DNA of 64,000 nucleotides from Lachnospiraceae bacterium (lineage in GTDB: Bacteria > Bacillota > Clostridia > Lachnospirales > Lachnospiraceae). Both the position numbers and the translations under genes were made by a program. The notes below the pieces were generated by a model, which worked only from the letters and a program-made list of their open reading frames with translations, was not told the DNA's origin and did no database searches. The first letter of the stretch is position 1, and each line of letters starts with the position of its first letter. The DNA lies in NCBI GenBank assembly GCA_023664345.1, contig JAMPFQ010000017.1, positions 27,260-91,259 of the forward strand, written 5' to 3'. Shown piece after piece: positions 1-64,000 of this stretch.

Positions 1-96
1 GTCCCGGCGCTCCGTCCTCATCACGTACATGACCTTCCCCGTGCCCCTTGCGGGCCCCCTTATGCTCGCTGCCACGAATATGTCCACCTGCCTCAC
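1..96 (-). CDS. Unrecognised protein, 5' end only (runs off the window)
   Basis: A GTG codon at 96 opens a frame that stays open for 32 codons to the window edge and begins MRQVDIFVAASIRGPA. A GGGAGGG ribosome binding site lies 6 bases upstream, 15 bases after the stop of the preceding gene, so this reads as the fifth gene of the leftward operon that starts at 1,091. I do not firmly recognise it. The opening resembles small RNase H-like proteins carried by clostridial mobile elements, but this is weak recall and only 32 residues are visible. Confidence 0.5.
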   Translation of the reverse strand, partial: MRQVDIFVAASIRGPARGTGKVMYVMRTERRD

Positions 97-111
97 CCGG
101 ATCCCTCCCTT

Positions 112-462
112 TCATGGGCATGCTCCCCGCTGGCCGGAGGCCTCCTGCTGCCATGCAGGGTTCCCCTCCCTCTCCATCCGCCTGCACGGGACCGCGCCGG
201 GCATGGCATGGGCGCCGTGGTGCCCCACCTCCCCGGGGATCCGGTAGACCATGCAGTCATACCCCAGCCGGTTCCAGACGATGCACTTGTCCATGACCCT
301 GTTGACGCTCCTCTTGTCGAAGAGCCCGTCCACGTACGCGCCATCATCCGTGGCCGTCCCGAAGAGCCTCTGCCGCAGGCCCTCCGGCGCCTCCAGGAAC
401 ACCGCCAGCATGCAGGCCTGGTCATACAGGTACTTGGCGCGGAACAGCTCCCCCTCCGTCAT
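112..462 (-). CDS. Small hypothetical protein of the mobile element
   Basis: A 116-residue protein of unknown function. The start at 462 is chosen because it makes a 4-base ATGA overlap with the stop of the preceding gene (459-701), the usual mark of translational coupling; longer upstream starts would run deep into that gene. The first 75 residues are well-formed soluble sequence with aromatic and cysteine residues (MTEGELFRAKYLYDQAC, then a DKCIVWNRLGYDCMVYRI stretch). The last 35 are arginine, proline and glycine rich and may be disordered. The local GC content is clearly higher than in the genes at 1,200-4,300. Confidence 0.55.
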   Translation of the reverse strand: MTEGELFRAKYLYDQACMLAVFLEAPEGLRQRLFGTATDDGAYVDGLFDKRSVNRVMDKCIVWNRLGYDCMVYRIPGEVGHHGAHAMPGAVPCRRMEREGNPAWQQEASGQRGACP

Positions 463-701
463 CCATCCCATCGCTGCTCCTTTCCCAGCCGCCTTATGTA
501 CTCCGCCAGCTGCCTCCTGCCCCGCTCCCTGCTGCGCCACCTCTCCGCGAGGCCGTCGCAGAAGGAGCAGAGGGCCAGCAGGGGCATGAAGATCCCCATG
601 AACGCCGCCACCAGCGCCAGCGGCCCGCAGTCCGCCAGCCCGGGCATGCTCCTGGCGGCCAGGACCGCTCCCATGGCGGATATGATGATGTTCTTGTACA
701 T
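459..701 (-). CDS. Small membrane protein of the mobile element
   Basis: An 80-residue protein with a hydrophobic N-terminal half (about residues 5-45, containing ISAMGAVLAA and LALVAAFMGIFMPLLAL) that could form one or two membrane segments, followed by a strongly basic tail (RWRSRERGRRQLAEYIRRL). A GGGAGGGG ribosome binding site lies just upstream. It overlaps the next gene by 4 bases. No family recognised; small membrane proteins of this shape are common in phage and conjugative element operons. Confidence 0.55.
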   Translation of the reverse strand: MYKNIIISAMGAVLAARSMPGLADCGPLALVAAFMGIFMPLLALCSFCDGLAERWRSRERGRRQLAEYIRRLGKEQRWDG

Positions 702-720
702 CCGTTCCCCTCCCTTCCGG

Positions 721-924
721 CTAATGTATGTACCGCAGGACGTCCCGCATCAGCGCGATTCCGCTGTCGCCGCCCACGGGCACCTTTTTTATCCCGCCCT
801 CATAATGGATGGTGACGTATTCCCCGTCCAGATCCATCCCGGTGATGGACATCCCTGCCCTGGTCATCCTCACCGCCTCGTACAGCTTTCCCACCAGCTG
901 CTCCCTTGTTGCCATACCGTTCAT
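721..924 (-). CDS. Small hypothetical protein of the mobile element
   Basis: A 67-residue soluble protein (MNGMATREQLVGKLYEAVR..). The ATG at 924 is preferred to the ATG at 915 because an AGGAGGG site lies 9 bases upstream of it, right after the stop of the preceding small gene at 939. The sequence has a helical first half and a beta-like second half (GEYVTIHYEGGIKKVPV). Function unknown; it is the second gene of the leftward operon. Confidence 0.55.
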   Translation of the reverse strand: MNGMATREQLVGKLYEAVRMTRAGMSITGMDLDGEYVTIHYEGGIKKVPVGGDSGIALMRDVLRYIH

Positions 925-938
925 CTGGCATGTCCCTC

Positions 939-1091
939 CTATCCAGTCTTGGTCCTGCAGGCAGCATGCTGCCCGAACCCCTCTTTTGATTCCCTTTTCC
1001 TGATCACATCCAGGCAGGCCTTGGTATATCTCTGCTGATACCCTTCTGTTAATACCACTGCCACCTTAATCTCTTTCTTATCTTCTTTCAC
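939..1091 (-). CDS. Very small protein, first gene of the leftward operon
   Basis: A 50-residue frame with a GTG start at 1,091 and a TAG stop, beginning MKEDKKEIKVAVVLTEGYQQ and continuing with a basic helix (RYTKACLDVIRKRE). A GGGAG site sits 10 bases upstream of the GTG. Its stop overlaps the AGGAGGG binding site of the next gene, which supports real, coupled translation. The pattern of a short beta strand, then a GYxxR(Y/F)TxAC motif, resembles tiny proteins I associate with clostridial phage or ICE operons. Function unknown. Confidence 0.5.
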   Translation of the reverse strand: MKEDKKEIKVAVVLTEGYQQRYTKACLDVIRKRESKEGFGQHAACRTKTG

Positions 1092-1131
1092 TTATAGCTT
1101 GCTCCCATCACAGATACATTTTCTCTTTTTG

Positions 1132-1160
1132 TTGCCCTTGTCCATCCCCTCCCGTATACT
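1132..1160 (+). promoter_or_regulatory. Promoter of the small cargo gene, copy 1 of a duplicated leader
   Basis: TTGCCC at 1,132-1,137 and TATACT at 1,155-1,160 are 17 bases apart. The promoter and the following 50-base leader, including an imperfect hairpin (GTAC-A-GGCTG, loop TTGCCG, CAGCC-AA-GTAC, about 1,165-1,191), recur at 1,576-1,663 in front of the Abi-alpha gene at exactly the same spacing to the start codon. Confidence 0.7.
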
Positions 1161-1211
1161 GTTTGTACAGGCTGTTGCCGCAGCCAAGTACGAAAGAAAG
1201 GAGAATCTCGT

Positions 1212-1539
1212 ATGGATATAGTTCTCACAAAGGATGCTAATTTGCATCATGTACAAAGAGTACCTTAAAAACCGGAAATCTGGTATGTCAAAGCCTGATG
1301 CCAAAATGTTCGGATCCTCTCATGCCATCCATGAGGATTTGTTGCCCAAATGGTCATTCGAAGATGTTGATGAAACCTGTCGTGAACTCAGCCGCTCTGA
1401 ATTGCTTCACTGTGACTGGGGCGATAATATTGCCTGTCGTGTCACGTTGTCCGATACAGGTATCATTTACATGGAAAACCGCTTCAAAAACGGGCTGGAA
1501 GAAATCACAGACTTCATTTCCAAGCTCATTCTTACATGA
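1212..1539 (+). CDS. Small cargo protein with a probable N-terminal frameshift
   Basis: The main frame runs from 1,234 or 1,249 to 1,539 (about 96-101 residues, MYKEYLKNRKSGMSKPDAK...) and looks like a small winged-helix-type protein of the YjcQ-like sort; the family call is tentative. The best ribosome binding site (AAGGAG, 8 bases before an ATG at 1,212) and the duplicated leader both point to 1,212 as the ancestral start. That frame, reading MDIVLTKDANLHHV, stops at 1,268, while the frame needed for the rest of the protein is one base out. Joining the two near 1,234-1,240 would give a sensible N-terminus. So the gene is either inactivated by a small indel, or re-initiates weakly at 1,249. 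It sits in cargo next to the Abi-alpha gene. Confidence 0.55.
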
Positions 1540-1583
1540 CATCCGGTGTTATCTGCATCCTCTCGTACCGCCACATCTTTTTG

Positions 1584-1612
1584 TTGCCTTTGTCCATCTC
1601 ATCCCATATACT
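1584..1612 (+). promoter_or_regulatory. Promoter of the Abi-alpha gene, copy 2 of the duplicated leader
   Basis: TTGCCT at 1,584-1,589 and TATACT at 1,607-1,612 are 17 bases apart. The surrounding 88 bases match copy 1 at roughly 76 positions by eye, including the leader hairpin core GGCTG-TTGCCG-CAGCC, and the start codon falls at the same distance. The conserved hairpin suggests shared control of the two cargo genes at the RNA or DNA level. Confidence 0.7.
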
Positions 1613-1663
1613 GTTGGTACAGGCTGTTGCCGCAGCCGAGTACGAAAGAAAAGAGATAAACAT

Positions 1664-2452
1664 ATGAGCAAAAACAACACTATCAACACTCTCATCAATG
1701 CAGATCTACCACCATCAGTAGACAATGCTCTCAAAAACCTAACTGATAAACCCACTCTTACTGCTGGAAACATCATTTCCGATCTAGTAGACCTGACATT
1801 TGGACCACTTTCATACTGGGCAGAGAAAGCACGCATTAAAAGGGCATACAAGTTGGAACAATTCCGTGAGAAACTTTTAACCTCTGCCGACAAGATCCCA
1901 CCTGAAAAACTGATCGAACCCTCCCTGCGAATAATCGCCCAGGCCTTGGAGGATGCAAGGTACTGTATATCCGAGGAAAAACTTCAGGATATGTTTGTCT
2001 CACTGATCAGCCATTCAATGAATGCAGATTTTTCAAACTTCATCCATCCGTCCTTTTCAGAGATAATCAAACAAATGTCCATGTTGGATGCACGGATTAT
2101 AGCCCTTTTCAAAAATGAGCAGTTACCCGGGCTGCCTGTTTGCCAATACTGTATAGCACTGCCTGGCACCACAAGCGCTCCAGCCATTCCAGAACATATT
2201 TTCCTGGAGATACCGGAGGGAGTCGTTACTCCCAATTCTGTCTCCCTGATATCTCTGTCGCGACTTGGCTTGCTTACGATCTCCTACTTTGAATTCCTGC
2301 ATGACGAAACACTGTACAAGAAATTTTCCACACATCCTTTTTATACAGACTTACAAAGAGAATGTCCTGTTGGAACAGTCTCCATAAGAAAAGGGGTCGT
2401 CAGGCTTACTTCCCTGGGCAGGTCATTTATCAGGGTGTGCGTCCCTGATTGA
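1664..2452 (+). CDS. Abi-alpha (DUF4393) family protein, putative abortive-infection factor
   Basis: A 262-residue protein. The ATG at 1,664 follows an AAAGAGATAAACAT leader at the same place as the start in the duplicated copy; the frame is open further upstream but without a binding site. The middle region carries the family pattern: IPPEKLIEPSLRIIAQALEDARY, then EEKLQDMFVSLISHSMN, then a VHPSF-like FIHPSFSEIIKQMS, which I recognise from Abi-alpha/DUF4393 proteins. Family members were named for phage abortive infection in lactococci; the mechanism is not known to me. It lies among the regulatory genes of a mobile element, where superinfection defence genes are often carried. Its 3' end overlaps the convergent small gene by 30 bases. 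Confidence 0.75.
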   Translation: MSKNNTINTLINADLPPSVDNALKNLTDKPTLTAGNIISDLVDLTFGPLSYWAEKARIKRAYKLEQFREKLLTSADKIPPEKLIEPSLRIIAQALEDARYCISEEKLQDMFVSLISHSMNADFSNFIHPSFSEIIKQMSMLDARIIALFKNEQLPGLPVCQYCIALPGTTSAPAIPEHIFLEIPEGVVTPNSVSLISLSRLGLLTISYFEFLHDETLYKKFSTHPFYTDLQRECPVGTVSIRKGVVRLTSLGRSFIRVCVPD

Positions 2453-2605
2453 TTCCTTTACTATTCTGATCATCTCGTCCCCAATACGGTCCATCGTTTT
2501 GTCCACATATATCTTGAACGCACAGCAGCCTAAGAATGTTACAAAGGCTGCTGTCATTATTGATGTTCCGGCGGAAACAAGCGCAGCCACTATGACCGTT
2601 TTCAC
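2423..2605 (-). CDS. Small membrane protein of the mobile element
   Basis: A 60-residue protein starting with GTG at 2,605, 9-10 bases after a strong AGGAGG. Residues 3-35 form a single hydrophobic segment (VIVAALVSAGTSIMTAAFVTFLGCC), followed by a charged tail (DKTMDRIGDEMIRIVKES). It follows the Cro-like gene in the same direction and overlaps the convergent Abi-alpha gene by 30 bases. Function unknown; a membrane-acting accessory or lysis/exclusion role is possible but not shown. Confidence 0.6.
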   Translation of the reverse strand: MKTVIVAALVSAGTSIMTAAFVTFLGCCAFKIYVDKTMDRIGDEMIRIVKESIRDAHPDK

Positions 2606-2649
2606 TCTTGCTCTCCTCCTACGCTGTTTTTCTCTAGTCCGCTAAAAAT

Positions 2650-2877
2650 TCATCCAGTGTTATCTGCATCCTCTTCAAACAAAACTCGTATGGGTATGTC
2701 CGGGAAAACCGCCCTTTGAATATTGAATGCTTCGTCTAAATTTAAACGGGTACGCCTAGATAATTTTCTGGAAAGAGTGTCACGGTTCATTCCAGTACAC
2801 TTTGCAATATCGATAATTGATAAATTCCTCTTTGCCATCTCTATCCTTACTTTTTCGTACATCACACAACTGCGCAT
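2650..2877 (-). CDS. Cro-like helix-turn-helix regulator
   Basis: A 75-residue DNA-binding protein. The ATG at 2,877 is chosen because a GGAGGTG site sits 7 bases upstream. The HTH is visible as RNLSIIDIAKCTGMNRDTLSRKLSRR, with the typical SxxxIAxxxGxxxxTLSRxL spacing. It is divergent from a CI-like repressor, with three related operators between them, the layout of a temperate switch. Its promoter is TTGACA (2,946-2,941), 17 bases, TTTAAT (2,923-2,918), and the middle operator lies across it. It is likely the first gene of the leftward lytic or transfer operon. The last codons (EDADNTG) are repeated as a short ectopic copy at 1,540-1,563. Confidence 0.75.
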   Translation of the reverse strand: MRSCVMYEKVRIEMAKRNLSIIDIAKCTGMNRDTLSRKLSRRTRLNLDEAFNIQRAVFPDIPIRVLFEEDADNTG

Positions 2878-2889
2878 TTTTTTCACCTC

Positions 2890-2993
2890 CAATCACTTAT
2901 TGAGTGATTACAGGTATATTAAATCACCTGTTGCGCGATTTGTCAACATAATCCTTAAAAAAATCTTGCAATGCGTGATTTTTAATGTATAAT
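2890..2993. promoter_or_regulatory. Divergent switch region with three operators and two promoters
   Basis: Three inverted repeats share half-sites close to AAATCAC / GTGATTT: 2,890-2,910 (AATCACTTATTGAGTGATT at its core), 2,921-2,941, and 2,961-2,981; the last two are 21 bases long with centres 40 bases apart. The leftward promoter is TTGACA/TTTAAT with a 17-base spacer (2,946-2,918), covered by the middle operator. The rightward promoter is TTGCAA (2,966-2,971) and TATAAT (2,988-2,993) with a 16-base spacer, its -35 covered by the third operator. This is consistent with CI-type autoregulation and repression of the Cro-like gene. Confidence 0.8.
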
Positions 2994-3019
2994 AGGGAAT
3001 ACAGAGAGGAGAATATTAG

Positions 3020-3769
3020 ATGGATGTATATAATGTATTATCAGATATAATGACATACGAAGGACTTTCTATAGCAAATATAGCAAAAAAATGTAATCTC
3101 CCAGATTCTACTGTTAGAGGAATAATGACCAGAAAACAAAAAACAGTTTCTTTGGATGTTGCATATAAGCTTTCAGACGGTTTGGGTGTATCTCTTGAAC
3201 GACTAAACGGAATGGAAGAATCAGAAGATAATAATGCAGCAAATTATTATAAAAAACATGCGACTACCAAAGAATTTGAAAATATCATCAAAAAATACCG
3301 TGACCTTGACCCCCATGGGAAGAAAATGGTGGACTTTACGCTGAACGAGGAATGGGAACGCTCGACCGCCGCACGCCAGCCGGAGGCGAATCCCTCCATG
3401 CACGGCGCCCCTACCCGCCTGATCAATTACTATTACCGCCTGGCATCCGCAGGGACCGGCCAGGTCATCTTTGACACGCCGCCCACCAAGCGGATCGAGA
3501 TACCGAACATCCCCGAATACAGGAAGGCGGATTATGCCATAGGCGTGAACGGGAACAGCATGGAGCCGGCTTTCCATGACGGGGACATGCTGCTGATAGA
3601 AATGACTGATGAGATCTCCCGCGGCGAGGTCGGCATCTTCCTGGTGGACAATGAAAGCTATGTGAAAAAGCTTGGGGACAGGGAACTGATCTCGCTTAAT
3701 CCGGAGTGCGATAACATCCCCCTGACCGGGGATCCCAGGTGCATGGGGAGGGTCATTGGAAAATTGTGA
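3020..3769 (+). CDS. CI/LexA-like repressor (XRE HTH plus S24 peptidase)
   Basis: A 249-residue repressor. Residues 10-60 form an XRE HTH (LSIANIAKKCNLPDSTVRGIM). Residues 140-249 form a LexA/UmuD-like self-cleavage domain: cleavage site Ala144-Gly145 (ASAGTG), nucleophile Ser180 (GNSMEP), general base Lys216 (SYVKKL). Such repressors hold a prophage or ICE silent and are inactivated by RecA-stimulated self-cleavage after DNA damage; that behaviour is family knowledge. A GAGGAG site precedes the ATG, and the promoter is overlapped by the third operator, so it probably regulates itself. The first ~270 bases are AT-rich and the rest GC-rich, a mosaic boundary near 3,300 between the two domains. 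Confidence 0.9.
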   Translation: MDVYNVLSDIMTYEGLSIANIAKKCNLPDSTVRGIMTRKQKTVSLDVAYKLSDGLGVSLERLNGMEESEDNNAANYYKKHATTKEFENIIKKYRDLDPHGKKMVDFTLNEEWERSTAARQPEANPSMHGAPTRLINYYYRLASAGTGQVIFDTPPTKRIEIPNIPEYRKADYAIGVNGNSMEPAFHDGDMLLIEMTDEISRGEVGIFLVDNESYVKKLGDRELISLNPECDNIPLTGDPRCMGRVIGKL

Positions 3770-3810
3770 TCAAGCTGCCATGAGCGATAAAGATGAAAGG
3801 GGGACTATCA

Positions 3811-4050
3811 TTGGAGATCATTTATTCCAAACAGGCGATAAAGTTTATAAAAAAACAAGACCGCAATACCCAGGCACGCATTACCACCGCCATTTCAAAA
3901 CTTCCATTTTCAGGAGACATACAAAAAATGCAGGGTTCTTCCGGTTACCGCCTCCGCATTGGGGATTTCCGTGTACTGTTTGATATAAATGGCATAACAA
4001 TTGATATCATTGAGATTGGAAACCGTGGCCAGATTTATAAAGGAGTGTAA
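3811..4050 (+). CDS. RelE/ParE-superfamily toxin
   Basis: A 79-residue protein when started at the TTG at 3,811, which gives the usual family opening (MEIIYSKQAIKFIKKQD) and has AAAGGGGG 6 bases upstream; the ATG at 3,793 lacks a good site. The body has the expected features: an N-terminal basic helical hairpin, then GYRLRIGDFRVLFDI and a final beta strand IDIIEIGNRGQIYK, matching RelE-type mRNA interferases in size and layout. The partner gene follows 5 bases later. Toxin-before-partner is the less usual order but known in RelE/HigB-type pairs. It probably stabilises the element. Confidence 0.8.
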   Translation: MEIIYSKQAIKFIKKQDRNTQARITTAISKLPFSGDIQKMQGSSGYRLRIGDFRVLFDINGITIDIIEIGNRGQIYKGV

Positions 4051-4055
4051 GATAT

Positions 4056-4304
4056 ATGTCAAATGTAAAAGAACGTATCATAGGCGCTGTTACTGTCATG
4101 GATGAAAAGGACGCTGAAAAAATATGGAAAATCATCCTTGCCAACTTTGCCCTTATGGATGTTGAGGAAGTACAGCCGGATGAAAACGAGCAACGGATAC
4201 TGGACGCATATGCATCCGGCGATCCTGATTACCAGCCTCACATGTCCCAGGAGGCCCTGCTCAAGGAACTGGGCCTGACAGCTGATCCAGATCAAAGATC
4301 ATAG
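4056..4304 (+). CDS. Putative antitoxin paired with the RelE-type toxin
   Basis: An 82-residue acidic protein (MSNVKERIIGAVTVMDEKDAEKIW...). It starts 5 bases after the toxin stop with an AAGGAG site inside the toxin's 3' end, so the two are coupled. The C-terminal half (DENEQRILDAYASGDPDYQPHMSQ) is the type of acidic, flexible tail that wraps a toxin. I recognise the general pattern from clostridial gene pairs next to RelE genes but cannot name a family. The stop codon lies within a TCATAGG-AG-CCTATGA palindrome at 4,299-4,314. Confidence 0.65.
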   Translation: MSNVKERIIGAVTVMDEKDAEKIWKIILANFALMDVEEVQPDENEQRILDAYASGDPDYQPHMSQEALLKELGLTADPDQRS

Positions 4305-4604
4305 GAGCCTATGAGATGAGCAGGGAGATTATAAAAGGATTGATCCAATATATACACGGATGATAATATATCTTTCCGTACCGTTATAGGGACGGTGGCA
4401 CAGCGATCATACCGTATCCGTTGCGACGTCGCAACACAGCCCTGCAACATAAATAAAAACCGCCTCCGGCGCCAACCAGAAGCGGATTTTATGGAACAGC
4501 ACCGGGAAGCCCCGATACAATACCAAGCACAACAGAATTGTATCATCTTCCCGGGAAAAATACAAGCCCCGGGCATTTTTATGCCCGTAAAAAGGAGAAA
4601 AACC
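4305..4604 (+). promoter_or_regulatory. Palindrome-rich leader of the recombinase gene
   Basis: No gene is seen in these 300 bases. A possible promoter is TTGATC (4,340-4,345) with GATAAT (4,362-4,367), spacer 16. Then come: a perfect 16-base palindrome GTTGCGACGTCGCAAC (4,420-4,435); a two-part inverted repeat in which CCGGGAAG (4,502-4,509) and GATACAAT (4,514-4,521) pair with ATTGTATC (4,537-4,544) and CTTCCCGG (4,547-4,554); and a 7-base hairpin CGGGCAT-TTTT-ATGCCCG (4,570-4,587) ending 3 bases before the AAAGGAG site. These could bind a regulator or fold to limit recombinase translation. Confidence 0.6.
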
Positions 4605-6173
4605 ATGGTTTTTGCAAATTATGGCAGGAAAAGTGTTTTTTCAGACAAATCAGATTCCGTGGACAACCAGCTGCGCATGAGCCGCGAATATGCAGACAGC
4701 CGTTTCCCCGGACGTGTTGACAGATTCCTCCACTATTTTGATGAGGACTTTACCGGGGCAAACACAAACAGGCCCGGCCTCCAGAAACTCCTGGCGGATA
4801 TCCAGGCCGGACTGATCGATGTGCTGATCGTCTATCAGTTGGACAGGCTCTCAAGGGACGTCCAGGATTTTGCCAACATTTACTCCATGCTGGAGGAGCA
4901 CAATGTTTCTTTTGTGTCCGTAAAAGAGCAGATCGACACGACCACTCCCATTGGCAAGGCCATGATGTATGTCACCGTGGTTTTTGCCCAGATGGAACGG
5001 GAAACGATCGCCCAGCGCGTCACTGACAATATGATCGGATTGGCCAAAAAAGGGTATTGGGTGGGAGGCAATCCCCCTGTTGGCTTTGAGCGTCAAAGGA
5101 TAACCATGGACGGCAAAAAGCATGTTGTCCTGGTGCAAGATCCAGAAGGGGCTGCATATGTGACCGAAATTTTTAGGATCTTTCTGAATCACAATTTTTC
5201 CCTTCAGGGGATGGAAACATATTTTAAAAACCAGGGGATCAAGACCCGGAACGGAAAATTTTTTAGCACCACACAGCTGCACAAGATCCTCACCATGCCT
5301 TATTGTGTTGAAGGCACTGCGGCTGTTTATGATTATTATGCTGCAAAGGGGTGCATCATGGATCCGGATAGTCCCAGGGATAAATGGGACGGTACCAAGG
5401 GCGTCATGGTCTATGGACGTACCACGGAAAAGAACAAAAAGCATCAGCTCCAGCCTCCTGGACAATGGAGGGTATGCTTGGGCCTGCATGACCCTTTTAT
5501 ACCAGCGGATGATTGGCTTGCGGTGCAAAAGCGTTTTAGCGCTAATGTGTTTGACAAGGCAATGAAATATGATGCGCCCCTCTTAAAGGGTGTCCTCCGG
5601 TGCAAATGCGGATCTATCATGCGCGTGTCTTATAAAAAGAAAGTGGAGGGTGTGAGCTCATGGTATTATTGTTTAAAACGCATGCGACAGGGAGCAGAAG
5701 CCTGTCCAGACTCCCATCATATAAAAACCGACACACTTGACAAAAAAGTCATGGAGATATTCCGTTCCATTGATTCGGATCCTGGATCGATCAATGCTTA
5801 CGTGACGCAAAAAGAAGAAAAAGCAGAGGACATTTTCGCACTAAAAAAACTAATCGGGAATGCCGAAAAGAAGATCGAACGCCTCGCATCATCCTTGGCA
5901 TTGTCTCAAAACTCGGCTGCCGCCAAATATATCATCACAGAGATGGAAAAACTGGATGCAGAACTACAGGACCTGCACCATAGGGAACTCAATATCGCTG
6001 CCATAGATAAGGAGAAACATGAACGCGAAAAAAATTTTCAAAAACGTGTAGAGGAAATACAAGAACTTGTGGAGCGCTTTGATCAATTTACAGCATCCGA
6101 ACGCAATGAAATCGTGCGTGCGGTAGTGTCTGAATGTATATGGGACGGACAGACTCTTACTTTGCGGATTTGA
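4605..6173 (+). CDS. Large serine recombinase (integrase of the element)
   Basis: A 522-residue site-specific recombinase. The start at 4,605 follows AAAGGAG; the frame is open upstream but without support. Residues 1-150 are the resolvase catalytic domain: Ser10 in ANYGRKS as the nucleophile and the signature DVLIVYQLDRLSRD. A recombinase domain follows (GYWVGGNPPVGFERQR), then a zinc ribbon starting near residue 330 (LRCKCGS ... YYC ... C), a coiled-coil region (about 400-470) and a family-typical C-terminal end (IVRAVVSECIWDGQTL). It would catalyse integration and excision between attP and attB. It lies at the very end of the element, 15-25 bases from the junction with cpaF, as usual for this enzyme class. 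Confidence 0.92.
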   Translation: MVFANYGRKSVFSDKSDSVDNQLRMSREYADSRFPGRVDRFLHYFDEDFTGANTNRPGLQKLLADIQAGLIDVLIVYQLDRLSRDVQDFANIYSMLEEHNVSFVSVKEQIDTTTPIGKAMMYVTVVFAQMERETIAQRVTDNMIGLAKKGYWVGGNPPVGFERQRITMDGKKHVVLVQDPEGAAYVTEIFRIFLNHNFSLQGMETYFKNQGIKTRNGKFFSTTQLHKILTMPYCVEGTAAVYDYYAAKGCIMDPDSPRDKWDGTKGVMVYGRTTEKNKKHQLQPPGQWRVCLGLHDPFIPADDWLAVQKRFSANVFDKAMKYDAPLLKGVLRCKCGSIMRVSYKKKVEGVSSWYYCLKRMRQGAEACPDSHHIKTDTLDKKVMEIFRSIDSDPGSINAYVTQKEEKAEDIFALKKLIGNAEKKIERLASSLALSQNSAAAKYIITEMEKLDAELQDLHHRELNIAAIDKEKHEREKNFQKRVEEIQELVERFDQFTASERNEIVRAVVSECIWDGQTLTLRI

Positions 6174-7042
6174 TTTCCCTTTTTTATAATGCGCCGTTCC
6201 GGCCTCATGCGCAGGGACGACTTGATCAAATCCCGCATGGAGATGCCGCCCTCACCCGAAGAATTGGCGTTGCGTGTCTCCAGCCTTACCAGGTTGGGAA
6301 TATGCCTGATCTGCAGTTCTGCGGAATCCTCTATGGTAATAACGCGTTCCTCCTGTGGGATATAATTGGAAAGCGCATTCAAAAAGGTAGTCTTCCCGGA
6401 ACCGGTTCCGCCACTGATAAAAATATTGTATTTCGCCTTCACCAGCTTCTGCAAAAAGACTGCCGCCTCCGGTGTAATGGAACCATAGTTTATCAGCTTC
6501 TGAATCGTCATTCCCTCCTCGGGGAACCTCCTGATCGTGACAATGGGGCCATTTAGGGCGATCGGATCCAGCACTACATTCACACGGGATCCGTCCGCCA
6601 GACGGGTATCTACAATGGGGTTACTCTCGGTGACGGAGCGTCCCATATCCTGCACAAACTTTGTGATGATTTGCCGCAGACGATCCTGGCTTTCGAATTT
6701 TTCCGGGATACGCTCCAGCTTCCCGGCACGTTCCACAAATATGGTGTCATATCCGTTTATCATGACCTCGGTAATGCTTTTATCCGCGATGATCTTTCCC
6801 AAAATACCCAGTCCTCTGATGGATTCAAAGACATTATTGACCAGACTCTTTCTGGTACGAAAGGACAGAGAGGAATAATACGCTGCCACATCGGGCTCCG
6901 TTCCTTGCGTCTGCCTGATGCGCAGTTCCATCATTGCCTCTGCCCTCTCCCTCAGTTCGGTATCCGATAACTCCGAGTAAGAGGGATCCCGGCATATCAT
7001 CTCGCGGATTTTGACCGTTTCTTCTGTAAAATAATCTCTCAT
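6083..7042 (-). CDS. cpaF: CpaF/TadA-type secretion ATPase, truncated by the mobile element
   Basis: The N-terminal ~285 residues of a type II/IV secretion ATPase that drives Tad/Flp pilus assembly. The ATG at 7,042 follows GGAG; an ATG at 7,054 is the alternative. Family features seen: DKSITEVMINGYDTIFVERAGKLERI, Walker A (ISGGTGSGKTTF, near residue 210-220), the Asp box (EERVITIEDSAEL), and SLRMRPER. The gene is then cut by the integrated element: the arginine finger/Walker B region (usually RIIVGEVRG) and the rest of the C-terminal domain are missing, replaced by about 35 non-native residues. The protein as encoded should not hydrolyse ATP. The missing part probably lies at the other end of the element, left of this window. 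Confidence 0.88.
   Translation of the reverse strand: MRDYFTEETVKIREMICRDPSYSELSDTELRERAEAMMELRIRQTQGTEPDVAAYYSSLSFRTRKSLVNNVFESIRGLGILGKIIADKSITEVMINGYDTIFVERAGKLERIPEKFESQDRLRQIITKFVQDMGRSVTESNPIVDTRLADGSRVNVVLDPIALNGPIVTIRRFPEEGMTIQKLINYGSITPEAAVFLQKLVKAKYNIFISGGTGSGKTTFLNALSNYIPQEERVITIEDSAELQIRHIPNLVRLETRNANSSGEGGISMRDLIKSSLRMRPERRIIKKGNQIRKVRVCPSHIHSDTTARTISLRSDAVN
6180..6205. other. Element-chromosome junction (attachment site) inside cpaF
   Basis: Reading leftward, the cpaF-type frame is family-like through SSLRMRPER (codon ending at 6,194) and becomes unrelated soon after, near 6,185-6,195, where it continues antisense through the end of the recombinase gene. Family proteins read on as RIIVGEVRG at this point. 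The crossover of the serine recombinase is therefore placed here. The exact dinucleotide cannot be fixed without the other end or an empty site. Confidence 0.7.
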
Positions 7043-7072
7043 GCCAATCTCCATTTAGCTTTCCGCAACATC

Positions 7073-8122
7073 TTAATGACTGACGAGCGCCTCCACAAAG
7101 CTGACTCCGGCATTTCCCGCCAACATGGTGATCAGCTGAGCAGAGTCAGGATTCTGTATCCCCCCTACTCTGCCCGCCAATGGAATCGGACTGCCAGTGT
7201 CCATTCCCCGGCCATTATCAAAATTCAGCACCCGCAGCATTTTCCGGCTATACGCGTTCATGACATGAGCCTGTGCCGTAAAACATTGCATTTTATGTAT
7301 CGCTATTGCATCCGGCTTTTCCACCAGAATGATCTTTTCCACCTGTTCAAAAATACTCAATGCCCTGGCATCCAGCGCCACCCCCATATCCACCACAATA
7401 TATTCGAAAAGCCCCGATCTGCTAATCTCTGTAAGCAGTTCGCCGATATCCTGGGCCGTCATTGCATAAATGTCGTTGGGACTGTCAAAATGCTTCAGAT
7501 AATACAGATTATCACTCTTGGTCTGCAGCAGGCTTTGCAGCTTCATGGGAAAATTAATTCCGGAACCGAGAGAGCCGACCAGTTCACTGAGTCCCTTCCC
7601 ATCGCTCTGAGGTAAATAGCAGTCCTCCGAGGCAATGTCTTCCAAATTGATATAAAAGGTTTTATATCCCCGCATTGCAAGCTTCGAAGCCGCTACCAAC
7701 GCAAGCGTTGTCTTACCACATCCGCCTATGGGAGAATAGAAAGCCACCGACATTCCCCATTGTCTGCCCATAAACTCTCCCACATCCTGACAGACCTCGG
7801 AGTACATTTCCAGAATCTGTTTGTAGATATTGCTGATGCGCTGATATTTATTGACCTTATGGCAGTTTCCACAGCCTGCGGGAACTGCCTTGGCATCATC
7901 CAGGAGCATCACTGCCAGCATATCTTTATTCAAGGCAGTCTGACCATCATATAAGTCCGAGTCAAACAGAATAATATCAAATTTCCTGGAAGTCAATGCT
8001 GTCTCCAGACTGTCTGCGTCCGTATACACGGACAATACCAGATCCTTATACTCTTCCAACACACTGACCAATCGATCCAGGTATTCTTTATCGTTATCTG
8101 CAACAGCTATTCTGACCTGCAT
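7073..8122 (-). CDS. cpaE: CpaE/TadZ-like pilus assembly ATPase
   Basis: A 349-residue protein with a receiver-like N-terminal domain (residues 1-80, IAVADNDKEYLDRL then DIILFDSDLYDG) and a ParA/MinD-type ATPase domain with a deviant Walker A at about 130-139 (SPIGGCGKTT). CpaE/TadZ proteins localise Tad pilus machinery at the membrane. The ATG has a GGGGAGG site upstream. The cpaF gene follows after 30 bases, so this is the start of a tad operon now cut by the element. Its promoter is seen at 8,191-8,163. Confidence 0.85.
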   Translation of the reverse strand: MQVRIAVADNDKEYLDRLVSVLEEYKDLVLSVYTDADSLETALTSRKFDIILFDSDLYDGQTALNKDMLAVMLLDDAKAVPAGCGNCHKVNKYQRISNIYKQILEMYSEVCQDVGEFMGRQWGMSVAFYSPIGGCGKTTLALVAASKLAMRGYKTFYINLEDIASEDCYLPQSDGKGLSELVGSLGSGINFPMKLQSLLQTKSDNLYYLKHFDSPNDIYAMTAQDIGELLTEISRSGLFEYIVVDMGVALDARALSIFEQVEKIILVEKPDAIAIHKMQCFTAQAHVMNAYSRKMLRVLNFDNGRGMDTGSPIPLAGRVGGIQNPDSAQLITMLAGNAGVSFVEALVSH

Positions 8123-8162
8123 ACAAATCCTCCCCGGTACATTATTGTACTGTATTTATATA

Positions 8163-8191
8163 AGTATATATTATATTTTTACAATTTTCAA
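8163..8191 (-). promoter_or_regulatory. Promoter of the cpaE-cpaF operon
   Basis: On the minus strand, TTGAAA (8,191-8,186) and TATACT (8,168-8,163) are 17 bases apart, about 40 bases before the cpaE start, in a very AT-rich stretch. Overlapping TATAAT-like words make the exact -10 uncertain. Confidence 0.6.
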
Positions 8192-8390
8192 CTATATTTT
8201 GAGCAAAGCATACATGCAATCATTTAAGTTATTCTCTCCTAAAAACCATAATATACGCTTTTATCCTATATTGTGCGCTAAAACATAGCTACAAACTGTA
8301 TTCTATGCAGTGCTATTCTTTATAATAAATAACAACCTCATGAACATACCGCCATGCAGTGTATGCACTTTCATAAGAACCATCCAAAAT

Positions 8391-8512
8391 CAAAGACCCC
8401 GCAGCAAGCTGACGGGGTACCAATCTTGCAACGCAGCAAGCTGCGGGGTCTTTGACCCTCGCGGCATTCGCCAAGGTCCTACGGACTTGTGGCTCATTGC
8501 CCGCGGGAATAA
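8391..8512 (+). repeat. Strongly folded intergenic repeat element
   Basis: Within the 413-base gap 8,123-8,535. Two 15-base arms, CAAAGACCCCGCAGC (8,391-8,405) and its exact reverse complement (8,440-8,454), enclose 34 bases; GCAGCAAGCTG-type words occur in both. A second fold follows: CGCGG (8,459-) pairs with CCGCG (about 8,507), enclosing GCCA/TGGC and GTCC-TAC-GGAC. I recall similar GCAGCAAGCTGCGGGG words in many clostridial intergenic regions, which suggests a dispersed element. It ends about 15 bases before the binding site of the XRE gene. From 8,192 to 8,390 I see AT-rich sequence without clear features. Confidence 0.65.
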
Positions 8513-8535
8513 ATTTCAATCAAAAGGAGACCATT

Positions 8536-8871
8536 TTGCCAAATCGAATCAGAGAACTACGCAAAGAAAAACGAATCACCCAGTTACAACTCAGCATAGA
8601 ATTAGGTGTTACCCAGGAAACGATCAGCGCCTATGAGCATGGCAAACATCTGCCCAGCCTTGCCGCTCTGATTAAGATGAGTGAAATTTTCCATACAAGC
8701 ATGGACTATATTATGGGTCTTTCCCCTATGGAACATTCCGATAATTCCGACCGTTATGCCAACGATGAACAGCGCGATTATCTCTTGCGCTGTTACCGCC
8801 GTCTCGGTACAAAAAATAAAGCCCGGCTGGTTTCCTATGCGGAAGGCCTGCTGGACTCTCAAAAAGATTGA
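8536..8871 (+). CDS. XRE-family transcriptional regulator
   Basis: A 111-residue protein started at a TTG at 8,536 behind AAAGGAG (spacing 8), giving MPNRIRELRKEKRITQLQLS, the usual XRE opening. Residues 4-60 are the HTH (LGVTQETISAYEHGKHLPSLAALIKMSEIF). The tail after residue 75 is helical and charged. Target unknown. It is transcribed alone between a folded repeat and a terminator, divergent from the tad operon, so control of the pilus genes is possible but only inferred from position. Confidence 0.85.
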   Translation: MPNRIRELRKEKRITQLQLSIELGVTQETISAYEHGKHLPSLAALIKMSEIFHTSMDYIMGLSPMEHSDNSDRYANDEQRDYLLRCYRRLGTKNKARLVSYAEGLLDSQKD

Positions 8872-8895
8872 AAATAAAATTTATCAAAGCATAAA

Positions 8896-8940
8896 GCAAC
8901 GCACCTCAGGAAATACAAGGTGCGCTGCTTTTCATTTTTT
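8896..8940 (+). terminator. Terminator after the XRE gene
   Basis: GCAACGCACCT (8,896-8,906) pairs at 10 of 11 positions with AGGTGCGCTGC (8,918-8,928), followed by TTTTCATTTTTT. It lies between the convergent XRE and tex genes. Confidence 0.8.
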
Positions 8941-8946
8941 CTGCAT

Positions 8947-11373
8947 TTACACCGCCTTGATCTTCATGGTAAGGCTGATCCGCTTCTTGGGCACATCCAC
9001 CGACAGTACCTGTACTTCCACGATATCGCCCACGCTGACGGCCTCCAGGGGATGCTTGATATAGCGCTCCGTGATCTGGGAAATGTGCACCAGGCCGTCC
9101 TGATGGACGCCGATATCCACAAATACGCCAAAGTCGATCACGTTCCGAACGGTTCCCTTTAGGATCATACCCGGCTTCAGGTCTTTCATATCCAGCACAT
9201 CGCTGCGCAGGATCGGCTTGGGCATATCGTCCCTGGGATCCCTGGCGGGCTTTTCCAGTTCTTTCAGGATATCCGTCAGTGTGATCTCGCCGATGCCGAG
9301 TTCTTCCGCCAACAGTTTCTTATCCTTGATCCGCTTCTCCAGGCTGGAGACGGATGCCTCCCTGCCCTGTGACTTATTCGCATCCTGTCTGCCGGTCTGA
9401 GGCATACCGCCCCGATCTCTGCTGCCGCCGTTTTTACCTTTTCCCGCATTGTCCCCATCCAGCACCATGCCGTCCATAGCCGCCGCAAGGGCTTTGCCCA
9501 TGGCAGTGTTGGTATTGCGAACCTGTACGGTCTTCTGCTGCCTCTTCTGGGGCTGCTGCTTTTCAGTAACAGGTGCTTTCTTTCCTGCCGCCTTATCCGC
9601 CGCGGCTTTCTTCTGTGCCGCACGCACATCATCCATGGTCAGGCCCAGCTTATCCAACAGCTTCATTGCCGCCTCATAGGACTCCGGATGTACGCTGGTG
9701 GCATCCAGGGGATTGGTTCCGTCCAGGATGCGCATGAAGCCCGCGCACTGTTCGTATGCCTTGGGACCAAGCTTTGCCACCTTGAGAAGCTGCTTCCGGT
9801 CTGTGAAACGGCCGTTTACCTCCCTGTAATCCACGATATTCTTCGCAATAGTCTTATTGATGCCTGAAATGTATTCCAAAAGGGATGCGGAAGCGGTATT
9901 CAAGTCCACGCCCACCTTGTTCACGCTGTCTTCCACCACGCCGCTTAAAGCTTCATTTAACTTTTTCTGGTTCATATCATGCTGGTACTGTCCTACGCCG
10001 ATGGACTGGGGATCGATCTTCACCAGTTCCGCCAGAGGATCCTGAAGCCGCCTGGCGATGGAGGCGGCGCTCCTCTGCCCCACGTCAAAGTTGGGGAACT
10101 CCTCTGTGGCAAGCTTGCTGGCGGAATAAACGCTGGCGCCTGCCTCATTGACGATCACATACTGTACGGGACGATCCAGTTCCTTGATCAGATCCACAAT
10201 CACCTGCTCCGACTCCCTGGACGCAGTGCCATTTCCTACAGAAATCAAATCTACATTATATTTCTTAATCAATTTCTTCAATTCCGTCTTCGCTTCCGCC
10301 ACTTTGTTCTGGGGTGCCGTAGGATAGATAACCTTGGTATCCAGCACCTTTCCGGTAGGATCCACCACCGCCAGCTTACAGCCGGTGCGAAAAGCGGGAT
10401 CCCAGCCCATGACCACTTTCCCCGTGATGGGCGGCTGCAGCAGAAGCTGCTCCAGATTTTTCCCGAAAACAGCGATAGCGCCATCCTCCGCCTTTTCCGT
10501 CAGGTCATTGCGAATCTCTCTTTCAATAGCAGGTGCTATTAACCGTTCATAGCTGTCCTGGATCACTTCCCGCAGCACAGGAGCGGTGTACTCGTTGTCG
10601 GAGGTGATAGTCTTTTTGGCAAGATACTGTAAAATGCGCTCCACAGGGGCGTTTACCTTTACCGTCAGGATTTTCTCCGCCTCTCCCCGGTTCAGGGCAA
10701 GCACACGGTGGCCTGCCACCTTTTTCACCGGTTCCTCGAAATCATAATACATTTCATAGACGCTCTCTGTCTTCTCATCCTTGGCCGCACTGGTAATGAT
10801 ACCCTCTTCCATGGTAAGTTCCCGGATATAGATGCGGTGATCCGCCTCGTCGGAAATACTCTCCGCAATGATGTCTTTCGCTCCCTGCAGGGCCTCCGCA
10901 GCGCTCTTTACCTGTTTGTCCGGCTCCACATCCTCCGAAGTCACATACTTTTCGGCCTCCTCCAGCACCGGCGCCTTGGCATCCTGAGCCAATATGTACT
11001 CCGCCAGACCGTCCAGGCCTTTCTCTCTGGCCACGCTGGCTCTGGTCTTTCTCTTGGGACGGTAGGGACGGTACAGATCCTCCACTACCACCAGTGTCTG
11101 CGCCGCCAGGATCTTTTCCCTTAATTCTTCTGTCAGCTTGCCCTGCTCCTCGATGCTGCCCAGCACCTGCTCTTTCTTCTCCTCCAGGTTGCGCAGATAG
11201 AGCAGTCTCTCATGGAGATCACGCAGCTGTTCATCATTCAGAGATCCTGTCGCTTCCTTCCTATATCGTGAGATAAAAGGGATCGTATTCCCTTCATCAA
11301 TCAGTTTGACGGCAGCTTCCACCTGCCATTTTTCCACTTTCAGTTCTTCTTTGATCTTCAGAATAATATCCAT
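8947..11373 (-). CDS. tex: Tex-family RNA-binding transcription accessory protein
   Basis: An 808-residue Tex protein. The start at 11,373 (MDIILKIKEELKVEKWQVEAAVKLI) matches the family N-terminus; upstream in-frame codons are not family-like. Order: N-terminal helical Tex domain (IPFISRYRKEATG), YqgF/RNase H-like domain (GWDPAFRTGCKLAVVD), helix-hairpin-helix segments (SASLLEYISGINKTIAKNIVDYREVNG), and a C-terminal S1 domain (GMILKGTVRNVIDFGVFVDIGVHQDGLVHIS). Unusual is a low-complexity Lys/Gln/Gly/Arg-rich insertion of about 90 residues between the HhH region and the S1 domain, which makes it longer than the usual ~720 residues. Tex proteins bind nucleic acid and aid transcription and RNA turnover. 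Confidence 0.95.
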   Translation of the reverse strand: MDIILKIKEELKVEKWQVEAAVKLIDEGNTIPFISRYRKEATGSLNDEQLRDLHERLLYLRNLEEKKEQVLGSIEEQGKLTEELREKILAAQTLVVVEDLYRPYRPKRKTRASVAREKGLDGLAEYILAQDAKAPVLEEAEKYVTSEDVEPDKQVKSAAEALQGAKDIIAESISDEADHRIYIRELTMEEGIITSAAKDEKTESVYEMYYDFEEPVKKVAGHRVLALNRGEAEKILTVKVNAPVERILQYLAKKTITSDNEYTAPVLREVIQDSYERLIAPAIEREIRNDLTEKAEDGAIAVFGKNLEQLLLQPPITGKVVMGWDPAFRTGCKLAVVDPTGKVLDTKVIYPTAPQNKVAEAKTELKKLIKKYNVDLISVGNGTASRESEQVIVDLIKELDRPVQYVIVNEAGASVYSASKLATEEFPNFDVGQRSAASIARRLQDPLAELVKIDPQSIGVGQYQHDMNQKKLNEALSGVVEDSVNKVGVDLNTASASLLEYISGINKTIAKNIVDYREVNGRFTDRKQLLKVAKLGPKAYEQCAGFMRILDGTNPLDATSVHPESYEAAMKLLDKLGLTMDDVRAAQKKAAADKAAGKKAPVTEKQQPQKRQQKTVQVRNTNTAMGKALAAAMDGMVLDGDNAGKGKNGGSRDRGGMPQTGRQDANKSQGREASVSSLEKRIKDKKLLAEELGIGEITLTDILKELEKPARDPRDDMPKPILRSDVLDMKDLKPGMILKGTVRNVIDFGVFVDIGVHQDGLVHISQITERYIKHPLEAVSVGDIVEVQVLSVDVPKKRISLTMKIKAV

Positions 11374-11482
11374 ACAGTTAAAACCTGACCTTTCTGCTTT
11401 TGCGTTTTTACCGCTGAAACCATTATACCCAAAAATTGCCTCCACCGCAATCATGAACAGAAATAAAGAACATGTGTTACCT

Positions 11483-11511
11483 TTGACAGGATCCCTATAA
11501 GGTGATATAGT
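11483..11511 (+). promoter_or_regulatory. Promoter of the DUF4190 gene cluster
   Basis: A near-consensus promoter: TTGACA (11,483-11,488), 17 bases, TATAGT (11,506-11,511), about 55 bases before the start of the next gene. Confidence 0.75.
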
Positions 11512-11566
11512 AAAAGTATTAAATCGCAGATGATCAGATTTATTTTATGATACGGAGCTTGATCCC

Positions 11567-12034
11567 ATGGACTATAACCAGAATGACCAAAACAGCTGGC
11601 AGCGCGACGATCAGCAGCGGGACCGCTGGAACAGCAGCGCTTCTAACAGCAGTTATTATAATCAGCCCACTCACCGTCCTTACGGACAGGGGTTTATTAT
11701 CGCTTCTATGGTATGCGGCGTTCTATCCGTGACAGCCTGCTGTACCGGAATCCTCTCGCTGCCCCTTGGCGCCCTGGGCATCCTTTTTGCCCTGCTGACT
11801 TACCGCAAAGGCAAGAAGATGAATGGCTCCGCCCTGACCGGGATCGTACTTTCGACCATGGGGATCGTCACCGGCGTTTCCATACTTGTTTACTCTTTCC
11901 GTACATTGCCCGACATGATGCGCGATCCCATGTTCCGCAGTCAGATGGATGCCATAACGGAACAGATGTACGGCATGGATCTTGAGGAATTCATGCGGGA
12001 ATATTACGGTTACGAATTGGATGTTTCAGAATAG
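11567..12034 (+). CDS. DUF4190-type small membrane protein
   Basis: A 155-residue protein. Residues 1-40 are polar and rich in Asn, Gln and Ser (MDYNQNDQNSWQRDDQQ). Two membrane segments follow: IASMVCGVLSVTACCTGILSLPLGALGILFALL and GIVLSTMGIVTGVSILVY, separated by a short basic loop (YRKGKKMNGSAL). This two-helix layout with GxxLGxxxxxxG spacing matches DUF4190. The tail is acidic (MDLEEFMREYYGYELD). GGAG precedes the ATG. Role unknown. Confidence 0.75.
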   Translation: MDYNQNDQNSWQRDDQQRDRWNSSASNSSYYNQPTHRPYGQGFIIASMVCGVLSVTACCTGILSLPLGALGILFALLTYRKGKKMNGSALTGIVLSTMGIVTGVSILVYSFRTLPDMMRDPMFRSQMDAITEQMYGMDLEEFMREYYGYELDVSE

Positions 12035-12049
12035 ATCTATGATAGGAGC

Positions 12050-12132
12050 AAAACAGTCTCGGAACGGAAATTTCTTCCCCGCAAAGGGCATTGAAGTGGA
12101 GAGACCGGAACAAATTGCCGCAAGCGGCAATT
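12050..12132 (+). repeat. Folded intergenic repeat sharing a 17-mer with the prfB-secA gap
   Basis: The 17-mer AAAACAGTCTCGGAACG (12,050-12,066) occurs again, inverted, at 14,714-14,730. A second GAGAC-CGGAAC word lies near 12,100 and can pair with GTCTC. The perfect hairpin AATTGCCGC-AA-GCGGCAATT (12,113-12,132) follows, ending about 8 bases before the AGGAGG site of the SprA-like gene. Confidence 0.6.
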
Positions 12133-12150
12133 GAATAGGAGGTTTTATTT

Positions 12151-12678
12151 ATGATGAACGTATCTTCATACGGCAATTATGACAACAATCCTTATATGGC
12201 GCCTGCAGGCTATGGTGCTTCCCGTGCCGGCCATGCCGACCGCATGGAGGACATAGCGCTTCCTGGCGCAAAAGAAAAGCAGAAAGAGGAACGCAACAAA
12301 CGTCTGGGGATCAAGGATCCCACGGAAGAATGCCAGACCTGCAAAAACCGTAAGTATAAGGACGGTTCTGACGAAATGGTGTCTTTCAAGAGTCCCGCCC
12401 ATATTTCCCCTGAAAGCGCTGCTGCCACTGTCCGCTCCCACGAACAGGAACACGTTACCAATGCCTACTCCAAAGCGGCAACCAATAACGGCAAGGTAAT
12501 ATCCGCTTCCGTCTCCATCCACACAGCGATCTGCCCTGAATGCGGGAGAAGCTATGTGTCCGGCGGCACTACCAGTACCCAGATCAAGTATTATAACGAA
12601 GACAACCCTTATCAACAAGACCTGAAAGCCACTGACCACGATAAATACGCCGGCATGAATCTGGATCTCGAGGTCTGA
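12151..12678 (+). CDS. SprA-related HExxH protein (putative zinc metalloprotease)
   Basis: A 175-residue protein that begins behind AGGAGG (spacing 9). The first 50 residues are Tyr, Gly and charge rich. The core has CQTCKNRKY and CPECGRSY cysteine pairs on either side of a HExxH motif in AAATVRSHEQEHVTNAY, a pattern I associate with the SprA-related family of putative metalloproteases. There is no signal peptide, so a cytoplasmic place is likely. The neighbours are two small membrane proteins in the same direction. Catalytic activity is inferred from the motif only. Confidence 0.7.
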   Translation: MMNVSSYGNYDNNPYMAPAGYGASRAGHADRMEDIALPGAKEKQKEERNKRLGIKDPTEECQTCKNRKYKDGSDEMVSFKSPAHISPESAAATVRSHEQEHVTNAYSKAATNNGKVISASVSIHTAICPECGRSYVSGGTTSTQIKYYNEDNPYQQDLKATDHDKYAGMNLDLEV

Positions 12679-12703
12679 GGCCACTGAGCACAGGGAGCAT
12701 TTC

Positions 12704-13462
12704 ATGAAGCAATATAAGAAACCTTATGAATTAAAGAATCTGGCCAAGGATAAGCTGCAGGATAAGTATGGAGCCGCCGTACTGATCCTGTTCCTGTACA
12801 ACCTGATCGTCAGCTGCGTGTCACTGTTCATCGGCATGCTCTCCAACATGACCACGGCCACCGCCTATGCCCTGACAGCTTCCCCATCTACTGTCACTGT
12901 CATAACCGTGGTATTTGAACTGATCAATGTAGCAGCTGTTATCGTTCTCGGCATCATGCAGGTTGGCATCACCCTGTTTTTCTTGAACATTGCCTGCGGG
13001 CAGCCTTATGCCACGGCAAACCTGTTTTACGGTTTTAAAAATGACTCCGGAAAGTCCCTGGCGCTGTCCGCGGCGGTAGGTCTGTGCAACGCAGTGTGCC
13101 TGTATCCCAGCCAGTACTGTCTGTCTGCTTACCTGGATTCCCGGGACACACAGATGCTTTCCATGGCTTTTATCCTTATGATCGTTGGATTCTGCGTGTA
13201 TGTTCCCATCTCCCTGGGGCTGTCGCAGGTTTTTTATCTGATGTTGGATTATCCTGACCGCACTGCCAAAGAGACGCTGGCTCTTACTTTTCAGGTAATG
13301 AAGGGAAATAAACGACGTCTGTTCTACCTGCAGCTAAGCTTTATTCCCATGATGATCCTGTGTATCTGCAGTTTCGGCATTGGTTTCCTGTGGCTGAACC
13401 CTTACATGCAGATGACTTACACATATTTTTTCCTGGATATGATGAATCCTGCGGAAAGATGA
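12704..13462 (+). CDS. DUF975-family integral membrane protein
   Basis: A 252-residue protein with a polar opening typical of the family (KKPYELKNLAKDKLQDKYGAAVLILFLYNLIV) and about five to six membrane segments. The stretch DYPDRTAKETLALTFQVMKGNKRRLFYLQLSFI near residue 195-225 is the characteristic conserved DUF975 loop (a short repeat-like helix before the last membrane pair). GGGAG precedes the ATG, 25 bases after the SprA-like gene. Function unknown. It is convergent with prfB. Confidence 0.8.
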   Translation: MKQYKKPYELKNLAKDKLQDKYGAAVLILFLYNLIVSCVSLFIGMLSNMTTATAYALTASPSTVTVITVVFELINVAAVIVLGIMQVGITLFFLNIACGQPYATANLFYGFKNDSGKSLALSAAVGLCNAVCLYPSQYCLSAYLDSRDTQMLSMAFILMIVGFCVYVPISLGLSQVFYLMLDYPDRTAKETLALTFQVMKGNKRRLFYLQLSFIPMMILCICSFGIGFLWLNPYMQMTYTYFFLDMMNPAER

Positions 13463-13480
13463 GCTTCCCGCAGGATTTTC

Positions 13481-14603
13481 TTATTGCTTATTATTGTCTT
13501 TCGTATTGATCCATTTCAGATACCCATTGATAAAAGGATCCAGAGCGCCATCCAGCACCGCGTCCGCGTTGCCTGTCTCCACATCGGTCCTAAGGTCCTT
13601 CACCAGCTTATAGGGCTGCAGGACATAGGATCGGATCTGATTTCCCCAGCCGATCTCTTTCACCTCTCCCCGGATGTCGGAAAGCTTCTCCACATTTGCC
13701 TCCTGCTTCAGCAGATACAGCTTTGCTTTCAGCATCTGCATAGCCTTATCCTTATTCTGGAACTGGCTTCGCTCGTTCTGGCACTGTACCACGGTTCCCG
13801 TGGGAATATGGGTGATACGGATGGCGGAAGAGGTCTTATTGATATGCTGGCCGCCCGCGCCGCTGCTTCGATAGGTATCGATCCGCAGATCTTTCTCCTC
13901 GATCTCCACATCCAGGTCTTCCTCGATATCCGGCATCACATCCAGGGAAACAAAGGAAGTCTGGCGCTTTCCCTGGGCGTTAAAAGGCGAGATCCTCACC
14001 AGCCGGTGCACACCCTTTTCAGACTTCAGGTAGCCGTAAGCATTCTCTCCATTGACCTGGAATGTCACCGACTTGATCCCTGCCTCATCGCCGTCCAGAT
14101 AGTCCAATACCTCCAGTGAAAATCCCTTACGCTCCGCCCATCTGGTGTACATGCGGTAAAGCATGCCGCACCAGTCGCAGCTTTCCGTCCCTCCGGCCCC
14201 GGCATTCAGCTTCAGGATAGCGTTATTTTTGTCATATTCCTCCGAAAGCAGGGTTCCGATGCGAAGTTCCTCGAACTCGCTGATAAATTCATCCATCTCG
14301 CTCCGGATCTCCGCTGCCATGGAATCATCCTCTTCCTCGTAGCCCATCTCGATCAGGGTCAGGATATCGTCATACTGTCCGGAAAGCTTGTCGCACTGCT
14401 CCACCACATCTTTCAGATTTTTCAGTTCTTTCATTTGCTTGTTGGAGCGGTCAGGATCGTCCCAGAAACCGGGCGCCTCCATCTCCATCTCCAACTCCTC
14501 GATCCGCTTTACCTTATTAGCGAGGTCAAAGTGAATCCCTCACTTCCGCCAATGGAGTTTCGTAAGCCTGGATCTCAGACTTCATCTGATCTAATTCTAC
14601 CAA
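13481..14603 (-). CDS. prfB: Peptide chain release factor 2 with programmed +1 frameshift
   Basis: Terminates translation at UGA and UAA codons. The gene is in two frames. The first 25 codons start at a TTG at 14,603 (MVELDQMKSEIQAYETPLAE) and end at CTT-TGA-C; slipping +1 at CTT skips one base and continues with GAC at 14,527 as DLANKVKRIEELEME, for about 373 residues. Visible landmarks are the SPF specificity motif (VRISPFNAQG) and the GGQ catalytic motif (SSGAGGQHINK). A Shine-Dalgarno-like AGGGA lies just before the slip site. The frameshift makes synthesis self-limiting: low RF2 lets ribosomes stall at UGA and shift. It follows secA in the same direction. Confidence 0.93.
14520..14545 (-). 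promoter_or_regulatory. RF2 autoregulatory frameshift site
   Basis: On the minus strand: AGGGATTCA-CTT-TGA-C, with CTT at 14,531-14,529 and the in-frame UGA at 14,528-14,526. This is the conserved arrangement of an internal Shine-Dalgarno, a slippery Leu codon, UGA and C seen in bacterial prfB genes. Confidence 0.92.
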
Positions 14604-14626
14604 TTGCGTCACCCTCTTTCTTATTA

Positions 14627-14767
14627 TAGTTCCGTCTCTGCACTACAGCCCCCTTTGTAGGGGGAGCAATTTTCAGATGTAAGAGACCATCTGAAAATTC
14701 TCCCGGGGGCTTACGTTCCGAGACTGTTTTAAGCCTATTTTTAGTTCCGTCTCTGCACTACAGCCCC
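14627..14767 (-). repeat. Direct repeats and hairpin in the secA-prfB gap
   Basis: Two identical 26-base direct repeats (14,627-14,652 and 14,742-14,767, containing TCCGTCTCTGCACTACAG) flank a 89-base core. The core has a 12-base inverted repeat AATTTTCAGATG / CATCTGAAAATT (about 14,672-14,699) extended by GGGAG/CTCCC, and the 17-mer CGTTCCGAGACTGTTTT shared (inverted) with 12,050-12,066. No gene is seen. It may be a dispersed element or an RNA structure between secA and prfB. Confidence 0.65.
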
Positions 14768-14777
14768 AAGACTACTC

Positions 14778-17345
14778 TTAGGCCTTACGGCCACAGCACT
14801 GCTTATATTTCTTCCCGCTGCCGCAGGGACAGGGATCATTGGGATAGATCTTGGCGTTTTCACGCTTCACGGGGCCCTTGGGAACGGAATCATCCTTGTT
14901 GGTGCCCGTTACCTTTGCCACCTGCTCACGCTCTATCTTCTGCTCTACCCTGATATGGAATAACAGGCGTACTGTTTCCTCTTTGATGTTCTGAGTCATC
15001 TCATCGAACATATCGTAGCCGTTCATCTTATATTCCACCAGGGGATCCCTCTGTCCATAGGCCTGCAGGCCGATGCCCTGGCGCAGCTGCTCCATATCAT
15101 CAATGTGATCCATCCATTTACGGTCGATCACTTTCAGCAGGATCACACGCTCCAGTTCACGGATCGCCTCCGGCTCGGGGAATTCCGCCTCCTTGCTCTC
15201 ATAAAGCTTCACGGCCTCTTCTTTCAGCTGCTGTTTCAGGCTGTTCTTCTTCGGATTCTGAACCCGCTCCGCCGTCACGGGCTGCAGGGGAACAGTGGGA
15301 ATCAGTAATGTATTCAGTTCGTTGAAATCCCAGTCCGATACATCCGCGTCGTCATTGATGCTGATATCCACTGCATTCTCCGTGATATCCGTGATCATCT
15401 TATAGATCACGTCGCGCATACTCTCGCCGTTCAGGACACGGCGGCGTTCGTCATAGATGATCTCCCTCTGCTCACTCATGACCCGGTCATATTCCAGCAG
15501 ATTCTTACGGATACCAAAGTTATTGTTCTCTATCTTCTTCTGCGCGGACTCAATGGCATTGGTCAGCGCCTTGTGTTCGATCTCCTGCCCCTCAGGGATG
15601 CCCATGGCGTTGAACATGCCGATCAGCCTCTCGGAACCAAACAGCCTCATCAGGTCATCCTGGAGGGAAATATAGAACTTGGACTCTCCCGGATCTCCCT
15701 GACGTCCGGAACGCCCTCGCAACTGATTGTCAATACGCCTGGACTCATGACGCTCGGTGCCGATGATCTTCAGGCCGCCTGCGGCTCTCGCCTCCTCGTC
15801 CAGCTTGATATCCGTACCACGCCCCGCCATGTTGGTGGCAATGGTAACAGCGCCGTGGATACCGGCATCCGCCACAATCTCCGCCTCCATCTCATGAAAC
15901 TTGGCGTTCAGCACCTTATGAGAAATCCCTCTCTTCGTGAGCAGACGGCTGATCTCCTCGCTGGCCTCGATGGTGATGGTGCCCACCAGCACGGGCTGTC
16001 CCGTCGCATGGGCAGCTTCCACCGCATCCGCAATGGCGCTCAGCTTCTCCGCCTTCGTCTTATATACCGCATCCTGCCTGTCCTCACGAATCACGGGACG
16101 GTTGGTGGGGATCTCGATCACATCCATTCCGTAAATCTCACGGAACTCGTTTTCCTCCGTCAGCGCCGTACCGGTCATCCCGCACTTTTTCGTAAAAAGA
16201 TTAAAGAAATTCTGGAAAGTAATGGTGGCGAGGGTTTTGCTCTCCCGCTTTACCTTCACATGCTCCTTGGCCTCGATCGCCTGATGCAGGCCATCGGAAT
16301 AACGGCGTCCCGGCATGATACGCCCGGTAAACTCGTCTACGATCAGCACCTGGTCGTCCTTTACCACATAATCCTGATCCCGGAACATCAGGTTGTGGGC
16401 ACGCAGCGCCAGGATAATATTGTGCTGGATCTCCAGATTTTCAGGATCCGCATAGTTTTCAATATGGAAAAACTGCTCCACCTTTTTCACACCGGCCTCG
16501 GTCAGATTGATGACCTTATCCTTTTCATTGACGATAAAGTCTCCCGTCTCCTCCTGCACCACGCCCATGATGGCGTCCATCTTGGTCAGGTTCTGTACAT
16601 CCGCGCCCCGCTGCATCCTCCGCGCCAGCAGGTCGCACATCTCATAAAGAGCCGTGGATTTGCCGCTCTGGCCGGAAATGATCAGAGGCGTCCTGGCCTC
16701 GTCGATCAGCACCGAGTCCACCTCGTCAATAATGCAGAAATGCAGGCCTCTTAAAACAAGCTGCTCCTTATAAATGACCATGTTATCACGCAGATAGTCA
16801 AAGCCCAGTTCATTATTGGTCACATAGGTGATATCGCAGTTATAGGCTTTCTGGCGCTCCTCGCTGGTCATGCTGTTTAAGACCACGCCCACGGAAAGCC
16901 CCAGGAACTCATGCACCTGCCCCATCCACTCTGCGTCACGCTTCGCCAGATAATCATTGACGGTAACGATATGGACGCCCTTTCCCGCCAGCGCGTTCAG
17001 ATAAGCAGGGGCGGTAGCGACCAGGGTCTTGCCTTCACCCGTCTTCATCTCCGCGATACGACCCTGATGCAGGATAATGCCGCCGATCAGCTGCACCCGG
17101 TAGTGCTCCATGTTCAGCACCCTCCTTGCCGCCTCCCGCACCGTAGCGAAAGCTTCCGGAAGAATGTCATCCAGGGTCTCGCCATCCGCCAGACGCTTCT
17201 TATATTCCTCCGTCTTGCCTTTGAGTTCCTCATCAGACAGCGCCTGCATGGCGGGGCGCAGTTCCTCAATCTTATCGACCAGCGGATAAATACGCTTCAG
17301 TTCCCTCTGGCTGTGTGTACCAAATATTTTATCAACAACTTTCAC
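14778..17345 (-). CDS. secA: Preprotein translocase ATPase SecA
   Basis: An 855-residue motor that drives Sec-dependent export. The start is a GTG at 17,345 ([18 protein letters not shown]). Visible: the Walker A region ([20 protein letters not shown]), the DEAD-type box ([21 protein letters not shown]), the second nucleotide domain ([25 protein letters not shown]), and a C-terminal SEC-C zinc motif ([16 protein letters not shown]). Full length for the family. prfB follows after a repeat-containing gap, the secA-prfB order common in Firmicutes. Confidence 0.97.
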
Positions 17346-17408
17346 TTAGTATTCCATACCTTTCCGTAACAGTCCAGCCTTTGCACCTGCTACTTAAATA
17401 CACAAAAC

Positions 17409-18479
17409 TTAAAATTTATTGTAGCATATTAAAACCGCAGTTTCAATACAAAGCTGACGCCACGGCTTTAAGGATTTGTAAACTTTCTGTGAAATTTTCA
17501 TTTCTGTGTCCTGATCTTCGTGATATTCCAGCATTTCCCCGCACAGCAGACCGGTATTATCATCCAGGATCAGGCAATATAGCGGTGTTTCGCTTTCTCC
17601 CACATAAATATAATAATATTCCACGCTTCCATGGGTCACATAGCAGCGCTCATGGACCAGCCTTTCCTGCTCATCATAATAACTCTGCCTGGAAGAATAC
17701 CATGTTCCGAAGATCATGCCGTTATGCCAGTAATCCCTCTCCCGCAGAGTGCCGTCCTCCCTGTAAGACCACTCAATCTCCAGGATCTTCTGTATCTCTT
17801 TCTTTTCCGTCAGCCAGGGGATCCAGCCCTGGGAAATGTAATGTTCCAGCCGCCCGTCCTCCCGATACTGCGCGGACTCCTCGTACTCTTCCGCCTCTCC
17901 TTTTCCATCGCCGCCGTAAAAGGAAAAAACGGAATATCTGTCCGCCTCTATTCCGCCGCTGTCCATAAAATCCGTATAATACCTGTCGTTATTGGAACCG
18001 TTAAAAAGGAATCCTTCCAGCTCCATATCTTCACCGGGATAATATCGCAGACCGCAGCACAGTCCGGAATTCCAGTCACAGTACAATTCCAGCTGCAAAA
18101 CGCCGTCTTCCGCAACATATTCAAAATAAGGCTCCTGACCGTCAAAGCCATATTCACGCAGGAACGCTTCCCTGTCCGCATATTCCCGCACTGCGGCGTT
18201 GTCTGCCCTGTGGTCGGTTACGGAAAGGGTGGCTGTAGCAGAAGTCAGCGTTCCCGCTTCATCGTCCTCCCATTCTCTGTTTCCCGCATTTTTCTCCTTG
18301 GACAGCCGGGACCATTTCTGGCAGTCCACCTGTTCCGCAATCCCCACCGCTTCGGTCTCCAGCCCGGATGCCGCCTGTCCTGTCCCTGCTTCCCCGGCCT
18401 CCGCCGCGCACCCTGTCATTCCCATAGCCAATAGCACCAGTATTACAAAAAATATCAGGTGTTGTTTCATGCTCTTCAT
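17409..18479 (-). CDS. Putative lipoprotein of unknown function
   Basis: A 356-residue protein starting at 18,479 behind AGGGGGTG; the frame is open upstream without support. Residues 1-24 are a lipoprotein signal (MKSMKQHLIFFVILVLLAMG then MTGC, lipid-modified Cys24), so it is anchored outside the membrane. The mature part is acidic and rich in Tyr, with strand-like segments around YEESAQYREDGRLEHYISQG and YYDEQERLVHERCYVTHGSV that resemble repeats of a toxin_YwqK/MORN-like type, though I cannot assign a family. It follows the phosphoesterase gene after 50 bases. Confidence 0.7.
   Translation of the reverse strand: MKSMKQHLIFFVILVLLAMGMTGCAAEAGEAGTGQAASGLETEAVGIAEQVDCQKWSRLSKEKNAGNREWEDDEAGTLTSATATLSVTDHRADNAAVREYADREAFLREYGFDGQEPYFEYVAEDGVLQLELYCDWNSGLCCGLRYYPGEDMELEGFLFNGSNNDRYYTDFMDSGGIEADRYSVFSFYGGDGKGEAEEYEESAQYREDGRLEHYISQGWIPWLTEKKEIQKILEIEWSYREDGTLRERDYWHNGMIFGTWYSSRQSYYDEQERLVHERCYVTHGSVEYYYIYVGESETPLYCLILDDNTGLLCGEMLEYHEDQDTEMKISQKVYKSLKPWRQLCIETAVLICYNKF
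17418..17446 (-). promoter_or_regulatory. Probable secA promoter
   Basis: On the minus strand, TTGAAA (17,446-17,441) and TACAAT (17,423-17,418) are 17 bases apart, about 75 bases before the secA GTG. It lies inside the last codons of the lipoprotein gene. Confidence 0.6.
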
Positions 18480-18529
18480 CTCTGACCGCACCCCCTGCCA
18501 TACCGCCGTACTCTGCATAGAGACCCTGT

Positions 18530-19228
18530 CTACAGGTCTTTCAACTCCATCCGGTTCAGGATACCATCCACATCCACGCCGGGATGGGTGGCATAGATCC
18601 GGCATATCTGCTCCACAAGCGCCCTGTCCGCCCCCACCTTGCCGGCGATCTCAGCCACTCCCTTTCCTACTTTCATCTCCTTGATGATCCTGCGTATCAG
18701 CCGATCCATTTCTTTCTGCGGGAAAGCGCCGGACATCTCCACATCCGCAGTCCGGGGCAGGCAGTCTATCCTCTCCACCTCAAAACGATGTTCCTCCGGA
18801 AAAAGCGTCAGCGCCATCATGGTGACGGGAAGCCGAAAACGCCTTGGGCCACAGCTTCCCGGATTCAGGTATGTGATGCCTCTCTCTGTTTTTTCTTCAT
18901 ACTTATGTGAGTGCCCGCAGATCACGAAATCCGCATCCGACAGCTCCGCCCTGATATATTTTTTATTGTGTACCATATAGAAGCGAAAGCCGTATAACTC
19001 CGTCTCCAGTTCCATGGGCAATTCCTCCGCCCACTCCTGATCCACATTGCCCCGTACCGCGTATGTTTGGGCGATCTCCCTGAGCCTGGAAAGGATCTCC
19101 GGCTTTCCCACGTCCCCGGCGTGCAGGATCGCCTCACAGGTCTCCAGAACGCGGACACATTCCGGTCTCAGAAGTCCGTGTGTGTCCGAAATAACGGCAA
19201 CCCGGTGCGCTCTCGTCAGCCACTCCAT
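18530..19228 (-). CDS. YfcE/MJ0936-type metallophosphoesterase with a C-terminal helical extension
   Basis: A 232-residue two-metal phosphodiesterase. Residues 8-165 carry the motifs SDTHG (Asp15, His17), HAGDVG, GNVDQ and CGHSHK, ending in TYLNPGSCGPRR. About 60 further residues form a helical extension (DRLIRRIIKEMKVGKGVAEIAGKV) with HTH-like character, absent from short family members. Substrate unknown. The start overlaps the stop of the preceding gene by one base (TAATG), so the two are coupled. Confidence 0.85.
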   Translation of the reverse strand: MEWLTRAHRVAVISDTHGLLRPECVRVLETCEAILHAGDVGKPEILSRLREIAQTYAVRGNVDQEWAEELPMELETELYGFRFYMVHNKKYIRAELSDADFVICGHSHKYEEKTERGITYLNPGSCGPRRFRLPVTMMALTLFPEEHRFEVERIDCLPRTADVEMSGAFPQKEMDRLIRRIIKEMKVGKGVAEIAGKVGADRALVEQICRIYATHPGVDVDGILNRMELKDL

Positions 19229-19653
19229 TATGTCCCCTCTTCTTCCACCTTTTTGCAGAATACGATACTCAGAACAGCCACCACCACATGCAGCAGCGAA
19301 CTTACCGATAAATTCCCTGTGATCACTTTTAGCAGAGTATCAATACCGTAGATCACGATCAATGCGATGGCAGGGATCTGGCATAATCTGATGCTCCCCT
19401 TTCCGTCGGAGAACCGGAATCCGCAGATCCCCGCCAGCATATCCAACAGAGCCAGCATCAGAAACAATACCGCCAGCAGAATGAATATAGAGTCTTTTAT
19501 GGGGCCGAAAAGTCCCTGATAAGATTCCAGCATTGCTGCGATCTCCTCTTTCGCCAGCACAGACGCTGCCAATATGGCCAGGCCTCCCAGAATATCACCT
19601 ACCCCATATACTATTAATATTGCACTCGTTATTTTAAGTTTATTGCCCGGCAT
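19228..19653 (-). CDS. Small four-helix membrane protein
   Basis: A 141-residue protein with four hydrophobic segments: ITSAILIVYGVGDILGGLAILAASVLA, IFILLAVLFLMLALLDMLAGICGF, QIPAIALIVIYGIDTLL and VSSLLHVVVAVLSIVFC. GGGAGG precedes the ATG. No family recognised. It is the first gene of a unit with the phosphoesterase and lipoprotein. Confidence 0.7.
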   Translation of the reverse strand: MPGNKLKITSAILIVYGVGDILGGLAILAASVLAKEEIAAMLESYQGLFGPIKDSIFILLAVLFLMLALLDMLAGICGFRFSDGKGSIRLCQIPAIALIVIYGIDTLLKVITGNLSVSSLLHVVVAVLSIVFCKKVEEEGT

Positions 19654-19747
19654 ACCTTTTTCCTCCCTCAGTTTTAATCAAATACCTGTATTGATTTTAC
19701 CATAGTTTGCCCTGAATGTCATCAAAACCATATTTTTAAATTTCCTG

Positions 19748-19776
19748 TTGACAACTCCTGATTTCTCTGGTATGCT
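19748..19776 (+). promoter_or_regulatory. tyrS promoter
   Basis: TTGACA (19,748-19,753), 17 bases, TATGCT (19,771-19,776), directly before the T-box leader. Confidence 0.75.
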
Positions 19777-19783
19777 GACTTCA

Positions 19784-20151
19784 CAATTTCATAGTCAAGC
19801 AATTGATTTAGAAAGGCAATGACAAGAACAAGTAGCACACAGTGAAACATACAGAAAGCTGCCGGTCGATGAGAGGCGCATGGGAAGCGGTGTGTGAATA
19901 CATCTTTGAGCTTCGCACCGAATACTGTTCATGGTATCGGACAGTCAGTAGGCTGCGACGGTTCCCGCATCCGTTATCGTGCTAGAGTATAAACCCGGTA
20001 ATTATACCCGCTGATTTTCCATACAAACGACAGCGTCAATGCAACAACGGGGCGTACTCGAAGAGGCCGCCGGGCGTGAGCCTGGCAGTGAACATCAGGT
20101 GGTATCACGAGACATTATGACTCTCGTCCTTTTGAAGGACGGGAGTTTTTT
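19784..20151 (+). ncRNA. T-box leader of tyrS
   Basis: The gap 19,654-20,270 holds a T-box riboswitch. The T-box sequence is AGGTGGTATCACG (20,097-20,109), a slight variant of AGGGTGGNACCGCG. An upstream stem I region spans about 19,810-19,960, with a candidate Tyr specifier codon TAC at 19,923-19,925 after GCACCG. A rho-independent terminator CTC-T-CGTCC / GGACGGGAG plus TTTTTT lies at 20,121-20,151. Uncharged tRNA-Tyr would be expected to favour antitermination and tyrS expression. Confidence 0.88.
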
Positions 20152-20270
20152 GTTTCCGTTTACAATGATGGAAAAAGCCATGCCTTCAGCCCAATTACGA
20201 ATACCGCGAGAATAAAACATCTCATTGCCTGCAGCGGATACCTGATTACATGAAAGGAGACAGCAACACA

Positions 20271-21569
20271 ATGAACACAACAAACACAACACAGCAAAAA
20301 GCAGAACAGCCAAACATGGAACCGCACAATGCCATGCCGGAGGACACAGCGCCTCTACAGGCTCAGGTCGCACATCAGCTTCGCATCATCAAACAGGGCT
20401 CCGCAAATCTGATCGGAGAGGAAGACCTGAAAAAGAAACTGGAGCGGAGCGTCCTCACCAAAACCCCGCTGAAGATCAAATTCGGCATGGACCCCAGCGC
20501 CCCCGACCTGCATCTGGGGCATGCCGTGGCGCTTCGCAAATTAAAGCAGCTTCAGGATCTGGGGCACACCGTGATCATCATTGTGGGCGACTTTACGGGA
20601 AAGATCGGCGACCCCACCGGAAAAAGCAAGGGCAGGAACGCTTTGACGGACGCGGAAGTACTGCGAAACGCCCAGACCTACCAGGAACAGGTATTCCACA
20701 TCCTGGACAGGGAAAAGACCATCGTACGCTACAACGGCGAATGGCTGGAACTGCTGCAGCTGGATCAGGTGCTGAAGCTTGCGTCCACCATCACTGTGGC
20801 GCGGATGCTGGAACGGGACGACTTTCAGACCCGGTTCCGCAATAATACCCCCATCGGGCTACATGAATTTTTTTACCCGCTGATGCAGGCATATGATTCC
20901 GTGGAGATAGAAGCGGATCTCGAGCTGGGCGGCACAGACCAGACCTTTAACATCCTCATGGGCAGAAGCCTTCAGAAAGACATGGGGCAGGAGCCTCAGG
21001 CGGCGCTGTTCATGCCCCTTTTGGAGGGAACGGACGGCGTGGAAAAAATGAGCAAGAGCCTGGGCAATTACATCGGCATCTACGAGGATGCCAGAACCAT
21101 ATTTCAGAAGACCATGCAGATACCGGACAACATGATCGTCAAATATTTTGAACTGGCTACGGATATCCTGCCGGAAGAACTGGACCGGGTCAAAGCCGAA
21201 CTGGAAAACGGCTGCAATCCCAGGGATATCAAGCTGCGGCTGGCGAAAACGGTGACTTCCCTGTACCATACTGCCCAGGAGGCAGAGGATGCAAGAGACT
21301 TTTTCATACAGGCATTTTCCAAAAGGGAGATTCCTGACCAGGCGGATACATTGTCCGTACCCTTTGGCCAGGGAAAGTTTTCAGACTACATCCGACCCCT
21401 GGTGGCAGCAGGCTATGCCGCCAGCGGAGGCGAACTGCGCAGGATGGTGGCGCAGGGCGGCATCCGGAAAAACGGCACGCAGCTGGAAAACGTGGATGAA
21501 CTTATCAACTCCGGTGATGTGCTCCGGATCGGAAAACGCAGATTTGTTAAAATAACATATGATATGTGA
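20271..21569 (+). CDS. tyrS: Tyrosyl-tRNA synthetase
   Basis: A 432-residue class I synthetase that charges tRNA-Tyr. The ATG at 20,271 follows AAAGGAG; an ATG at 20,250 overlaps that site. Family features: FGMDPSAPDLHLGHAV (HIGH-type), KMSKSLGN (KMSKS), and a C-terminal S4 RNA-binding domain (GGELRRMVAQGGIRKNGTQLENVDELINSGDVLRIGKRRFVK). The first 35 residues are a polar, Thr/Asn/Gln-rich extension not typical of the family. Controlled by the T-box upstream. Confidence 0.96.
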   Translation: MNTTNTTQQKAEQPNMEPHNAMPEDTAPLQAQVAHQLRIIKQGSANLIGEEDLKKKLERSVLTKTPLKIKFGMDPSAPDLHLGHAVALRKLKQLQDLGHTVIIIVGDFTGKIGDPTGKSKGRNALTDAEVLRNAQTYQEQVFHILDREKTIVRYNGEWLELLQLDQVLKLASTITVARMLERDDFQTRFRNNTPIGLHEFFYPLMQAYDSVEIEADLELGGTDQTFNILMGRSLQKDMGQEPQAALFMPLLEGTDGVEKMSKSLGNYIGIYEDARTIFQKTMQIPDNMIVKYFELATDILPEELDRVKAELENGCNPRDIKLRLAKTVTSLYHTAQEAEDARDFFIQAFSKREIPDQADTLSVPFGQGKFSDYIRPLVAAGYAASGGELRRMVAQGGIRKNGTQLENVDELINSGDVLRIGKRRFVKITYDM

Positions 21570-21611
21570 TTTCAGCGGGTGCATCCGTTCCGCCGGATAC
21601 ACCCGCTATAT

Positions 21612-23483
21612 TTAAGATTGACTCTCACTTACAATGCGCACCTGCTTCCCGGAAAAAGCAATACCATATTTCACAATATTAGTGATCCCATTATTTCTCA
21701 ATTCGGCGTCATACCGCTTCTCACTGATCTGGTCAAGAGCCTCCCTGGCCCGCTTTTCCAACTGCTCTCCGCCAAAGTTCCTGCCATACTTCACCTCGAT
21801 CAGGATCCCGGGCAGCTGTTTCGTTCTGGGGTACAGACCGATATCAAACCTCCCGTCCCCCGGCTCCCTGTTGGAAACGATCCTGTACTTGTCGTCCATC
21901 AGCGCCAGCATACCCGCCGTCAATCCATGGAAAAAACTTTCCTCCCCGGCATCATAGTAGCTGATCGTTCTGTCCAGGTATTCCGCCAGCGCATTCTGCA
22001 GCTTTTCCTGATCTTTCATGTAGATGCTTTCCGCCACTTTCTCTGCGGAAGATCTTTTCACCGCGCCGCACCTGATCAGATGATTCAGGATCTCATTCCG
22101 ATAAACTGCGCCGATCTCCTTATTGGGTATCTCGATCTGACACAGATACGAGCCGGTGGGCAGCAGCTCCCCTTTTACGGCTTTAAGGTATCCCGCAGCC
22201 AGCAGCAGGCTGTAGATATTGGCCGGATCCTCTTTCAGGGAGGGATAGATCACATTCATATCGATCCGGGCGGCCACGGTTTCTCCCTGTAAAAGAACCT
22301 CTAATTTTTCCAGCACATCCGGCGCGGCCACGTTCAGTACCTCATCCAGGATCTCATTCCTCCCGGTATTGGCCCAGTACGCCTGTGGCACGCACTTTTT
22401 GGAAATATAGCAGATCACGGACCAGGGATTAAATATCTCCGTGGATCCGAACAGATATCCGTCATACCACTGGCAAAGCTCTCCGTATGAACTCTCCGCA
22501 TGATAAGCCCCCAGCATATCTCCCACTTCCCGCACGGTAAACCCGAAATACTGGCTGTAAGCGTCATCCAGCACGGAATTCACATCCAGATTGTTCAATC
22601 CGCTGAAGATACTCTCCTGCGCGATCCGGAGTATCCCCGTCAGGAAGCCAAAGGATAAATGCGGGTTATCCTTAAATCCGCCGGAGAAGAAATTTCTCAT
22701 GAATCCCACGATCTTCTCATAATAATCCTGCGAATATCCCTCCTGGATGGGCGTGTCATACTCATCGATAATGATGATCGGCGCTTTCTTATGGTATTCA
22801 TGCAGCATACGCGACAGATTCTCCAATGAGGCGGACAACTCTACCTCCGACGCCGTACCGGACATGATCCTGTTCAGGTAATCCCGCTCAAAATCCGCCA
22901 GCGTGCCATCCTCGAACAATTCCCTGTGCCTGCCGAACTCCGCCTGGAGCAGAATGGATATCTTGTCTAAGGCCGCCTGCCAGGAATCATATTTCACATC
23001 CTTGAAAGTGAGGAAAATGACCGGATATTTCCCCTGATGGGAAGTATATTCCTCCCCATATTTCCATATCTTCTTATCCCTGAAATATACGCTGGTATCT
23101 TCTTCGGATATCTCAAAGAAAACGCGCAGCATATCCATGTTCAGGGTCTTCCCGAATCTCCTCGGCCTGGTAAAAAGGGAGACCTGGGCTTTCCTGTCCA
23201 GCACATCCCTGATCAGCAGCGTCTTATCCACATAATAATAATCCGCCTGGGCTCTTTTGTAGTCGGAAACCCCGATGGGCATGGAAAGAGTGGATATGGG
23301 CTTTTTCCGGTACGCACCGCTTTTGATGCGGTTATCCGCCGGCCTCACCGCGTCCGCGGGGATCTGCCAGTCCCGCCCCACTTTCATAGCTCCGGGGATC
23401 TTCCCGTCCTTGCACAGACCGCTCACCGCTCTGTCCGAAACATTCCACATTTCAGCGATATCCTTGCAGGAAACCATATGCAT
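21612..23483 (-). CDS. AAA-ATPase-like / PD-(D/E)XK nuclease-like protein with N-terminal HTH
   Basis: A 623-residue protein. The ATG at 23,483 (MHMVSCKDIAEMWNV) has AAAGGAG 9 bases upstream. Residues 1-45 form a MerR/excisionase-type HTH (WNVSDRAVSGLCKDGKIPGAMKVGRDWQIP). Then follows the AAA-ATPase-like domain of a family common in Clostridia and Bacteroidetes: YYYVDKTLLIRDVL, Walker A-like RPRRFGKTL, Walker B IIIIDEYDTPI. At the C-terminus is a PD-(D/E)XK-type nuclease fold (GRFDIGLYPRTKQLPGILIEVKYGR). Family function is unknown; mobile or defence roles have been suggested. The added HTH is less usual. Confidence 0.82.
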   Translation of the reverse strand: MHMVSCKDIAEMWNVSDRAVSGLCKDGKIPGAMKVGRDWQIPADAVRPADNRIKSGAYRKKPISTLSMPIGVSDYKRAQADYYYVDKTLLIRDVLDRKAQVSLFTRPRRFGKTLNMDMLRVFFEISEEDTSVYFRDKKIWKYGEEYTSHQGKYPVIFLTFKDVKYDSWQAALDKISILLQAEFGRHRELFEDGTLADFERDYLNRIMSGTASEVELSASLENLSRMLHEYHKKAPIIIIDEYDTPIQEGYSQDYYEKIVGFMRNFFSGGFKDNPHLSFGFLTGILRIAQESIFSGLNNLDVNSVLDDAYSQYFGFTVREVGDMLGAYHAESSYGELCQWYDGYLFGSTEIFNPWSVICYISKKCVPQAYWANTGRNEILDEVLNVAAPDVLEKLEVLLQGETVAARIDMNVIYPSLKEDPANIYSLLLAAGYLKAVKGELLPTGSYLCQIEIPNKEIGAVYRNEILNHLIRCGAVKRSSAEKVAESIYMKDQEKLQNALAEYLDRTISYYDAGEESFFHGLTAGMLALMDDKYRIVSNREPGDGRFDIGLYPRTKQLPGILIEVKYGRNFGGEQLEKRAREALDQISEKRYDAELRNNGITNIVKYGIAFSGKQVRIVSESQS

Positions 23484-23659
23484 ATCCGACATCTCCTTTC
23501 CATTCCGAGATCTATACACCTATTATATATATTTTTCGGAAAAATATCAATACAATATAATGTTCTTCCGAAAAACATGCGCCAGTCCGGTCACAATATC
23601 CATCGCAAGGATGAACAGGTTCGAAAGGCGAGGGAACTTCCGGCTCTGCTCATTCACGC

Positions 23660-23690
23660 AAAAAAAGACCCAGCCTTCCGGCCAGGCCTC
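23660..23690 (-). terminator. Terminator after the dipeptidase gene
   Basis: On the minus strand a CTGGCC-GGAA-GGCTGG hairpin with two wobble pairs (within 23,667-23,688) is followed by seven T residues (23,666-23,660), just after the dipeptidase stop. Confidence 0.65.
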
Positions 23691-23700
23691 ATTTCCCTGA

Positions 23701-24783
23701 TCACAGTATTTCTTTATATACTCTGAGCACATTCCGGCAGAATATCATATCCAGCTGGCTCTCCGTAAATCCCGCCCTGCGCATGCCCTCCCAGAGGGCT
23801 TCCATCCCCTGTGCGCCGGGAATCTCCTCATAAGTGCGAATACCGTCAAAATCGCTGCCAAGGCCCAGCACTTCAATGCCTCCCACATTGGCGATATGCT
23901 GCGCGTGGCGCGCCACCGCCTGGATGCTGCCCTGATTCTCCACTCCTACCGGCTTTTCCGCCAGAAAGTCCGCGCAGTAATTAAGACCTATGACGCCGCC
24001 TCTGTCCGCCAGCTTCCGGATCATGTCATCGGTCATATTCCTCACACAGGGGCAGACGCTCCTGGCATTGGAATGGCTTGCCACAAAGGGCTTCCTGGTC
24101 ACTGCCAGGACATCATAGAACCCTGCGTCCGACAGATGGGACACATCGGGTATCATACCCAGGCGTTCCATCTCGGCCACTATCTCTTTTCCCTTTTCCG
24201 TCAACCCTCCCGTGGTATTGCTGGTACGGTTAAAGGCTTCAAACGCCGCCTGTGCCGCCTCCCGCTTCCGCTCATATTCCATAGTGCCCGGCTGGCACTG
24301 TTCCCATGCCTTTCTCGCTTCCGAGGCTTTCCTGCCCAGTTCCCCGTCAAAGTTGGGGAATCCGATCTCATTGGGAAAATTCCAGGTCAGCGTCATCATG
24401 CGGACCCCCATCTCATACAGCTTGCGAAGCTTCCCTATCTCACCCTTACAGACCGCGCCCTCTTCCACGGTCAGCATGGCGGACATCTTTCCCGCCGCTT
24501 CATTGGCCGCAATATCCTCATAACACAGTACAGGCGCTATCAGATTCCGGTTGCGCTCCAGTTCCATCCGGTAGTGCTGATACAGCCCGCAGACTCTTTC
24601 CCAGGGGTCTCCGTCACAGTCCAGTTCCACGAACATGGCAAAATTCTGGAGCAGATAGTGGCTGTCCCGCATGCGCTCCAGATCCAGATGGCATCCGTTC
24701 TGGCGCAGTTCCTCAGGCTTTCCCTGCTCCTTGAGGCAGAGCAGTCTGTAAATAGTGTCACAGTGCATATCTATCACTTTCAT
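23701..24783 (-). CDS. Membrane dipeptidase (peptidase family M19)
   Basis: A 360-residue zinc dipeptidase of the renal dipeptidase family, active on dipeptides including D-amino acid ones. Metal-binding pattern: HCD near the start (MKVIDMHCDTIYRLL), TVEEGAVCKG with the bridging Glu, PDVSHLSDAGF and SHSNARSVCPCVRNMTDD with the two His residues, then GLGSDFDGI. No signal peptide, so it acts in the cytoplasm despite the family name. Its start overlaps the SGNH gene's stop by 4 bases (ATGA), tying it to that cell-envelope cluster. Confidence 0.92.
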   Translation of the reverse strand: MKVIDMHCDTIYRLLCLKEQGKPEELRQNGCHLDLERMRDSHYLLQNFAMFVELDCDGDPWERVCGLYQHYRMELERNRNLIAPVLCYEDIAANEAAGKMSAMLTVEEGAVCKGEIGKLRKLYEMGVRMMTLTWNFPNEIGFPNFDGELGRKASEARKAWEQCQPGTMEYERKREAAQAAFEAFNRTSNTTGGLTEKGKEIVAEMERLGMIPDVSHLSDAGFYDVLAVTRKPFVASHSNARSVCPCVRNMTDDMIRKLADRGGVIGLNYCADFLAEKPVGVENQGSIQAVARHAQHIANVGGIEVLGLGSDFDGIRTYEEIPGAQGMEALWEGMRRAGFTESQLDMIFCRNVLRVYKEIL

Positions 24784-25826
24784 ACATCAACATCCATTCC
24801 CTGGTTTTGCTCTTCTTCGCTTTCAGTTTCTCTGACAATAGCGTGCTCTTTTAAATAAGTCTTCCAGATATCGATATACTGCGCTTTCAGGTGGACTCCG
24901 TCAAAGGTATAGGAAGCTTCCATTCCGCCGGTCTCATCACAGATCTTTGGATTCACGTCCAGATAGAAAATCCGCTCATTGTCCGCCAGCTGGGAAAGCG
25001 CCTCGTTCCGCGCCTCGATCCCCTCATTATTGATATAATCGCCCTGCTCGGAGCGTTCCGTGGTGACTTTGATGATCCCCTGAATATAAAGGATCGCGTC
25101 GGGCTGCAGTTCCAGCAGATGATCCACTGCTTCCTGATATGCCGCCACAAAGCTTTCCACTGTCCCGGTGCCCATCTCATTGATACCGATCATCAGGTAT
25201 ATCTTGGCATAAGTATTCTGTGACAGGGCCTCTTCCACCGTTATCTTCTTCCTCTGTCCCTCCACCGGCACGATCTTGGAATCAAACAGCTTATAGATGG
25301 TCAATCCCGTGGAAGCATAGAAATCAGCCGTCTCCTCCAGACCGCCATATTCAAGCATTCCCACCGTGCGGGAATCCCCGATAAAGACGGCGTCCGCAAA
25401 ATAGTCGTCCTCCACCGTATGGTACATCTCTCCGCCGTCGGGCTCTGATGCCGCGGATCCCTCCGTCGCCGGATCGTCCTCTGGGGGCATCGCCACATCT
25501 TCCTCATTTGATATGACGGCATTCCCTCCGTCGGAGAAAGCAGCGCCGTCCGCTCCCGACACAGTCGTTGCGTCCGCGCCGGATACAGTAATCTCCTCCG
25601 CGCCTGGCACAGCAGCCCCATCCGTTCCGGATACGGAAGCCCAGGGCGTCCCTTCTTCCGCCCTGACGGTATCTGCCTGCCGGAAATCCTGCTTGATACC
25701 CGCATACCAGTTCTTGACCTGTTCCAACGGCTCCGCATAAACCTGCCAGTCGTCCACCACCGACAGGTAAACGATCCCCGCCATAACCCAAAAGATCATA
25801 TATCTCCATTTTTTTAACCACTTCAT
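24780..25826 (-). CDS. Membrane-anchored SGNH/GDSL hydrolase
   Basis: A 348-residue protein. An N-terminal hydrophobic segment (MIFWVMAGIVYLSVV) anchors it. Residues about 60-130 are a low-complexity Ala/Gly/Ser/Val/acidic linker with imperfect repeats (TVSGADATTVSGADGAAFS). The catalytic domain has FIGDSRTVG (block I Ser), GINEMG (block III) and FDGVHL (DxxH). Together with the MBOAT gene upstream this looks like a unit that O-acetylates an extracellular polymer. It is the second gene of the MBOAT-SGNH-dipeptidase unit. Confidence 0.85.
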   Translation of the reverse strand: MKWLKKWRYMIFWVMAGIVYLSVVDDWQVYAEPLEQVKNWYAGIKQDFRQADTVRAEEGTPWASVSGTDGAAVPGAEEITVSGADATTVSGADGAAFSDGGNAVISNEEDVAMPPEDDPATEGSAASEPDGGEMYHTVEDDYFADAVFIGDSRTVGMLEYGGLEETADFYASTGLTIYKLFDSKIVPVEGQRKKITVEEALSQNTYAKIYLMIGINEMGTGTVESFVAAYQEAVDHLLELQPDAILYIQGIIKVTTERSEQGDYINNEGIEARNEALSQLADNERIFYLDVNPKICDETGGMEASYTFDGVHLKAQYIDIWKTYLKEHAIVRETESEEEQNQGMDVDV

Positions 25827-25877
25827 GATATCACCTGTTCTTTATCCGCGAAAGGCTGTTCATCATCCAGCCCGAAC

Positions 25878-27272
25878 CTAGAAATTCCGATACATAAACG
25901 GATTCTGTCCCTCTACCTGTAACCTCCATACGCAGAACCAGAAGAGCGCGATCAGCAGGAGCATTCCCGGCAGACTGTCCTTAAACCTGTTAAAAAGCTT
26001 CTGCAGCAGCGGCGTGCAGGCAAACCCTCCCGCCGCGAACAGGGCGCCGTAATTCATCAGCGCTTTCTCCCAGTCGCCCGCGCTGACGCGGATCCCCTCC
26101 ACCACGCCGAACATCCTGCCCAGATAAATCCCCAGCTGGGAAATATCCGTAATGGCAAAGCACATCCAGCTGATGGGGATCACAAACCACAGATAGAGAT
26201 GGGGCAATCCTTTCAGGATACCATGGGAAAACAGCTTTCCCACACCCAGCCGCTCCAACTGTCTCTCCAGCACGATCAGGATCCATAACATGAGCCCCCA
26301 CAACAGAAAGTTCAGGGTACGCCCATGCCATAATGCCGTCAGCAGCCATACGCACAGCAGATTGAACAGGGTGCGCCACTCGCCTTTTCGGTTTCCGCCC
26401 AGAGGGATATAGACATAGCGACAGAACCACCGTCCCAGCGTCATATGCCACCTGCGGTAAAACTTTCTCACGGAACCTGCCATATAGGGGTTGTTGAAGT
26501 TCGACGGCAGAGTAAAGCCCAGCATCTGTCCCAGGCCCACAGCCATCAGAGAATATCCGTAAAAATCGAAATACAGCTTCATGGAATAGGCAACGGCCGC
26601 CATCCAGGCAAGGGGTGTGGAAATGCTCTCAAATCCTGTAACCTGCACTTCTCTCCACAGCAGCCCCAGACGATCCGCCAATAATACCTTAAAGACCAGA
26701 CCCACGGTAAAGATCTGTAACCCGGCCTGTATGTTCTTCGCAGAAAATTCTCTTTTGTATAATGTCTCCCGCACCTCCCCATAACTGGCTATGGGGCCGG
26801 AAAGCAGCTGTGGGAACATTGTGATATATGTCGCCAGCCGCAGAAAGGAGGTCTCTTTCGTCTCTTCACCCTTATACACATCGATCAGATAAGACAGGAT
26901 CCGGAACGTGTAATAACTGATGCCCAGAGGCAGTCCGTTTACGCCGATCCCACTCTTAAATACCGCAAGTACACCGATATTTCCTGCCACGGCCACAGCC
27001 AGCAGGCATTTTCTTTTGTATTCTAATTTTCTTTTCCTTTGTTTCCTATCCTTACCTTTCAGCCTTGCTCCTCTTGCAAGGTGTAATCCCAGAAAATAAT
27101 TTACTGACACTGAAACGATCAATAACCATAAATATTCCGGCTCCCCAAAAGCATAAAAAACCAGGCTTCCTGTAAGCAGTACCACATTCTTCATATGCCG
27201 GGGAGTCACACCATACAGAAGCAGAAACAGCGGCAGAAAACAGAGTAAGAATCCTATACTGCTAAATACCAA
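25878..27272 (-). CDS. MBOAT-family O-acyltransferase (AlgI/DltB-like)
   Basis: A 464-residue polytopic membrane protein started at a TTG at 27,272, which gives the family opening (MVFSSIGFLLCFLPLFLLLY). It has about ten membrane segments, and the conserved ALWHGRTLNFLLWG near residue 320 holds the active-site His. Other landmarks are FPQLLSGPI and FYRRWHMTLGRWFCRYVYIPLGGN. It would move an acyl group across the membrane to a cell-surface polymer, with the SGNH protein as the transferase or esterase partner. The polymer is not known. Confidence 0.92.
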   Translation of the reverse strand: MVFSSIGFLLCFLPLFLLLYGVTPRHMKNVVLLTGSLVFYAFGEPEYLWLLIVSVSVNYFLGLHLARGARLKGKDRKQRKRKLEYKRKCLLAVAVAGNIGVLAVFKSGIGVNGLPLGISYYTFRILSYLIDVYKGEETKETSFLRLATYITMFPQLLSGPIASYGEVRETLYKREFSAKNIQAGLQIFTVGLVFKVLLADRLGLLWREVQVTGFESISTPLAWMAAVAYSMKLYFDFYGYSLMAVGLGQMLGFTLPSNFNNPYMAGSVRKFYRRWHMTLGRWFCRYVYIPLGGNRKGEWRTLFNLLCVWLLTALWHGRTLNFLLWGLMLWILIVLERQLERLGVGKLFSHGILKGLPHLYLWFVIPISWMCFAITDISQLGIYLGRMFGVVEGIRVSAGDWEKALMNYGALFAAGGFACTPLLQKLFNRFKDSLPGMLLLIALFWFCVWRLQVEGQNPFMYRNF

Positions 27273-27378
27273 GACCTATCACATCTTTCATCGCTTCTAT
27301 ATATCTATAGTATCGTTTTAGCTGCCCTATTACAACAAAAATTTTCTTAATTTTACCTAACAATTTTTTACAAAATTA

Positions 27379-27406
27379 TTGCAAATCGGTCTTATTATGT
27401 TAATAT
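27379..27406 (+). promoter_or_regulatory. Possible promoter of the TetR gene
   Basis: TTGCAA (27,379-27,384), 16 bases, TAATAT (27,401-27,406), about 25 bases before the start, in an AT-rich gap. Confidence 0.5.
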
Positions 27407-27428
27407 TAAAAAGCGGAGGACTCAAAAC

Positions 27429-28031
27429 ATGAACAGCAAGTTTTTTGACCTGAAAAAAGAAAAGCAGGACAGGATGATCAACGCGTCCCTGAAGATATTT
27501 GCCCTTCAGGGCTACCGTCATGCCAGTACTGACGATATCGTAAGGGAAGCCGCCATCAGCAAGGGACTGCTGTTCCATTATTTCGGAAGCAAGCTGGGAG
27601 TCTATACTTTTATCTATGACTACAGTGTCCGTTATATGAATCTGGAACTGAAATCCAATGTGGATCCCAAAGAGAAAGATATGTTCCTGCTCTTAAAGCA
27701 GACGGAAGCAGCGCGGATGCATGCCATGCGCGGTTATCCCTATATGCAGCAGTTCCTGAACCGCTCCATGTCCGAGGATGTGAGCGAGGCGCTGCTTGCC
27801 ATTGAAGCCAAGCGCAATGTTCTTGCGGAAACCTATAACGCCATCGACCGACAGATGGACTTCTCCGCGTTTCCGGCGGGAATAGACGGCGAAAAACTCC
27901 GTAAGATGCTGGAACTCTCCATCATGGGCCTGATGACAGAGCGCTTTCATGACGCCTCTTTCCAGCCGGAAATGCTGTATGAAGAAGTCTGCAGTTATCT
28001 GGATATGGTCAGGAAACTGGTCTACAGGTGA
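27429..28031 (+). CDS. TetR-family transcriptional regulator
   Basis: A 200-residue regulator behind GGAGG. Residues 10-60 form the TetR HTH (MINASLKIFALQGYRHASTDDIVREAAISKGLLFHYFGSK, the F-x-x-x-GY..T..I..A..S.G.L..YF pattern). The rest is a helical ligand-binding and dimer domain. It is divergent from the MBOAT operon, so regulation of that operon is possible, but this rests on position only. Its stop is 4 bases from the convergent DUF6062 gene. Confidence 0.9.
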   Translation: MNSKFFDLKKEKQDRMINASLKIFALQGYRHASTDDIVREAAISKGLLFHYFGSKLGVYTFIYDYSVRYMNLELKSNVDPKEKDMFLLLKQTEAARMHAMRGYPYMQQFLNRSMSEDVSEALLAIEAKRNVLAETYNAIDRQMDFSAFPAGIDGEKLRKMLELSIMGLMTERFHDASFQPEMLYEEVCSYLDMVRKLVYR

Positions 28032-28035
28032 TCGG

Positions 28036-28797
28036 CTATTTGCTCATTTTGTATGGGGGATCCGCCGGATATCCGCCCTTTAATTTCTGCATTCCCCGCT
28101 GGATGGCATCTTTGGAATCTTTCCAGTCCGCATCCTTGTTCTTGTAGTCGAACTTTTCCACCATCCATGCCACATCTTCCGCCACGCGCTTCATATTTTC
28201 TTCCATCAGGGGCAGCACCGTCCCATAAAAGCTTTCCCTGTCCTTATCCGACAGTTTTGCGTCCGCCGCCTGGCAGAGATCTCCCATATGGGACAGGCAG
28301 AATCCTTTACTGTTCCTGATCTTCTCCCGGAATTCCCCATCCTGTTTCCAGAGGTAGAAAAAGGTGTCCAGGTATCGGGCGTATGTATCTCTGTACTGTT
28401 TGCAGATATAGCAGGACTCCTCTTTCTCTTTCACCCACATGCCTATGGCGTTGCCGCATTCTGTAGTTTTCAGGAATCTGTTTTTCAGACTGCTCTTGCC
28501 GGGCCTGAAAGAGGCAAAAGTCTTCTGCATCTCCCCGATCATCCGCATATAATGGGTCTTCAGGATCCAGGCGTTGCCAAGCGTATTGCCGTAATCGAAC
28601 ATTTTCTGAAAATGCGTTCGACAGAATCCCGCCTTGTCCGTCATTTCCCGGATATCAGCCTCCATGTATGAGGAGCCGCTGCCCAGCACAAAGTCCAACA
28701 GATCCTGCTCTATGCTCCGCTCAATAAAGCAAAAGGGACATTCGTCTCCCGCGTTCACCGCATCATTCAGGGGAATGGTGTATAACTGTTCTTTCAT
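28036..28797 (-). CDS. DUF6062-type cysteine-rich protein
   Basis: A 253-residue soluble protein with paired cysteines: CPFCFIERS (19-22), GFCRTHFQKMF, CYICKQY, and GFCLSHMGDLC, the repeated C-x2-C ... CxxH layout I associate with DUF6062, a family common in Lachnospiraceae. The pattern suggests metal or cluster binding; the function is not known. A short palindrome-poor, AT-rich gap precedes it. Confidence 0.7.
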   Translation of the reverse strand: MKEQLYTIPLNDAVNAGDECPFCFIERSIEQDLLDFVLGSGSSYMEADIREMTDKAGFCRTHFQKMFDYGNTLGNAWILKTHYMRMIGEMQKTFASFRPGKSSLKNRFLKTTECGNAIGMWVKEKEESCYICKQYRDTYARYLDTFFYLWKQDGEFREKIRNSKGFCLSHMGDLCQAADAKLSDKDRESFYGTVLPLMEENMKRVAEDVAWMVEKFDYKNKDADWKDSKDAIQRGMQKLKGGYPADPPYKMSK

Positions 28798-28934
28798 GCT
28801 CTTACCTCGCTTTTTGATTTATTTTACATCAATTTCTCTGATTTATCAAAATTTAATGCATATTCTCTTTTCAAATCCACAAAATTGTATTAAAATATCA
28901 GTATGGATAACCAACTGAAAGGAGTAGCCCGCTT

Positions 28935-29333
28935 ATGGCAAAAAAATTTGGAAAATTCCTGCTCTTTACCGCTGCAGTAGGTTCTGCTGCCGCTGCCGTT
29001 TACTACTATATGCAGAAAAAGGATTCTGCAGTTGAAACGCCTGCCGACGAGGATTACGATGATCTCAGCGAGGAACTTGATGATAAGACGGAATCCTCCA
29101 GAAATTATGTGTCCCTGAACACAGATACGAAGACCGAGCCGCCCTCAGAGGAGCAGGGTTCCGAAGAACAGAGTTCCAAGGAGCAAAGTTCCAAGGAACG
29201 AAGTTCCGAGGAACGTAGTTCCTTTGTCCCCCTCTCCGAGCAGGTGAAGAACGCTGAGGAGACCGTGGAGGAAGAAGAATTCTTCGATGAGGAAGACCCT
29301 GCGGATGACAGCGCCCCCGTCGGTGAGCATTGA
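28935..29333 (+). CDS. Small membrane-anchored acidic repeat protein
   Basis: A 132-residue protein with an N-terminal hydrophobic segment (FGKFLLFTAAVGSAAAAVYYYM) and a highly acidic remainder. Residues about 75-98 are five-residue repeats of the form (S)S(E/K)E(Q/R), encoded by 15-base tandem DNA repeats at 29,158-29,222. AAGGAG precedes the ATG. Similar small proteins with this N-terminus are common in Lachnospiraceae. Function unknown. Confidence 0.7.
   Translation: MAKKFGKFLLFTAAVGSAAAAVYYYMQKKDSAVETPADEDYDDLSEELDDKTESSRNYVSLNTDTKTEPPSEEQGSEEQSSKEQSSKERSSEERSSFVPLSEQVKNAEETVEEEEFFDEEDPADDSAPVGEH
29158..29222 (+). repeat. 15-base tandem repeats within a coding sequence
   Basis: GTTCC begins at 29,158, 29,173, 29,188, 29,203 and 29,218: four full 15-base units and a partial one. 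Units follow the form GTTCC-RA-GGAAC-NNA with small changes, so each contains its own GTTCC/GGAAC inverted pair. Copy change would keep the reading frame. Confidence 0.85.
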
Positions 29334-29360
29334 TCCACGATCGTTCCTGTCAGGATATTT

Positions 29361-29416
29361 ACATGAAAATGTACTTCGGATTCCGCATCCAAAAGTACAT
29401 TTTCATGTATTTTTTT
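29361..29416 (+). terminator. Strong terminator with a 16-bp perfect stem
   Basis: ACATGAAAATGTACTT (29,361-29,376) is the exact reverse complement of 29,393-29,408, with a 16-base loop, followed by ATTTTTTT. It lies between the convergent acidic repeat gene and the MocR gene and could serve both. Confidence 0.85.
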
Positions 29417-29425
29417 GCGCTGGCC

Positions 29426-30835
29426 TCACAGCCATGCTTTCCGCAGCCTCTCCACGCCTCCGGCGATCTGCTCCTGCGTCAGTCCTCCGAACCCGATGAG
29501 CACCGTGGCTCTCCTGTCGGAGTCTTCCACCATATTCTCCGACAGTCCGTAGACTTTCACGCGTTCCCTTCCGGCCCTTTCAAGCAGTTCCTCCTCCGAC
29601 ACATCACCCTTTGCGGTAAGGATCAGGTGCAGGCCCGTATTTTCACCTGAGATCGTATAATCCCTTTTAAAGGGCTCCAGGCAGCGGAGCAGCAATTCCT
29701 GTTTCGCCCTGTATATTTTCCTCATCTTGTTCAGATGGCGCTCAAAATATCCGTCCCTGATAAATTCATTCAGGATCCTCTGGTCGATCCTGGATACTGT
29801 ACAGGAATAGAAAGAGCACTCCCTCCAATAGCGCTCCAGCAGAGATTGCGGAAGCACCATGAAACTGACACGGATCGCCGGTGCGATCGCCTTGGAAAAA
29901 GTGCCGATATAAATGACCTTCCCCTGCCTGTCCGATGCCAGAAGAGCAGGAATCGGCTTGCCGTGATAACGGAACTCGCTGTCATAATCGTCCTCGATCA
30001 GGTATCGGTCAGACGCTCCCGCCGCCCACTTCAGCAGTTCCGTCCTGCGGCCTATGGGCATGACCGTTCCCATGGGGAACTGATGGGAGGGCATCACATA
30101 TGCTGCCCTGACATTTTCCCTGACCAGGCAGTCCGTGCGCATTCCGCTCTCATCCATATCCACTGTCACGATATCATATGCAAATGACCGGAAGATGCGA
30201 TATGTACGGATATAAGTAGGATTTTCCATGGCAATGCACACATGACGCCCCAATATCTTTTCCAGAAGCATCAGCAGATAATCGTTTCCCGCGCCTACAA
30301 TGATCTGTTCCGGCCTGCAGTTCACTCCACGGGAGGAATGCAGGTATCTGCTGATGGTCTCCCGCAGGTCATGATCTCCCTGAGCCTCTCCTCTGGCAAA
30401 CAGTTCGCTGTTCCCATCGGTAAGGATATTTTTGGTGATCTTCTTCCAGACCCCGAAAGGAAAGCCTGACATATCTATCTCATGGGGGGAAAAATTGTAT
30501 TCCCACGCTGTCTCTTCCTGTGCATTGCCCGCTCTTTCCCGCTCTCCCAACAGTTCTTTCCCTGAATCCTCCATGCGGAACAGTTCTTCCATGGCACAGA
30601 CGAAATATCCCCTGTAAGGCCTTGATTCTATATAACCCTCGCTGAGCAGCTGTTCATAAGCGTACTCCACCGTGCTGCGGGCCACCTGCAGATATTCCGC
30701 CAGAGAACGCGTAGAGGGAAGCCTCTCTCCTGCCAGAAGCTTCCCGTCTTTGATCTCCGTTTTTATATGGTCATATATCTGCTCATACAGACACTTATCA
30801 CTGTCCGTGCGCAGTTCGATCGTCATATCATACAT
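29426..30835 (-). CDS. MocR/PdxR-type regulator (GntR HTH fused to aminotransferase-like domain)
   Basis: A 469-residue PLP-binding regulator. Residues 1-80 are a GntR-type winged HTH (LYEQIYDHIKTEIKDGKLLAGERLPSTRSLAEYLQVARSTVEYAYEQL). The rest is a fold type I aminotransferase domain with PLP lysine in TFSKAIAPAIRVSF and the Asp in IEDDYDSEF. Such proteins sense PLP or amino-acid metabolites; the target genes are usually adjacent, but the neighbour here is a DUF2225 gene, only 5 bases upstream. The start could also be the ATG at 30,826; neither has a strong binding site. Confidence 0.9.
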   Translation of the reverse strand: MYDMTIELRTDSDKCLYEQIYDHIKTEIKDGKLLAGERLPSTRSLAEYLQVARSTVEYAYEQLLSEGYIESRPYRGYFVCAMEELFRMEDSGKELLGERERAGNAQEETAWEYNFSPHEIDMSGFPFGVWKKITKNILTDGNSELFARGEAQGDHDLRETISRYLHSSRGVNCRPEQIIVGAGNDYLLMLLEKILGRHVCIAMENPTYIRTYRIFRSFAYDIVTVDMDESGMRTDCLVRENVRAAYVMPSHQFPMGTVMPIGRRTELLKWAAGASDRYLIEDDYDSEFRYHGKPIPALLASDRQGKVIYIGTFSKAIAPAIRVSFMVLPQSLLERYWRECSFYSCTVSRIDQRILNEFIRDGYFERHLNKMRKIYRAKQELLLRCLEPFKRDYTISGENTGLHLILTAKGDVSEEELLERAGRERVKVYGLSENMVEDSDRRATVLIGFGGLTQEQIAGGVERLRKAWL

Positions 30836-30840
30836 AGGGC

Positions 30841-31686
30841 TTACTTATTGTTCTTTATCTGCAGCATGATCTGTTCTTTCAGATCCCTTGCCTTGTCTTT
30901 CATACGGGTGTTCGCAGCGCTGGAGGTAAGGATCGACGATACCATACGGCTTGCCACATCATACTTCTTTAAGTGGGCAGCCAGCACTCCCAGCAGATAG
31001 TCTATGGTGATCTCATCCATGCCGCACATGGGAAAGCCCTCGTTCTGACGCGCTTCCGCAAAACCGTTGTACGCGTTCTGGATATATTCTTCTTCCCTTG
31101 CTTTCAGTTCCGCCACCAGTTCCGGAGTCCCTTTCTCCGTATCTGTTACAGACTCCCGATAGCCTCTCATGAGCCATGCGCTCTTGAGGCAGATGTATGC
31201 TTTTTCACTGGCCCTGCCACGCTTTACCACAGCGTTTGCCAGAGCAAGCTGATATCTGTCCACCGCTTCCTCATAGCTGTAAGTATCGTTCGTATACTTG
31301 GGAATCTTTACGTTCACGCTGATCTTTTCCTTTATCAGCTTCGCCTGAGGGCCGGTCAGGTTGGGAAAGAATCTGGTAAGCGCCGTATAGCCGCAGGTTG
31401 GGCAGAGTATCACATCATACTTGATGGTGTCAATGCCTTCATAGCGAGGCCTCAGATCCTGATCCGTACCGATCAGCTTTGCCTTTCCTGTCTTCATGAT
31501 CTTGGTCGGAACATCCGCGTCACAACAGGGGCATTTAAAGGTCTTCTCATAGATCATATCTTTTTCTTCGACCTTCGCCGGTTCCTGTGCTTTCTTTTTT
31601 GCTTCCGCTTTCTCGGCCTCCCCGTAAATATCCATATCTTCCAGGCCGTTCAGACCCAATCCCCCTAATCCGGACAATAAACTCAT
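30841..31686 (-). CDS. DUF2225-family protein
   Basis: A 281-residue protein. Two CxxC pairs (KCPCCDADVP and LCPTCGYTALTRFF) suggest a zinc ribbon. The remainder is helical (SVNVKIPKYTNDTYSYEEAVDRYQLALANAV), matching DUF2225, a family found next to sporulation and division genes in Firmicutes. GGAGG precedes the ATG. Residues 20-45 are Lys/Glu/Ala-rich. Function unknown. Confidence 0.82.
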   Translation of the reverse strand: MSLLSGLGGLGLNGLEDMDIYGEAEKAEAKKKAQEPAKVEEKDMIYEKTFKCPCCDADVPTKIMKTGKAKLIGTDQDLRPRYEGIDTIKYDVILCPTCGYTALTRFFPNLTGPQAKLIKEKISVNVKIPKYTNDTYSYEEAVDRYQLALANAVVKRGRASEKAYICLKSAWLMRGYRESVTDTEKGTPELVAELKAREEEYIQNAYNGFAEARQNEGFPMCGMDEITIDYLLGVLAAHLKKYDVASRMVSSILTSSAANTRMKDKARDLKEQIMLQIKNNK

Positions 31687-31747
31687 AATCCATACCTCCT
31701 ATTCCTGTTCTGAAACTATTTTATTCTGATAATATTTATGCACTTGC

Positions 31748-33430
31748 TCAATCCTTTTTGGGCAGTACGAACGAACTCTTCAATGAAACGATTCTGTTGA
31801 ACACCAGTGCGCCAGGTCTGGCATCCTTGGCGTCCACGCAGAAGAAGCCCTGACGCACGAACTGGAAGCGGTCATATGCTTTCGCTTCCGCAAAAGCAGG
31901 CTCCAGCCGACAGTCTTTCAGGACGATCAGGGAATCCGGGTTCAGGTATAATTCTCCATCCTCGCTGTAGATAGCGCCCTTTTCATCCGCTACGGCTTCA
32001 TCGATCAGATTCTCATATAAGCGCACCTCCGCGTTCACAGCCTCCCTGGCGGCAACCCAGTGGATGGTCCCCTTTACTTTTCTCCCGTCAGGACTGTTCC
32101 CGCCTTTGGACGCAGGATCGTAGGTACAGTGTATCTCCGTGATATTGCCCTGTCCATCCTTGACGCAGCCGGTACAGGTCACGAAGTAAGCGTTCATGAG
32201 GCGTACTTCATTACCGGGGAACATACGAAAATACTTTTTAGGCGGTTCCTCCATGAAATCCTCCCGCTCTATATACAACTCCCTGCCAAAAGGCATCTGT
32301 CTGGTACCAAGATCCTCATTTTCAGGATTGTTCACAGCCGTTACCATCTCTGTCTGATCCTCAGGATAATTGTCGATGATCAGCTTCACGGGATCCAGCA
32401 CCGCCATATAGCGGGGCGCCTTGGGCTTTAAGTCCTCCCGGATGCAGTATTCAAGCGCAGCGGAATCCGCAACGGACTGTGCCTTGGACACACCGCACAT
32501 CTCCACGAACATCCGGATGGACTCAGGGGTATATCCCCGCCGTCTCAGCGCGGCGATGGACACCAGCCTGGGATCATCCCAGCCGTCCACCTTGCCATCC
32601 AGAACCAGCTTCTTGATATACCGCTTGCCTGTGACAACATTTTTCAGGTACATCTTTGCCTGCTCGATCTGTTTCGGTGGATGGGGATATTCCAGTTCCC
32701 TGACCACCCAGTCGTAAAGAGGCCTGTGATCCTCGAATTCCAGCGTACAGATGGAATGGGTGATCCCCTCGATGGCATCCTCTATGGGATGGGCAAAATC
32801 ATACATGGGATAGATGCACCACCGATCTTTGGTGTTGTGATGCGCCATATGCGCCACGCGGTAAATGACGGGATCCCTCATATTGATGTTGGGTGACGCC
32901 ATGTCGATGCGGGCCCGGAGCACTTTCTCGCCATCGGCATATTTTCCGGCTTTCATATCTTCAAACAGCTGCAGATTCTCTTCCACGGAACGATCTCTGT
33001 CGGGATCTTCCCTGCCAGGTTCGGTGAAAGAGCCTCTGTACTCCCTGATCTGCTCCGCGGTCAGGTCGGACACATAGGCCTTACCCTTTTTGATCAGCTT
33101 CACCGCTGCGTCATACATCTGCCCGAAATAATCGGAGGCGAAGAACAGCCGATCCTCCCAATCCGCTCCCAGCCACTGAACATCCTCTTTGATGGACTCC
33201 ACAAACTCAGTGTCTTCCTTGGTGGGATTGGTGTCGTCGAAACGCATGTTGAACTTGCCGCCGTACTTCTGTGCAAGCCCGTAATTGACCAGTATCGACT
33301 TGGCGTGCCCGATATGGAGATATCCGTTGGGTTCGGGCGGGAAACGGGTATTGACCGTGTCATATACACCCTCCGCCAAATCTTTCTCAATGATCGTCTC
33401 GATAAAATTCTTTGATCCTGCTTCACTCAT
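31748..33430 (-). CDS. glnS: Glutaminyl-tRNA synthetase
   Basis: A 560-residue class Ib synthetase that charges tRNA-Gln. The HIGH region is [38 protein letters not shown]. The KMSKS-like loop reads [12 protein letters not shown]. The C-terminal anticodon-binding barrels ([36 protein letters not shown]) are present. A GlnRS together with GatCAB implies that the amidotransferase here mainly serves tRNA-Asn or both routes coexist. Confidence 0.95.
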
Positions 33431-33500
33431 CTATAGTTTCCTGTCTTCTTTCCTTTCACTTTTCATTCTTACTGAATTGATCCAAATCGCACTGTTATAA

Positions 33501-35957
33501 TCATAGCACACTTTCCCGTGCCTTAGCAAGTAGTTCTTCCGGTGTATAAACAGAAATCGCATACTGCCCCTCGCCGCTCCTCTGGACGATCAGCCTGTCC
33601 TGTTCGGCATCCAGGGCCACCAGATTCTCGATCACGCCCAGCAGCTGAAAGTCCGGGCTCAGCATATAACCATAACTGATCCCGCAAACGTAATGGTTTC
33701 CCCGGCTATCCGTTCCCAGATCCCGCCGCAGGTTGGGCGACTGTATTTCAAAACTCCCCTCAAGGGAGAAATCCGTCCCATCATAGATGCGGCAGACACC
33801 GTTACTGTAACTGGCGTACAACAGGCTGCCATCCTGACTGTAGAACAGTACCTCCGTCAGTTCCGGCTCCTGAAGCCCCATTTCCCTGGCAAACTCCACC
33901 GCCTCGCTCATCTGCATGTATTCTTCTTCCGGAAGTTCCACCACATCTTCCTGAAGAACAAAATCCTGATTTTGGGAGTGATCATATATGGTCACACTAT
34001 TATCCTGATAGGGAAGCACCAGGAAGCCTTCCGCGGATGGCAGGAATTCCCTTACATTAGTGGAATGGCTCTGGAACTGATCTTTGATCACAACGTCCGT
34101 CATATTGGATACCATGACCGTATGAAGTTCACCGCTTCTGGTATACACAAAAAACAGGTCGCTTCCCGTGCTCACGGCTCCACCCGCCACACTGCTTCCC
34201 AGGGGAAAGCGCATATACTCCTGCCCGTCCGCCATGCCTGTGAGCCTGGTTTCCTGGCTGGTGACTAGCAGCAGCTTATCCGCGCCCTGCGCGTAAGGAC
34301 GCATGATATTGGAACCTCTGCAGTTCTCATAAGTACTGCTCCATATAATTTCATGTGCTATCAAATCCCATGCCGTAAGTCTTGCCCTGAAATAATCATA
34401 ATCTTCCCCGGTATAATTGTCCAGCACATATGCGATATCGCCTACGATCTCCACATCCGCGACACGATATATTCCTGCAGGCGTCTCCCACCGTTCCCCC
34501 GTAGACAGTTCCCAAAATATAAGCTTTTCCTCATCCCGATCTTCCTCACCGCTCACAGGAGCCTGAAAGACCAGCAGCGGCTCTTCCTTGCCGAAAAACA
34601 GTTCTCCCAAAGAAGCATAGGGAGTATCTGCCTGATAAGAACCGATCTCCTCCAGAGAATCTCCAAAAAAGACCCTGACCTGTCCCAAGCTCTTCACCGC
34701 CAGATAATCCCCCTCCGGATCCGATACCAGTTCCGTAGGCAAAACTTTCTCCAGAAACGGAAACACCTCCCCCGTGTCCATATCACAGATCATGACTCCG
34801 CCCGACCGATCCTCATAAGCGAACCTGTGCCCTGAGAGGAAGGTAAATGTGTCGTTCCCGCCTATGGCCCGGTCACAGTCCGTTCTGGCCAGCAGTTCCC
34901 GGCCTGTAACAAGATCCCAGAGCGTGAGCGTGCCGGATTCATCGTAAGTCAGCAGTTTCTCTCCATTCGGCGACAGGGCCATATTATAAATAACGCCTGC
35001 TGTTTTTAGCTGCCTCTGCGCCTTGATATAATTTCCATTATCATACACATGAAGGCTTTCCGTAAGGGCATACTGGGCTTCCGGCGTATATGGCAGCGCC
35101 ATCCCCTCATATTCGGTCAATGCACTGGCAGCTGTTTCTATTGCCTGTATCCTGTCCCCCTGTTCCAGGAGACGCAGAGCCTCCGCCGCCAGAGTCCGGG
35201 CCTGGTTCTCTAAGAGTGCATCGTTCTGAACCGCTATCTCCGCCGCCTGCTCCTCCAGTGTAACCGCCTGTGCTTCAAGCTGCTCTTTCTGACGCTGAAT
35301 GCGCAGCGCCATGTAAGTGCTGAACGTCCCAAAACAGAGGCACACCGCCGCAGCCGCCAGGGAAGCCGCCAATATGCGCTTCAGCCGCCGCTCCCTGTGC
35401 CTCTGGCGCAGATCGTCGTAATTCAGGGAAAACATGGGCGCCAGCAGCCGCAGTTTCTCCGTCCTCAGGGCTTTCAGCATCTCCCGTTTCGTCCTGCCCC
35501 GGATATCCGCCGCCAGCGGCTCCAGCTGTCTGCGCACCGTTTCGGCGGTTCCATCGGGATGTTGTATGGTCTCCTCCTCGTACAGCAGTTCCTCGGGGAA
35601 AGAATCCTCCGGCTCCCCCTCGATCAGCACCGCAAACACGTTTTTCCGCCCATGCATCCCGATAAAGGTTTCAATCTCTTTCCGACACCAGAGGGACTCT
35701 TTCAGTCTGGGCGAACAGATCACGACCAGATATTCGGACTGCCGCAAGGCTTCCGTGATGTTATCTTCCAGACTATTGGTCAGAGGCAGTTCATCCCTGT
35801 CCCGAAAGACACGACTGATCCTCGTCCTTCCCTCCGTCCTGCCGGAAAGCTTTCCCGGCAAACGAAAAGCCTCCATCTGCCGATGAAGGTTCTCCGCCGC
35901 GAATTTATCCAATTCCTTATGCCTGTAACTGATAAAGGCGTCATACCTGTATTTCAT
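33501..35957 (-). CDS. TIR domain, transmembrane, coiled-coil and beta-propeller protein
   Basis: An 818-residue protein. The start at 35,957 has AAGGAG just upstream and overlaps the DHH gene by 17 bases. Residues 3-140 are a TIR domain (DAFISYRHKELDKFAAENLHRQ ... RVFRDRDELPL ... SEYLVVICSPRLKESLWCRKEIETF), with the Glu of the SxWCxxE box where TIR NADases have their catalytic residue. A membrane segment (ILAASLAAAAVCLCFGTF) lies near residue 200-220, then a coiled coil (QRQKEQLEAQAVTLEEQAAEIAVQ), then WD40-like propeller repeats (GEKLLTYDESGTLTLWDL). TIR effectors act in bacterial defence; whether this one is an enzyme or a sensor scaffold is not known. Confidence 0.88.
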   Translation of the reverse strand: MKYRYDAFISYRHKELDKFAAENLHRQMEAFRLPGKLSGRTEGRTRISRVFRDRDELPLTNSLEDNITEALRQSEYLVVICSPRLKESLWCRKEIETFIGMHGRKNVFAVLIEGEPEDSFPEELLYEEETIQHPDGTAETVRRQLEPLAADIRGRTKREMLKALRTEKLRLLAPMFSLNYDDLRQRHRERRLKRILAASLAAAAVCLCFGTFSTYMALRIQRQKEQLEAQAVTLEEQAAEIAVQNDALLENQARTLAAEALRLLEQGDRIQAIETAASALTEYEGMALPYTPEAQYALTESLHVYDNGNYIKAQRQLKTAGVIYNMALSPNGEKLLTYDESGTLTLWDLVTGRELLARTDCDRAIGGNDTFTFLSGHRFAYEDRSGGVMICDMDTGEVFPFLEKVLPTELVSDPEGDYLAVKSLGQVRVFFGDSLEEIGSYQADTPYASLGELFFGKEEPLLVFQAPVSGEEDRDEEKLIFWELSTGERWETPAGIYRVADVEIVGDIAYVLDNYTGEDYDYFRARLTAWDLIAHEIIWSSTYENCRGSNIMRPYAQGADKLLLVTSQETRLTGMADGQEYMRFPLGSSVAGGAVSTGSDLFFVYTRSGELHTVMVSNMTDVVIKDQFQSHSTNVREFLPSAEGFLVLPYQDNSVTIYDHSQNQDFVLQEDVVELPEEEYMQMSEAVEFAREMGLQEPELTEVLFYSQDGSLLYASYSNGVCRIYDGTDFSLEGSFEIQSPNLRRDLGTDSRGNHYVCGISYGYMLSPDFQLLGVIENLVALDAEQDRLIVQRSGEGQYAISVYTPEELLAKARESVL

Positions 35958-37467
35958 CATAACTCCTTGCAAAAATATCCCGTTCCACCACATAAATGTC
36001 GTGGTGGTCGTCACTGCGGACCGCAAGATAATCCCCTGGCCTGCCCAGCATATACTTGTTCTTATCCCATGCCGTAAAAACTTTCACGCCCTTGTCCAGG
36101 GGTCTGGCATGGATATGTACCTCTCCGGTAGGGACACATGCTCTCGCCAGATCGGTCAGCGCCAGTGTCTCTCCGTTTTCCCGGTTCTTGATAGTGGGCG
36201 CGTACTCTGTGGCGCTCAGGGTCTCCCGCCTGTCGTAAGGCTGATCCAGCGCCTGATAGGATCCCATGAATTTCTCGCGGCGGCTGGGGTAGACCTCTCC
36301 TTTGATGCCGATCATGATATACAGATCCTCTTCCACCGTCATATCCACATCGCCCTCCAGGGTACGGATGGTGATCAGGGTTCCCACAGGCAGGATCTCA
36401 TCCGCTTTCACATAGCCTACGGGGATCTTCCGTTTCAGATAAGGCTTCATGGTATCAAGATCCGCTTCGTAATCTTCGGCGTATATGAGTTCGAAGCTGT
36501 CAAAATACTGCGTCATGCGGTTGTTAAAATAGCCCTCCGCATGCATGGTGGGAAACTTTTCCTCGTAACGGCGCAGGCTGATGAAACCGCCCGCCTTTTC
36601 ATAATGGCCGCCGCCGGATCCGATCCCCTCCGCCAGGTAGGCCGCCAGTTCACTGGCGTTGACCTCCCGGATACAGCTTCGCACCGAGAATTTATAGCCG
36701 TCGTTCACCTCATTGAACACCACGCAGGTCTTGATCGCGTCCACCTGGAGCAGGAAATCACTGATCAGCCCCAGGATATTGGGGTCGCAGGGCTGGGATT
36801 TGATGACCGCGAACTCGTAATCGTCATTATAGCTGTACCTGATCAGGGCAATGCCGGCTATCTCCAGTTCTTTCAGGGAAATATTGGAATTCCGAAACAG
36901 CGTGATCAGGCTGTTGTCCACCGGAAGTTCATCGATCATATCCATATCCAGCGGATTATGCAGTTCCGAGAACTGATTGGTGTCGGAATACAACCCGTAA
37001 TACAGCGCCGTTCCCAATCCCTGGTCATCCGTGATCGGGAAGTTCTCCTCCGCCAGCATCTTCCACACCAGGGTGGCGCAGCTGCCAAGCCCCGGATGGA
37101 TCTCCGTCCATCTGGTGTACTCCACTTCCGCCTGGTGATGGTCGATGATGGCCACATTCTCCGCCGCCAGCTTCGTCACATTCCCCGCGCCGTACTGGCA
37201 GTCCGCAGTGATCAGCAGTCCCTCCACCGTCAGGGACGCTGCCTGCTCCATGGGGATATACTCCACCGGAAGCTTCAGCTTCTCCACCATCAGTTTCAGG
37301 TTTGATTTCTGGATCTGGTTCCTGCCGCTGTACACCAGCCGCACCTGTTTGCCCCTGCTTTGGAAAAAGCAGTAAAGCCCATACCCGGAGGCAAGGGCGT
37401 CCGCATCCGGGTTGTCATGGCACTGAATCGTTATCCGGTCAAATTGTTCAAGGTCTGAAAGCCTCAT
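35941..37467 (-). CDS. DHH-family phosphoesterase with extra C-terminal domain
   Basis: A 508-residue protein. Residues 1-320 are the DHH/DHHA1 module: HDNPDADALASG, TADCQYGAG, IIDHHQ, and GSGGGHYEKAGGFIS, as in NrnA-like nanoRNA/pAp phosphatases and c-di-AMP-type hydrolases. The remaining ~190 residues (from YVKADEILPVGTLITIRTLEGDVDM) form an additional domain that I do not recognise, ending in GRPGDYLAVRSDDHHDIYVVERDIF. The TIR gene begins within its 3' end, so both are likely expressed together. Confidence 0.85.
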   Translation of the reverse strand: MRLSDLEQFDRITIQCHDNPDADALASGYGLYCFFQSRGKQVRLVYSGRNQIQKSNLKLMVEKLKLPVEYIPMEQAASLTVEGLLITADCQYGAGNVTKLAAENVAIIDHHQAEVEYTRWTEIHPGLGSCATLVWKMLAEENFPITDDQGLGTALYYGLYSDTNQFSELHNPLDMDMIDELPVDNSLITLFRNSNISLKELEIAGIALIRYSYNDDYEFAVIKSQPCDPNILGLISDFLLQVDAIKTCVVFNEVNDGYKFSVRSCIREVNASELAAYLAEGIGSGGGHYEKAGGFISLRRYEEKFPTMHAEGYFNNRMTQYFDSFELIYAEDYEADLDTMKPYLKRKIPVGYVKADEILPVGTLITIRTLEGDVDMTVEEDLYIMIGIKGEVYPSRREKFMGSYQALDQPYDRRETLSATEYAPTIKNRENGETLALTDLARACVPTGEVHIHARPLDKGVKVFTAWDKNKYMLGRPGDYLAVRSDDHHDIYVVERDIFARSYDEIQV

Positions 37468-37545
37468 TTATCATTCCTTTCTGGTTCAATGCGGCGCTTC
37501 CGCATTTCCGCAAGCATCCGGTTCACGTTTCCTGCATCTCAGTTT

Positions 37546-38724
37546 CTAATGATGGAACAGCCTGATGCCCGTAAACGCCATCACCATCTGATATTTGTCG
37601 CAGCACTCTATGACCGCGTCATCCCGCACGGAACCGCCGGGCTGGGCGATATATCTCACACCGCTCTTGTACGCTCTCTCGATATTGTCGGAGAACGGGA
37701 AAAAGGCATCGCTTCCCAGCGTCACATCCTGCATCTTATCCAGCCACGCACGTTTTTCCTCACGGGTGAACACGGGCGGCTTCACCTGAAACGTGCGCTC
37801 CCAGATGCCGTCCGCCAGCACATCCATATATTCGTCGCCCATATATACGTCGATGGCATTATCCCGATCCGCCCTGCCCAGCCCGTCCACAAACTGCAGG
37901 TTCATCACCTGAGGAGACTGGCGCAGGAACCAGTTATCTGCTTTTTGGCCTGCCAGCCTGGTACAATGGATGCGGGACTGCTGTCCGGCGCCGATACCGA
38001 TGGCCTGGCCGCCCTTTACATAACACACGGAATTTGACTGGGTATATTTTAAAGTGATCAGTGCGATCTTCATATCGATCAGCGCTCTCTCCGGAACCTC
38101 CTTATTCTGCGTCACAATGTTGGAAAGCAGATCCCCATTGATATCCAACTCATTCCTGCCCTGCTCGAAAGTAATGCCATACACCTGTTTTCTTTCGATC
38201 TCAGCGGGAACATAGGCGGGATCGATCCGAATCACATTATAATTGCCTTTCTTTTTGGACCTCAACAGTTCCAGCGCCTCCTCCGTATAGCCGGGAGCAA
38301 TGACGCCGTCGGACACCTCTCTCTTGATCAGCCTTGCAGTGTCGGCATCACAGACATCCGACAATGCGATGAAGTCCCCGAAGGAAGACATCCTGTCCGC
38401 GCCCCTGGCCCTGGCGTAAGCACAGGCAAGGGGAGAAAGCCCTCCCAGGTCATCCACCCAGTAAATCTTCGCCAGCGTGTCGTCCAAAGGAAGTCCCACC
38501 GCCGCTCCTGCGGGGGATACATGCTTGAAAGAAGCGGCAGCGGGCAGACCGGTGGCCTCCTTCAGTTCCTTGACCAGCTGCCAGCCGTTGAACGCATCCA
38601 GGAAATTGATATATCCGGGCCTGCCGTTCAGCACGGTAACAGGAAGTTCGCTCCCGTCCTCCATGAAAATGCGGGAGGGCTTCTGGTTAGGATTACATCC
38701 GTATTTTAATTCTATCTCTCTCAT
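37546..38724 (-). CDS. purH: Standalone AICAR transformylase (PurH C-terminal domain)
   Basis: A 392-residue enzyme for the penultimate step of IMP synthesis, transferring formyl from 10-formyl-THF to AICAR. It covers only the transformylase half of the bifunctional PurH; the catalytic Lys-His is in SFKHVSPAGAAVG, and GGQAIGIGAGQQSR and SDAFFPFSDNIE are family motifs. The IMP cyclohydrolase domain is missing, and a separate cyclohydrolase gene lies just upstream. AGGAG precedes the ATG. Confidence 0.93.
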   Translation of the reverse strand: MREIELKYGCNPNQKPSRIFMEDGSELPVTVLNGRPGYINFLDAFNGWQLVKELKEATGLPAAASFKHVSPAGAAVGLPLDDTLAKIYWVDDLGGLSPLACAYARARGADRMSSFGDFIALSDVCDADTARLIKREVSDGVIAPGYTEEALELLRSKKKGNYNVIRIDPAYVPAEIERKQVYGITFEQGRNELDINGDLLSNIVTQNKEVPERALIDMKIALITLKYTQSNSVCYVKGGQAIGIGAGQQSRIHCTRLAGQKADNWFLRQSPQVMNLQFVDGLGRADRDNAIDVYMGDEYMDVLADGIWERTFQVKPPVFTREEKRAWLDKMQDVTLGSDAFFPFSDNIERAYKSGVRYIAQPGGSVRDDAVIECCDKYQMVMAFTGIRLFHH

Positions 38725-38785
38725 TTCTCGTTACTCCTATATTCATAATGGGATGTTGTTAAATCTATATTTAATTTTCGGCGAT

Positions 38786-39493
38786 TTATTGATTTTTATT
38801 GACGATCCTGGTCTCGTACTCTCCAGACTCTATGTCAATATATCTGACAAACAGGGAAACCTTGTTCTCCTCATTCAGGCTGTTCCAGATCATCTCCGTA
38901 AAGGCATCGATATCCCTGTCAATAGCTATCTCCTCCGGCTCGCCCCGGAAGCTGGGCAGCGGATCCCCGTCATGCATATAGGTATGGATGAACCGCCCCT
39001 CCCCCGCCTTGGGATTCTCGTAAGCGAACGTATTGCGGATGCAGGTGGACGGGTCTCCGTTGTTGCTCTTTAAGATGGACATGGCATAGTTATAATTCCC
39101 GCCCTCGATATGCATGATGCCGGAAATTCGTGGAGTGTAATTGGGAGCGTCCGGCTCAAACTCCCTACACCTCAGCGACTGCTCGAAAGTCAGCTGGCTG
39201 TCCATTCCCTCATAGATGGTATCCGTCTGATCCCCGTTGGTGACAATGGTCTTATTTCCCAACACACGCACCGGCGCGTAAATGACCAGGCTGGGGTCTT
39301 CCAGTTTAGCGGGGTCGAAAGCCTCGGTACGGATCCCTTCTCCATCCGTCACAAAGATTCGATTACGGCTGTTATTGCTCCTGCCCATGATAAAGTATGC
39401 TGTGACTGCCTGCTTTCCGTCCGCGGAGCGGCCGATGACGATCCCCCTGCCAGGGTACGAGTTACTCTTTAATTCCTGTTCCAGTGATAACAT
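38786..39493 (-). CDS. purO: IMP cyclohydrolase, PurO-like
   Basis: A 235-residue enzyme that closes the ring of FAICAR to IMP. It matches the PurO-type cyclohydrolase, first known from archaea, in YPGRGIVIGRSADGKQAVTAYFIMGRSNNSRNRIF, VTNGDQTDTIY and NYTPRISG. It is paired with the standalone transformylase 60 bases downstream, so the two genes together replace bifunctional PurH. AGGAGG precedes the ATG. guaB lies upstream in the same direction behind a terminator. Confidence 0.88.
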   Translation of the reverse strand: MLSLEQELKSNSYPGRGIVIGRSADGKQAVTAYFIMGRSNNSRNRIFVTDGEGIRTEAFDPAKLEDPSLVIYAPVRVLGNKTIVTNGDQTDTIYEGMDSQLTFEQSLRCREFEPDAPNYTPRISGIMHIEGGNYNYAMSILKSNNGDPSTCIRNTFAYENPKAGEGRFIHTYMHDGDPLPSFRGEPEEIAIDRDIDAFTEMIWNSLNEENKVSLFVRYIDIESGEYETRIVNKNQ

Positions 39494-39549
39494 GATCGTT
39501 GTCCTCCTATATCCAAAATCTTACACGTTTTGACTGAAATATGCAATAC

Positions 39550-39597
39550 TTTTAAAAGATAGAACGGACGCATCCCCAACTGTAGGGACGCGCCCGT
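39550..39597 (-). terminator. Terminator after guaB
   Basis: On the minus strand ACGGGCGCGTCCC pairs with GGGATGCGTCCGT (two G-U pairs), across 39,597-39,564, followed by TCTATCTTTT. Confidence 0.75.
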
Positions 39598-39611
39598 TTT
39601 ACATCATATGT

Positions 39612-41192
<1,581 letters not shown>

Positions 41193-41277
41193 TAAGAATT
41201 TTTGCAAGTGAATAGATAACACAACGGGTGTAATGTCTTCGCGATCCACTCAAAGACCTTACACCCTGTTTATGCCG

Positions 41278-41460
41278 CTATTCTTTGATATAGTCTATCT
41301 CGCTGAGATTGATACCTGAAGCTGTCAGGATGACTTTCAACGCTGTGTAGCGCCTTTTCATCTTCTTATATGCTTCAGAATCCTTATCGCAGGACTGCAT
41401 ATAATCCTGCAGCCTGTCAAACTCTTCCACTGACATTTTGAGCATTTCTTTTTCAGTCAT
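41278..41460 (-). CDS. Small helical protein of unknown function
   Basis: A 60-residue charged, helical protein (MTEKEMLKMSVEEFDRLQDYMQSC). A possible GCAGGTGA binding site precedes the ATG. A hairpin GGGTGTAA / TTACACCC (about 41,225-41,272) follows its stop and may terminate. The upstream gene is the DUF6106-like membrane protein, so the two may be co-transcribed. No family recognised. Confidence 0.6.
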   Translation of the reverse strand: MTEKEMLKMSVEEFDRLQDYMQSCDKDSEAYKKMKRRYTALKVILTASGINLSEIDYIKE

Positions 41461-41512
41461 ACAGTCACCTGCTTCCCTTTTGCTTCCGCTATTACATTAC
41501 ACTCGATCAGTC

Positions 41513-42010
41513 TCAGTCACTGAATATCTTCCTCGGCGCCGCGTTTTTCATGACCTTGATCATTTCCTCGGAGGGACTTAACAGAATCTTCTCCCCACCT
41601 TCATAGTACATCACATAGCGGCGGTCAGGCTGCAGTTCCTCACCGATGCTGTAATCCTTTACCTTCGCGTTATCCCGCCGTCCGAAATTGTCCAGATGGT
41701 AACTCTTTATGGGAGCCAGGACCTCGATCCTGTCCAGACTGTAGGTGGCAACCCGCTTTCTCCTGGACTTTGCCATCACTTTGTCTACCACGACCTCCTT
41801 GTCCAGGTAGAGATACTCATACTCAATCTCTGTGAGCCAGCTGGAAAAATAGGCCCCCACGCCAAATGCCACCGCAAGGATGAAAGCCAGCGGAATGACA
41901 AACATGATAACGGCAAAGACCACTGTCAGCGCGATCAATAGCCCTTTTAAACATTTTTTCCAACCCGAAGTTTTCGTCTGTATCAGACATTCTACATATG
42001 TGTCACTCAT
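41513..42010 (-). CDS. DUF6106-type small membrane protein
   Basis: A 165-residue protein started at 42,010 behind GGAGG. A hydrophobic pair spans about residues 20-55 (GLLIALTVVFAVIMFVIPLAFILAVAFGVGAYF). The conserved part EYEYLYLDKEVVVDKVMAKSRRKRVATYSLDRIEVLAPIKSYHLD looks like a PH-like beta domain on the cytoplasmic face and matches DUF6106 from recall. Function unknown. Confidence 0.7.
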   Translation of the reverse strand: MSDTYVECLIQTKTSGWKKCLKGLLIALTVVFAVIMFVIPLAFILAVAFGVGAYFSSWLTEIEYEYLYLDKEVVVDKVMAKSRRKRVATYSLDRIEVLAPIKSYHLDNFGRRDNAKVKDYSIGEELQPDRRYVMYYEGGEKILLSPSEEMIKVMKNAAPRKIFSD

Positions 42011-42192
42011 ATTTTCCTCCATTTCAGTTCCGTTTCAGAGCAATCTGCGCCTTGCCGTCTGAACGGCTGCCCATTCCGGCAAAGTACCTATTTTGTCGTG
42101 TCAATATTACTATAACGTATATTGGGACAAGTTGCAAGCATCCGTCGCCGCTTTGCGGCTCATCTTTTATTTCATGAGCGGAACTGTTGCTA

Positions 42193-43962
42193 TCAGCAGC
42201 TTGCCAGTTCATAATAAAGCCCTTTCTTCGCCATCAGTTCCTCATGGGTCCCTTCCTCCGCGATGCCCTGGTTGCCGATATAGAGGATACGGTTCGCGTT
42301 CCGGATCGTGGACAGACGGTGAGCCACGATGAACGCCGTCTTGTCTTTGAGCAGCACCTCCAGCGCTTCCTGGATCAGCAGTTCCGTCTCCGTGTCGATG
42401 GCGCTGGTGGCCTCATCCAAGATCACGATAGAGGGATTTTTCAGGACGATCCGGGCAAAGCTGATCAGCTGCCGCTCTCCGGCAGAGAGGCCGCTGCCCC
42501 GCTCCTCCAGCACATGCCCGTAGCCGCCGTTCAGCCGCTGGATGAACTTATCCGCGAATATCATACGGGCCGCCTCTTTACACTCCTCGTCAGTAGCGTC
42601 CCATCTTCCGTACCGGATATTGTCCAAAATTGTTCCCTTAAAAATGAACGGATCCTGCATCAGCACCCCTACCTGGTCGCGCAGGGAATACAGGCTGGCA
42701 TCCCGCACATCCACGTCATCGATCCTGACACTTCCCTCTTTCACATCATAGAACCGGGTCAGCATACTGATCACCGTGGTCTTGCCCGCCCCGGTAGGCC
42801 CCACCAGGGCGATGGTCTCCCCGGGTGTTACATGGAGCGTGAAATGCTTCAGGATATCCACATTTTCCTCGTAACAGAACGTAACGTCCTGAAAATCCAC
42901 TTTGCCTTTGACATCCTTCAGGATCACCGGGTCTTCCTTATCGTGGATCTCCACCGGATAATCGATGGTGTCAAACACCTGCTCCAGATTGGAGCTTACC
43001 TGCGCCAACTCCTGGATGATCGTGGAGATCTGCGCCAGAGGATCCTGGAACGCGCCCATATAGCTGGTAAAAGTAATGACCACGCCCGCCGTGATCCCGA
43101 CATTTCCTCCCAGGATCAGCGCCAGCGCCACGCCAAAGATGCACAGCGTCCCCGTATGCCAGAAAAACTGTACCACGGGACTGTTCAGCCGGGATCGCTT
43201 TACGATATCCCACCACAGATTCATGCTCTCTTCGTGGATCTGTCTGTAGATTCCTTTGTTGATCTCGATCCTGTTATAATTCTTGACAATCTGTTCCCCC
43301 ATGATGGATTCCACCAGAAAAGCCGTCCGGTTGGAATTCTTCGCCCGGTGGGCGGCATACATCTTCCGCAGGCGGGAACGCAGCCAGAAGATAATGGCCA
43401 TCATGGGCACCACCGCGCCGAACACGATCAGCGTCAGCATGGGGCTTAAGGAAAGCATGAACACCGTCACCACCACCAACTTCACGATATAGATGGCAAA
43501 CATCATCACATAATTGGAGAAAAAGTCCGCCAGACCGTTGATATATTCCGTCACCCGCACCACGATCTTGCCATCCGGCCGATTGTCAAAATAATCAAAG
43601 GAGAGCAGCTGCAGCCTCTCGAAAATATCCGTCCGTATCCGGGTGATGATACTGAGCCCCATTTTGCCCATGCTCCTGGCCTGTACGAAAGTGGACAAAA
43701 TCTCCACCGCGGCAAGCAGCGCCAGGCCTCCGCCCACCAGCGCCAGCTGGCGGTAATCCTGATCCGGCACCACTTCGTCCACGATCAGCTTCAGCAGACG
43801 GGGCGGGAGCAGGGATACCACCGCCGCCACCAGCATCATGCAGCTGACCAGGAAAAGCAGCTTCTTATAGGGAAGGATATACGCAAGGGTCCGCCCCAAC
43901 TGCCGTATATCCACCTTTTTTTCAATTTTTTCATCCTCAAAAAACGTATTCCTACCTGCCAT
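42193..43962 (-). CDS. ABC exporter half-transporter with intact catalytic site
   Basis: A 589-residue fused permease-ATPase: six membrane segments in residues 30-320, then an ABC domain with Walker A LVGPTGAGKTTV, signature GSGLSAGERQLISFAR, Walker B VILDEATSAID (catalytic Glu present) and His switch AHRLST. It pairs with the next upstream gene as a heterodimer of the BmrCD/LmrCD type. Substrates of such exporters are often drugs or peptides; none can be read here. Confidence 0.9.
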   Translation of the reverse strand: MAGRNTFFEDEKIEKKVDIRQLGRTLAYILPYKKLLFLVSCMMLVAAVVSLLPPRLLKLIVDEVVPDQDYRQLALVGGGLALLAAVEILSTFVQARSMGKMGLSIITRIRTDIFERLQLLSFDYFDNRPDGKIVVRVTEYINGLADFFSNYVMMFAIYIVKLVVVTVFMLSLSPMLTLIVFGAVVPMMAIIFWLRSRLRKMYAAHRAKNSNRTAFLVESIMGEQIVKNYNRIEINKGIYRQIHEESMNLWWDIVKRSRLNSPVVQFFWHTGTLCIFGVALALILGGNVGITAGVVITFTSYMGAFQDPLAQISTIIQELAQVSSNLEQVFDTIDYPVEIHDKEDPVILKDVKGKVDFQDVTFCYEENVDILKHFTLHVTPGETIALVGPTGAGKTTVISMLTRFYDVKEGSVRIDDVDVRDASLYSLRDQVGVLMQDPFIFKGTILDNIRYGRWDATDEECKEAARMIFADKFIQRLNGGYGHVLEERGSGLSAGERQLISFARIVLKNPSIVILDEATSAIDTETELLIQEALEVLLKDKTAFIVAHRLSTIRNANRILYIGNQGIAEEGTHEELMAKKGLYYELASC

Positions 43963-44053
43963 ATCCTTATCCTTTACTCACTTGCCAACGGCAACATTTA
44001 TTTTGCCCAAGGACTATCTCATTTCCTCTGTTATCATTTCCCGGCCCGGCTTT

Positions 44054-45868
44054 TTATATCGTAGGATCCAGCCTGACCTCATCCGCCTGCTGTTCCTGCT
44101 GTACCCGGTAGATATGGGCAAAGCTTCCGTTTTGTTCCATCAGTTCCCGGAAAGTGCCCCTCTCCGTGATCACGCCGTCTTTCATATAGAGGATCTCGTC
44201 ACAGTCCACTACGGAGGAAAAACGGTGTGCCGTGATGATCAGCGTCTTCTCCGCAAAGTGCTCGTAAATATTCCTCAGGACGATATGTTCCGTATTCACA
44301 TCCAGCGCGGATGTGGAGTCATCCAGCACGAACACGGGCGCGTTTTTCAAAAATGCCCTGGCAATGGAGATACGCTGCTTCTGCCCGCCGGAGATCCCCA
44401 GCCCCCGCTCTCCCACGATGGTCTTATAACGCTCCGGCAGCGCATCGATGAACCGGGCCGCCTCCGCGTCGGTGGCCGCCTTTGTGACCATGCGCTCGTC
44501 GATATCCGCCCGACAGAACGCGATATTGGATTCAATGGTATTAGAAAACAGGAACACCTCCTGAAATACATAGGAATACATCTTCCGCAGGTTATCCAGG
44601 CTGAATTCCTTGATGTCGCGTCCGCTGATCGTGATCTGCCCGGATGTGATATCGCTGACCCTCACCAGGGTCTTCAGCAGAACGCTCTTACCGGATCCTG
44701 TCTCTCCCACGATACCCAGCTTTTTCCCGTAGGGAATGCTGATATTGATATGTTTCAGGATATTGTGCCCATCCATTTCCACGGAGACGTCTTTCAGTTC
44801 AATATCCGGCGTGTCACAGCGCAGCGTCGCCTCCTTATCCTCCGGCACCCTGCTTTCCTTTTCCATGAAGCGCTTCAGGGCCAGACCCGCGATGGTCTGC
44901 TGCTGCATATTGAAAATGTGGTTGTTGACGCCTGTAATGTTATTCATAAACCGCATCACATATGTAGAGGAGGATAAGATATATCCCACGGTTATGCGCC
45001 CCTGCATCACCAGAACCGCCCCGATCACGATGGTGCTGATATAGGCGATCTGTTTGATCGTGTTAAAGGTCAGGTCAAACTTGGAGGAGAGCCAAATCTG
45101 CTTCATCCTGGCGTTGAGGAAATTGGTGTTTACATTCTGGAACTTTTCTTTCTCCAGTTCTTCATTATGGAAAGAGCGGACAATGCGGACCGCGGCGATA
45201 TTTTCCTGAGTGGTCAGGTTCATCTCCGAACTTTTCTGGCGGATCTCCCTGAAATTCTCCCGGGCTTTCCGTTTAAAATCCAGCACTGTCCTCACCAGAA
45301 AAGGCATCAGCAGGAGCGGGATGATCAAAAAGGACAGATTGATCCCCGCGATCAGGGTCAGGGTCATCACCAGCATGAATATGGCATCCCCCAGATAAGG
45401 GATCCTGTGGGAAAACAGTTCCTTGAACATGATGGTATCGCTGTTCAGGATCTGCAGCAGTTCACCGGAGTTATACTCGGCAATGGTGACCGAATCCAGA
45501 TCCATCAGCTTGCCATATGTCATATAGCGGAGATCCGTCTCCAGTTTCAGGCCGATCCATTCCTGCATCAGATCCCTCACATAGATCAGCACGATGCGCA
45601 GGAACATCAGGATCCCGAACGCCGTGGCAATGGCGAAGAACAGTTTCATGGTACGGGGTTCCCCGAACCGTCCCGTGAGCAGGAAATGGAAGATACCGCC
45701 GCTGTCCTCCTTAACCTCCCCTTTCTGGATCACGAAATCGACCAGGATCCCGGACAGAAGAGGCAGGAGCAGTTCCGCGAAGATCCCCAGAAAGCTTAAT
45801 GCCTCCGCCAGGACCGCTACAGGCATGTTCTTTTTAAAATACCGATAACCAAAACGCAATGTCTCCAT
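44054..45868 (-). CDS. ABC exporter half-transporter with degenerate catalytic site
   Basis: A 604-residue permease-ATPase; the start at 45,868 (METLRFGYRYFKKNMPV) has AAGGAG 8 bases upstream. The ABC domain has Walker A IVGETGSGKSVLL, signature GLGISGGQKQRIS and Walker B PVFVLDDSTSALD, where the usual catalytic Glu is Asp. That change in one partner is a hallmark of heterodimeric exporters, where only one ATP site hydrolyses efficiently. It lies 90 bases upstream of its partner gene. Confidence 0.9.
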   Translation of the reverse strand: METLRFGYRYFKKNMPVAVLAEALSFLGIFAELLLPLLSGILVDFVIQKGEVKEDSGGIFHFLLTGRFGEPRTMKLFFAIATAFGILMFLRIVLIYVRDLMQEWIGLKLETDLRYMTYGKLMDLDSVTIAEYNSGELLQILNSDTIMFKELFSHRIPYLGDAIFMLVMTLTLIAGINLSFLIIPLLLMPFLVRTVLDFKRKARENFREIRQKSSEMNLTTQENIAAVRIVRSFHNEELEKEKFQNVNTNFLNARMKQIWLSSKFDLTFNTIKQIAYISTIVIGAVLVMQGRITVGYILSSSTYVMRFMNNITGVNNHIFNMQQQTIAGLALKRFMEKESRVPEDKEATLRCDTPDIELKDVSVEMDGHNILKHINISIPYGKKLGIVGETGSGKSVLLKTLVRVSDITSGQITISGRDIKEFSLDNLRKMYSYVFQEVFLFSNTIESNIAFCRADIDERMVTKAATDAEAARFIDALPERYKTIVGERGLGISGGQKQRISIARAFLKNAPVFVLDDSTSALDVNTEHIVLRNIYEHFAEKTLIITAHRFSSVVDCDEILYMKDGVITERGTFRELMEQNGSFAHIYRVQQEQQADEVRLDPTI

Positions 45869-46129
45869 AATCTCCGCTCCTTGTCCCGCGCGTGTTCTCA
45901 TCAACGTACAATCGCCATTATCCTCTAACCTATCGAAAAAGTCAACCCTGAACAGGCAAATGTTTTATTCATTTTTTAGATTCTGCTAATCCCCCGTTTA
46001 TTGACAATCCCAACAAAAGAAATTAAGATATAAGGAAAGAACATGCTTGCATGTTCGGCGGCAGCGAATGACGATCATGAATCCTAAGATCCATGATACG
46101 ATATATCAATCAGAAAGGCGGACAGGCAC

Positions 46130-46894
46130 ATGGCAGTCATGGATGAATTCAGGGAAGAACGGGAGGCGTTGAAGCATGGAACGCCCAAACAGAAATTTAC
46201 TTATTTCATGGATTATTATAAATGGTATGTGATCATCGCTGTGATCGCCATCATCCTTGGCATCTACACAGTCCGCGAGATCATGGACCGGAAAGACACC
46301 GCACTGTATACCTGTCTGCTGAACGCTATCGAACTGGAGGCAGCCCAGGAGTACAACGCGGGATTTGCTGAAACCATTGCACTTGACACAGACAAATACC
46401 GTCTGACTTTTGACGCGAACATCTGGATCGACCCTGACGTTATCGATGAAAATACCATGGTAAATTCCCAGAAGCTGATGGCGCATCTGGCCGCCGGGGA
46501 ACTGGATATCATGCTCACGGATCAGGATTCCATCACCAATTACGCGTATCAGGATAACTTCCTTACCATGGAAGAACTGCTGCCCCCTGAACTGTATGAG
46601 AAGTATGAGCCTTATTTCTACTATATCGATATCACCACTATGGAGGAATGGGATGCCTTTACATCCGATCCCAGCAATCTGATGCTGGATATGTCCTACG
46701 ACTTCCCCGATCCCCGGAAGCCTGAGGAGATGGAAAGGCCGGTGGCGATCGGGATCTTTCTGGACGAGTGCGCGGGATTGAGGAAAAGTTATCATTTTCA
46801 GAGCGATGATGTGGTGTTTGCCGTGTTCGGCAACACTTCCCGCGTGGAGACGGTGCTGCAGTATCTGGAGTATCTGACGGACGGGACGGAATAA
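46130..46894 (+). CDS. Membrane-anchored protein of unknown function
   Basis: A 254-residue protein. Residues 1-30 are cytoplasmic and charged; one membrane segment (YYKWYVIIAVIAIILGIYTV) follows; the acidic remainder is outside the cell. The extracellular part, with stretches such as YRLTFDANIWIDP and GELDIMLTDQDSITNYAYQDNFLTMEELLPPEL, has the look of a solute-binding-like fold but without a lipid anchor. A similar type of protein is common in Lachnospiraceae. An AAAGGCGG site precedes it. It is divergent from the ABC exporter; a hairpin GAACATGC-TT-GCATGTTC lies at 46,039-46,056. Confidence 0.7.
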   Translation: MAVMDEFREEREALKHGTPKQKFTYFMDYYKWYVIIAVIAIILGIYTVREIMDRKDTALYTCLLNAIELEAAQEYNAGFAETIALDTDKYRLTFDANIWIDPDVIDENTMVNSQKLMAHLAAGELDIMLTDQDSITNYAYQDNFLTMEELLPPELYEKYEPYFYYIDITTMEEWDAFTSDPSNLMLDMSYDFPDPRKPEEMERPVAIGIFLDECAGLRKSYHFQSDDVVFAVFGNTSRVETVLQYLEYLTDGTE

Positions 46895-46908
46895 GATATA
46901 TAAGGGGA

Positions 46909-46945
46909 AAAAGTCCTGCGGCATATGGATATCCGCAGGACTTTT
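46909..46945. terminator. Bidirectional terminator
   Basis: AAAAGTCCTGCGG (46,909-46,921) is the exact reverse complement of 46,933-46,945, giving T-runs on both strands. It separates the convergent membrane-protein gene and gatB. Confidence 0.85.
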
Positions 46946-46973
46946 CTTAGCTTTCTGTCATTGTCCATTCCCC

Positions 46974-48404
46974 TCACAGCAGTTCTTTCAGCATCCGGTT
47001 CACAGCAGCCGGATCCGCCTTTCCTTTCATGGCTTTCATGGTCTGGCCCACCAGGAAGCCGATGGCTTTCTCCTTGCCATTACGGTAATCTTCCACCGAC
47101 TGGGGATTGGCAGCGATGACCTCCTCCACGGTCTTGCGCAAGGCTCCCTCGTCCGTCACGGTCTTTAACCCCTTTTCCTCCACATACCGCTCAGGATCCA
47201 CGTCTTCCGCGAACATGACCTCAAACACTTCCTTTGCCACGGTGGAATTGACGGCTTTGCTCTCCGTCAGCGCGATCAGCTTTGCCAGGTTCTCCGGTGA
47301 AAACCGGATATCCTCGGGATCCAGTTCTTTCTCTTTCAGCAACCGCAGAGTCTCGCCCATGAGCCAGTTGGACACTTTCTTCGGCTGGCTGCCGCAGGCT
47401 ACGGTGGCTTCAAAAATATCCGCCATATGCTTGGAGCCTGTAATGATCTCTATATCATAATCCGGAATGTCAAATTCCGCTTTATAACGCGCCATTTTCT
47501 CGGTGCGGAATTCCGGCTGCCTGGCTTTCAGTTCCTCCAGGTACTCGTCGCTGATGCTCACCGGCGTCAGGTCGGGATCGGGAAAATAGCGATAATCCTG
47601 GGCGTCCTCCTTGGAGCGCATGGCGTAGGAAGTCTCCTTCGCATCATCCCAGCGCCTGGTCTCCTGCACCACTGCCTTTCCCTCCTCCAGCAGATCGATC
47701 TGTCTCGCCCTTTCGCCCTCGATAGCCCTTGCGATAGCGCGGAAAGAGTTCAGGTTCTTCATCTCCGTACGGGTGCCGAACCGTTCCGCCCCCGCTTCCC
47801 TCACGGACAGGTTCACATCCGCCCGCATGGAGCCCTCCTGCAGCTTACAGTCACTGGCGCCCAGGTACTGGATGATCAGGCGCAGTTTCTCCAGATAAGC
47901 AATGACCTCCTCTGCGCTGCGCATGTCAGGCTCGGACACGATCTCAATGAGGGGCACGCCAGATCGGTTATAATCCACCAGCGTACAGTCCTCCCATTCA
48001 TCGTGGATCAGCTTGCCCGCATCCTCCTCCATATGGATCTCATGGATGCCCACCTTTTTCACGCCCTCCGCCGTCTCGATCTCCACGGAACCGTTTCTGC
48101 AGATGGGCAGATAAAGTTGCGAGATCTGGTAATTCTGGGGATTATCGGGGTAAAAATAGTTCTTGCGGTCAAACTTGCAGTACCGTGTGATCTCACAGTT
48201 TGTCGCCAGCCCCACCGACACCGCGTATTCCAGCACCTTTTTGTTCAGCACGGGCAGGGAACCCGGCATACCGGTGCAGACCGGGCAGGTATGGGAATTG
48301 GGCCTGCCTCCGAAAGCGGTGGAACAGCCGCAGAAGATCTTGGTTTTGGTGGCCAGTTCCACATGAACCTCCAGACCGATGACGGTTTCATATTCTTTTG
48401 CCAT
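46974..48404 (-). CDS. gatB: Asp-tRNA(Asn)/Glu-tRNA(Gln) amidotransferase subunit B
   Basis: A 476-residue kinase-like subunit that activates misacylated Asp or Glu on tRNA. The start at 48,404 (MAKEYETVIGLEVHVELATKTKIFC) is the family N-terminus. Zinc-type cysteines CGCS and HTCPVCTGMPGSLPVLN are seen, plus the C-terminal YqeY-like domain (PQSVEDYRNGKEKAIGFLVGQTMKAMKGKADP). Last gene of aspS-gatC-gatA-gatB. Confidence 0.96.
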   Translation of the reverse strand: MAKEYETVIGLEVHVELATKTKIFCGCSTAFGGRPNSHTCPVCTGMPGSLPVLNKKVLEYAVSVGLATNCEITRYCKFDRKNYFYPDNPQNYQISQLYLPICRNGSVEIETAEGVKKVGIHEIHMEEDAGKLIHDEWEDCTLVDYNRSGVPLIEIVSEPDMRSAEEVIAYLEKLRLIIQYLGASDCKLQEGSMRADVNLSVREAGAERFGTRTEMKNLNSFRAIARAIEGERARQIDLLEEGKAVVQETRRWDDAKETSYAMRSKEDAQDYRYFPDPDLTPVSISDEYLEELKARQPEFRTEKMARYKAEFDIPDYDIEIITGSKHMADIFEATVACGSQPKKVSNWLMGETLRLLKEKELDPEDIRFSPENLAKLIALTESKAVNSTVAKEVFEVMFAEDVDPERYVEEKGLKTVTDEGALRKTVEEVIAANPQSVEDYRNGKEKAIGFLVGQTMKAMKGKADPAAVNRMLKELL

Positions 48405-48521
48405 TCTATACACCGGACTCCAGGCCAAAATGCCTGTATCTTATCCTTTCTTCTTATTCTTCCTACACGGTTTATCAGGAATCTGCCTCTCTTCTGACAT
48501 TTTCCCGTGAAAACGAGCCGA

Positions 48522-49973
48522 TCATCTTTCATTTTTCAGCTGCTCAAACGTGTACGCCGCCTGGATCAGCTTCTTCTCCTGGAAGCAGTCCCCGATCAGC
48601 TGCAGGCCGATGGGCAGTCCCCTGCCGTCCGTGCCGCAGGGTACACTGATGCCGGGCAGCCCCGCCAGATTGGCAGAAATAGTATAAATATCGCCCAGAT
48701 ACATTTTCATGGGATCGGCCAGGCTCTCCCCCAGCTTCGGCGCGGTGGTGGGAGCTACCGGCCCCAGAATGCAGTCGTACTTTTCAAAAGCCTGGTCGAA
48801 AGCTTTCCTGATCATTGCCTTTACCCGCAGCGCTTTCAGGTAATAGGCGTCATAATAACCGGAACTGAGCACAAAGCTTCCCAGCATGATACGGCGTTTT
48901 ACCTCCGGGCCAAAACCTTGGGAGCGAGTCTTTTTATACATCTGGTGCAGCCCCTCCGCATCCTCCGCCCGGTAGCCGTATTTGATGCCGTCGAACCTCT
49001 CCAGGTTGGAACTGGCCTCCGCCGCCGCAATGGTATAGTAGGTGGGGATCGCGTACTCCACCAGACTTAAGTCAAATTCTTCCAGCACAGCGCCGTTTTC
49101 TTCCAGCAGCTTGGCCGCTTTCAGCACGGCCGCTTTCACTTCCGGATCCAGCCCTTCCCCGAAATAGTCCCGGGGGATCCCAATGCGCATCCCTCTCACA
49201 TCTTTTATCAGGGCGCCGGTAAAGTCCGTGTCCGCCCGCTGGACGGAAGTGGAATCCCTGGGATCGTGGGAAGCGATGGTTTCCAACACCGCCGCGCAGT
49301 CCTCCACCGTTTTCGTCAGGGGGCCGATCTGATCCAGAGAGGAACCGTAGGCAATCAGTCCGTATCGGGACACCGTGCCGTAGGTGGGCTTCATTCCCAC
49401 CACGCCGCAGTAGGACGCAGGCTGACGGATGGATCCGCCCGTGTCGGAACCCAGGGCGAAGAAGCACTCCCCCGCCGCCACCGCCGCCGCGGAACCGCCG
49501 GAGGAACCCCCAGGCACATGTTCCGGACTGCGGGGATTTCTGGTCACGCCATAATAGGAAGTCTCCGTGGTGGAGCCCATGGCAAACTCGTCCATGTTGG
49601 TCTTCCCGATAAGGACGGCTCCTGCCTTTTCCAGGTTCAGGACAGCCTCCGCGGAAAAAGTGGGGATAAAATTCTCCAGTATCTTAGAGGAACAGGTGGT
49701 CAGGACGCCTTCCGTACAGATGTTATCCTTGATTGCCACAGGCACGCCTGCCAGAGGCCCTGTCAGTTCTCCCGCCTGGATCTTCTGCTGAATCTTGGCC
49801 GCTTTTGCCAGGGCGGCTTCCTTTTCTATCGTCACATAGCAGTGGTAAGTGCCTTCCCCTGCCTGGATCTGCTCAAGCACCGCCTCCATGGCTTCCACCG
49901 CGGTGGTTTCCCCCGCTTTGATGGCCGCGCCGAGGGCTGTGGCGGAAAGAGATAAAAGTTCTGTTTTTTCCAT
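48522..49973 (-). CDS. gatA: Amidotransferase subunit A
   Basis: A 483-residue amidase that makes ammonia from glutamine. Catalytic triad regions: Lys in VPVAIKDNICTEG, and the Ser-cisSer pair in VPGGSSGGSAAAVAAGEC. AAGGAGGT precedes the ATG, 12 bases after gatC. The sequence is full length for the family. Confidence 0.96.
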   Translation of the reverse strand: MEKTELLSLSATALGAAIKAGETTAVEAMEAVLEQIQAGEGTYHCYVTIEKEAALAKAAKIQQKIQAGELTGPLAGVPVAIKDNICTEGVLTTCSSKILENFIPTFSAEAVLNLEKAGAVLIGKTNMDEFAMGSTTETSYYGVTRNPRSPEHVPGGSSGGSAAAVAAGECFFALGSDTGGSIRQPASYCGVVGMKPTYGTVSRYGLIAYGSSLDQIGPLTKTVEDCAAVLETIASHDPRDSTSVQRADTDFTGALIKDVRGMRIGIPRDYFGEGLDPEVKAAVLKAAKLLEENGAVLEEFDLSLVEYAIPTYYTIAAAEASSNLERFDGIKYGYRAEDAEGLHQMYKKTRSQGFGPEVKRRIMLGSFVLSSGYYDAYYLKALRVKAMIRKAFDQAFEKYDCILGPVAPTTAPKLGESLADPMKMYLGDIYTISANLAGLPGISVPCGTDGRGLPIGLQLIGDCFQEKKLIQAAYTFEQLKNER

Positions 49974-49985
49974 TCTGATACCTCC

Positions 49986-50279
49986 TTAGTCGAATGTCCT
50001 GGGAACCACGAACATATTGTCTTTTTCGCCGGGCGCGTTCTGCAGCGTCTTCCCGCTCTCGTCCCCGTTGGTCACCCGGTCTTCCCGAAAGACATTCTGC
50101 ACCGGGAACACATGGGACATGGGTTCCACCCCTGAGGTATCCAGTTCGTTTAATTTATCGATATAGTCCAGCATCTCGCCCATAGACTTCTTGGCCGCTT
50201 CCTTTTCTTCTCCGGAAAGCTCCAGCTTGGCGAGGATGCCCACATATTCTATTGTCTCATCATCAATGATTTTTGCCAT
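49986..50279 (-). CDS. gatC: Amidotransferase subunit C
   Basis: A 97-residue small subunit that holds GatA and GatB together. Family pattern: the N-terminal helix (IDDETIEYVGILAKLELSGEE), LDYIDKLNELDTSGVEPMSH, and the C-terminal DNMFVVPRTFD. It starts 6 bases after aspS. Confidence 0.94.
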   Translation of the reverse strand: MAKIIDDETIEYVGILAKLELSGEEKEAAKKSMGEMLDYIDKLNELDTSGVEPMSHVFPVQNVFREDRVTNGDESGKTLQNAPGEKDNMFVVPRTFD

Positions 50280-50285
50280 ATTATT

Positions 50286-52037
50286 TTACTCCCTGATTTT
50301 AATATGCACCTCACGAAGCTGCTGCTCAGTGACGTCGTTGGGGGCGCTGCACATCAGATCCTGGGCGGAACCGCTCATGGGGAACGCGATGACCTCCCGG
50401 ATGTTTTCCTCCCCCCGAAGCAGCATCAGCATACGGTCCACACCGGGCGCCATGCCCGCGTGAGGGGGTGCGCCGAACTGGAATGCCTGGTAAAGAGCGC
50501 CGAACTTCTTCTGTAAAGTCTCCTCGTCATAACCGGCGATCGCAAATGCCTTCACCATGATATTCATATCGTGGTTGCGGACGGCGCCGGAAGATAATTC
50601 AATGCCGTTGCACACAATATCGTACTGATATGCCAGGATCTCCAGGGGATCCTGTTCCTCCAGCGCCTCCAGACCGCCCTGGGGCATGGAGAAAGGATTG
50701 TGGGTAAAACCGATCTGCTTTGTGTCAGGATCCAGTTCGTACATGGGAAAATCATTCACATAACAGAAGCGGTATGCGTTCTTCTCGATCAGCCCAAGTT
50801 TCTCGCCCAGTTCATTGCGGATCTTTCCTGCGTAGAAGTTTGCCCTTTCCTCCTTATCGGCGATAAAGAAAATGGTGTCTCCCGCTTCCAGTCCCGCCAG
50901 TTCCCTGAGTTCCGTCTTGCACTCATCGGGAATGAACTTATCGATGGGGCCTTTGTAGGACAGATCCTCATCAACTTCCAGATAACCCAGACCGCCCATG
51001 CCCAGAGATGTGGCAAAATCAAGCAGTTTTGCATGGAATCCCTTGCTCATCTCCGCGTGCACCCTGATAGCGCGGACAGTCCTGCCTATAAAGGGCTTAA
51101 AGCTGCATTTCTGGAAAAAGTCCGTCACATCCATGATCCGCAGGGGATTCCGCAGATCTGGCTTATCACAGCCAAATTCCAGCATGGCCTGTTTGTAGCT
51201 GAACACGGGATAAGGCGCTTCCGTGACCATAGCGCCTTCCGGGGCAAATTTTTCAAAGGTGGCGGAAAGCACTTCCTCTCCCACCCGGAACACATCCTCC
51301 TGGGTGGCGAAACTCATCTCAAAGTCAAGCTGATAGAACTCGCCGGGAGAACGGTCCGCCCTGGCGTCCTCGTCCCGGAAACAGGGCGCGATCTGAAAAT
51401 AGCGGTCAATGCCTGACACCATCAGAAGCTGCTTATACTGCTGGGGCGCCTGGGGCAGGGCATAGAACTTTCCCTTATATTTGCGGGAGGGCACGATATA
51501 ATCCCTTGCGCCCTCCGGGGAGGAAGCGCAGAGGATCGGCGTCTGGATCTCCACAAAGCCCAGTTCCGTCATCTTCTGGCGCAGAAAGCTTATGACCCGG
51601 GAACGGAATAAGATATTGTCCCTCACTTTGGCGTTCCGCATATCCAGATAGCGGTATTTCAGACGCACGTCTTCCCTGGTCTCCCTGGAAGTCATGACCT
51701 CAAAGGGCAGCTGCTGGTATACCTTTCCCAGCACGGCGATCTCCCTGGCCTCCAGTTCGATGGTTCCGGTAGGGATCCTGGGATTATAGGTCTCCTCGTC
51801 CCTTTTTTCCACCGGGCCTAAAATACTGACGCAGGTTTCTTTGGTCAGTCCCTTTAACAGGTCGGTCTTTCGGATGACCACCTGCAGCACGCCGTACATA
51901 TCCCTCAGGTCGATAAAGGATACGCCGCCATGATCGCGGATGTTTTCAACCCACCCCGCAACCCGGAGCGTTTCCCCGATACGGCTTTCATCAATCTCTC
52001 TGATCGTAATGTCTCTGTAGCAATTCCTGGCTGTCAT
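50286..52037 (-). CDS. aspS: Aspartyl-tRNA synthetase
   Basis: A 583-residue bacterial-type class IIb enzyme. The start at 52,037 (MTARNCYRDITIREIDE) has GAGGAG upstream. The OB anticodon domain (GWVENIRDHGGVSFIDLRD), motif 2 (DRYFQIAPCFRDEDARADRSPGEFYQLDFEMSF) and the bacterial GAD insertion (about residues 285-420) are seen. Being in an operon with gatCAB suggests it is non-discriminating, making Asp-tRNA-Asn for transamidation; that is inference. Controlled by the T-box upstream. Confidence 0.95.
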   Translation of the reverse strand: MTARNCYRDITIREIDESRIGETLRVAGWVENIRDHGGVSFIDLRDMYGVLQVVIRKTDLLKGLTKETCVSILGPVEKRDEETYNPRIPTGTIELEAREIAVLGKVYQQLPFEVMTSRETREDVRLKYRYLDMRNAKVRDNILFRSRVISFLRQKMTELGFVEIQTPILCASSPEGARDYIVPSRKYKGKFYALPQAPQQYKQLLMVSGIDRYFQIAPCFRDEDARADRSPGEFYQLDFEMSFATQEDVFRVGEEVLSATFEKFAPEGAMVTEAPYPVFSYKQAMLEFGCDKPDLRNPLRIMDVTDFFQKCSFKPFIGRTVRAIRVHAEMSKGFHAKLLDFATSLGMGGLGYLEVDEDLSYKGPIDKFIPDECKTELRELAGLEAGDTIFFIADKEERANFYAGKIRNELGEKLGLIEKNAYRFCYVNDFPMYELDPDTKQIGFTHNPFSMPQGGLEALEEQDPLEILAYQYDIVCNGIELSSGAVRNHDMNIMVKAFAIAGYDEETLQKKFGALYQAFQFGAPPHAGMAPGVDRMLMLLRGEENIREVIAFPMSGSAQDLMCSAPNDVTEQQLREVHIKIRE

Positions 52038-52079
52038 ATATACTCCTCTTTTCCTGTTGGTGTCTCTGTTGAGCAGACG

Positions 52080-52371
52080 CAAAAAGAAAGTCCCGAGACA
52101 CAGTTATCTGCATCCCGGGACGAATAAGTTTGCTTATCCGCGGTACCACCCGCATTGGAACGCCGCACCTTCCATCAAAGGTGTATCCGGCAGTTCCCTC
52201 TCTCGCACTTAACGCATGCAACGTGCTGCCCTAATAAACCTTTCCGCCTTTCAGACAGCCTGCTCCGGAGTGTTCCCTTTACCAGCTTCCGCTGACAGCG
52301 CTCTCAGTCGGTGACGCCGCCTTCCTGTCGTTTCCCCTGATAAGAGTCTCCTTCATCGCATTTTCAATATG
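52080..52371 (-). ncRNA. T-box leader of aspS-gatCAB
   Basis: In the 386-base gap 52,038-52,423. The T-box AATGCGGGTGGTACCGCGG lies at 52,156-52,138 and matches the consensus. The terminator GTCCCGGGA / TCTCGGGAC (52,121-52,090) is followed by TTTCTTTTT. Stem I lies at about 52,200-52,360. A GAC triplet after CACC (about 52,315) is a candidate Asp specifier, but I could not fold stem I to prove it. Promoter at 52,406-52,378. Confidence 0.88.
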
Positions 52372-52377
52372 GAAACT

Positions 52378-52406
52378 ATGCTATCACATTTTTTTTGATT
52401 TTGCAA
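52378..52406 (-). promoter_or_regulatory. aspS promoter
   Basis: TTGCAA (52,406-52,401), 17 bases, TAGCAT (52,383-52,378) on the minus strand, starting the T-box transcript. Confidence 0.65.
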
Positions 52407-52423
52407 GGGGTAAGTGAAATTTT

Positions 52424-53629
52424 TTACATCCGTCTGAGCATCTCCGAGTACGCCATGATGAACGGCCCGCTGCCCTTGCCCTCATCGGTCAGGTAAAATT
52501 CCGTATCCTGATAATTGTCCGTATTGTTAGCCGTGGCCTTAAAGTAGATGTCATGCAGGCCTTCCCCGTCCAGCTTCCGCTCCGCCATGGCAACGAAAGC
52601 TTTCACCGCAGCGTCCTCATAGGATCTGTCAAGCCAGCCCTTGCGGATGCCTTTCAGGATGGTATAGACCATCATGGATGTCCCGCTGACCTCCAGGCGG
52701 TTTGTTTCCGTGGCCTCCCAGTCCGCCACATTGGCCCAAAGTCCGCTCTCATCCTGATATTTCAGCACGCCGTCCACAAACAGCTTCAGCGCCGCTTTCC
52801 GCTCCTCCATATATTCCTCCGGGAGCGCTTCCATCACATCCGCCATCGCCATACCGTACCAGCCCATGGCGCGGGTCCAGTGGTATTTACAGCAGTCATC
52901 GGCGCCATTCGCCGCGTGCCAGTACATGCCATCGGGCGCGAGCAGGGTCTCTTTTACCCAGTCAAGCCTCTCCTGCACCAGGGCAAGCTGCCCGGCGTCC
53001 CCCGTCTCGGCGGCATAGTGGGCGATAAAGGGCTGCAGCATGTAAATGCCGTCCAGCCATACCTTATACTTGGGAGCCTTATCGTTGGCCCAGCTGTGCC
53101 AGTAATTATGGCCCAGGCTCTCCTCGGTATATTCCACGGGAACGATATGACCGGTGGAATTGACATAGGAAGTATCCGTCAGGTCGCGGTACAGGTCGGC
53201 GCAGATCTGGAGATACTCTTCCTCTTTCTGAGAGATGCCCGCACGAATCAGCAGAGCCGCGGTCTTGTAACAGTCAGCCCCGTGATGATCCACATAGCCC
53301 GCCAGGCTGGGGGACAGGGATCTGTGTCCCTTTTCATCTGACACGATCATAGCGTCCAGATAGGCCTTCACATAGTCGAGATAGGCGGCATTGGCATCCG
53401 GGTCGGCCTCATAGATATCATACAGCCCCTCCATGACGACGCCGTTGTAATAACTCCACTCAAAGAGGTAGGGCTTTGCGCCGGGTTCGCGCTTCTCATT
53501 GTCCCATGTGAAATGACGCTTTTCGTCCGCCACGACCTCTCCGGGCACATTGACTGCGGAATCGATCGTAAGTGACCTGATGTAAGCCTCCGCTTTCTGC
53601 ATTGCCGCGTTGATCCTTTCCTGTGTCAT
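52424..53629 (-). other. GH88/105 hydrolase moiety with possible internal start
   Basis: From the ATG at 53,629 (MTQERINAAMQKAEAYIRSL) the frame gives a complete 401-residue alpha/alpha-barrel hydrolase like YteR/unsaturated rhamnogalacturonyl hydrolase, without a signal peptide, so it would act on imported oligosaccharides. GAGGAAAG lies 4-6 bases upstream. A TAA in the +1 frame within GAGATAAC (about 53,667) would end TruA as WKQE if one base were absent. Confidence 0.65.
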
Positions 53630-54430
53630 ACTTCTTTCCTCGCTTTCCTGTGATATTGTTTTTGTAGTTATCTCCTGTTTCCAATCCATCAGCGTCAGGC
53701 CGTGGGCGGGGGCGGTGGGGCCTGCGGCGGCGCGGTCCCCTGCTGCCAGGATGTCCGGCATGCTTTCCGGCAGGCGTCTGCCCTGGCCAACCTCCAGCAG
53801 TGTTCCCGCGATGATCCGCACCATATTATAGAGGAAGCCGTTCCCACAGACCCTGATCACCAGATCCGCCCCCTGCTCTTCCACCTGGATGGAGTAGATT
53901 GTCCTTACGGTGCTTTCCACCTGCGCACCGGTCTGGCAGAAGCTTTTAAAATCATGCTCGCCCTCCAGATACGCGGCGGCCTCCCGCATCTTTCCCACGT
54001 CCAGTCCCGCATAGGTAAAATAGGAATACAGACGCTTCACCGGCATGGGGAACTCTCCCCGGTAGATCCGATATTCATAGGTCTTGCGGCTTTTCACATG
54101 CCTGGGATGCCAGTCCGGGGGAACCTCCTCCGACTTCTGGATGCGGATATCCTCCGGCAGGCGCTGGTTCAGCGCGTAGGATATCTTCTTCCCCGGCATC
54201 CGGTGGCTGGTGTCAAATACCGCCACATTGCCCATGGCATGGACTCCCGCGTCCGTCCGGCTGGCGCCGATCACCTCAATGGGTTCGCCCAGCAGTTCCG
54301 TCAGGCATCTGTTCAGTTCCGATTCTATCGTGATACCATTCTTCTGAACCTGCCACCCGTGATAAGCAGTCCCGTCATAGGCCACGATCAGTCTTACTCG
54401 TTTCCGTTGCTCCATTATCAGCCCTGTCAT
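52424..54430 (-). CDS. truA: TruA pseudouridine synthase fused in frame to a GH88/105 hydrolase
   Basis: A 668-residue open frame joining two unrelated enzymes. Residues 1-252 are tRNA pseudouridine synthase A (VRLIVAYDGTAYHGWQVQKNG; catalytic Asp in GASRTDAGVHAMGNVAVF; ending AHGLTLMDW as in normal TruA), which modifies the tRNA anticodon arm. After a 15-residue linker, residues 268-668 are a full glycoside hydrolase of the GH88/GH105 unsaturated uronyl type (DHHGADCYKTAALL; KYHWTRAMGWYGMAMADV; SGTSMMVYTILKGI). An internal ATG at 53,629 follows GAGGAAAG, so the hydrolase may also be made alone. The start at 54,430 overlaps the upstream stop by ATGA. Whether the fusion is real, recent or a base error is open. 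Confidence 0.85.
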   Translation of the reverse strand: MTGLIMEQRKRVRLIVAYDGTAYHGWQVQKNGITIESELNRCLTELLGEPIEVIGASRTDAGVHAMGNVAVFDTSHRMPGKKISYALNQRLPEDIRIQKSEEVPPDWHPRHVKSRKTYEYRIYRGEFPMPVKRLYSYFTYAGLDVGKMREAAAYLEGEHDFKSFCQTGAQVESTVRTIYSIQVEEQGADLVIRVCGNGFLYNMVRIIAGTLLEVGQGRRLPESMPDILAAGDRAAAGPTAPAHGLTLMDWKQEITTKTISQESEERSMTQERINAAMQKAEAYIRSLTIDSAVNVPGEVVADEKRHFTWDNEKREPGAKPYLFEWSYYNGVVMEGLYDIYEADPDANAAYLDYVKAYLDAMIVSDEKGHRSLSPSLAGYVDHHGADCYKTAALLIRAGISQKEEEYLQICADLYRDLTDTSYVNSTGHIVPVEYTEESLGHNYWHSWANDKAPKYKVWLDGIYMLQPFIAHYAAETGDAGQLALVQERLDWVKETLLAPDGMYWHAANGADDCCKYHWTRAMGWYGMAMADVMEALPEEYMEERKAALKLFVDGVLKYQDESGLWANVADWEATETNRLEVSGTSMMVYTILKGIRKGWLDRSYEDAAVKAFVAMAERKLDGEGLHDIYFKATANNTDNYQDTEFYLTDEGKGSGPFIMAYSEMLRRM

Positions 54431-55992
54431 TGATTCCTGCTCACAAACTTAGCTTTTAAGAACGCCGCCGCTTTGTTTATCCATCCTCCAGCAGCATTCC
54501 AGCCTACTGCTGCCAATGGGATCATGTAGATCACATAGGGGAAAACATATCTGGACATTGCTTCCCAAACCATGGTAAATAGAACCCCCCCCCCCACTAG
54601 GATAACAAGCGGAAAATACTGATAAAATGGATTATTTTCTTTCCAAAGCGACACACAATACAGTAAAAAACCTGTATAAAACAGGAACTGGTATTGGTTC
54701 ATCAATGTTTTCGCCTGTGCGGCATACTTTCCATCCTCCAGCACGATATCACTGACAAAGCGACAGGGCTGTGAATGAAACGAGCGGTTTTCCATAAAAC
54801 AATTCAACGTCGGATCATTCCATTGCAGCAGCAGTTTTCCTTTGTAAAAATCTTTTGCGCTCATCCCTGCCCCTGACAGAAACATTTTTACTCTGTCACT
54901 GATAAAATGCCTTGCATCTTCCCTCGTCTTCTCCGTATCATATCCGTTTTTCGCATAAATCTCCGGCGCATAACCATTATATGTGCCATATCCCAAATCC
55001 CCCCACTCATTCATTCCCATGGCGACCCAGGCTTCCAGTGGAATTCCCTGATCCAGGACGATCCCCGAAACACTCTCATAATAGGCAATATTCAATTTAT
55101 CTGCCACGCCAATAGCCAAAAACAGCGAAACAGCACATACGATAAACTGAATCCTCTTTCTCCGCACACTATATAAAAATGCCATGATAGCAAAAGCGAT
55201 CAGCAGAACAGGGAAATTTCCCCTTGCCATATTTCCAATAACCGCACTGACAGTCAAAACTGCCCAGCTTCCCGCTTTCCCCTTTTTCAAAAAACGGATC
55301 GCCGCCCATATAAATAACAGTCCTGCCGTTGCGGATATGATTTCACCGTAAACATACGGCGTATACAAAAAAAGCGGAAAACAGAATGCCATAAAAATAA
55401 GGTAGATAACAAGAGCGCTTTCTGCCGCATTTAATTCTTTCAAAATACGGGTTCCCACAAAAATAATCACAGGAACGCACAGACAGTTAAAGAACTGGAT
55501 AACAATATCATTCGTTGTCCCAGATATCCAAAACAGAAAACGGAATAATGTTATCAGCCCAAAATGCTGTTTATATTTTCCCAGATATCCGCTCGGCTGC
55601 AGATCCGAATAGTCACCATTCCGCATACGTTCCATACATTCCAGTACATACCTGGAATCATTCTGTGCCCAGAAATCGCCGGATATCACCCATGCGAAAC
55701 AACATATGGCTGCATACAACATGACTGCACTCAAAAGAAAAGTAAATACTTTCTCCTTGTGGATATGCTGAGTCCGCTGTACAACCAACACGACGATCAA
55801 AAAAATCCCCATCGTAATAAAATGCAGTATCAGGGAATCATGAGTTTCCCATCTGATCACACTGAACGGTATATCCATCAGGCGGATCGAATAGCCTGTA
55901 TTATAATATGCCAGAAAAACCGCTATCACTGTACACATTGCCAGTAATCCATATTTCAATATTGCTTTATAACGATATACTTTTGCATCCAT
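54427..55992 (-). CDS. Polytopic glycosyltransferase-like membrane protein with a poly-G tract
   Basis: A 521-residue protein started at 55,992 behind GAGGGGGG. It has about eleven membrane segments with a large loop after the first (DSLILHF) and QNDSRYVLECMERM, a layout like membrane glycosyltransferases of the PMT/ArnT or DUF2142 type; the family is not certain. Its AT-richer codon use differs from neighbours, which suggests transfer. It lies between ecfT and truA, genes usually adjacent. Codons 466-470 contain 11 consecutive G residues (see 54,585-54,595), so one-base slips would replace the last 50 residues. Confidence 0.72.
   Translation of the reverse strand: MDAKVYRYKAILKYGLLAMCTVIAVFLAYYNTGYSIRLMDIPFSVIRWETHDSLILHFITMGIFLIVVLVVQRTQHIHKEKVFTFLLSAVMLYAAICCFAWVISGDFWAQNDSRYVLECMERMRNGDYSDLQPSGYLGKYKQHFGLITLFRFLFWISGTTNDIVIQFFNCLCVPVIIFVGTRILKELNAAESALVIYLIFMAFCFPLFLYTPYVYGEIISATAGLLFIWAAIRFLKKGKAGSWAVLTVSAVIGNMARGNFPVLLIAFAIMAFLYSVRRKRIQFIVCAVSLFLAIGVADKLNIAYYESVSGIVLDQGIPLEAWVAMGMNEWGDLGYGTYNGYAPEIYAKNGYDTEKTREDARHFISDRVKMFLSGAGMSAKDFYKGKLLLQWNDPTLNCFMENRSFHSQPCRFVSDIVLEDGKYAAQAKTLMNQYQFLFYTGFLLYCVSLWKENNPFYQYFPLVILVGGGVLFTMVWEAMSRYVFPYVIYMIPLAAVGWNAAGGWINKAAAFLKAKFVSRNQ
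54585..54595 (-). repeat. 11-base G homopolymer inside a coding sequence
   Basis: Eleven C on the plus strand (G on the coding strand) encode the VGGGV part of LVGGGVLFTMVW. No other run of this length was noticed in the window. Tracts of this length are prone to slippage during replication. Confidence 0.85.
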
Positions 55993-56055
55993 AGTTACCC
56001 CCCCTCTTGCGTACTCTGGCACGCATACCAATCAATATTTGAAAGTGATCTTCTT

Positions 56056-56859
56056 TCAAACTTCCAGTCTCCCAACCCCGATACTTACCGCCAGATAAGC
56101 CAGGATGCAGAGATAGGCTATCCTGTCGCGCCTCTGGTAGATCAGGGGCTTCATCTTGGTCCTGCCCTCCCCGCCGCGGTAGCACCTCGCTTCCATGGCC
56201 ATGGCCAGGTCGTTGGCACGGCGGAACGCGGAGATGAACAGGGGCACAAGAAGCGGCACAAGGGCCTTTGCCCGCCTGATGAGATTCCCGCTCTCAAAGT
56301 CCGCTCCCCTGGCGATCTGGGCTTTCATGATCTTATCCGTCTCCTCCAGCAAGATGGGGATAAAGCGCAGCGCAATGGACATCATCATTGCCACCTCATG
56401 CACCGGCACCTTAAAGATCCTTAAGGGGCGCATCCCCTTTTCCATGCCGTCCGTCAGGTTGTTGGGCGTGGTGGTCAGCGTCATGACGGAAGAACCGATC
56501 ACCAGCATGACCAGCCGCACCGCCATGGTGAACGCCGTCCGCAGGCCCTCTTTCGTGATCGTCAGTTTCCACCAGGACACCAGCGGCTCGCCCGGTGTCA
56601 GGAACAGATTAAATACGACGGTCAGGAGCAACAAAAACAGGATCGCTTTCATGCCCTTTACCATGAATCTGAAAGGCACATGGGAAAGCTTTATCACCAT
56701 TGCCAGAAAAGCCGCGGCAATGAGATACCCTATAAAATTGCGGAAAAAGAACAATGAAATGATATATAACAGCGTCCCGGCCAGTTTCACCCTGGGATCC
56801 AGCCTGTGGAGCGCCGAGTCCGTCTGATAATATTGTCCAAGTGTGATATCTCTGAGCAT
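56056..56859 (-). CDS. ecfT: ECF transporter transmembrane subunit EcfT
   Basis: A 267-residue membrane protein that links the ATPases to substrate-binding S subunits in vitamin uptake. N-terminal LGQYYQTDSALHRLDPRVKL, then about five membrane segments, and the two coupling-helix motifs: ARGADFESG and RANDLAMAMEARCYRGG (the Ala-Arg-Gly / Ala-Arg-x-Tyr pair). It follows ecfA2 after 9 bases. Confidence 0.94.
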   Translation of the reverse strand: MLRDITLGQYYQTDSALHRLDPRVKLAGTLLYIISLFFFRNFIGYLIAAAFLAMVIKLSHVPFRFMVKGMKAILFLLLLTVVFNLFLTPGEPLVSWWKLTITKEGLRTAFTMAVRLVMLVIGSSVMTLTTTPNNLTDGMEKGMRPLRIFKVPVHEVAMMMSIALRFIPILLEETDKIMKAQIARGADFESGNLIRRAKALVPLLVPLFISAFRRANDLAMAMEARCYRGGEGRTKMKPLIYQRRDRIAYLCILAYLAVSIGVGRLEV

Positions 56860-56868
56860 TTTTCTTCC

Positions 56869-57717
56869 CTACATTTTCAAAGCCTTTACCACGGCGTCCG
56901 CGGCCTCCTCGACGGTGGTGGCGCTAATGTCCACGTCCAGCCCCCTTCGCTTAAGCTCATGCAGGACGTATGTCACCTGGGGCGCCGCAAGCCCTACTTC
57001 CTCCAGTTCCTTATAGTGGCTGAACACCTGCTTCGGAACATCATCATACATCACGCTCCCCCTGTTCATGACAATGATGCGGTCCACGTATTCCGCCACA
57101 TCCTCCATGCTGTGGGACACCAGCAGGATGGTCATGCCCGTCTCAGTCTGGAGTTTCTTGATCTGGTGCAGGATCTCGTCCCTGCCCCTGGGATCCAGTC
57201 CCGCCGTTGGCTCATCCAGGATCAGTACCTCCGGCTCCATGGCAAGCACTCCCGCGATAGCCGCCCTGCGCTTCTGGCCGCCGGACAGTTCAAAGGGAGA
57301 CTGGTAAAACAGTTCATCGGGCAGACCTACTTTCCGAAGGGCGTCATAGGCTCGCAGTTCCGCTTCCTTTTTGCTCAGTCCCAGATTTTTGGGGCCAAAG
57401 CAGACATCGGAAAACACGTCTATCTCAAACAGCTGGTGCTCGGGATATTGGAATACCAGCCCCACCTTGCTCCGCAGCTTTTTCCTATCGAAGTCTTTGT
57501 CGTAAATGTCTTCCCCATTGAAATACACATGCCCCGAACTTGCCCTGATCAGGCCGTTGAGGTGCTGTATCAGGGTGGATTTCCCCGATCCGGTATGCCC
57601 GATGATCCCCACGAACTGGCCGTCCGGTATGGTCAGGCAGATATCGTCCAGCGCTTTCACGGCAAGGGGGGTATCCGCCCCATATATGTAATCTACATGA
57701 TCCAGAATAAGTGACAT
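56869..57717 (-). CDS. ecfA2: ECF transporter ATPase EcfA2
   Basis: A 282-residue ATPase: Walker A GHTGSGKSTL, Q-loop FQYPEHQLFE, signature FELSGGQKRRAAIAG, Walker B LILDEPTAGLD, His switch VSHSMEDVAEY. The second of the two paired ATPases; the gap to ecfA1 is 5 bases. Confidence 0.94.
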   Translation of the reverse strand: MSLILDHVDYIYGADTPLAVKALDDICLTIPDGQFVGIIGHTGSGKSTLIQHLNGLIRASSGHVYFNGEDIYDKDFDRKKLRSKVGLVFQYPEHQLFEIDVFSDVCFGPKNLGLSKKEAELRAYDALRKVGLPDELFYQSPFELSGGQKRRAAIAGVLAMEPEVLILDEPTAGLDPRGRDEILHQIKKLQTETGMTILLVSHSMEDVAEYVDRIIVMNRGSVMYDDVPKQVFSHYKELEEVGLAAPQVTYVLHELKRRGLDVDISATTVEEAADAVVKALKM

Positions 57718-57722
57718 CCTGC

Positions 57723-58586
57723 CTAAATCCCTCTTTTCCTTCCAGGCGCCAGCTGATCGGCAAGTTCTTCTATGGTCAAAATGCCGTCAGGCAGCGCAAT
57801 GCCCCTCTTTTGCAGTTCATGGGCCAACAGCGTCACCTGGGGCACATCCAGGCGCAGTTCCTGCAGCTTCTCCACCTGGGAAAATATCTGCTTCGGCGTC
57901 CCCTCCATGGCGATCCTGCCGTTATCCATGACAAAGACCCTGTCCGCGTGGATGATCTCTTCCATGTAGTGGGTGATCAGTATGACCGTGACTCCCTCCA
58001 CCTGGTTCAGGCCGCGCACGGCGCGGATGACCTCTTTCCTCCCGTTGGGATCCAGCATGGCGGTGGGTTCGTCCAGCACAATACATTTGGGGTGCATGGC
58101 AAACACTCCGGCGATGGACACCCGCTGTTTCTGTCCGCCGGACAGCTTATTGGGGGAATACTTGCGGTAAGCGTACATTCCCACCGCTTTCAGGCTCTCC
58201 TCCACGCGTTCCCAGATCTCCTTTGTGGGAACTCCCATATTTTCAGGTCCGAATCCCACATCCTCCTCCACCACCTGGCCGATGATCTGGTTATCCGGGT
58301 TCTGGAACACCATGCCCGCCGTCTGGCGCACATCCCAGACCTTATCCTCGTTAGAGGTATCCATGCCGTCCACCCAGACGGTTCCCTCCGTGGGCGTCAG
58401 GATGGCGTTGATGTGCTTGGCAAGGGTGGATTTCCCGGAACCGTTGTGGCCCAGGATGGCGATGAACTGCCCCTGTGCGATATCCAGGCTGACGTGATCC
58501 ACGGCGGTGGTGATCCCCTCCACATTGCCCTCCTCGTCACGCCGGATGTATTCGTATACTGCCTCTTCTGTCTTTACAATACCCAT
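57723..58586 (-). CDS. ecfA1: ECF transporter ATPase EcfA1
   Basis: A 287-residue ATPase: Walker A GHNGSGKSTLAK, Q-loop FQNPDNQIIG, signature NKLSGGQKQRVSIAG, Walker B IVLDEPTAMLD, switch ITHYMEEI. The DNPxNQ/LSGGQ set is typical of EcfA1. Promoter at 58,646-58,618. In many Firmicutes this module follows rplQ directly; here a MATE gene, an M15 gene and a MITE-like element lie between. Confidence 0.94.
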   Translation of the reverse strand: MGIVKTEEAVYEYIRRDEEGNVEGITTAVDHVSLDIAQGQFIAILGHNGSGKSTLAKHINAILTPTEGTVWVDGMDTSNEDKVWDVRQTAGMVFQNPDNQIIGQVVEEDVGFGPENMGVPTKEIWERVEESLKAVGMYAYRKYSPNKLSGGQKQRVSIAGVFAMHPKCIVLDEPTAMLDPNGRKEVIRAVRGLNQVEGVTVILITHYMEEIIHADRVFVMDNGRIAMEGTPKQIFSQVEKLQELRLDVPQVTLLAHELQKRGIALPDGILTIEELADQLAPGRKRGI

Positions 58587-58617
58587 GATATGCCATTTCC
58601 TTTTATGCTCTGCTCCT

Positions 58618-58646
58618 ATTATAGTAAATATGGGAAGGAATTACAA
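58618..58646 (-). promoter_or_regulatory. Promoter of the ecfA1-ecfA2-ecfT operon
   Basis: TTGTAA (58,646-58,641), 17 bases, TATAAT (58,623-58,618) on the minus strand, 32 bases before the start. Confidence 0.75.
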
Positions 58647-58697
58647 GTGGAGGAATCCGAACACATTTACAAAATCCCCGCCGCATGGTAAACTGAT

Positions 58698-58882
58698 GTA
58701 AGTTCAGCCATGCAGAAATGATCATGCAGATTGCCCGTGGGAGCTTGCTCACTAAGGACAATCTGCGCGATCATTTCTATAGGGCGGAAGCCCAACATGA
58801 AATAAGTTGCCGATAATAGAGTTTATCTGTCAGTGAAAATGTATATGTTGGCAACTTATGAATGGCATGGCTGAACTGTTAC
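58698..58882. mobile_element. MITE-like 185-bp element with 9-bp flanking direct repeats
   Basis: The element is bounded by TAAACTGAT at 58,689-58,697 and again at 58,883-58,891. Its ends are inverted: GTA then AGTTCAGCCATGC (58,701-58,713) against its exact complement at 58,865-58,877 then TAC. Inside are two more stems: 58,714-58,733 with 58,759-58,778 (18 of 20 paired) and ATAAGTTGCC (58,802-58,811) with 58,850-58,859 (10 of 10). The whole could fold as a three-way junction. No open frame of note. It fits a non-autonomous transposable element with a 9-bp target duplication. Confidence 0.78.
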
Positions 58883-58921
58883 TAAACTGATTCTATTCAT
58901 TAACGGAAAGAGGAATGATTT

Positions 58922-59947
58922 ATGGACAGATCAAAACTGATCAAAATGCTCTTCACGCTGAGCATGATCGTTGTCGTAGCAGTCGGGCTTACGCAGCTGA
59001 TCCGCGGCAACTCCATGAGCCTGGCGGAGTATGAGCAGCTGAACGCTTCTTCCGATGCCGCGTCCGGCTCCGGCGGCACAGCCGGGACTTCCGGCAAGAC
59101 TGCGGATGACAAGGGCGCGGACAGTGCCGGTGATGGCCAGGACAGTCCCGCAGGCAGCGCCGCCCATAGCAGTCAGGAGTCTTCCTCCTCAGGCAGCGGA
59201 CAGGCCTCCCCGGCAACAGCCGGTTCCGCCAACGGACAGGCCACTGCTTCCGGGAACGGGCAGGACACCCCGGCCCCGCCGCTTACAGGCGCCGCTCTGA
59301 ACGGAACCTCCCAGCTGGAACAGCGCATTTCCCTGACGGAGGATTTCTATCACGAGCCGCTGTCCGACAATCTCTGCCGCTATATCACAGGCATTTCCTA
59401 CCCTTCCGTCAGTTCGGAGGAGGAAGCCGCCGCCCTGGTGGTGGGCTATGACGACCTGCGCTATGTCCATGTACTGCATTACGACTTCAGCGGAGAACCT
59501 GTGGAGGGAGAACTGATCTGCAACGAGTATATCGCCCAGGATCTGGTGGAGATCTTTTATGAACTGTACTACAGCGAATATCAGATCGAGCGGGTCACGC
59601 TGATCGATGAGTATGACGGGGACGACACAGCTTCCATGGAGGATAACAATACCTCCTGTTTCAATTATCGGGTAGTAGAGGGCAGTTCCAGCCTGTCAAA
59701 GCACGCTTACGGCCTTGCCATTGACGTCAATCCTTTTTACAACCCCTATATCACCTATGAAAAAGACGGCACCGAGAATGTTTCTCCCGCTGCCGCCATG
59801 GATTACGCTGACCGTTCCGTCAATTTTCCCTATAAGATCGACGAGGACGATCTCTGCTGCCGCCTGTTCAAGGAGCATGGCTTTATCTGGGGCGGCAACT
59901 GGAACAGCGTGAAAGATTACCAGCATTTCCAGAAGGTTCCCAAATAG
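58922..59947 (+). CDS. Membrane-anchored M15-family peptidase (D,D-carboxypeptidase-like)
   Basis: A 341-residue protein. An N-terminal hydrophobic segment (MLFTLSMIVVVAVGL) anchors it, then a ~95-residue Ser/Gly/Ala-rich linker (residues 40-135), then a VanY-like M15 domain: SKHAYGLAIDVNPFYNP (His and Asp zinc ligands) and KEHGFIWGGNW..DYQHFQ (final His). It would trim peptidoglycan stem peptides outside the membrane. GAGG precedes the ATG. Convergent with the MATE gene, whose stop lies 10 bases away. Confidence 0.87.
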   Translation: MDRSKLIKMLFTLSMIVVVAVGLTQLIRGNSMSLAEYEQLNASSDAASGSGGTAGTSGKTADDKGADSAGDGQDSPAGSAAHSSQESSSSGSGQASPATAGSANGQATASGNGQDTPAPPLTGAALNGTSQLEQRISLTEDFYHEPLSDNLCRYITGISYPSVSSEEEAAALVVGYDDLRYVHVLHYDFSGEPVEGELICNEYIAQDLVEIFYELYYSEYQIERVTLIDEYDGDDTASMEDNNTSCFNYRVVEGSSSLSKHAYGLAIDVNPFYNPYITYEKDGTENVSPAAAMDYADRSVNFPYKIDEDDLCCRLFKEHGFIWGGNWNSVKDYQHFQKVPK

Positions 59948-59956
59948 GGTATGTAA

Positions 59957-61324
59957 CTATATTTTGATCTCCGTCCATTTTCCCTGACGGAAGCGGATGC
60001 TTCCAAAGAGGAACCTGGACAGCTGATCCGCCAGCACCCCGAACCAGATACCGGTGATCCCCATTCCCAGCGCATAGCCGAAGAACCAGGAACCCGCCGT
60101 CCGCACAAGGGTGACGCTGATGGTGGAGGCGATGGCTGTGTAGAGCGTGTCGCCCGCTCCCCGCAGGCAGCCCATATAGATGACCTGGGCGATCTGCAGC
60201 ATGACCACAAAGATGATCACATGCATGATGCTGACCCCGATGGAAACGATCTGTTCCTCTCCCTCGAAGAACAGCCGCATCAGGAACCTTGCCCCGCTGA
60301 AATACACGATCGCCAGCAATACCGCGATCACGCCGCCTATCATGCGACAGGTTCTTCCGTAATCTTTTGCCCGATCGGGCTGTTTCGCTCCCAGACTGTA
60401 GCCGATCAGCGCCACTGCCGTGGCCTGCAGGCCGTCCCCGAAAGAGAACGATAATCCCATGATGTTCATGCCCACCTGATGCGCCGCCATGGCGTCCGTG
60501 CCCTGCTTCGCCGCCATGATCGCCGTGAGCATGAAGCCGATGCGCATCAGCACCTGTTCCGCGAACACGCTGTATCCCACCTTGATGATATGGGACAGCG
60601 CCTCCAGGGAGGGTTTGATCTTCTGCGTGAATATAAAGGGAATGCTGACAAAATTATCCTTTTTCCATACGGACAGCACGCTCATGATACTGGCCACCAC
60701 TGTTCCGAGCACGGTGGCAAGGGCCGCTCCCCGGATCCCCAGGGCGGGGAAGCCGAAATGTCCCTGGATCAACAGGTAATTGAAAATGATGTTCACCGTG
60801 TTGGAGACAAGGTTCGTGCGCATGGTGATACGCGTGTTCCCGGCGCCTCTCTGGGCAGAATTGACGCCCATCTGCACCACATTGAAGATCATGCCGCCCA
60901 TGATGATCTGAAAATAGAGCACCGCGCTGTCATGGGTCAGGTCTTCAGAACCGCACAGCCGGATAATGGGATCTGCCAGCGCTACCAGAAGAAAACTGAG
61001 AGCCACCGCCGCCAGTACGATAAAGATCAGGAACGTAGCGAAGATGCCGTTTGCTTCCTCCCGTTTCCCCTGTCCCTTTCTCCTGGCCACCAGAGCGGAT
61101 ATGGAAACATTTGCCGCAATGAACAGCGACAGTCCCAAGAACTTGGGCTGAGTGGTCAGCCCCACCGCCGCTACCGCATGGGAACCCATGGAACTGACCA
61201 TAAGGGAATCCACAAGTCCCGCAAACGCGGTGAAAAAAGATTCCAGCATGGCGGGCCATGCCATATCCAGTGTCTTTTTGATATCGTCTTTGTTATATCC
61301 TCGAAACATTTTTTCACTTACCAT
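59957..61324 (-). CDS. MATE-family efflux transporter
   Basis: A 455-residue protein with twelve membrane segments; WPAMLESFFTAFAGLVDSLMVSSMGSHAVAAVGL and the repeat-half equivalent near residue 240 (AEQVLMRIGFMLTAIMAAKQGTDAMAAHQVGMN) are MATE signatures. It exchanges Na+ or H+ for drugs or metabolites. The start at 61,324 or 61,309 is not decided by a clear binding site. Confidence 0.92.
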   Translation of the reverse strand: MVSEKMFRGYNKDDIKKTLDMAWPAMLESFFTAFAGLVDSLMVSSMGSHAVAAVGLTTQPKFLGLSLFIAANVSISALVARRKGQGKREEANGIFATFLIFIVLAAVALSFLLVALADPIIRLCGSEDLTHDSAVLYFQIIMGGMIFNVVQMGVNSAQRGAGNTRITMRTNLVSNTVNIIFNYLLIQGHFGFPALGIRGAALATVLGTVVASIMSVLSVWKKDNFVSIPFIFTQKIKPSLEALSHIIKVGYSVFAEQVLMRIGFMLTAIMAAKQGTDAMAAHQVGMNIMGLSFSFGDGLQATAVALIGYSLGAKQPDRAKDYGRTCRMIGGVIAVLLAIVYFSGARFLMRLFFEGEEQIVSIGVSIMHVIIFVVMLQIAQVIYMGCLRGAGDTLYTAIASTISVTLVRTAGSWFFGYALGMGITGIWFGVLADQLSRFLFGSIRFRQGKWTEIKI

Positions 61325-61364
61325 TTCTTTTTTGCGGATGGAACGCTGTTATTTTATGAACAGA

Positions 61365-61394
61365 ACCGGACCCGATCTGTCGATCGGATCCGGT
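61365..61394 (-). terminator. Terminator of the ribosomal protein operon
   Basis: ACCGGATCCGATC pairs with GATCGGGTCCGGT (12 of 13 plus one wobble), 61,394-61,365, followed by a weak TCTGTTC run, right after rplQ. Confidence 0.65.
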
Positions 61395-61416
61395 CTCACA
61401 TGACACAGATATATTA

Positions 61417-61953
61417 TCATACCAGCTCGAGAACTACTTCCATAGCTCCGTCACCTTTACGCTGGCCTACCTTAATGATCCTGGTATATCCGCCCTTGCG
61501 GTCTGCGTACTTAGGCGCATACTCGTCAAACAGCTTTGCCACCAGATCGATCTTCTTGGTGTTCCTCTTTCTTCCGGCCGCCTCCGTGGGAACATAAACA
61601 ACAGGATTGAGGACTCTCAGTATCTGACGCCTTATATGAAGCCTGGAGGGCAGATCTTTCTTGATCTCTTTCTCCACGGTCTCATACTTGGTGATCCTCT
61701 TGCCGTCAACGACTTCTTTTACACGCCTGCCGTCCTTGTCCTTCACTGGAACCTTTACGGAAACCTTGACCATCTCGAAATTGTCTTTCTCCCTGACCGC
61801 CATCGCGATCAGGCCTTCAGCAATCTTCTTTACCTCTTTAGCCCTCGCCTCGGTCGTGATGATCCTGCCATGGTACAGCAGCGCCGTTACCTGATTTCTC
61901 AGCAATGCCTTTCTCTGGGAAGAGGTTCTGCCGAGTTTTCTATACTTTGCCAT
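61417..61953 (-). CDS. rplQ: 50S ribosomal protein L17
   Basis: A 178-residue protein of the large subunit, starting at 61,953 (MAKYRKLGRTSSQRKALLRNQVTALL). The family C-terminus is GGYTRIIKVGQRKGDGAMEVVLELV. About 50 residues longer than the common ~125 form because of a basic insertion (VKVPVKDKDGRRVKEVVDGKRITKYETVEKEIK), as seen in relatives of this bacterial group. AGGG precedes the ATG. Confidence 0.96.
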   Translation of the reverse strand: MAKYRKLGRTSSQRKALLRNQVTALLYHGRIITTEARAKEVKKIAEGLIAMAVREKDNFEMVKVSVKVPVKDKDGRRVKEVVDGKRITKYETVEKEIKKDLPSRLHIRRQILRVLNPVVYVPTEAAGRKRNTKKIDLVAKLFDEYAPKYADRKGGYTRIIKVGQRKGDGAMEVVLELV

Positions 61954-62082
61954 AATTTTTCCCTTTCTCCATCTATGGTACATCCGGCCACGCTCTTTGG
62001 ACTTACTTACCGAATGCGGATCTGATCTCCACTTAGAGATGAACCACAGGCGAACTCTTTGGAATTACCGCCTGAGGAAATC

Positions 62083-63039
62083 TTACTCTTCGCTGGGGTT
62101 CAACTGTAATCCCAGTTCCTTTAATTTCGCCAATACCTCTTCCAGGGATTTCCGTCCAAGATTACGGACTTTCATCATATCCTCGGAGGTCTTGTTGCAC
62201 AGTTCTTCCACGGTATTGATACCGGCTCTCTTCAGGCAGTTGTAAGAACGGACGGAAAGTTCCAGTTCATCAATGCTCATCTCGAGAACCTTCTCTTTCT
62301 CATCATCTTCCTTTTCCACCATGACCTCAGCGTTCTTGGCGTTTTCGGAAAGGTCGATGAAGAGACTCAGATGCTCACTCAGGACTTTAGCCGCAAGACT
62401 TACCGCCTCGTCGGGGACCAGAGTCCCGTTAGTGAACACATCAAGCGTCAGCTTGTCAAAATCAGTGATCTGACCTACACGGGTATTATTGACAGTAACA
62501 TTGACTCTTTCAACAGGCGTATAAATGGAATCGACCACGATCACACCGATCGGCAGATCTTCGTGCTTGTTCTTATCAGCGCTTACATAGCCGCGGCCTT
62601 TCGTAATGGTCAGTTCCATATACAGCTTAGTGTCCTTGCCGCTCAGGGTAGCAATGACCAGATCGGGATTCAAGATCTCGATATCCTGATCTGCCTGAAT
62701 ATCGGAAGCATGAACGATGCCCTCGCCCTGGAATTCGATGTAAGCCGTCTTGACTTCATTTGTCTCGCTGTTGTTCCTGATTGCAAGACTCTTGATGTTC
62801 ATCACGATCTCTGTCACATCTTCCTTTACACCGGGAATGGAACTGAACTCATGAAGCACACCTTCTATCTTGATCTGACTTACCGCCGCCCCGGGCAGAG
62901 AGGAAAGCATGATCCTTCTCAGGGAGTTGCCAAGAGTAATGCCATAGCCTCTCTCCAAAGGCTCTACGACAAACCTGCCGTATTTTTTGTCTTCTGAAAT
63001 CTCAGCGACCTCAATATTTGGTCTCTCAAAATCAAACAC
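62083..63039 (-). CDS. rpoA: RNA polymerase alpha subunit
   Basis: A 318-residue subunit. N-terminal assembly domain ([33 protein letters not shown]), flexible linker with an acidic stretch (KEDDEKEK), and C-terminal DNA-binding domain ([41 protein letters not shown]). In the S11-S4-RpoA-L17 order. Confidence 0.98.
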
Positions 63040-63063
63040 TGCAATACCCTCCTTTTTTGGGGC

Positions 63064-63657
63064 TTACTTGGAATACAACTCGACAATAAGCATCTCATTT
63101 ACAGGAACATCGATCATCTCTCTGGTAGGGAGATTCTTGATGATCCCCTTGAAGTTCTCAATGTCAACGTCCATCCACTCGGGTACCAGCCTGCCACCGG
63201 TCACTTCGATGATATCCTTGTATCTCTGCATGGACTTGGCTTTCTCCTTGATCTCAATCACGTCGCCCGCTTTGATCAGGTAGGAAGGTATGCTTACAAC
63301 CTTACCGTTCACAAGCACATGCTTATGTCCAACGATCTGTCTTGCCTCTCTTCTCGTTCTGGCAAAATTCATTCTGAAGACCACGCTGTCCAGTCTCCTC
63401 TCCAGCATGATCATCAAGTTCTCACCTGTCATTCCTTTCATCCTGTCGGCTTTCTTGTAATAATTCCGGAAAGGTTTCTCCAGAACGCCGTAGATGAATT
63501 TCGCTTTCTGCTTCTCGCGAAGCTGCAGGCCGTACTCACTTACTTTCTTGCCTGCTCTCGTGTTCTGTCTGTTCGACTTCTTGTCATAACCCAGGTAGGA
63601 AGGCTCCAGTCCCAGAGCCCTGCATCTCTTTAATACGGGTGTGCGATTTACTGCCAT
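63064..63657 (-). CDS. rpsD: 30S ribosomal protein S4
   Basis: A 197-residue primary 16S rRNA binding protein that also controls decoding accuracy. Family features: SNRQNTRAGKKVSEYGLQLREKQKAKFIYGVLEKPF and the S4 domain (RLDSVVFRMNFARTRREARQIVGHKHVLVNGKVV). It starts with CRALGLEPSYLGYDK, as in many Firmicutes. Lies 24 bases upstream of rpoA. Confidence 0.98.
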   Translation of the reverse strand: MAVNRTPVLKRCRALGLEPSYLGYDKKSNRQNTRAGKKVSEYGLQLREKQKAKFIYGVLEKPFRNYYKKADRMKGMTGENLMIMLERRLDSVVFRMNFARTRREARQIVGHKHVLVNGKVVSIPSYLIKAGDVIEIKEKAKSMQRYKDIIEVTGGRLVPEWMDVDIENFKGIIKNLPTREMIDVPVNEMLIVELYSK

Positions 63658-63761
63658 TTTACTCTTCTCCTTTACAGATGTTTACAATATCGTTATACGA
63701 TACCTTCTTCCAACATATTTATTTATAAAAAACATATCATCCGAAAGAACTTCTTCTCACA

Positions 63762-64000
63762 CTAGACTCTTCTGCGCTTGGGAGGACGGCATCCGTTATG
63801 GGGAACGGGTGTCACGTCACGGATGCTCACCACTTCCAGACCACATGCGGAAAGCGCCCTGATAGCAGCCTCACGCCCTGAACCGGGCCCTTTTACAAAT
63901 ACGTCTACGGATTTCAGTCCATGTACCAAAGCAGCCTTTGTAGCTGTCTCTGCTGCCATCTGTGCAGCATATGGAGTAGATTTCCTTGAACCTCTAAATC
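63762..64000 (-). CDS. rpsK: 30S ribosomal protein S11 (3' part; start beyond the window)
   Basis: The visible 78 residues are the C-terminal part: [20 protein letters not shown], then [48 protein letters not shown], the invariant S11 end. The frame is open to the window edge, so the ATG at 63,959 is internal. It precedes rpsD by about 100 bases. Confidence 0.97.

Follow-up and report, generated by a model that had tools for sequence, protein, structure and literature searches.

The window, a 64,000-nucleotide stretch of a Lachnospiraceae genome (G000; 3.88 Mb, 47 contigs), corresponds to positions 27260-91259 of contig C8. The host was treated as a member of the Lachnospiraceae and is probably a gut commensal. 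At the left end of the window, phage genes meet a truncated copy of cpaF (tadA), the gene for the ATPase of a Tad pilus. The features around this junction are as follows.

1-6197: integrase-end part of a prophage, whose remainder lies on C8:1-27259 and on contig C25
2650-2892, minus strand: Cro-like regulator (Pfam PF13443)
3020-3769, plus strand: CI/LexA-like phage repressor with a Peptidase_S24 domain (Pfam PF00717, PF01381)
3793-4304, plus strand: ParE-type toxin gene (PF05016 for 3793-4050) and a small downstream ORF, between repressor and integrase
4605-6173, plus strand: large serine integrase of 522 aa (Pfam Resolvase, Recombinase and Zn_ribbon_recom; PHROG 95 integrase, E 1.4e-101)
6083-6197, minus strand: chimeric, phage-encoded tail of the truncated cpaF frame, with its stop at 6083, antisense to the integrase
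6175-6188: phage att arm TTCCCTTTTTTATA, repeated in inverted form at the other junction
6198-6202: att core TCCGG (CCGGA in the cpaF sense), matching the other junction (L041 6018-6022)
6198-6199: central dinucleotide GA (TC on the plus strand), from comparison of the junctions
6198-7054, minus strand: N-terminal part of cpaF/tadA, with an ATG at 7054 or 7042 (Pfam PF00437; match to the orthologue in the relative G082)
7073-8122, minus strand: host cpaE/tadZ, intact, upstream of cpaF (Pfam PF21194; TadZ-like)

Upstream of the window, C8 carries on one strand the genes for the terminase large subunit, portal, head protease, capsid, tape measure and tail, and the other phage genes encode a Gp37-like tail protein, a holin, an endolysin, the S24 repressor and the integrase. 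Head, tail, packaging, lysis and repressor genes are all present, as in a siphophage, and the combination of Resolvase, Recombinase and zinc-ribbon domains in an integrase adjoining the att site identifies a large serine integrase. A mobile element inside cpaF had been proposed in a previous sequence-only reading of this DNA, and this was confirmed: positions 1-6197 are the integrase-side end of a temperate siphophage that has integrated into cpaF, with the integrase beside the cut N-terminal part of the gene. The S24-type repressor suggests that induction would be SOS-linked. The ORF at 4056-4304, a possible antitoxin to the ParE-type toxin, had no Pfam match. The prophage measures at least 35.8 kb over C8 and C25; its middle is unassembled, and both contigs end in phage DNA. 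The end of C25 (C25:38308-38343) and the start of contig C18 (C18:5-39) are 92% alike over 36 bases next to phage lysis genes, which is likely a repeat common to two prophages at an assembly break. C18 itself was rejected as the missing piece of the prophage, as only these 36 bases are common and its first genes resemble, by eye, the lysis end of another prophage.

The truncated frame (6083-7054, minus strand) covers positions 6-213 of the 370 in Pfam profile PF00437 and encodes the N-terminal portion of an ATPase of the T2SSE family. Its codons were compared with those of the intact G082 orthologue, giving 93% amino acid identity over 281 codons; at the nucleotide level, an identity of 85% ends at position 6194. 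Comparison of the att sites places the host/phage boundary at the shared core TCCGG, and the last four bases that match G082, from 6194 to the core, are read as phage bases that would match by chance. The Walker A motif GGTGSGKT is kept in the frame (by eye), and the Walker B region, RIVVGEVRG, is absent from it. A protein search of the same genome located the missing C-terminal part on C25 (C25:35593-36027), where residues 279-423 are encoded with 91% identity to G082. Past this half, C25 (38,343 bases) continues into tadB (C25:34824-35588; 86% to G082) and then tadC, and in the opposite direction 2.3 kb of phage DNA with endolysin and holin genes follows. The other end of the element, the cpaF C-terminus and a matching att core are thus present in the same genome, where the sequence-only reading had proposed to look for them, and the C-terminus has not been lost from it. 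The gene order tadZ, tadA, tadB, tadC, pseudopilin-type genes is that of a Tad locus. Pfam searches matched TadZ and T2SSE, TadC scored above the T2SSF cut-off and TadB below it, the Tad match of a DUF5702 protein in the locus was below cut-off, and two small genes of the locus had no Pfam match.

Relatives do not share the truncation. In a search of 100 other genomes of the genus for cpaF orthologues, at least four relatives were found among the matches listed to have a close orthologue (82-93% identity), and the gene is uninterrupted, as had been anticipated, in G082 (frame of 436 aa; 423 aa in L026) and G093 (437 aa). In G037 the frame spans 428 aa, and the match contains a single TGA. In G001, cpaF continues across the site and stops 21 bases later, where its contig ends; the contig with the remaining part (G001:C248) starts with sequence that we take to be an Illumina adapter (L042 1-45), and the truncation looks like an assembly artefact. 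For this reason the same insertion was rejected for G001: its gene extends past the site, breaks off where the contig does, and has its remainder on a contig that opens with adapter-like sequence. A short cpaF frame in G066 was likewise rejected as an insertion; it lies at a contig edge, and cpaF continues to residue 403.

Both halves of the interrupted gene keep a low dN/dS relative to G082 (0.051 for the N part, 0.037 for the C part), and because of this no decay beyond the insertion is seen, in agreement with the earlier view that the pilus locus is broken by the element alone. The accompanying statement that cpaE and its promoter are retained holds for the gene, which is intact; the promoter was not established, as a promoter-like match upstream of cpaE (8191-8163, minus strand) lies in a region with six such matches against 5.0 expected, which is chance level. 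The split copy of the ATPase has presumably lost its function, because its two Walker motifs, A and B, fall on different polypeptides. The genome also holds a second, uninterrupted cpaF of 412 aa on contig C42, with similar DNA at the site, so that the insertion need not cost the cell all of its Tad pili, and the proposal that pilus formation depends on the state of the element was too strong for this genome. A terminator-like hairpin between the endolysin gene and the cpaF C half (L041 6124-6100, minus strand; a pattern match alone) makes it unlikely that tadB is driven by late transcripts of the phage.

The two junctions, read in the cpaF sense, are ATGAGGCCGGAACGGCGCATTATAAAAAAGGGAA on the N side and TTCCCTTTTTTATATTGAGACCGGAGCGCATTGTGGTGGGC on the C side, with CCGGA common to both. 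Joining the flanks at CCGGA gives IKSSLRMRPERIVVGEVRG, which is in frame, reads RP-E-RIVVGEVRG, and has identical letters in the uninterrupted G082 protein. The prophage thus lies within a host coding sequence with a precise, in-frame attB, and excision, as suggested before, could rebuild the gene; at the level of sequence, the reversibility of the insertion is well supported. The cut had been placed at SLRMRPER, but the crossover lies slightly earlier, at the GA within the codon for Glu. Between the integrase stop codon and the core lie 24 bases, in keeping with the distance of about 25 bases between integrase and cut that had been noted. Serine integrases use imperfect palindromes about a 2-bp core. 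The phage arms here are 14-base inverted repeats, and the reconstructed attP is symmetric about GA at 19 of 25 positions, so that a short core and an imperfectly palindromic attP characterize the site as that of a serine integrase. The core comprises CCGGA in this element and GA only in that of G363 (by eye). The exact pattern of the reconstructed attP, as expected of the excised phage form, had no match in viral_contigs.

Relatives of the integrase were collected as 47 loci (L043-L089, with L060 being the element itself, L062 repeating L046 and L063 repeating L050): 10 from genome_contigs, 7 from viral_contigs, and 30 from a sample of 397 genomes of the family, in which 40 genomes had an integrase match at E <= 1e-60 and the 30 loci are among the matches listed. 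cpaF was found in the fetched flank beside the integrase at eight of the 47 loci, representing six distinct elements including the present one; it was absent from the fetched flank at the other 39, which include five in other genes, six attP-like loci, contig ends, and integrases of no more than about 30-42% identity. A seventh case, L112, was found via cpaF and has an integrase of 42% identity. Thus, besides the present element, six (L043, L046 (=L062), L050 (=L063), L053, L064 and L112) have an integrase 42-74% identical directly beside an identically cut cpaF. Both halves are readable in G000, G495, G363 and G497, and the GA join is in frame in all four, three of them besides the present case; in this order, the joins are RPERIVVGEVRG, RPDRIIVGEVRG, RPDRLIVGEVRG and RPDRIIVGECRG. 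The halves lie on one contig in G495 (C11, about 49 kb apart) and G363 (C86, about 39 kb apart). In L046 (G272/G496), L053 and L112, the N half alone was recovered, and the exact crossover is for this reason deduced; only the C half was found at the GA site in G498 and L116. In G495, G363, G272 and G497, no cpaF was found besides the split one, bar weak paralogues of at most 34% identity, so the effect on the Tad pilus should be larger there.

G498 presents a separate arrangement. At L049 (1304-1580), an integrase arm adjoins a prepilin-peptidase-like fragment, and another contig of this genome (L108 4887-4960) carries the cpaF C half with an apparent counterpart arm of this att type; no N half of cpaF was found in G498. 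The arrangement may reflect two prophages, a deletion or a binning error.

The integrases that use the site are carried by otherwise different phages, as far as two compared prophages go. Those of G495 and G363 have head, tail and packaging genes of their own, and only 4 of 35 ORFs of at least 90 aa drawn from the C8 part match either element (tblastn, 1e-5): the integrase (59% and 45%), a stretch of the tape measure (33%) and two small, weak matches (34-35%). These two prophages have little in common with the present one beyond the integrase. In a tree of the integrases, L112 and L064 branch outside the main group and the present integrase groups with L053, and these four cpaF-site sequences lie outside five that are found in other genes, which nest inside. 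The simplest reading would be an ancestral cpaF target and later retargeting. The five (L044, L045, L049, L051 and L061) are close relatives of the integrase beside genes other than cpaF, because of which its specificity is not strict, and a full-length cpaF frame is present in their genomes other than G498 (G501, G499, G500 and G150). By eye, the neighbour at L045 is sugar permease-like and that at L049 prepilin peptidase-like, the latter having no Pfam match; at L044, after position 4572, the integrase relative adjoins an apparent tape-measure gene of another phage (by eye). In six further relatives (L048, L054-L058), the integrase is followed by an attP-like palindrome (by eye) and further DNA, and the centre of the palindrome was TC in three of the six sites in an ungapped test. 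Among INPHARED phages, 1109 records match, every one below 60% identity.

Insertions at other positions of cpaF, and by other kinds of element, were also found. Scanning viral_contigs with cpaF yielded nine loci from eight contigs. The GA site is occupied in L112 and L116, and the vicinity of residues 308-310 in L111, L117, L118 and L119, which have distant serine integrases (25-28%); L118 and L119 look like one phage in two samples. L114 is interrupted near Walker A (about residue 213) and L113 near residue 190. In 146 of 150 sampled genomes of the family, the cpaF C-part was matched (E <= 1e-15); rows are listed for 132 of these and not for 14, and counts of shortened frames are lower bounds. 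A shortened frame was found in at least four of the 132 (G000, G104, G105 and G141). In G104 (L135, G104:C16:40000-56000), the halves are about 14 kb apart, with the insertion at the NTGH motif, and the element encodes a relaxase, a serine recombinase, a cytosine methylase and a MutH-like protein. G105 (L125, G105:C37:1300500-1310500) has an element of about 7 kb at the ITIE motif, with a resolvase and a tyrosine integrase. The cpaF C half of G141 adjoins type I restriction genes, and its N half was not found. In the same genomes the control gene tex was matched in 134, none of which had a frame shortened away from contig ends; shortened tex frames in G160 and G246 were rejected, both being cut by contig ends. 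The comparison of 4/132 with 0/134 gives a Fisher p of 0.059, one of the four being G000, which was chosen for its split gene. A hot spot for insertion in cpaF is suggested, with an excess that is borderline and measured against one control gene.

We consider it very probable that the window holds one end of a temperate siphophage whose serine integrase targets cpaF, crosses over at GA, would leave no scar on excision, and shares its site with a clade of integrases. The large serine integrase would recognize the stretch that immediately precedes the Walker B motif in the gene for the Tad-pilus ATPase and make a single crossover at GA in the Asp/Glu codon of M-R-P-[D/E]-R-[I/L]-[I/V]-V-G-E-V-R-G. 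In the lysogen, the ATPase would be divided between Walker A and Walker B, and this copy should not power pilus assembly. Precise excision by the integrase and a putative directionality factor would rebuild an unscarred cpaF. The same site would serve related integrases on otherwise different phages, and was probably chosen for its strong conservation within a dispensable, widespread gene.

The target might instead be favoured for the effect of breaking it, as the Tad/Flp pilus would admit rival phages or DNA that could replace the prophage, in the manner supposed for prophages in comYC, comFA and comK. Several kinds of element at four positions (the GA site, about 308-310, Walker A and about 190), the elements of G104 and G105, the restriction genes beside the G141 C-part, the shortened frames in at least four of the 132 genomes listed against none for tex, and the split copy being the only cpaF, weak paralogues aside, in G495, G363, G272 and G497 are all consistent with such selection. 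In Micrococcus luteus, a link between Flp pili and transformation has been reported. The excess relative to tex is, however, borderline, with a single control gene and the present genome counted, DNA uptake by Tad pili in these bacteria is only hypothetical, and conserved DNA in a dispensable gene explains insertion at a conserved motif equally well; this explanation is held tentatively and is doubtful. Active lysogeny, in which excision without killing restores cpaF and switches the Tad pilus on and off, is improbable. The precise in-frame attB in all four paired cases, the undecayed halves, the uninterrupted orthologues in relatives and precedents in other genes, as far as the available parts of those sources describe them, agree with it, but the full-looking lytic set, including holin and endolysin, means that induction would normally kill the cell, in-frame restoration comes with any precise integrase and is no sign of regulation, and the genome has a second cpaF. 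Misjoining of cpaF and phage contigs, conceivable for a prophage over two contigs of a 47-contig assembly, is next to negligible, as the att arms and core match at both junctions and the identical junction recurs elsewhere, with G495 and G363 holding both halves on one contig.

With the cpaF-targeting siphophage as the preferred reading, wider consequences may be considered. cpaF-like genes are nearly universal in the family. If their recurrent disruption by prophages is general, finding tad genes in a gut genome would be no guarantee that the pilus works, and within one strain lysogens and cured cells could differ in piliation. It may be speculated, with the odds against it, that the Tad-motor gene is a shared battleground in gut Lachnospiraceae, where a clade of cpaF-specific integrases, passed between unlike phages, and further integrative elements at other conserved motifs repeatedly disarm the pilus, clean excision can re-arm it, and occupancy sets piliation. 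The paired att sites also yield serine integrases whose sites are inferred, a resource for building tools in Lachnospiraceae.

Comparison with known systems draws on the available parts of the published texts. Among the literature hits, viewed in part, no recurrent, precisely reversible prophage disruption of the Tad ATPase was found, and a word search of a prophage paper on the gut species Clostridium clostridioforme (PMC11318856) returned no occurrence of "pilus". Durrant 2022 (PMC10083194) likewise described serine integrases site-specific for one conserved gene, with target genes enriched in competence genes; "pilus", "secretion" and "ATPase" do not occur in its main text, and cpaF may be in its supplementary lists. 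Helper-embedded satellites (PMC10111431) also have an integrase clade with a recurrent coding-sequence target, which is formed by prophage late genes, whereas here it is a host pilus gene. In the regulatory switch of phiSa3mw in hlb (PMC6597384), a prophage likewise splits a host coding gene and product makers arise; the gene differs, and excision was studied there, whereas the present case is known from sequence alone. The prophages in comYC, comFA and comK (Croucher 2016, PMC4774983) are similar in that related integrases repeatedly split conserved pilus/competence genes in several species; the target there is competence, and here the motor ATPase of the Tad pilus in Lachnospiraceae. The finding is rated as a variant of prophage disruption of pilus/competence genes, in which the recurrence of the cpaF site among separate elements is new.
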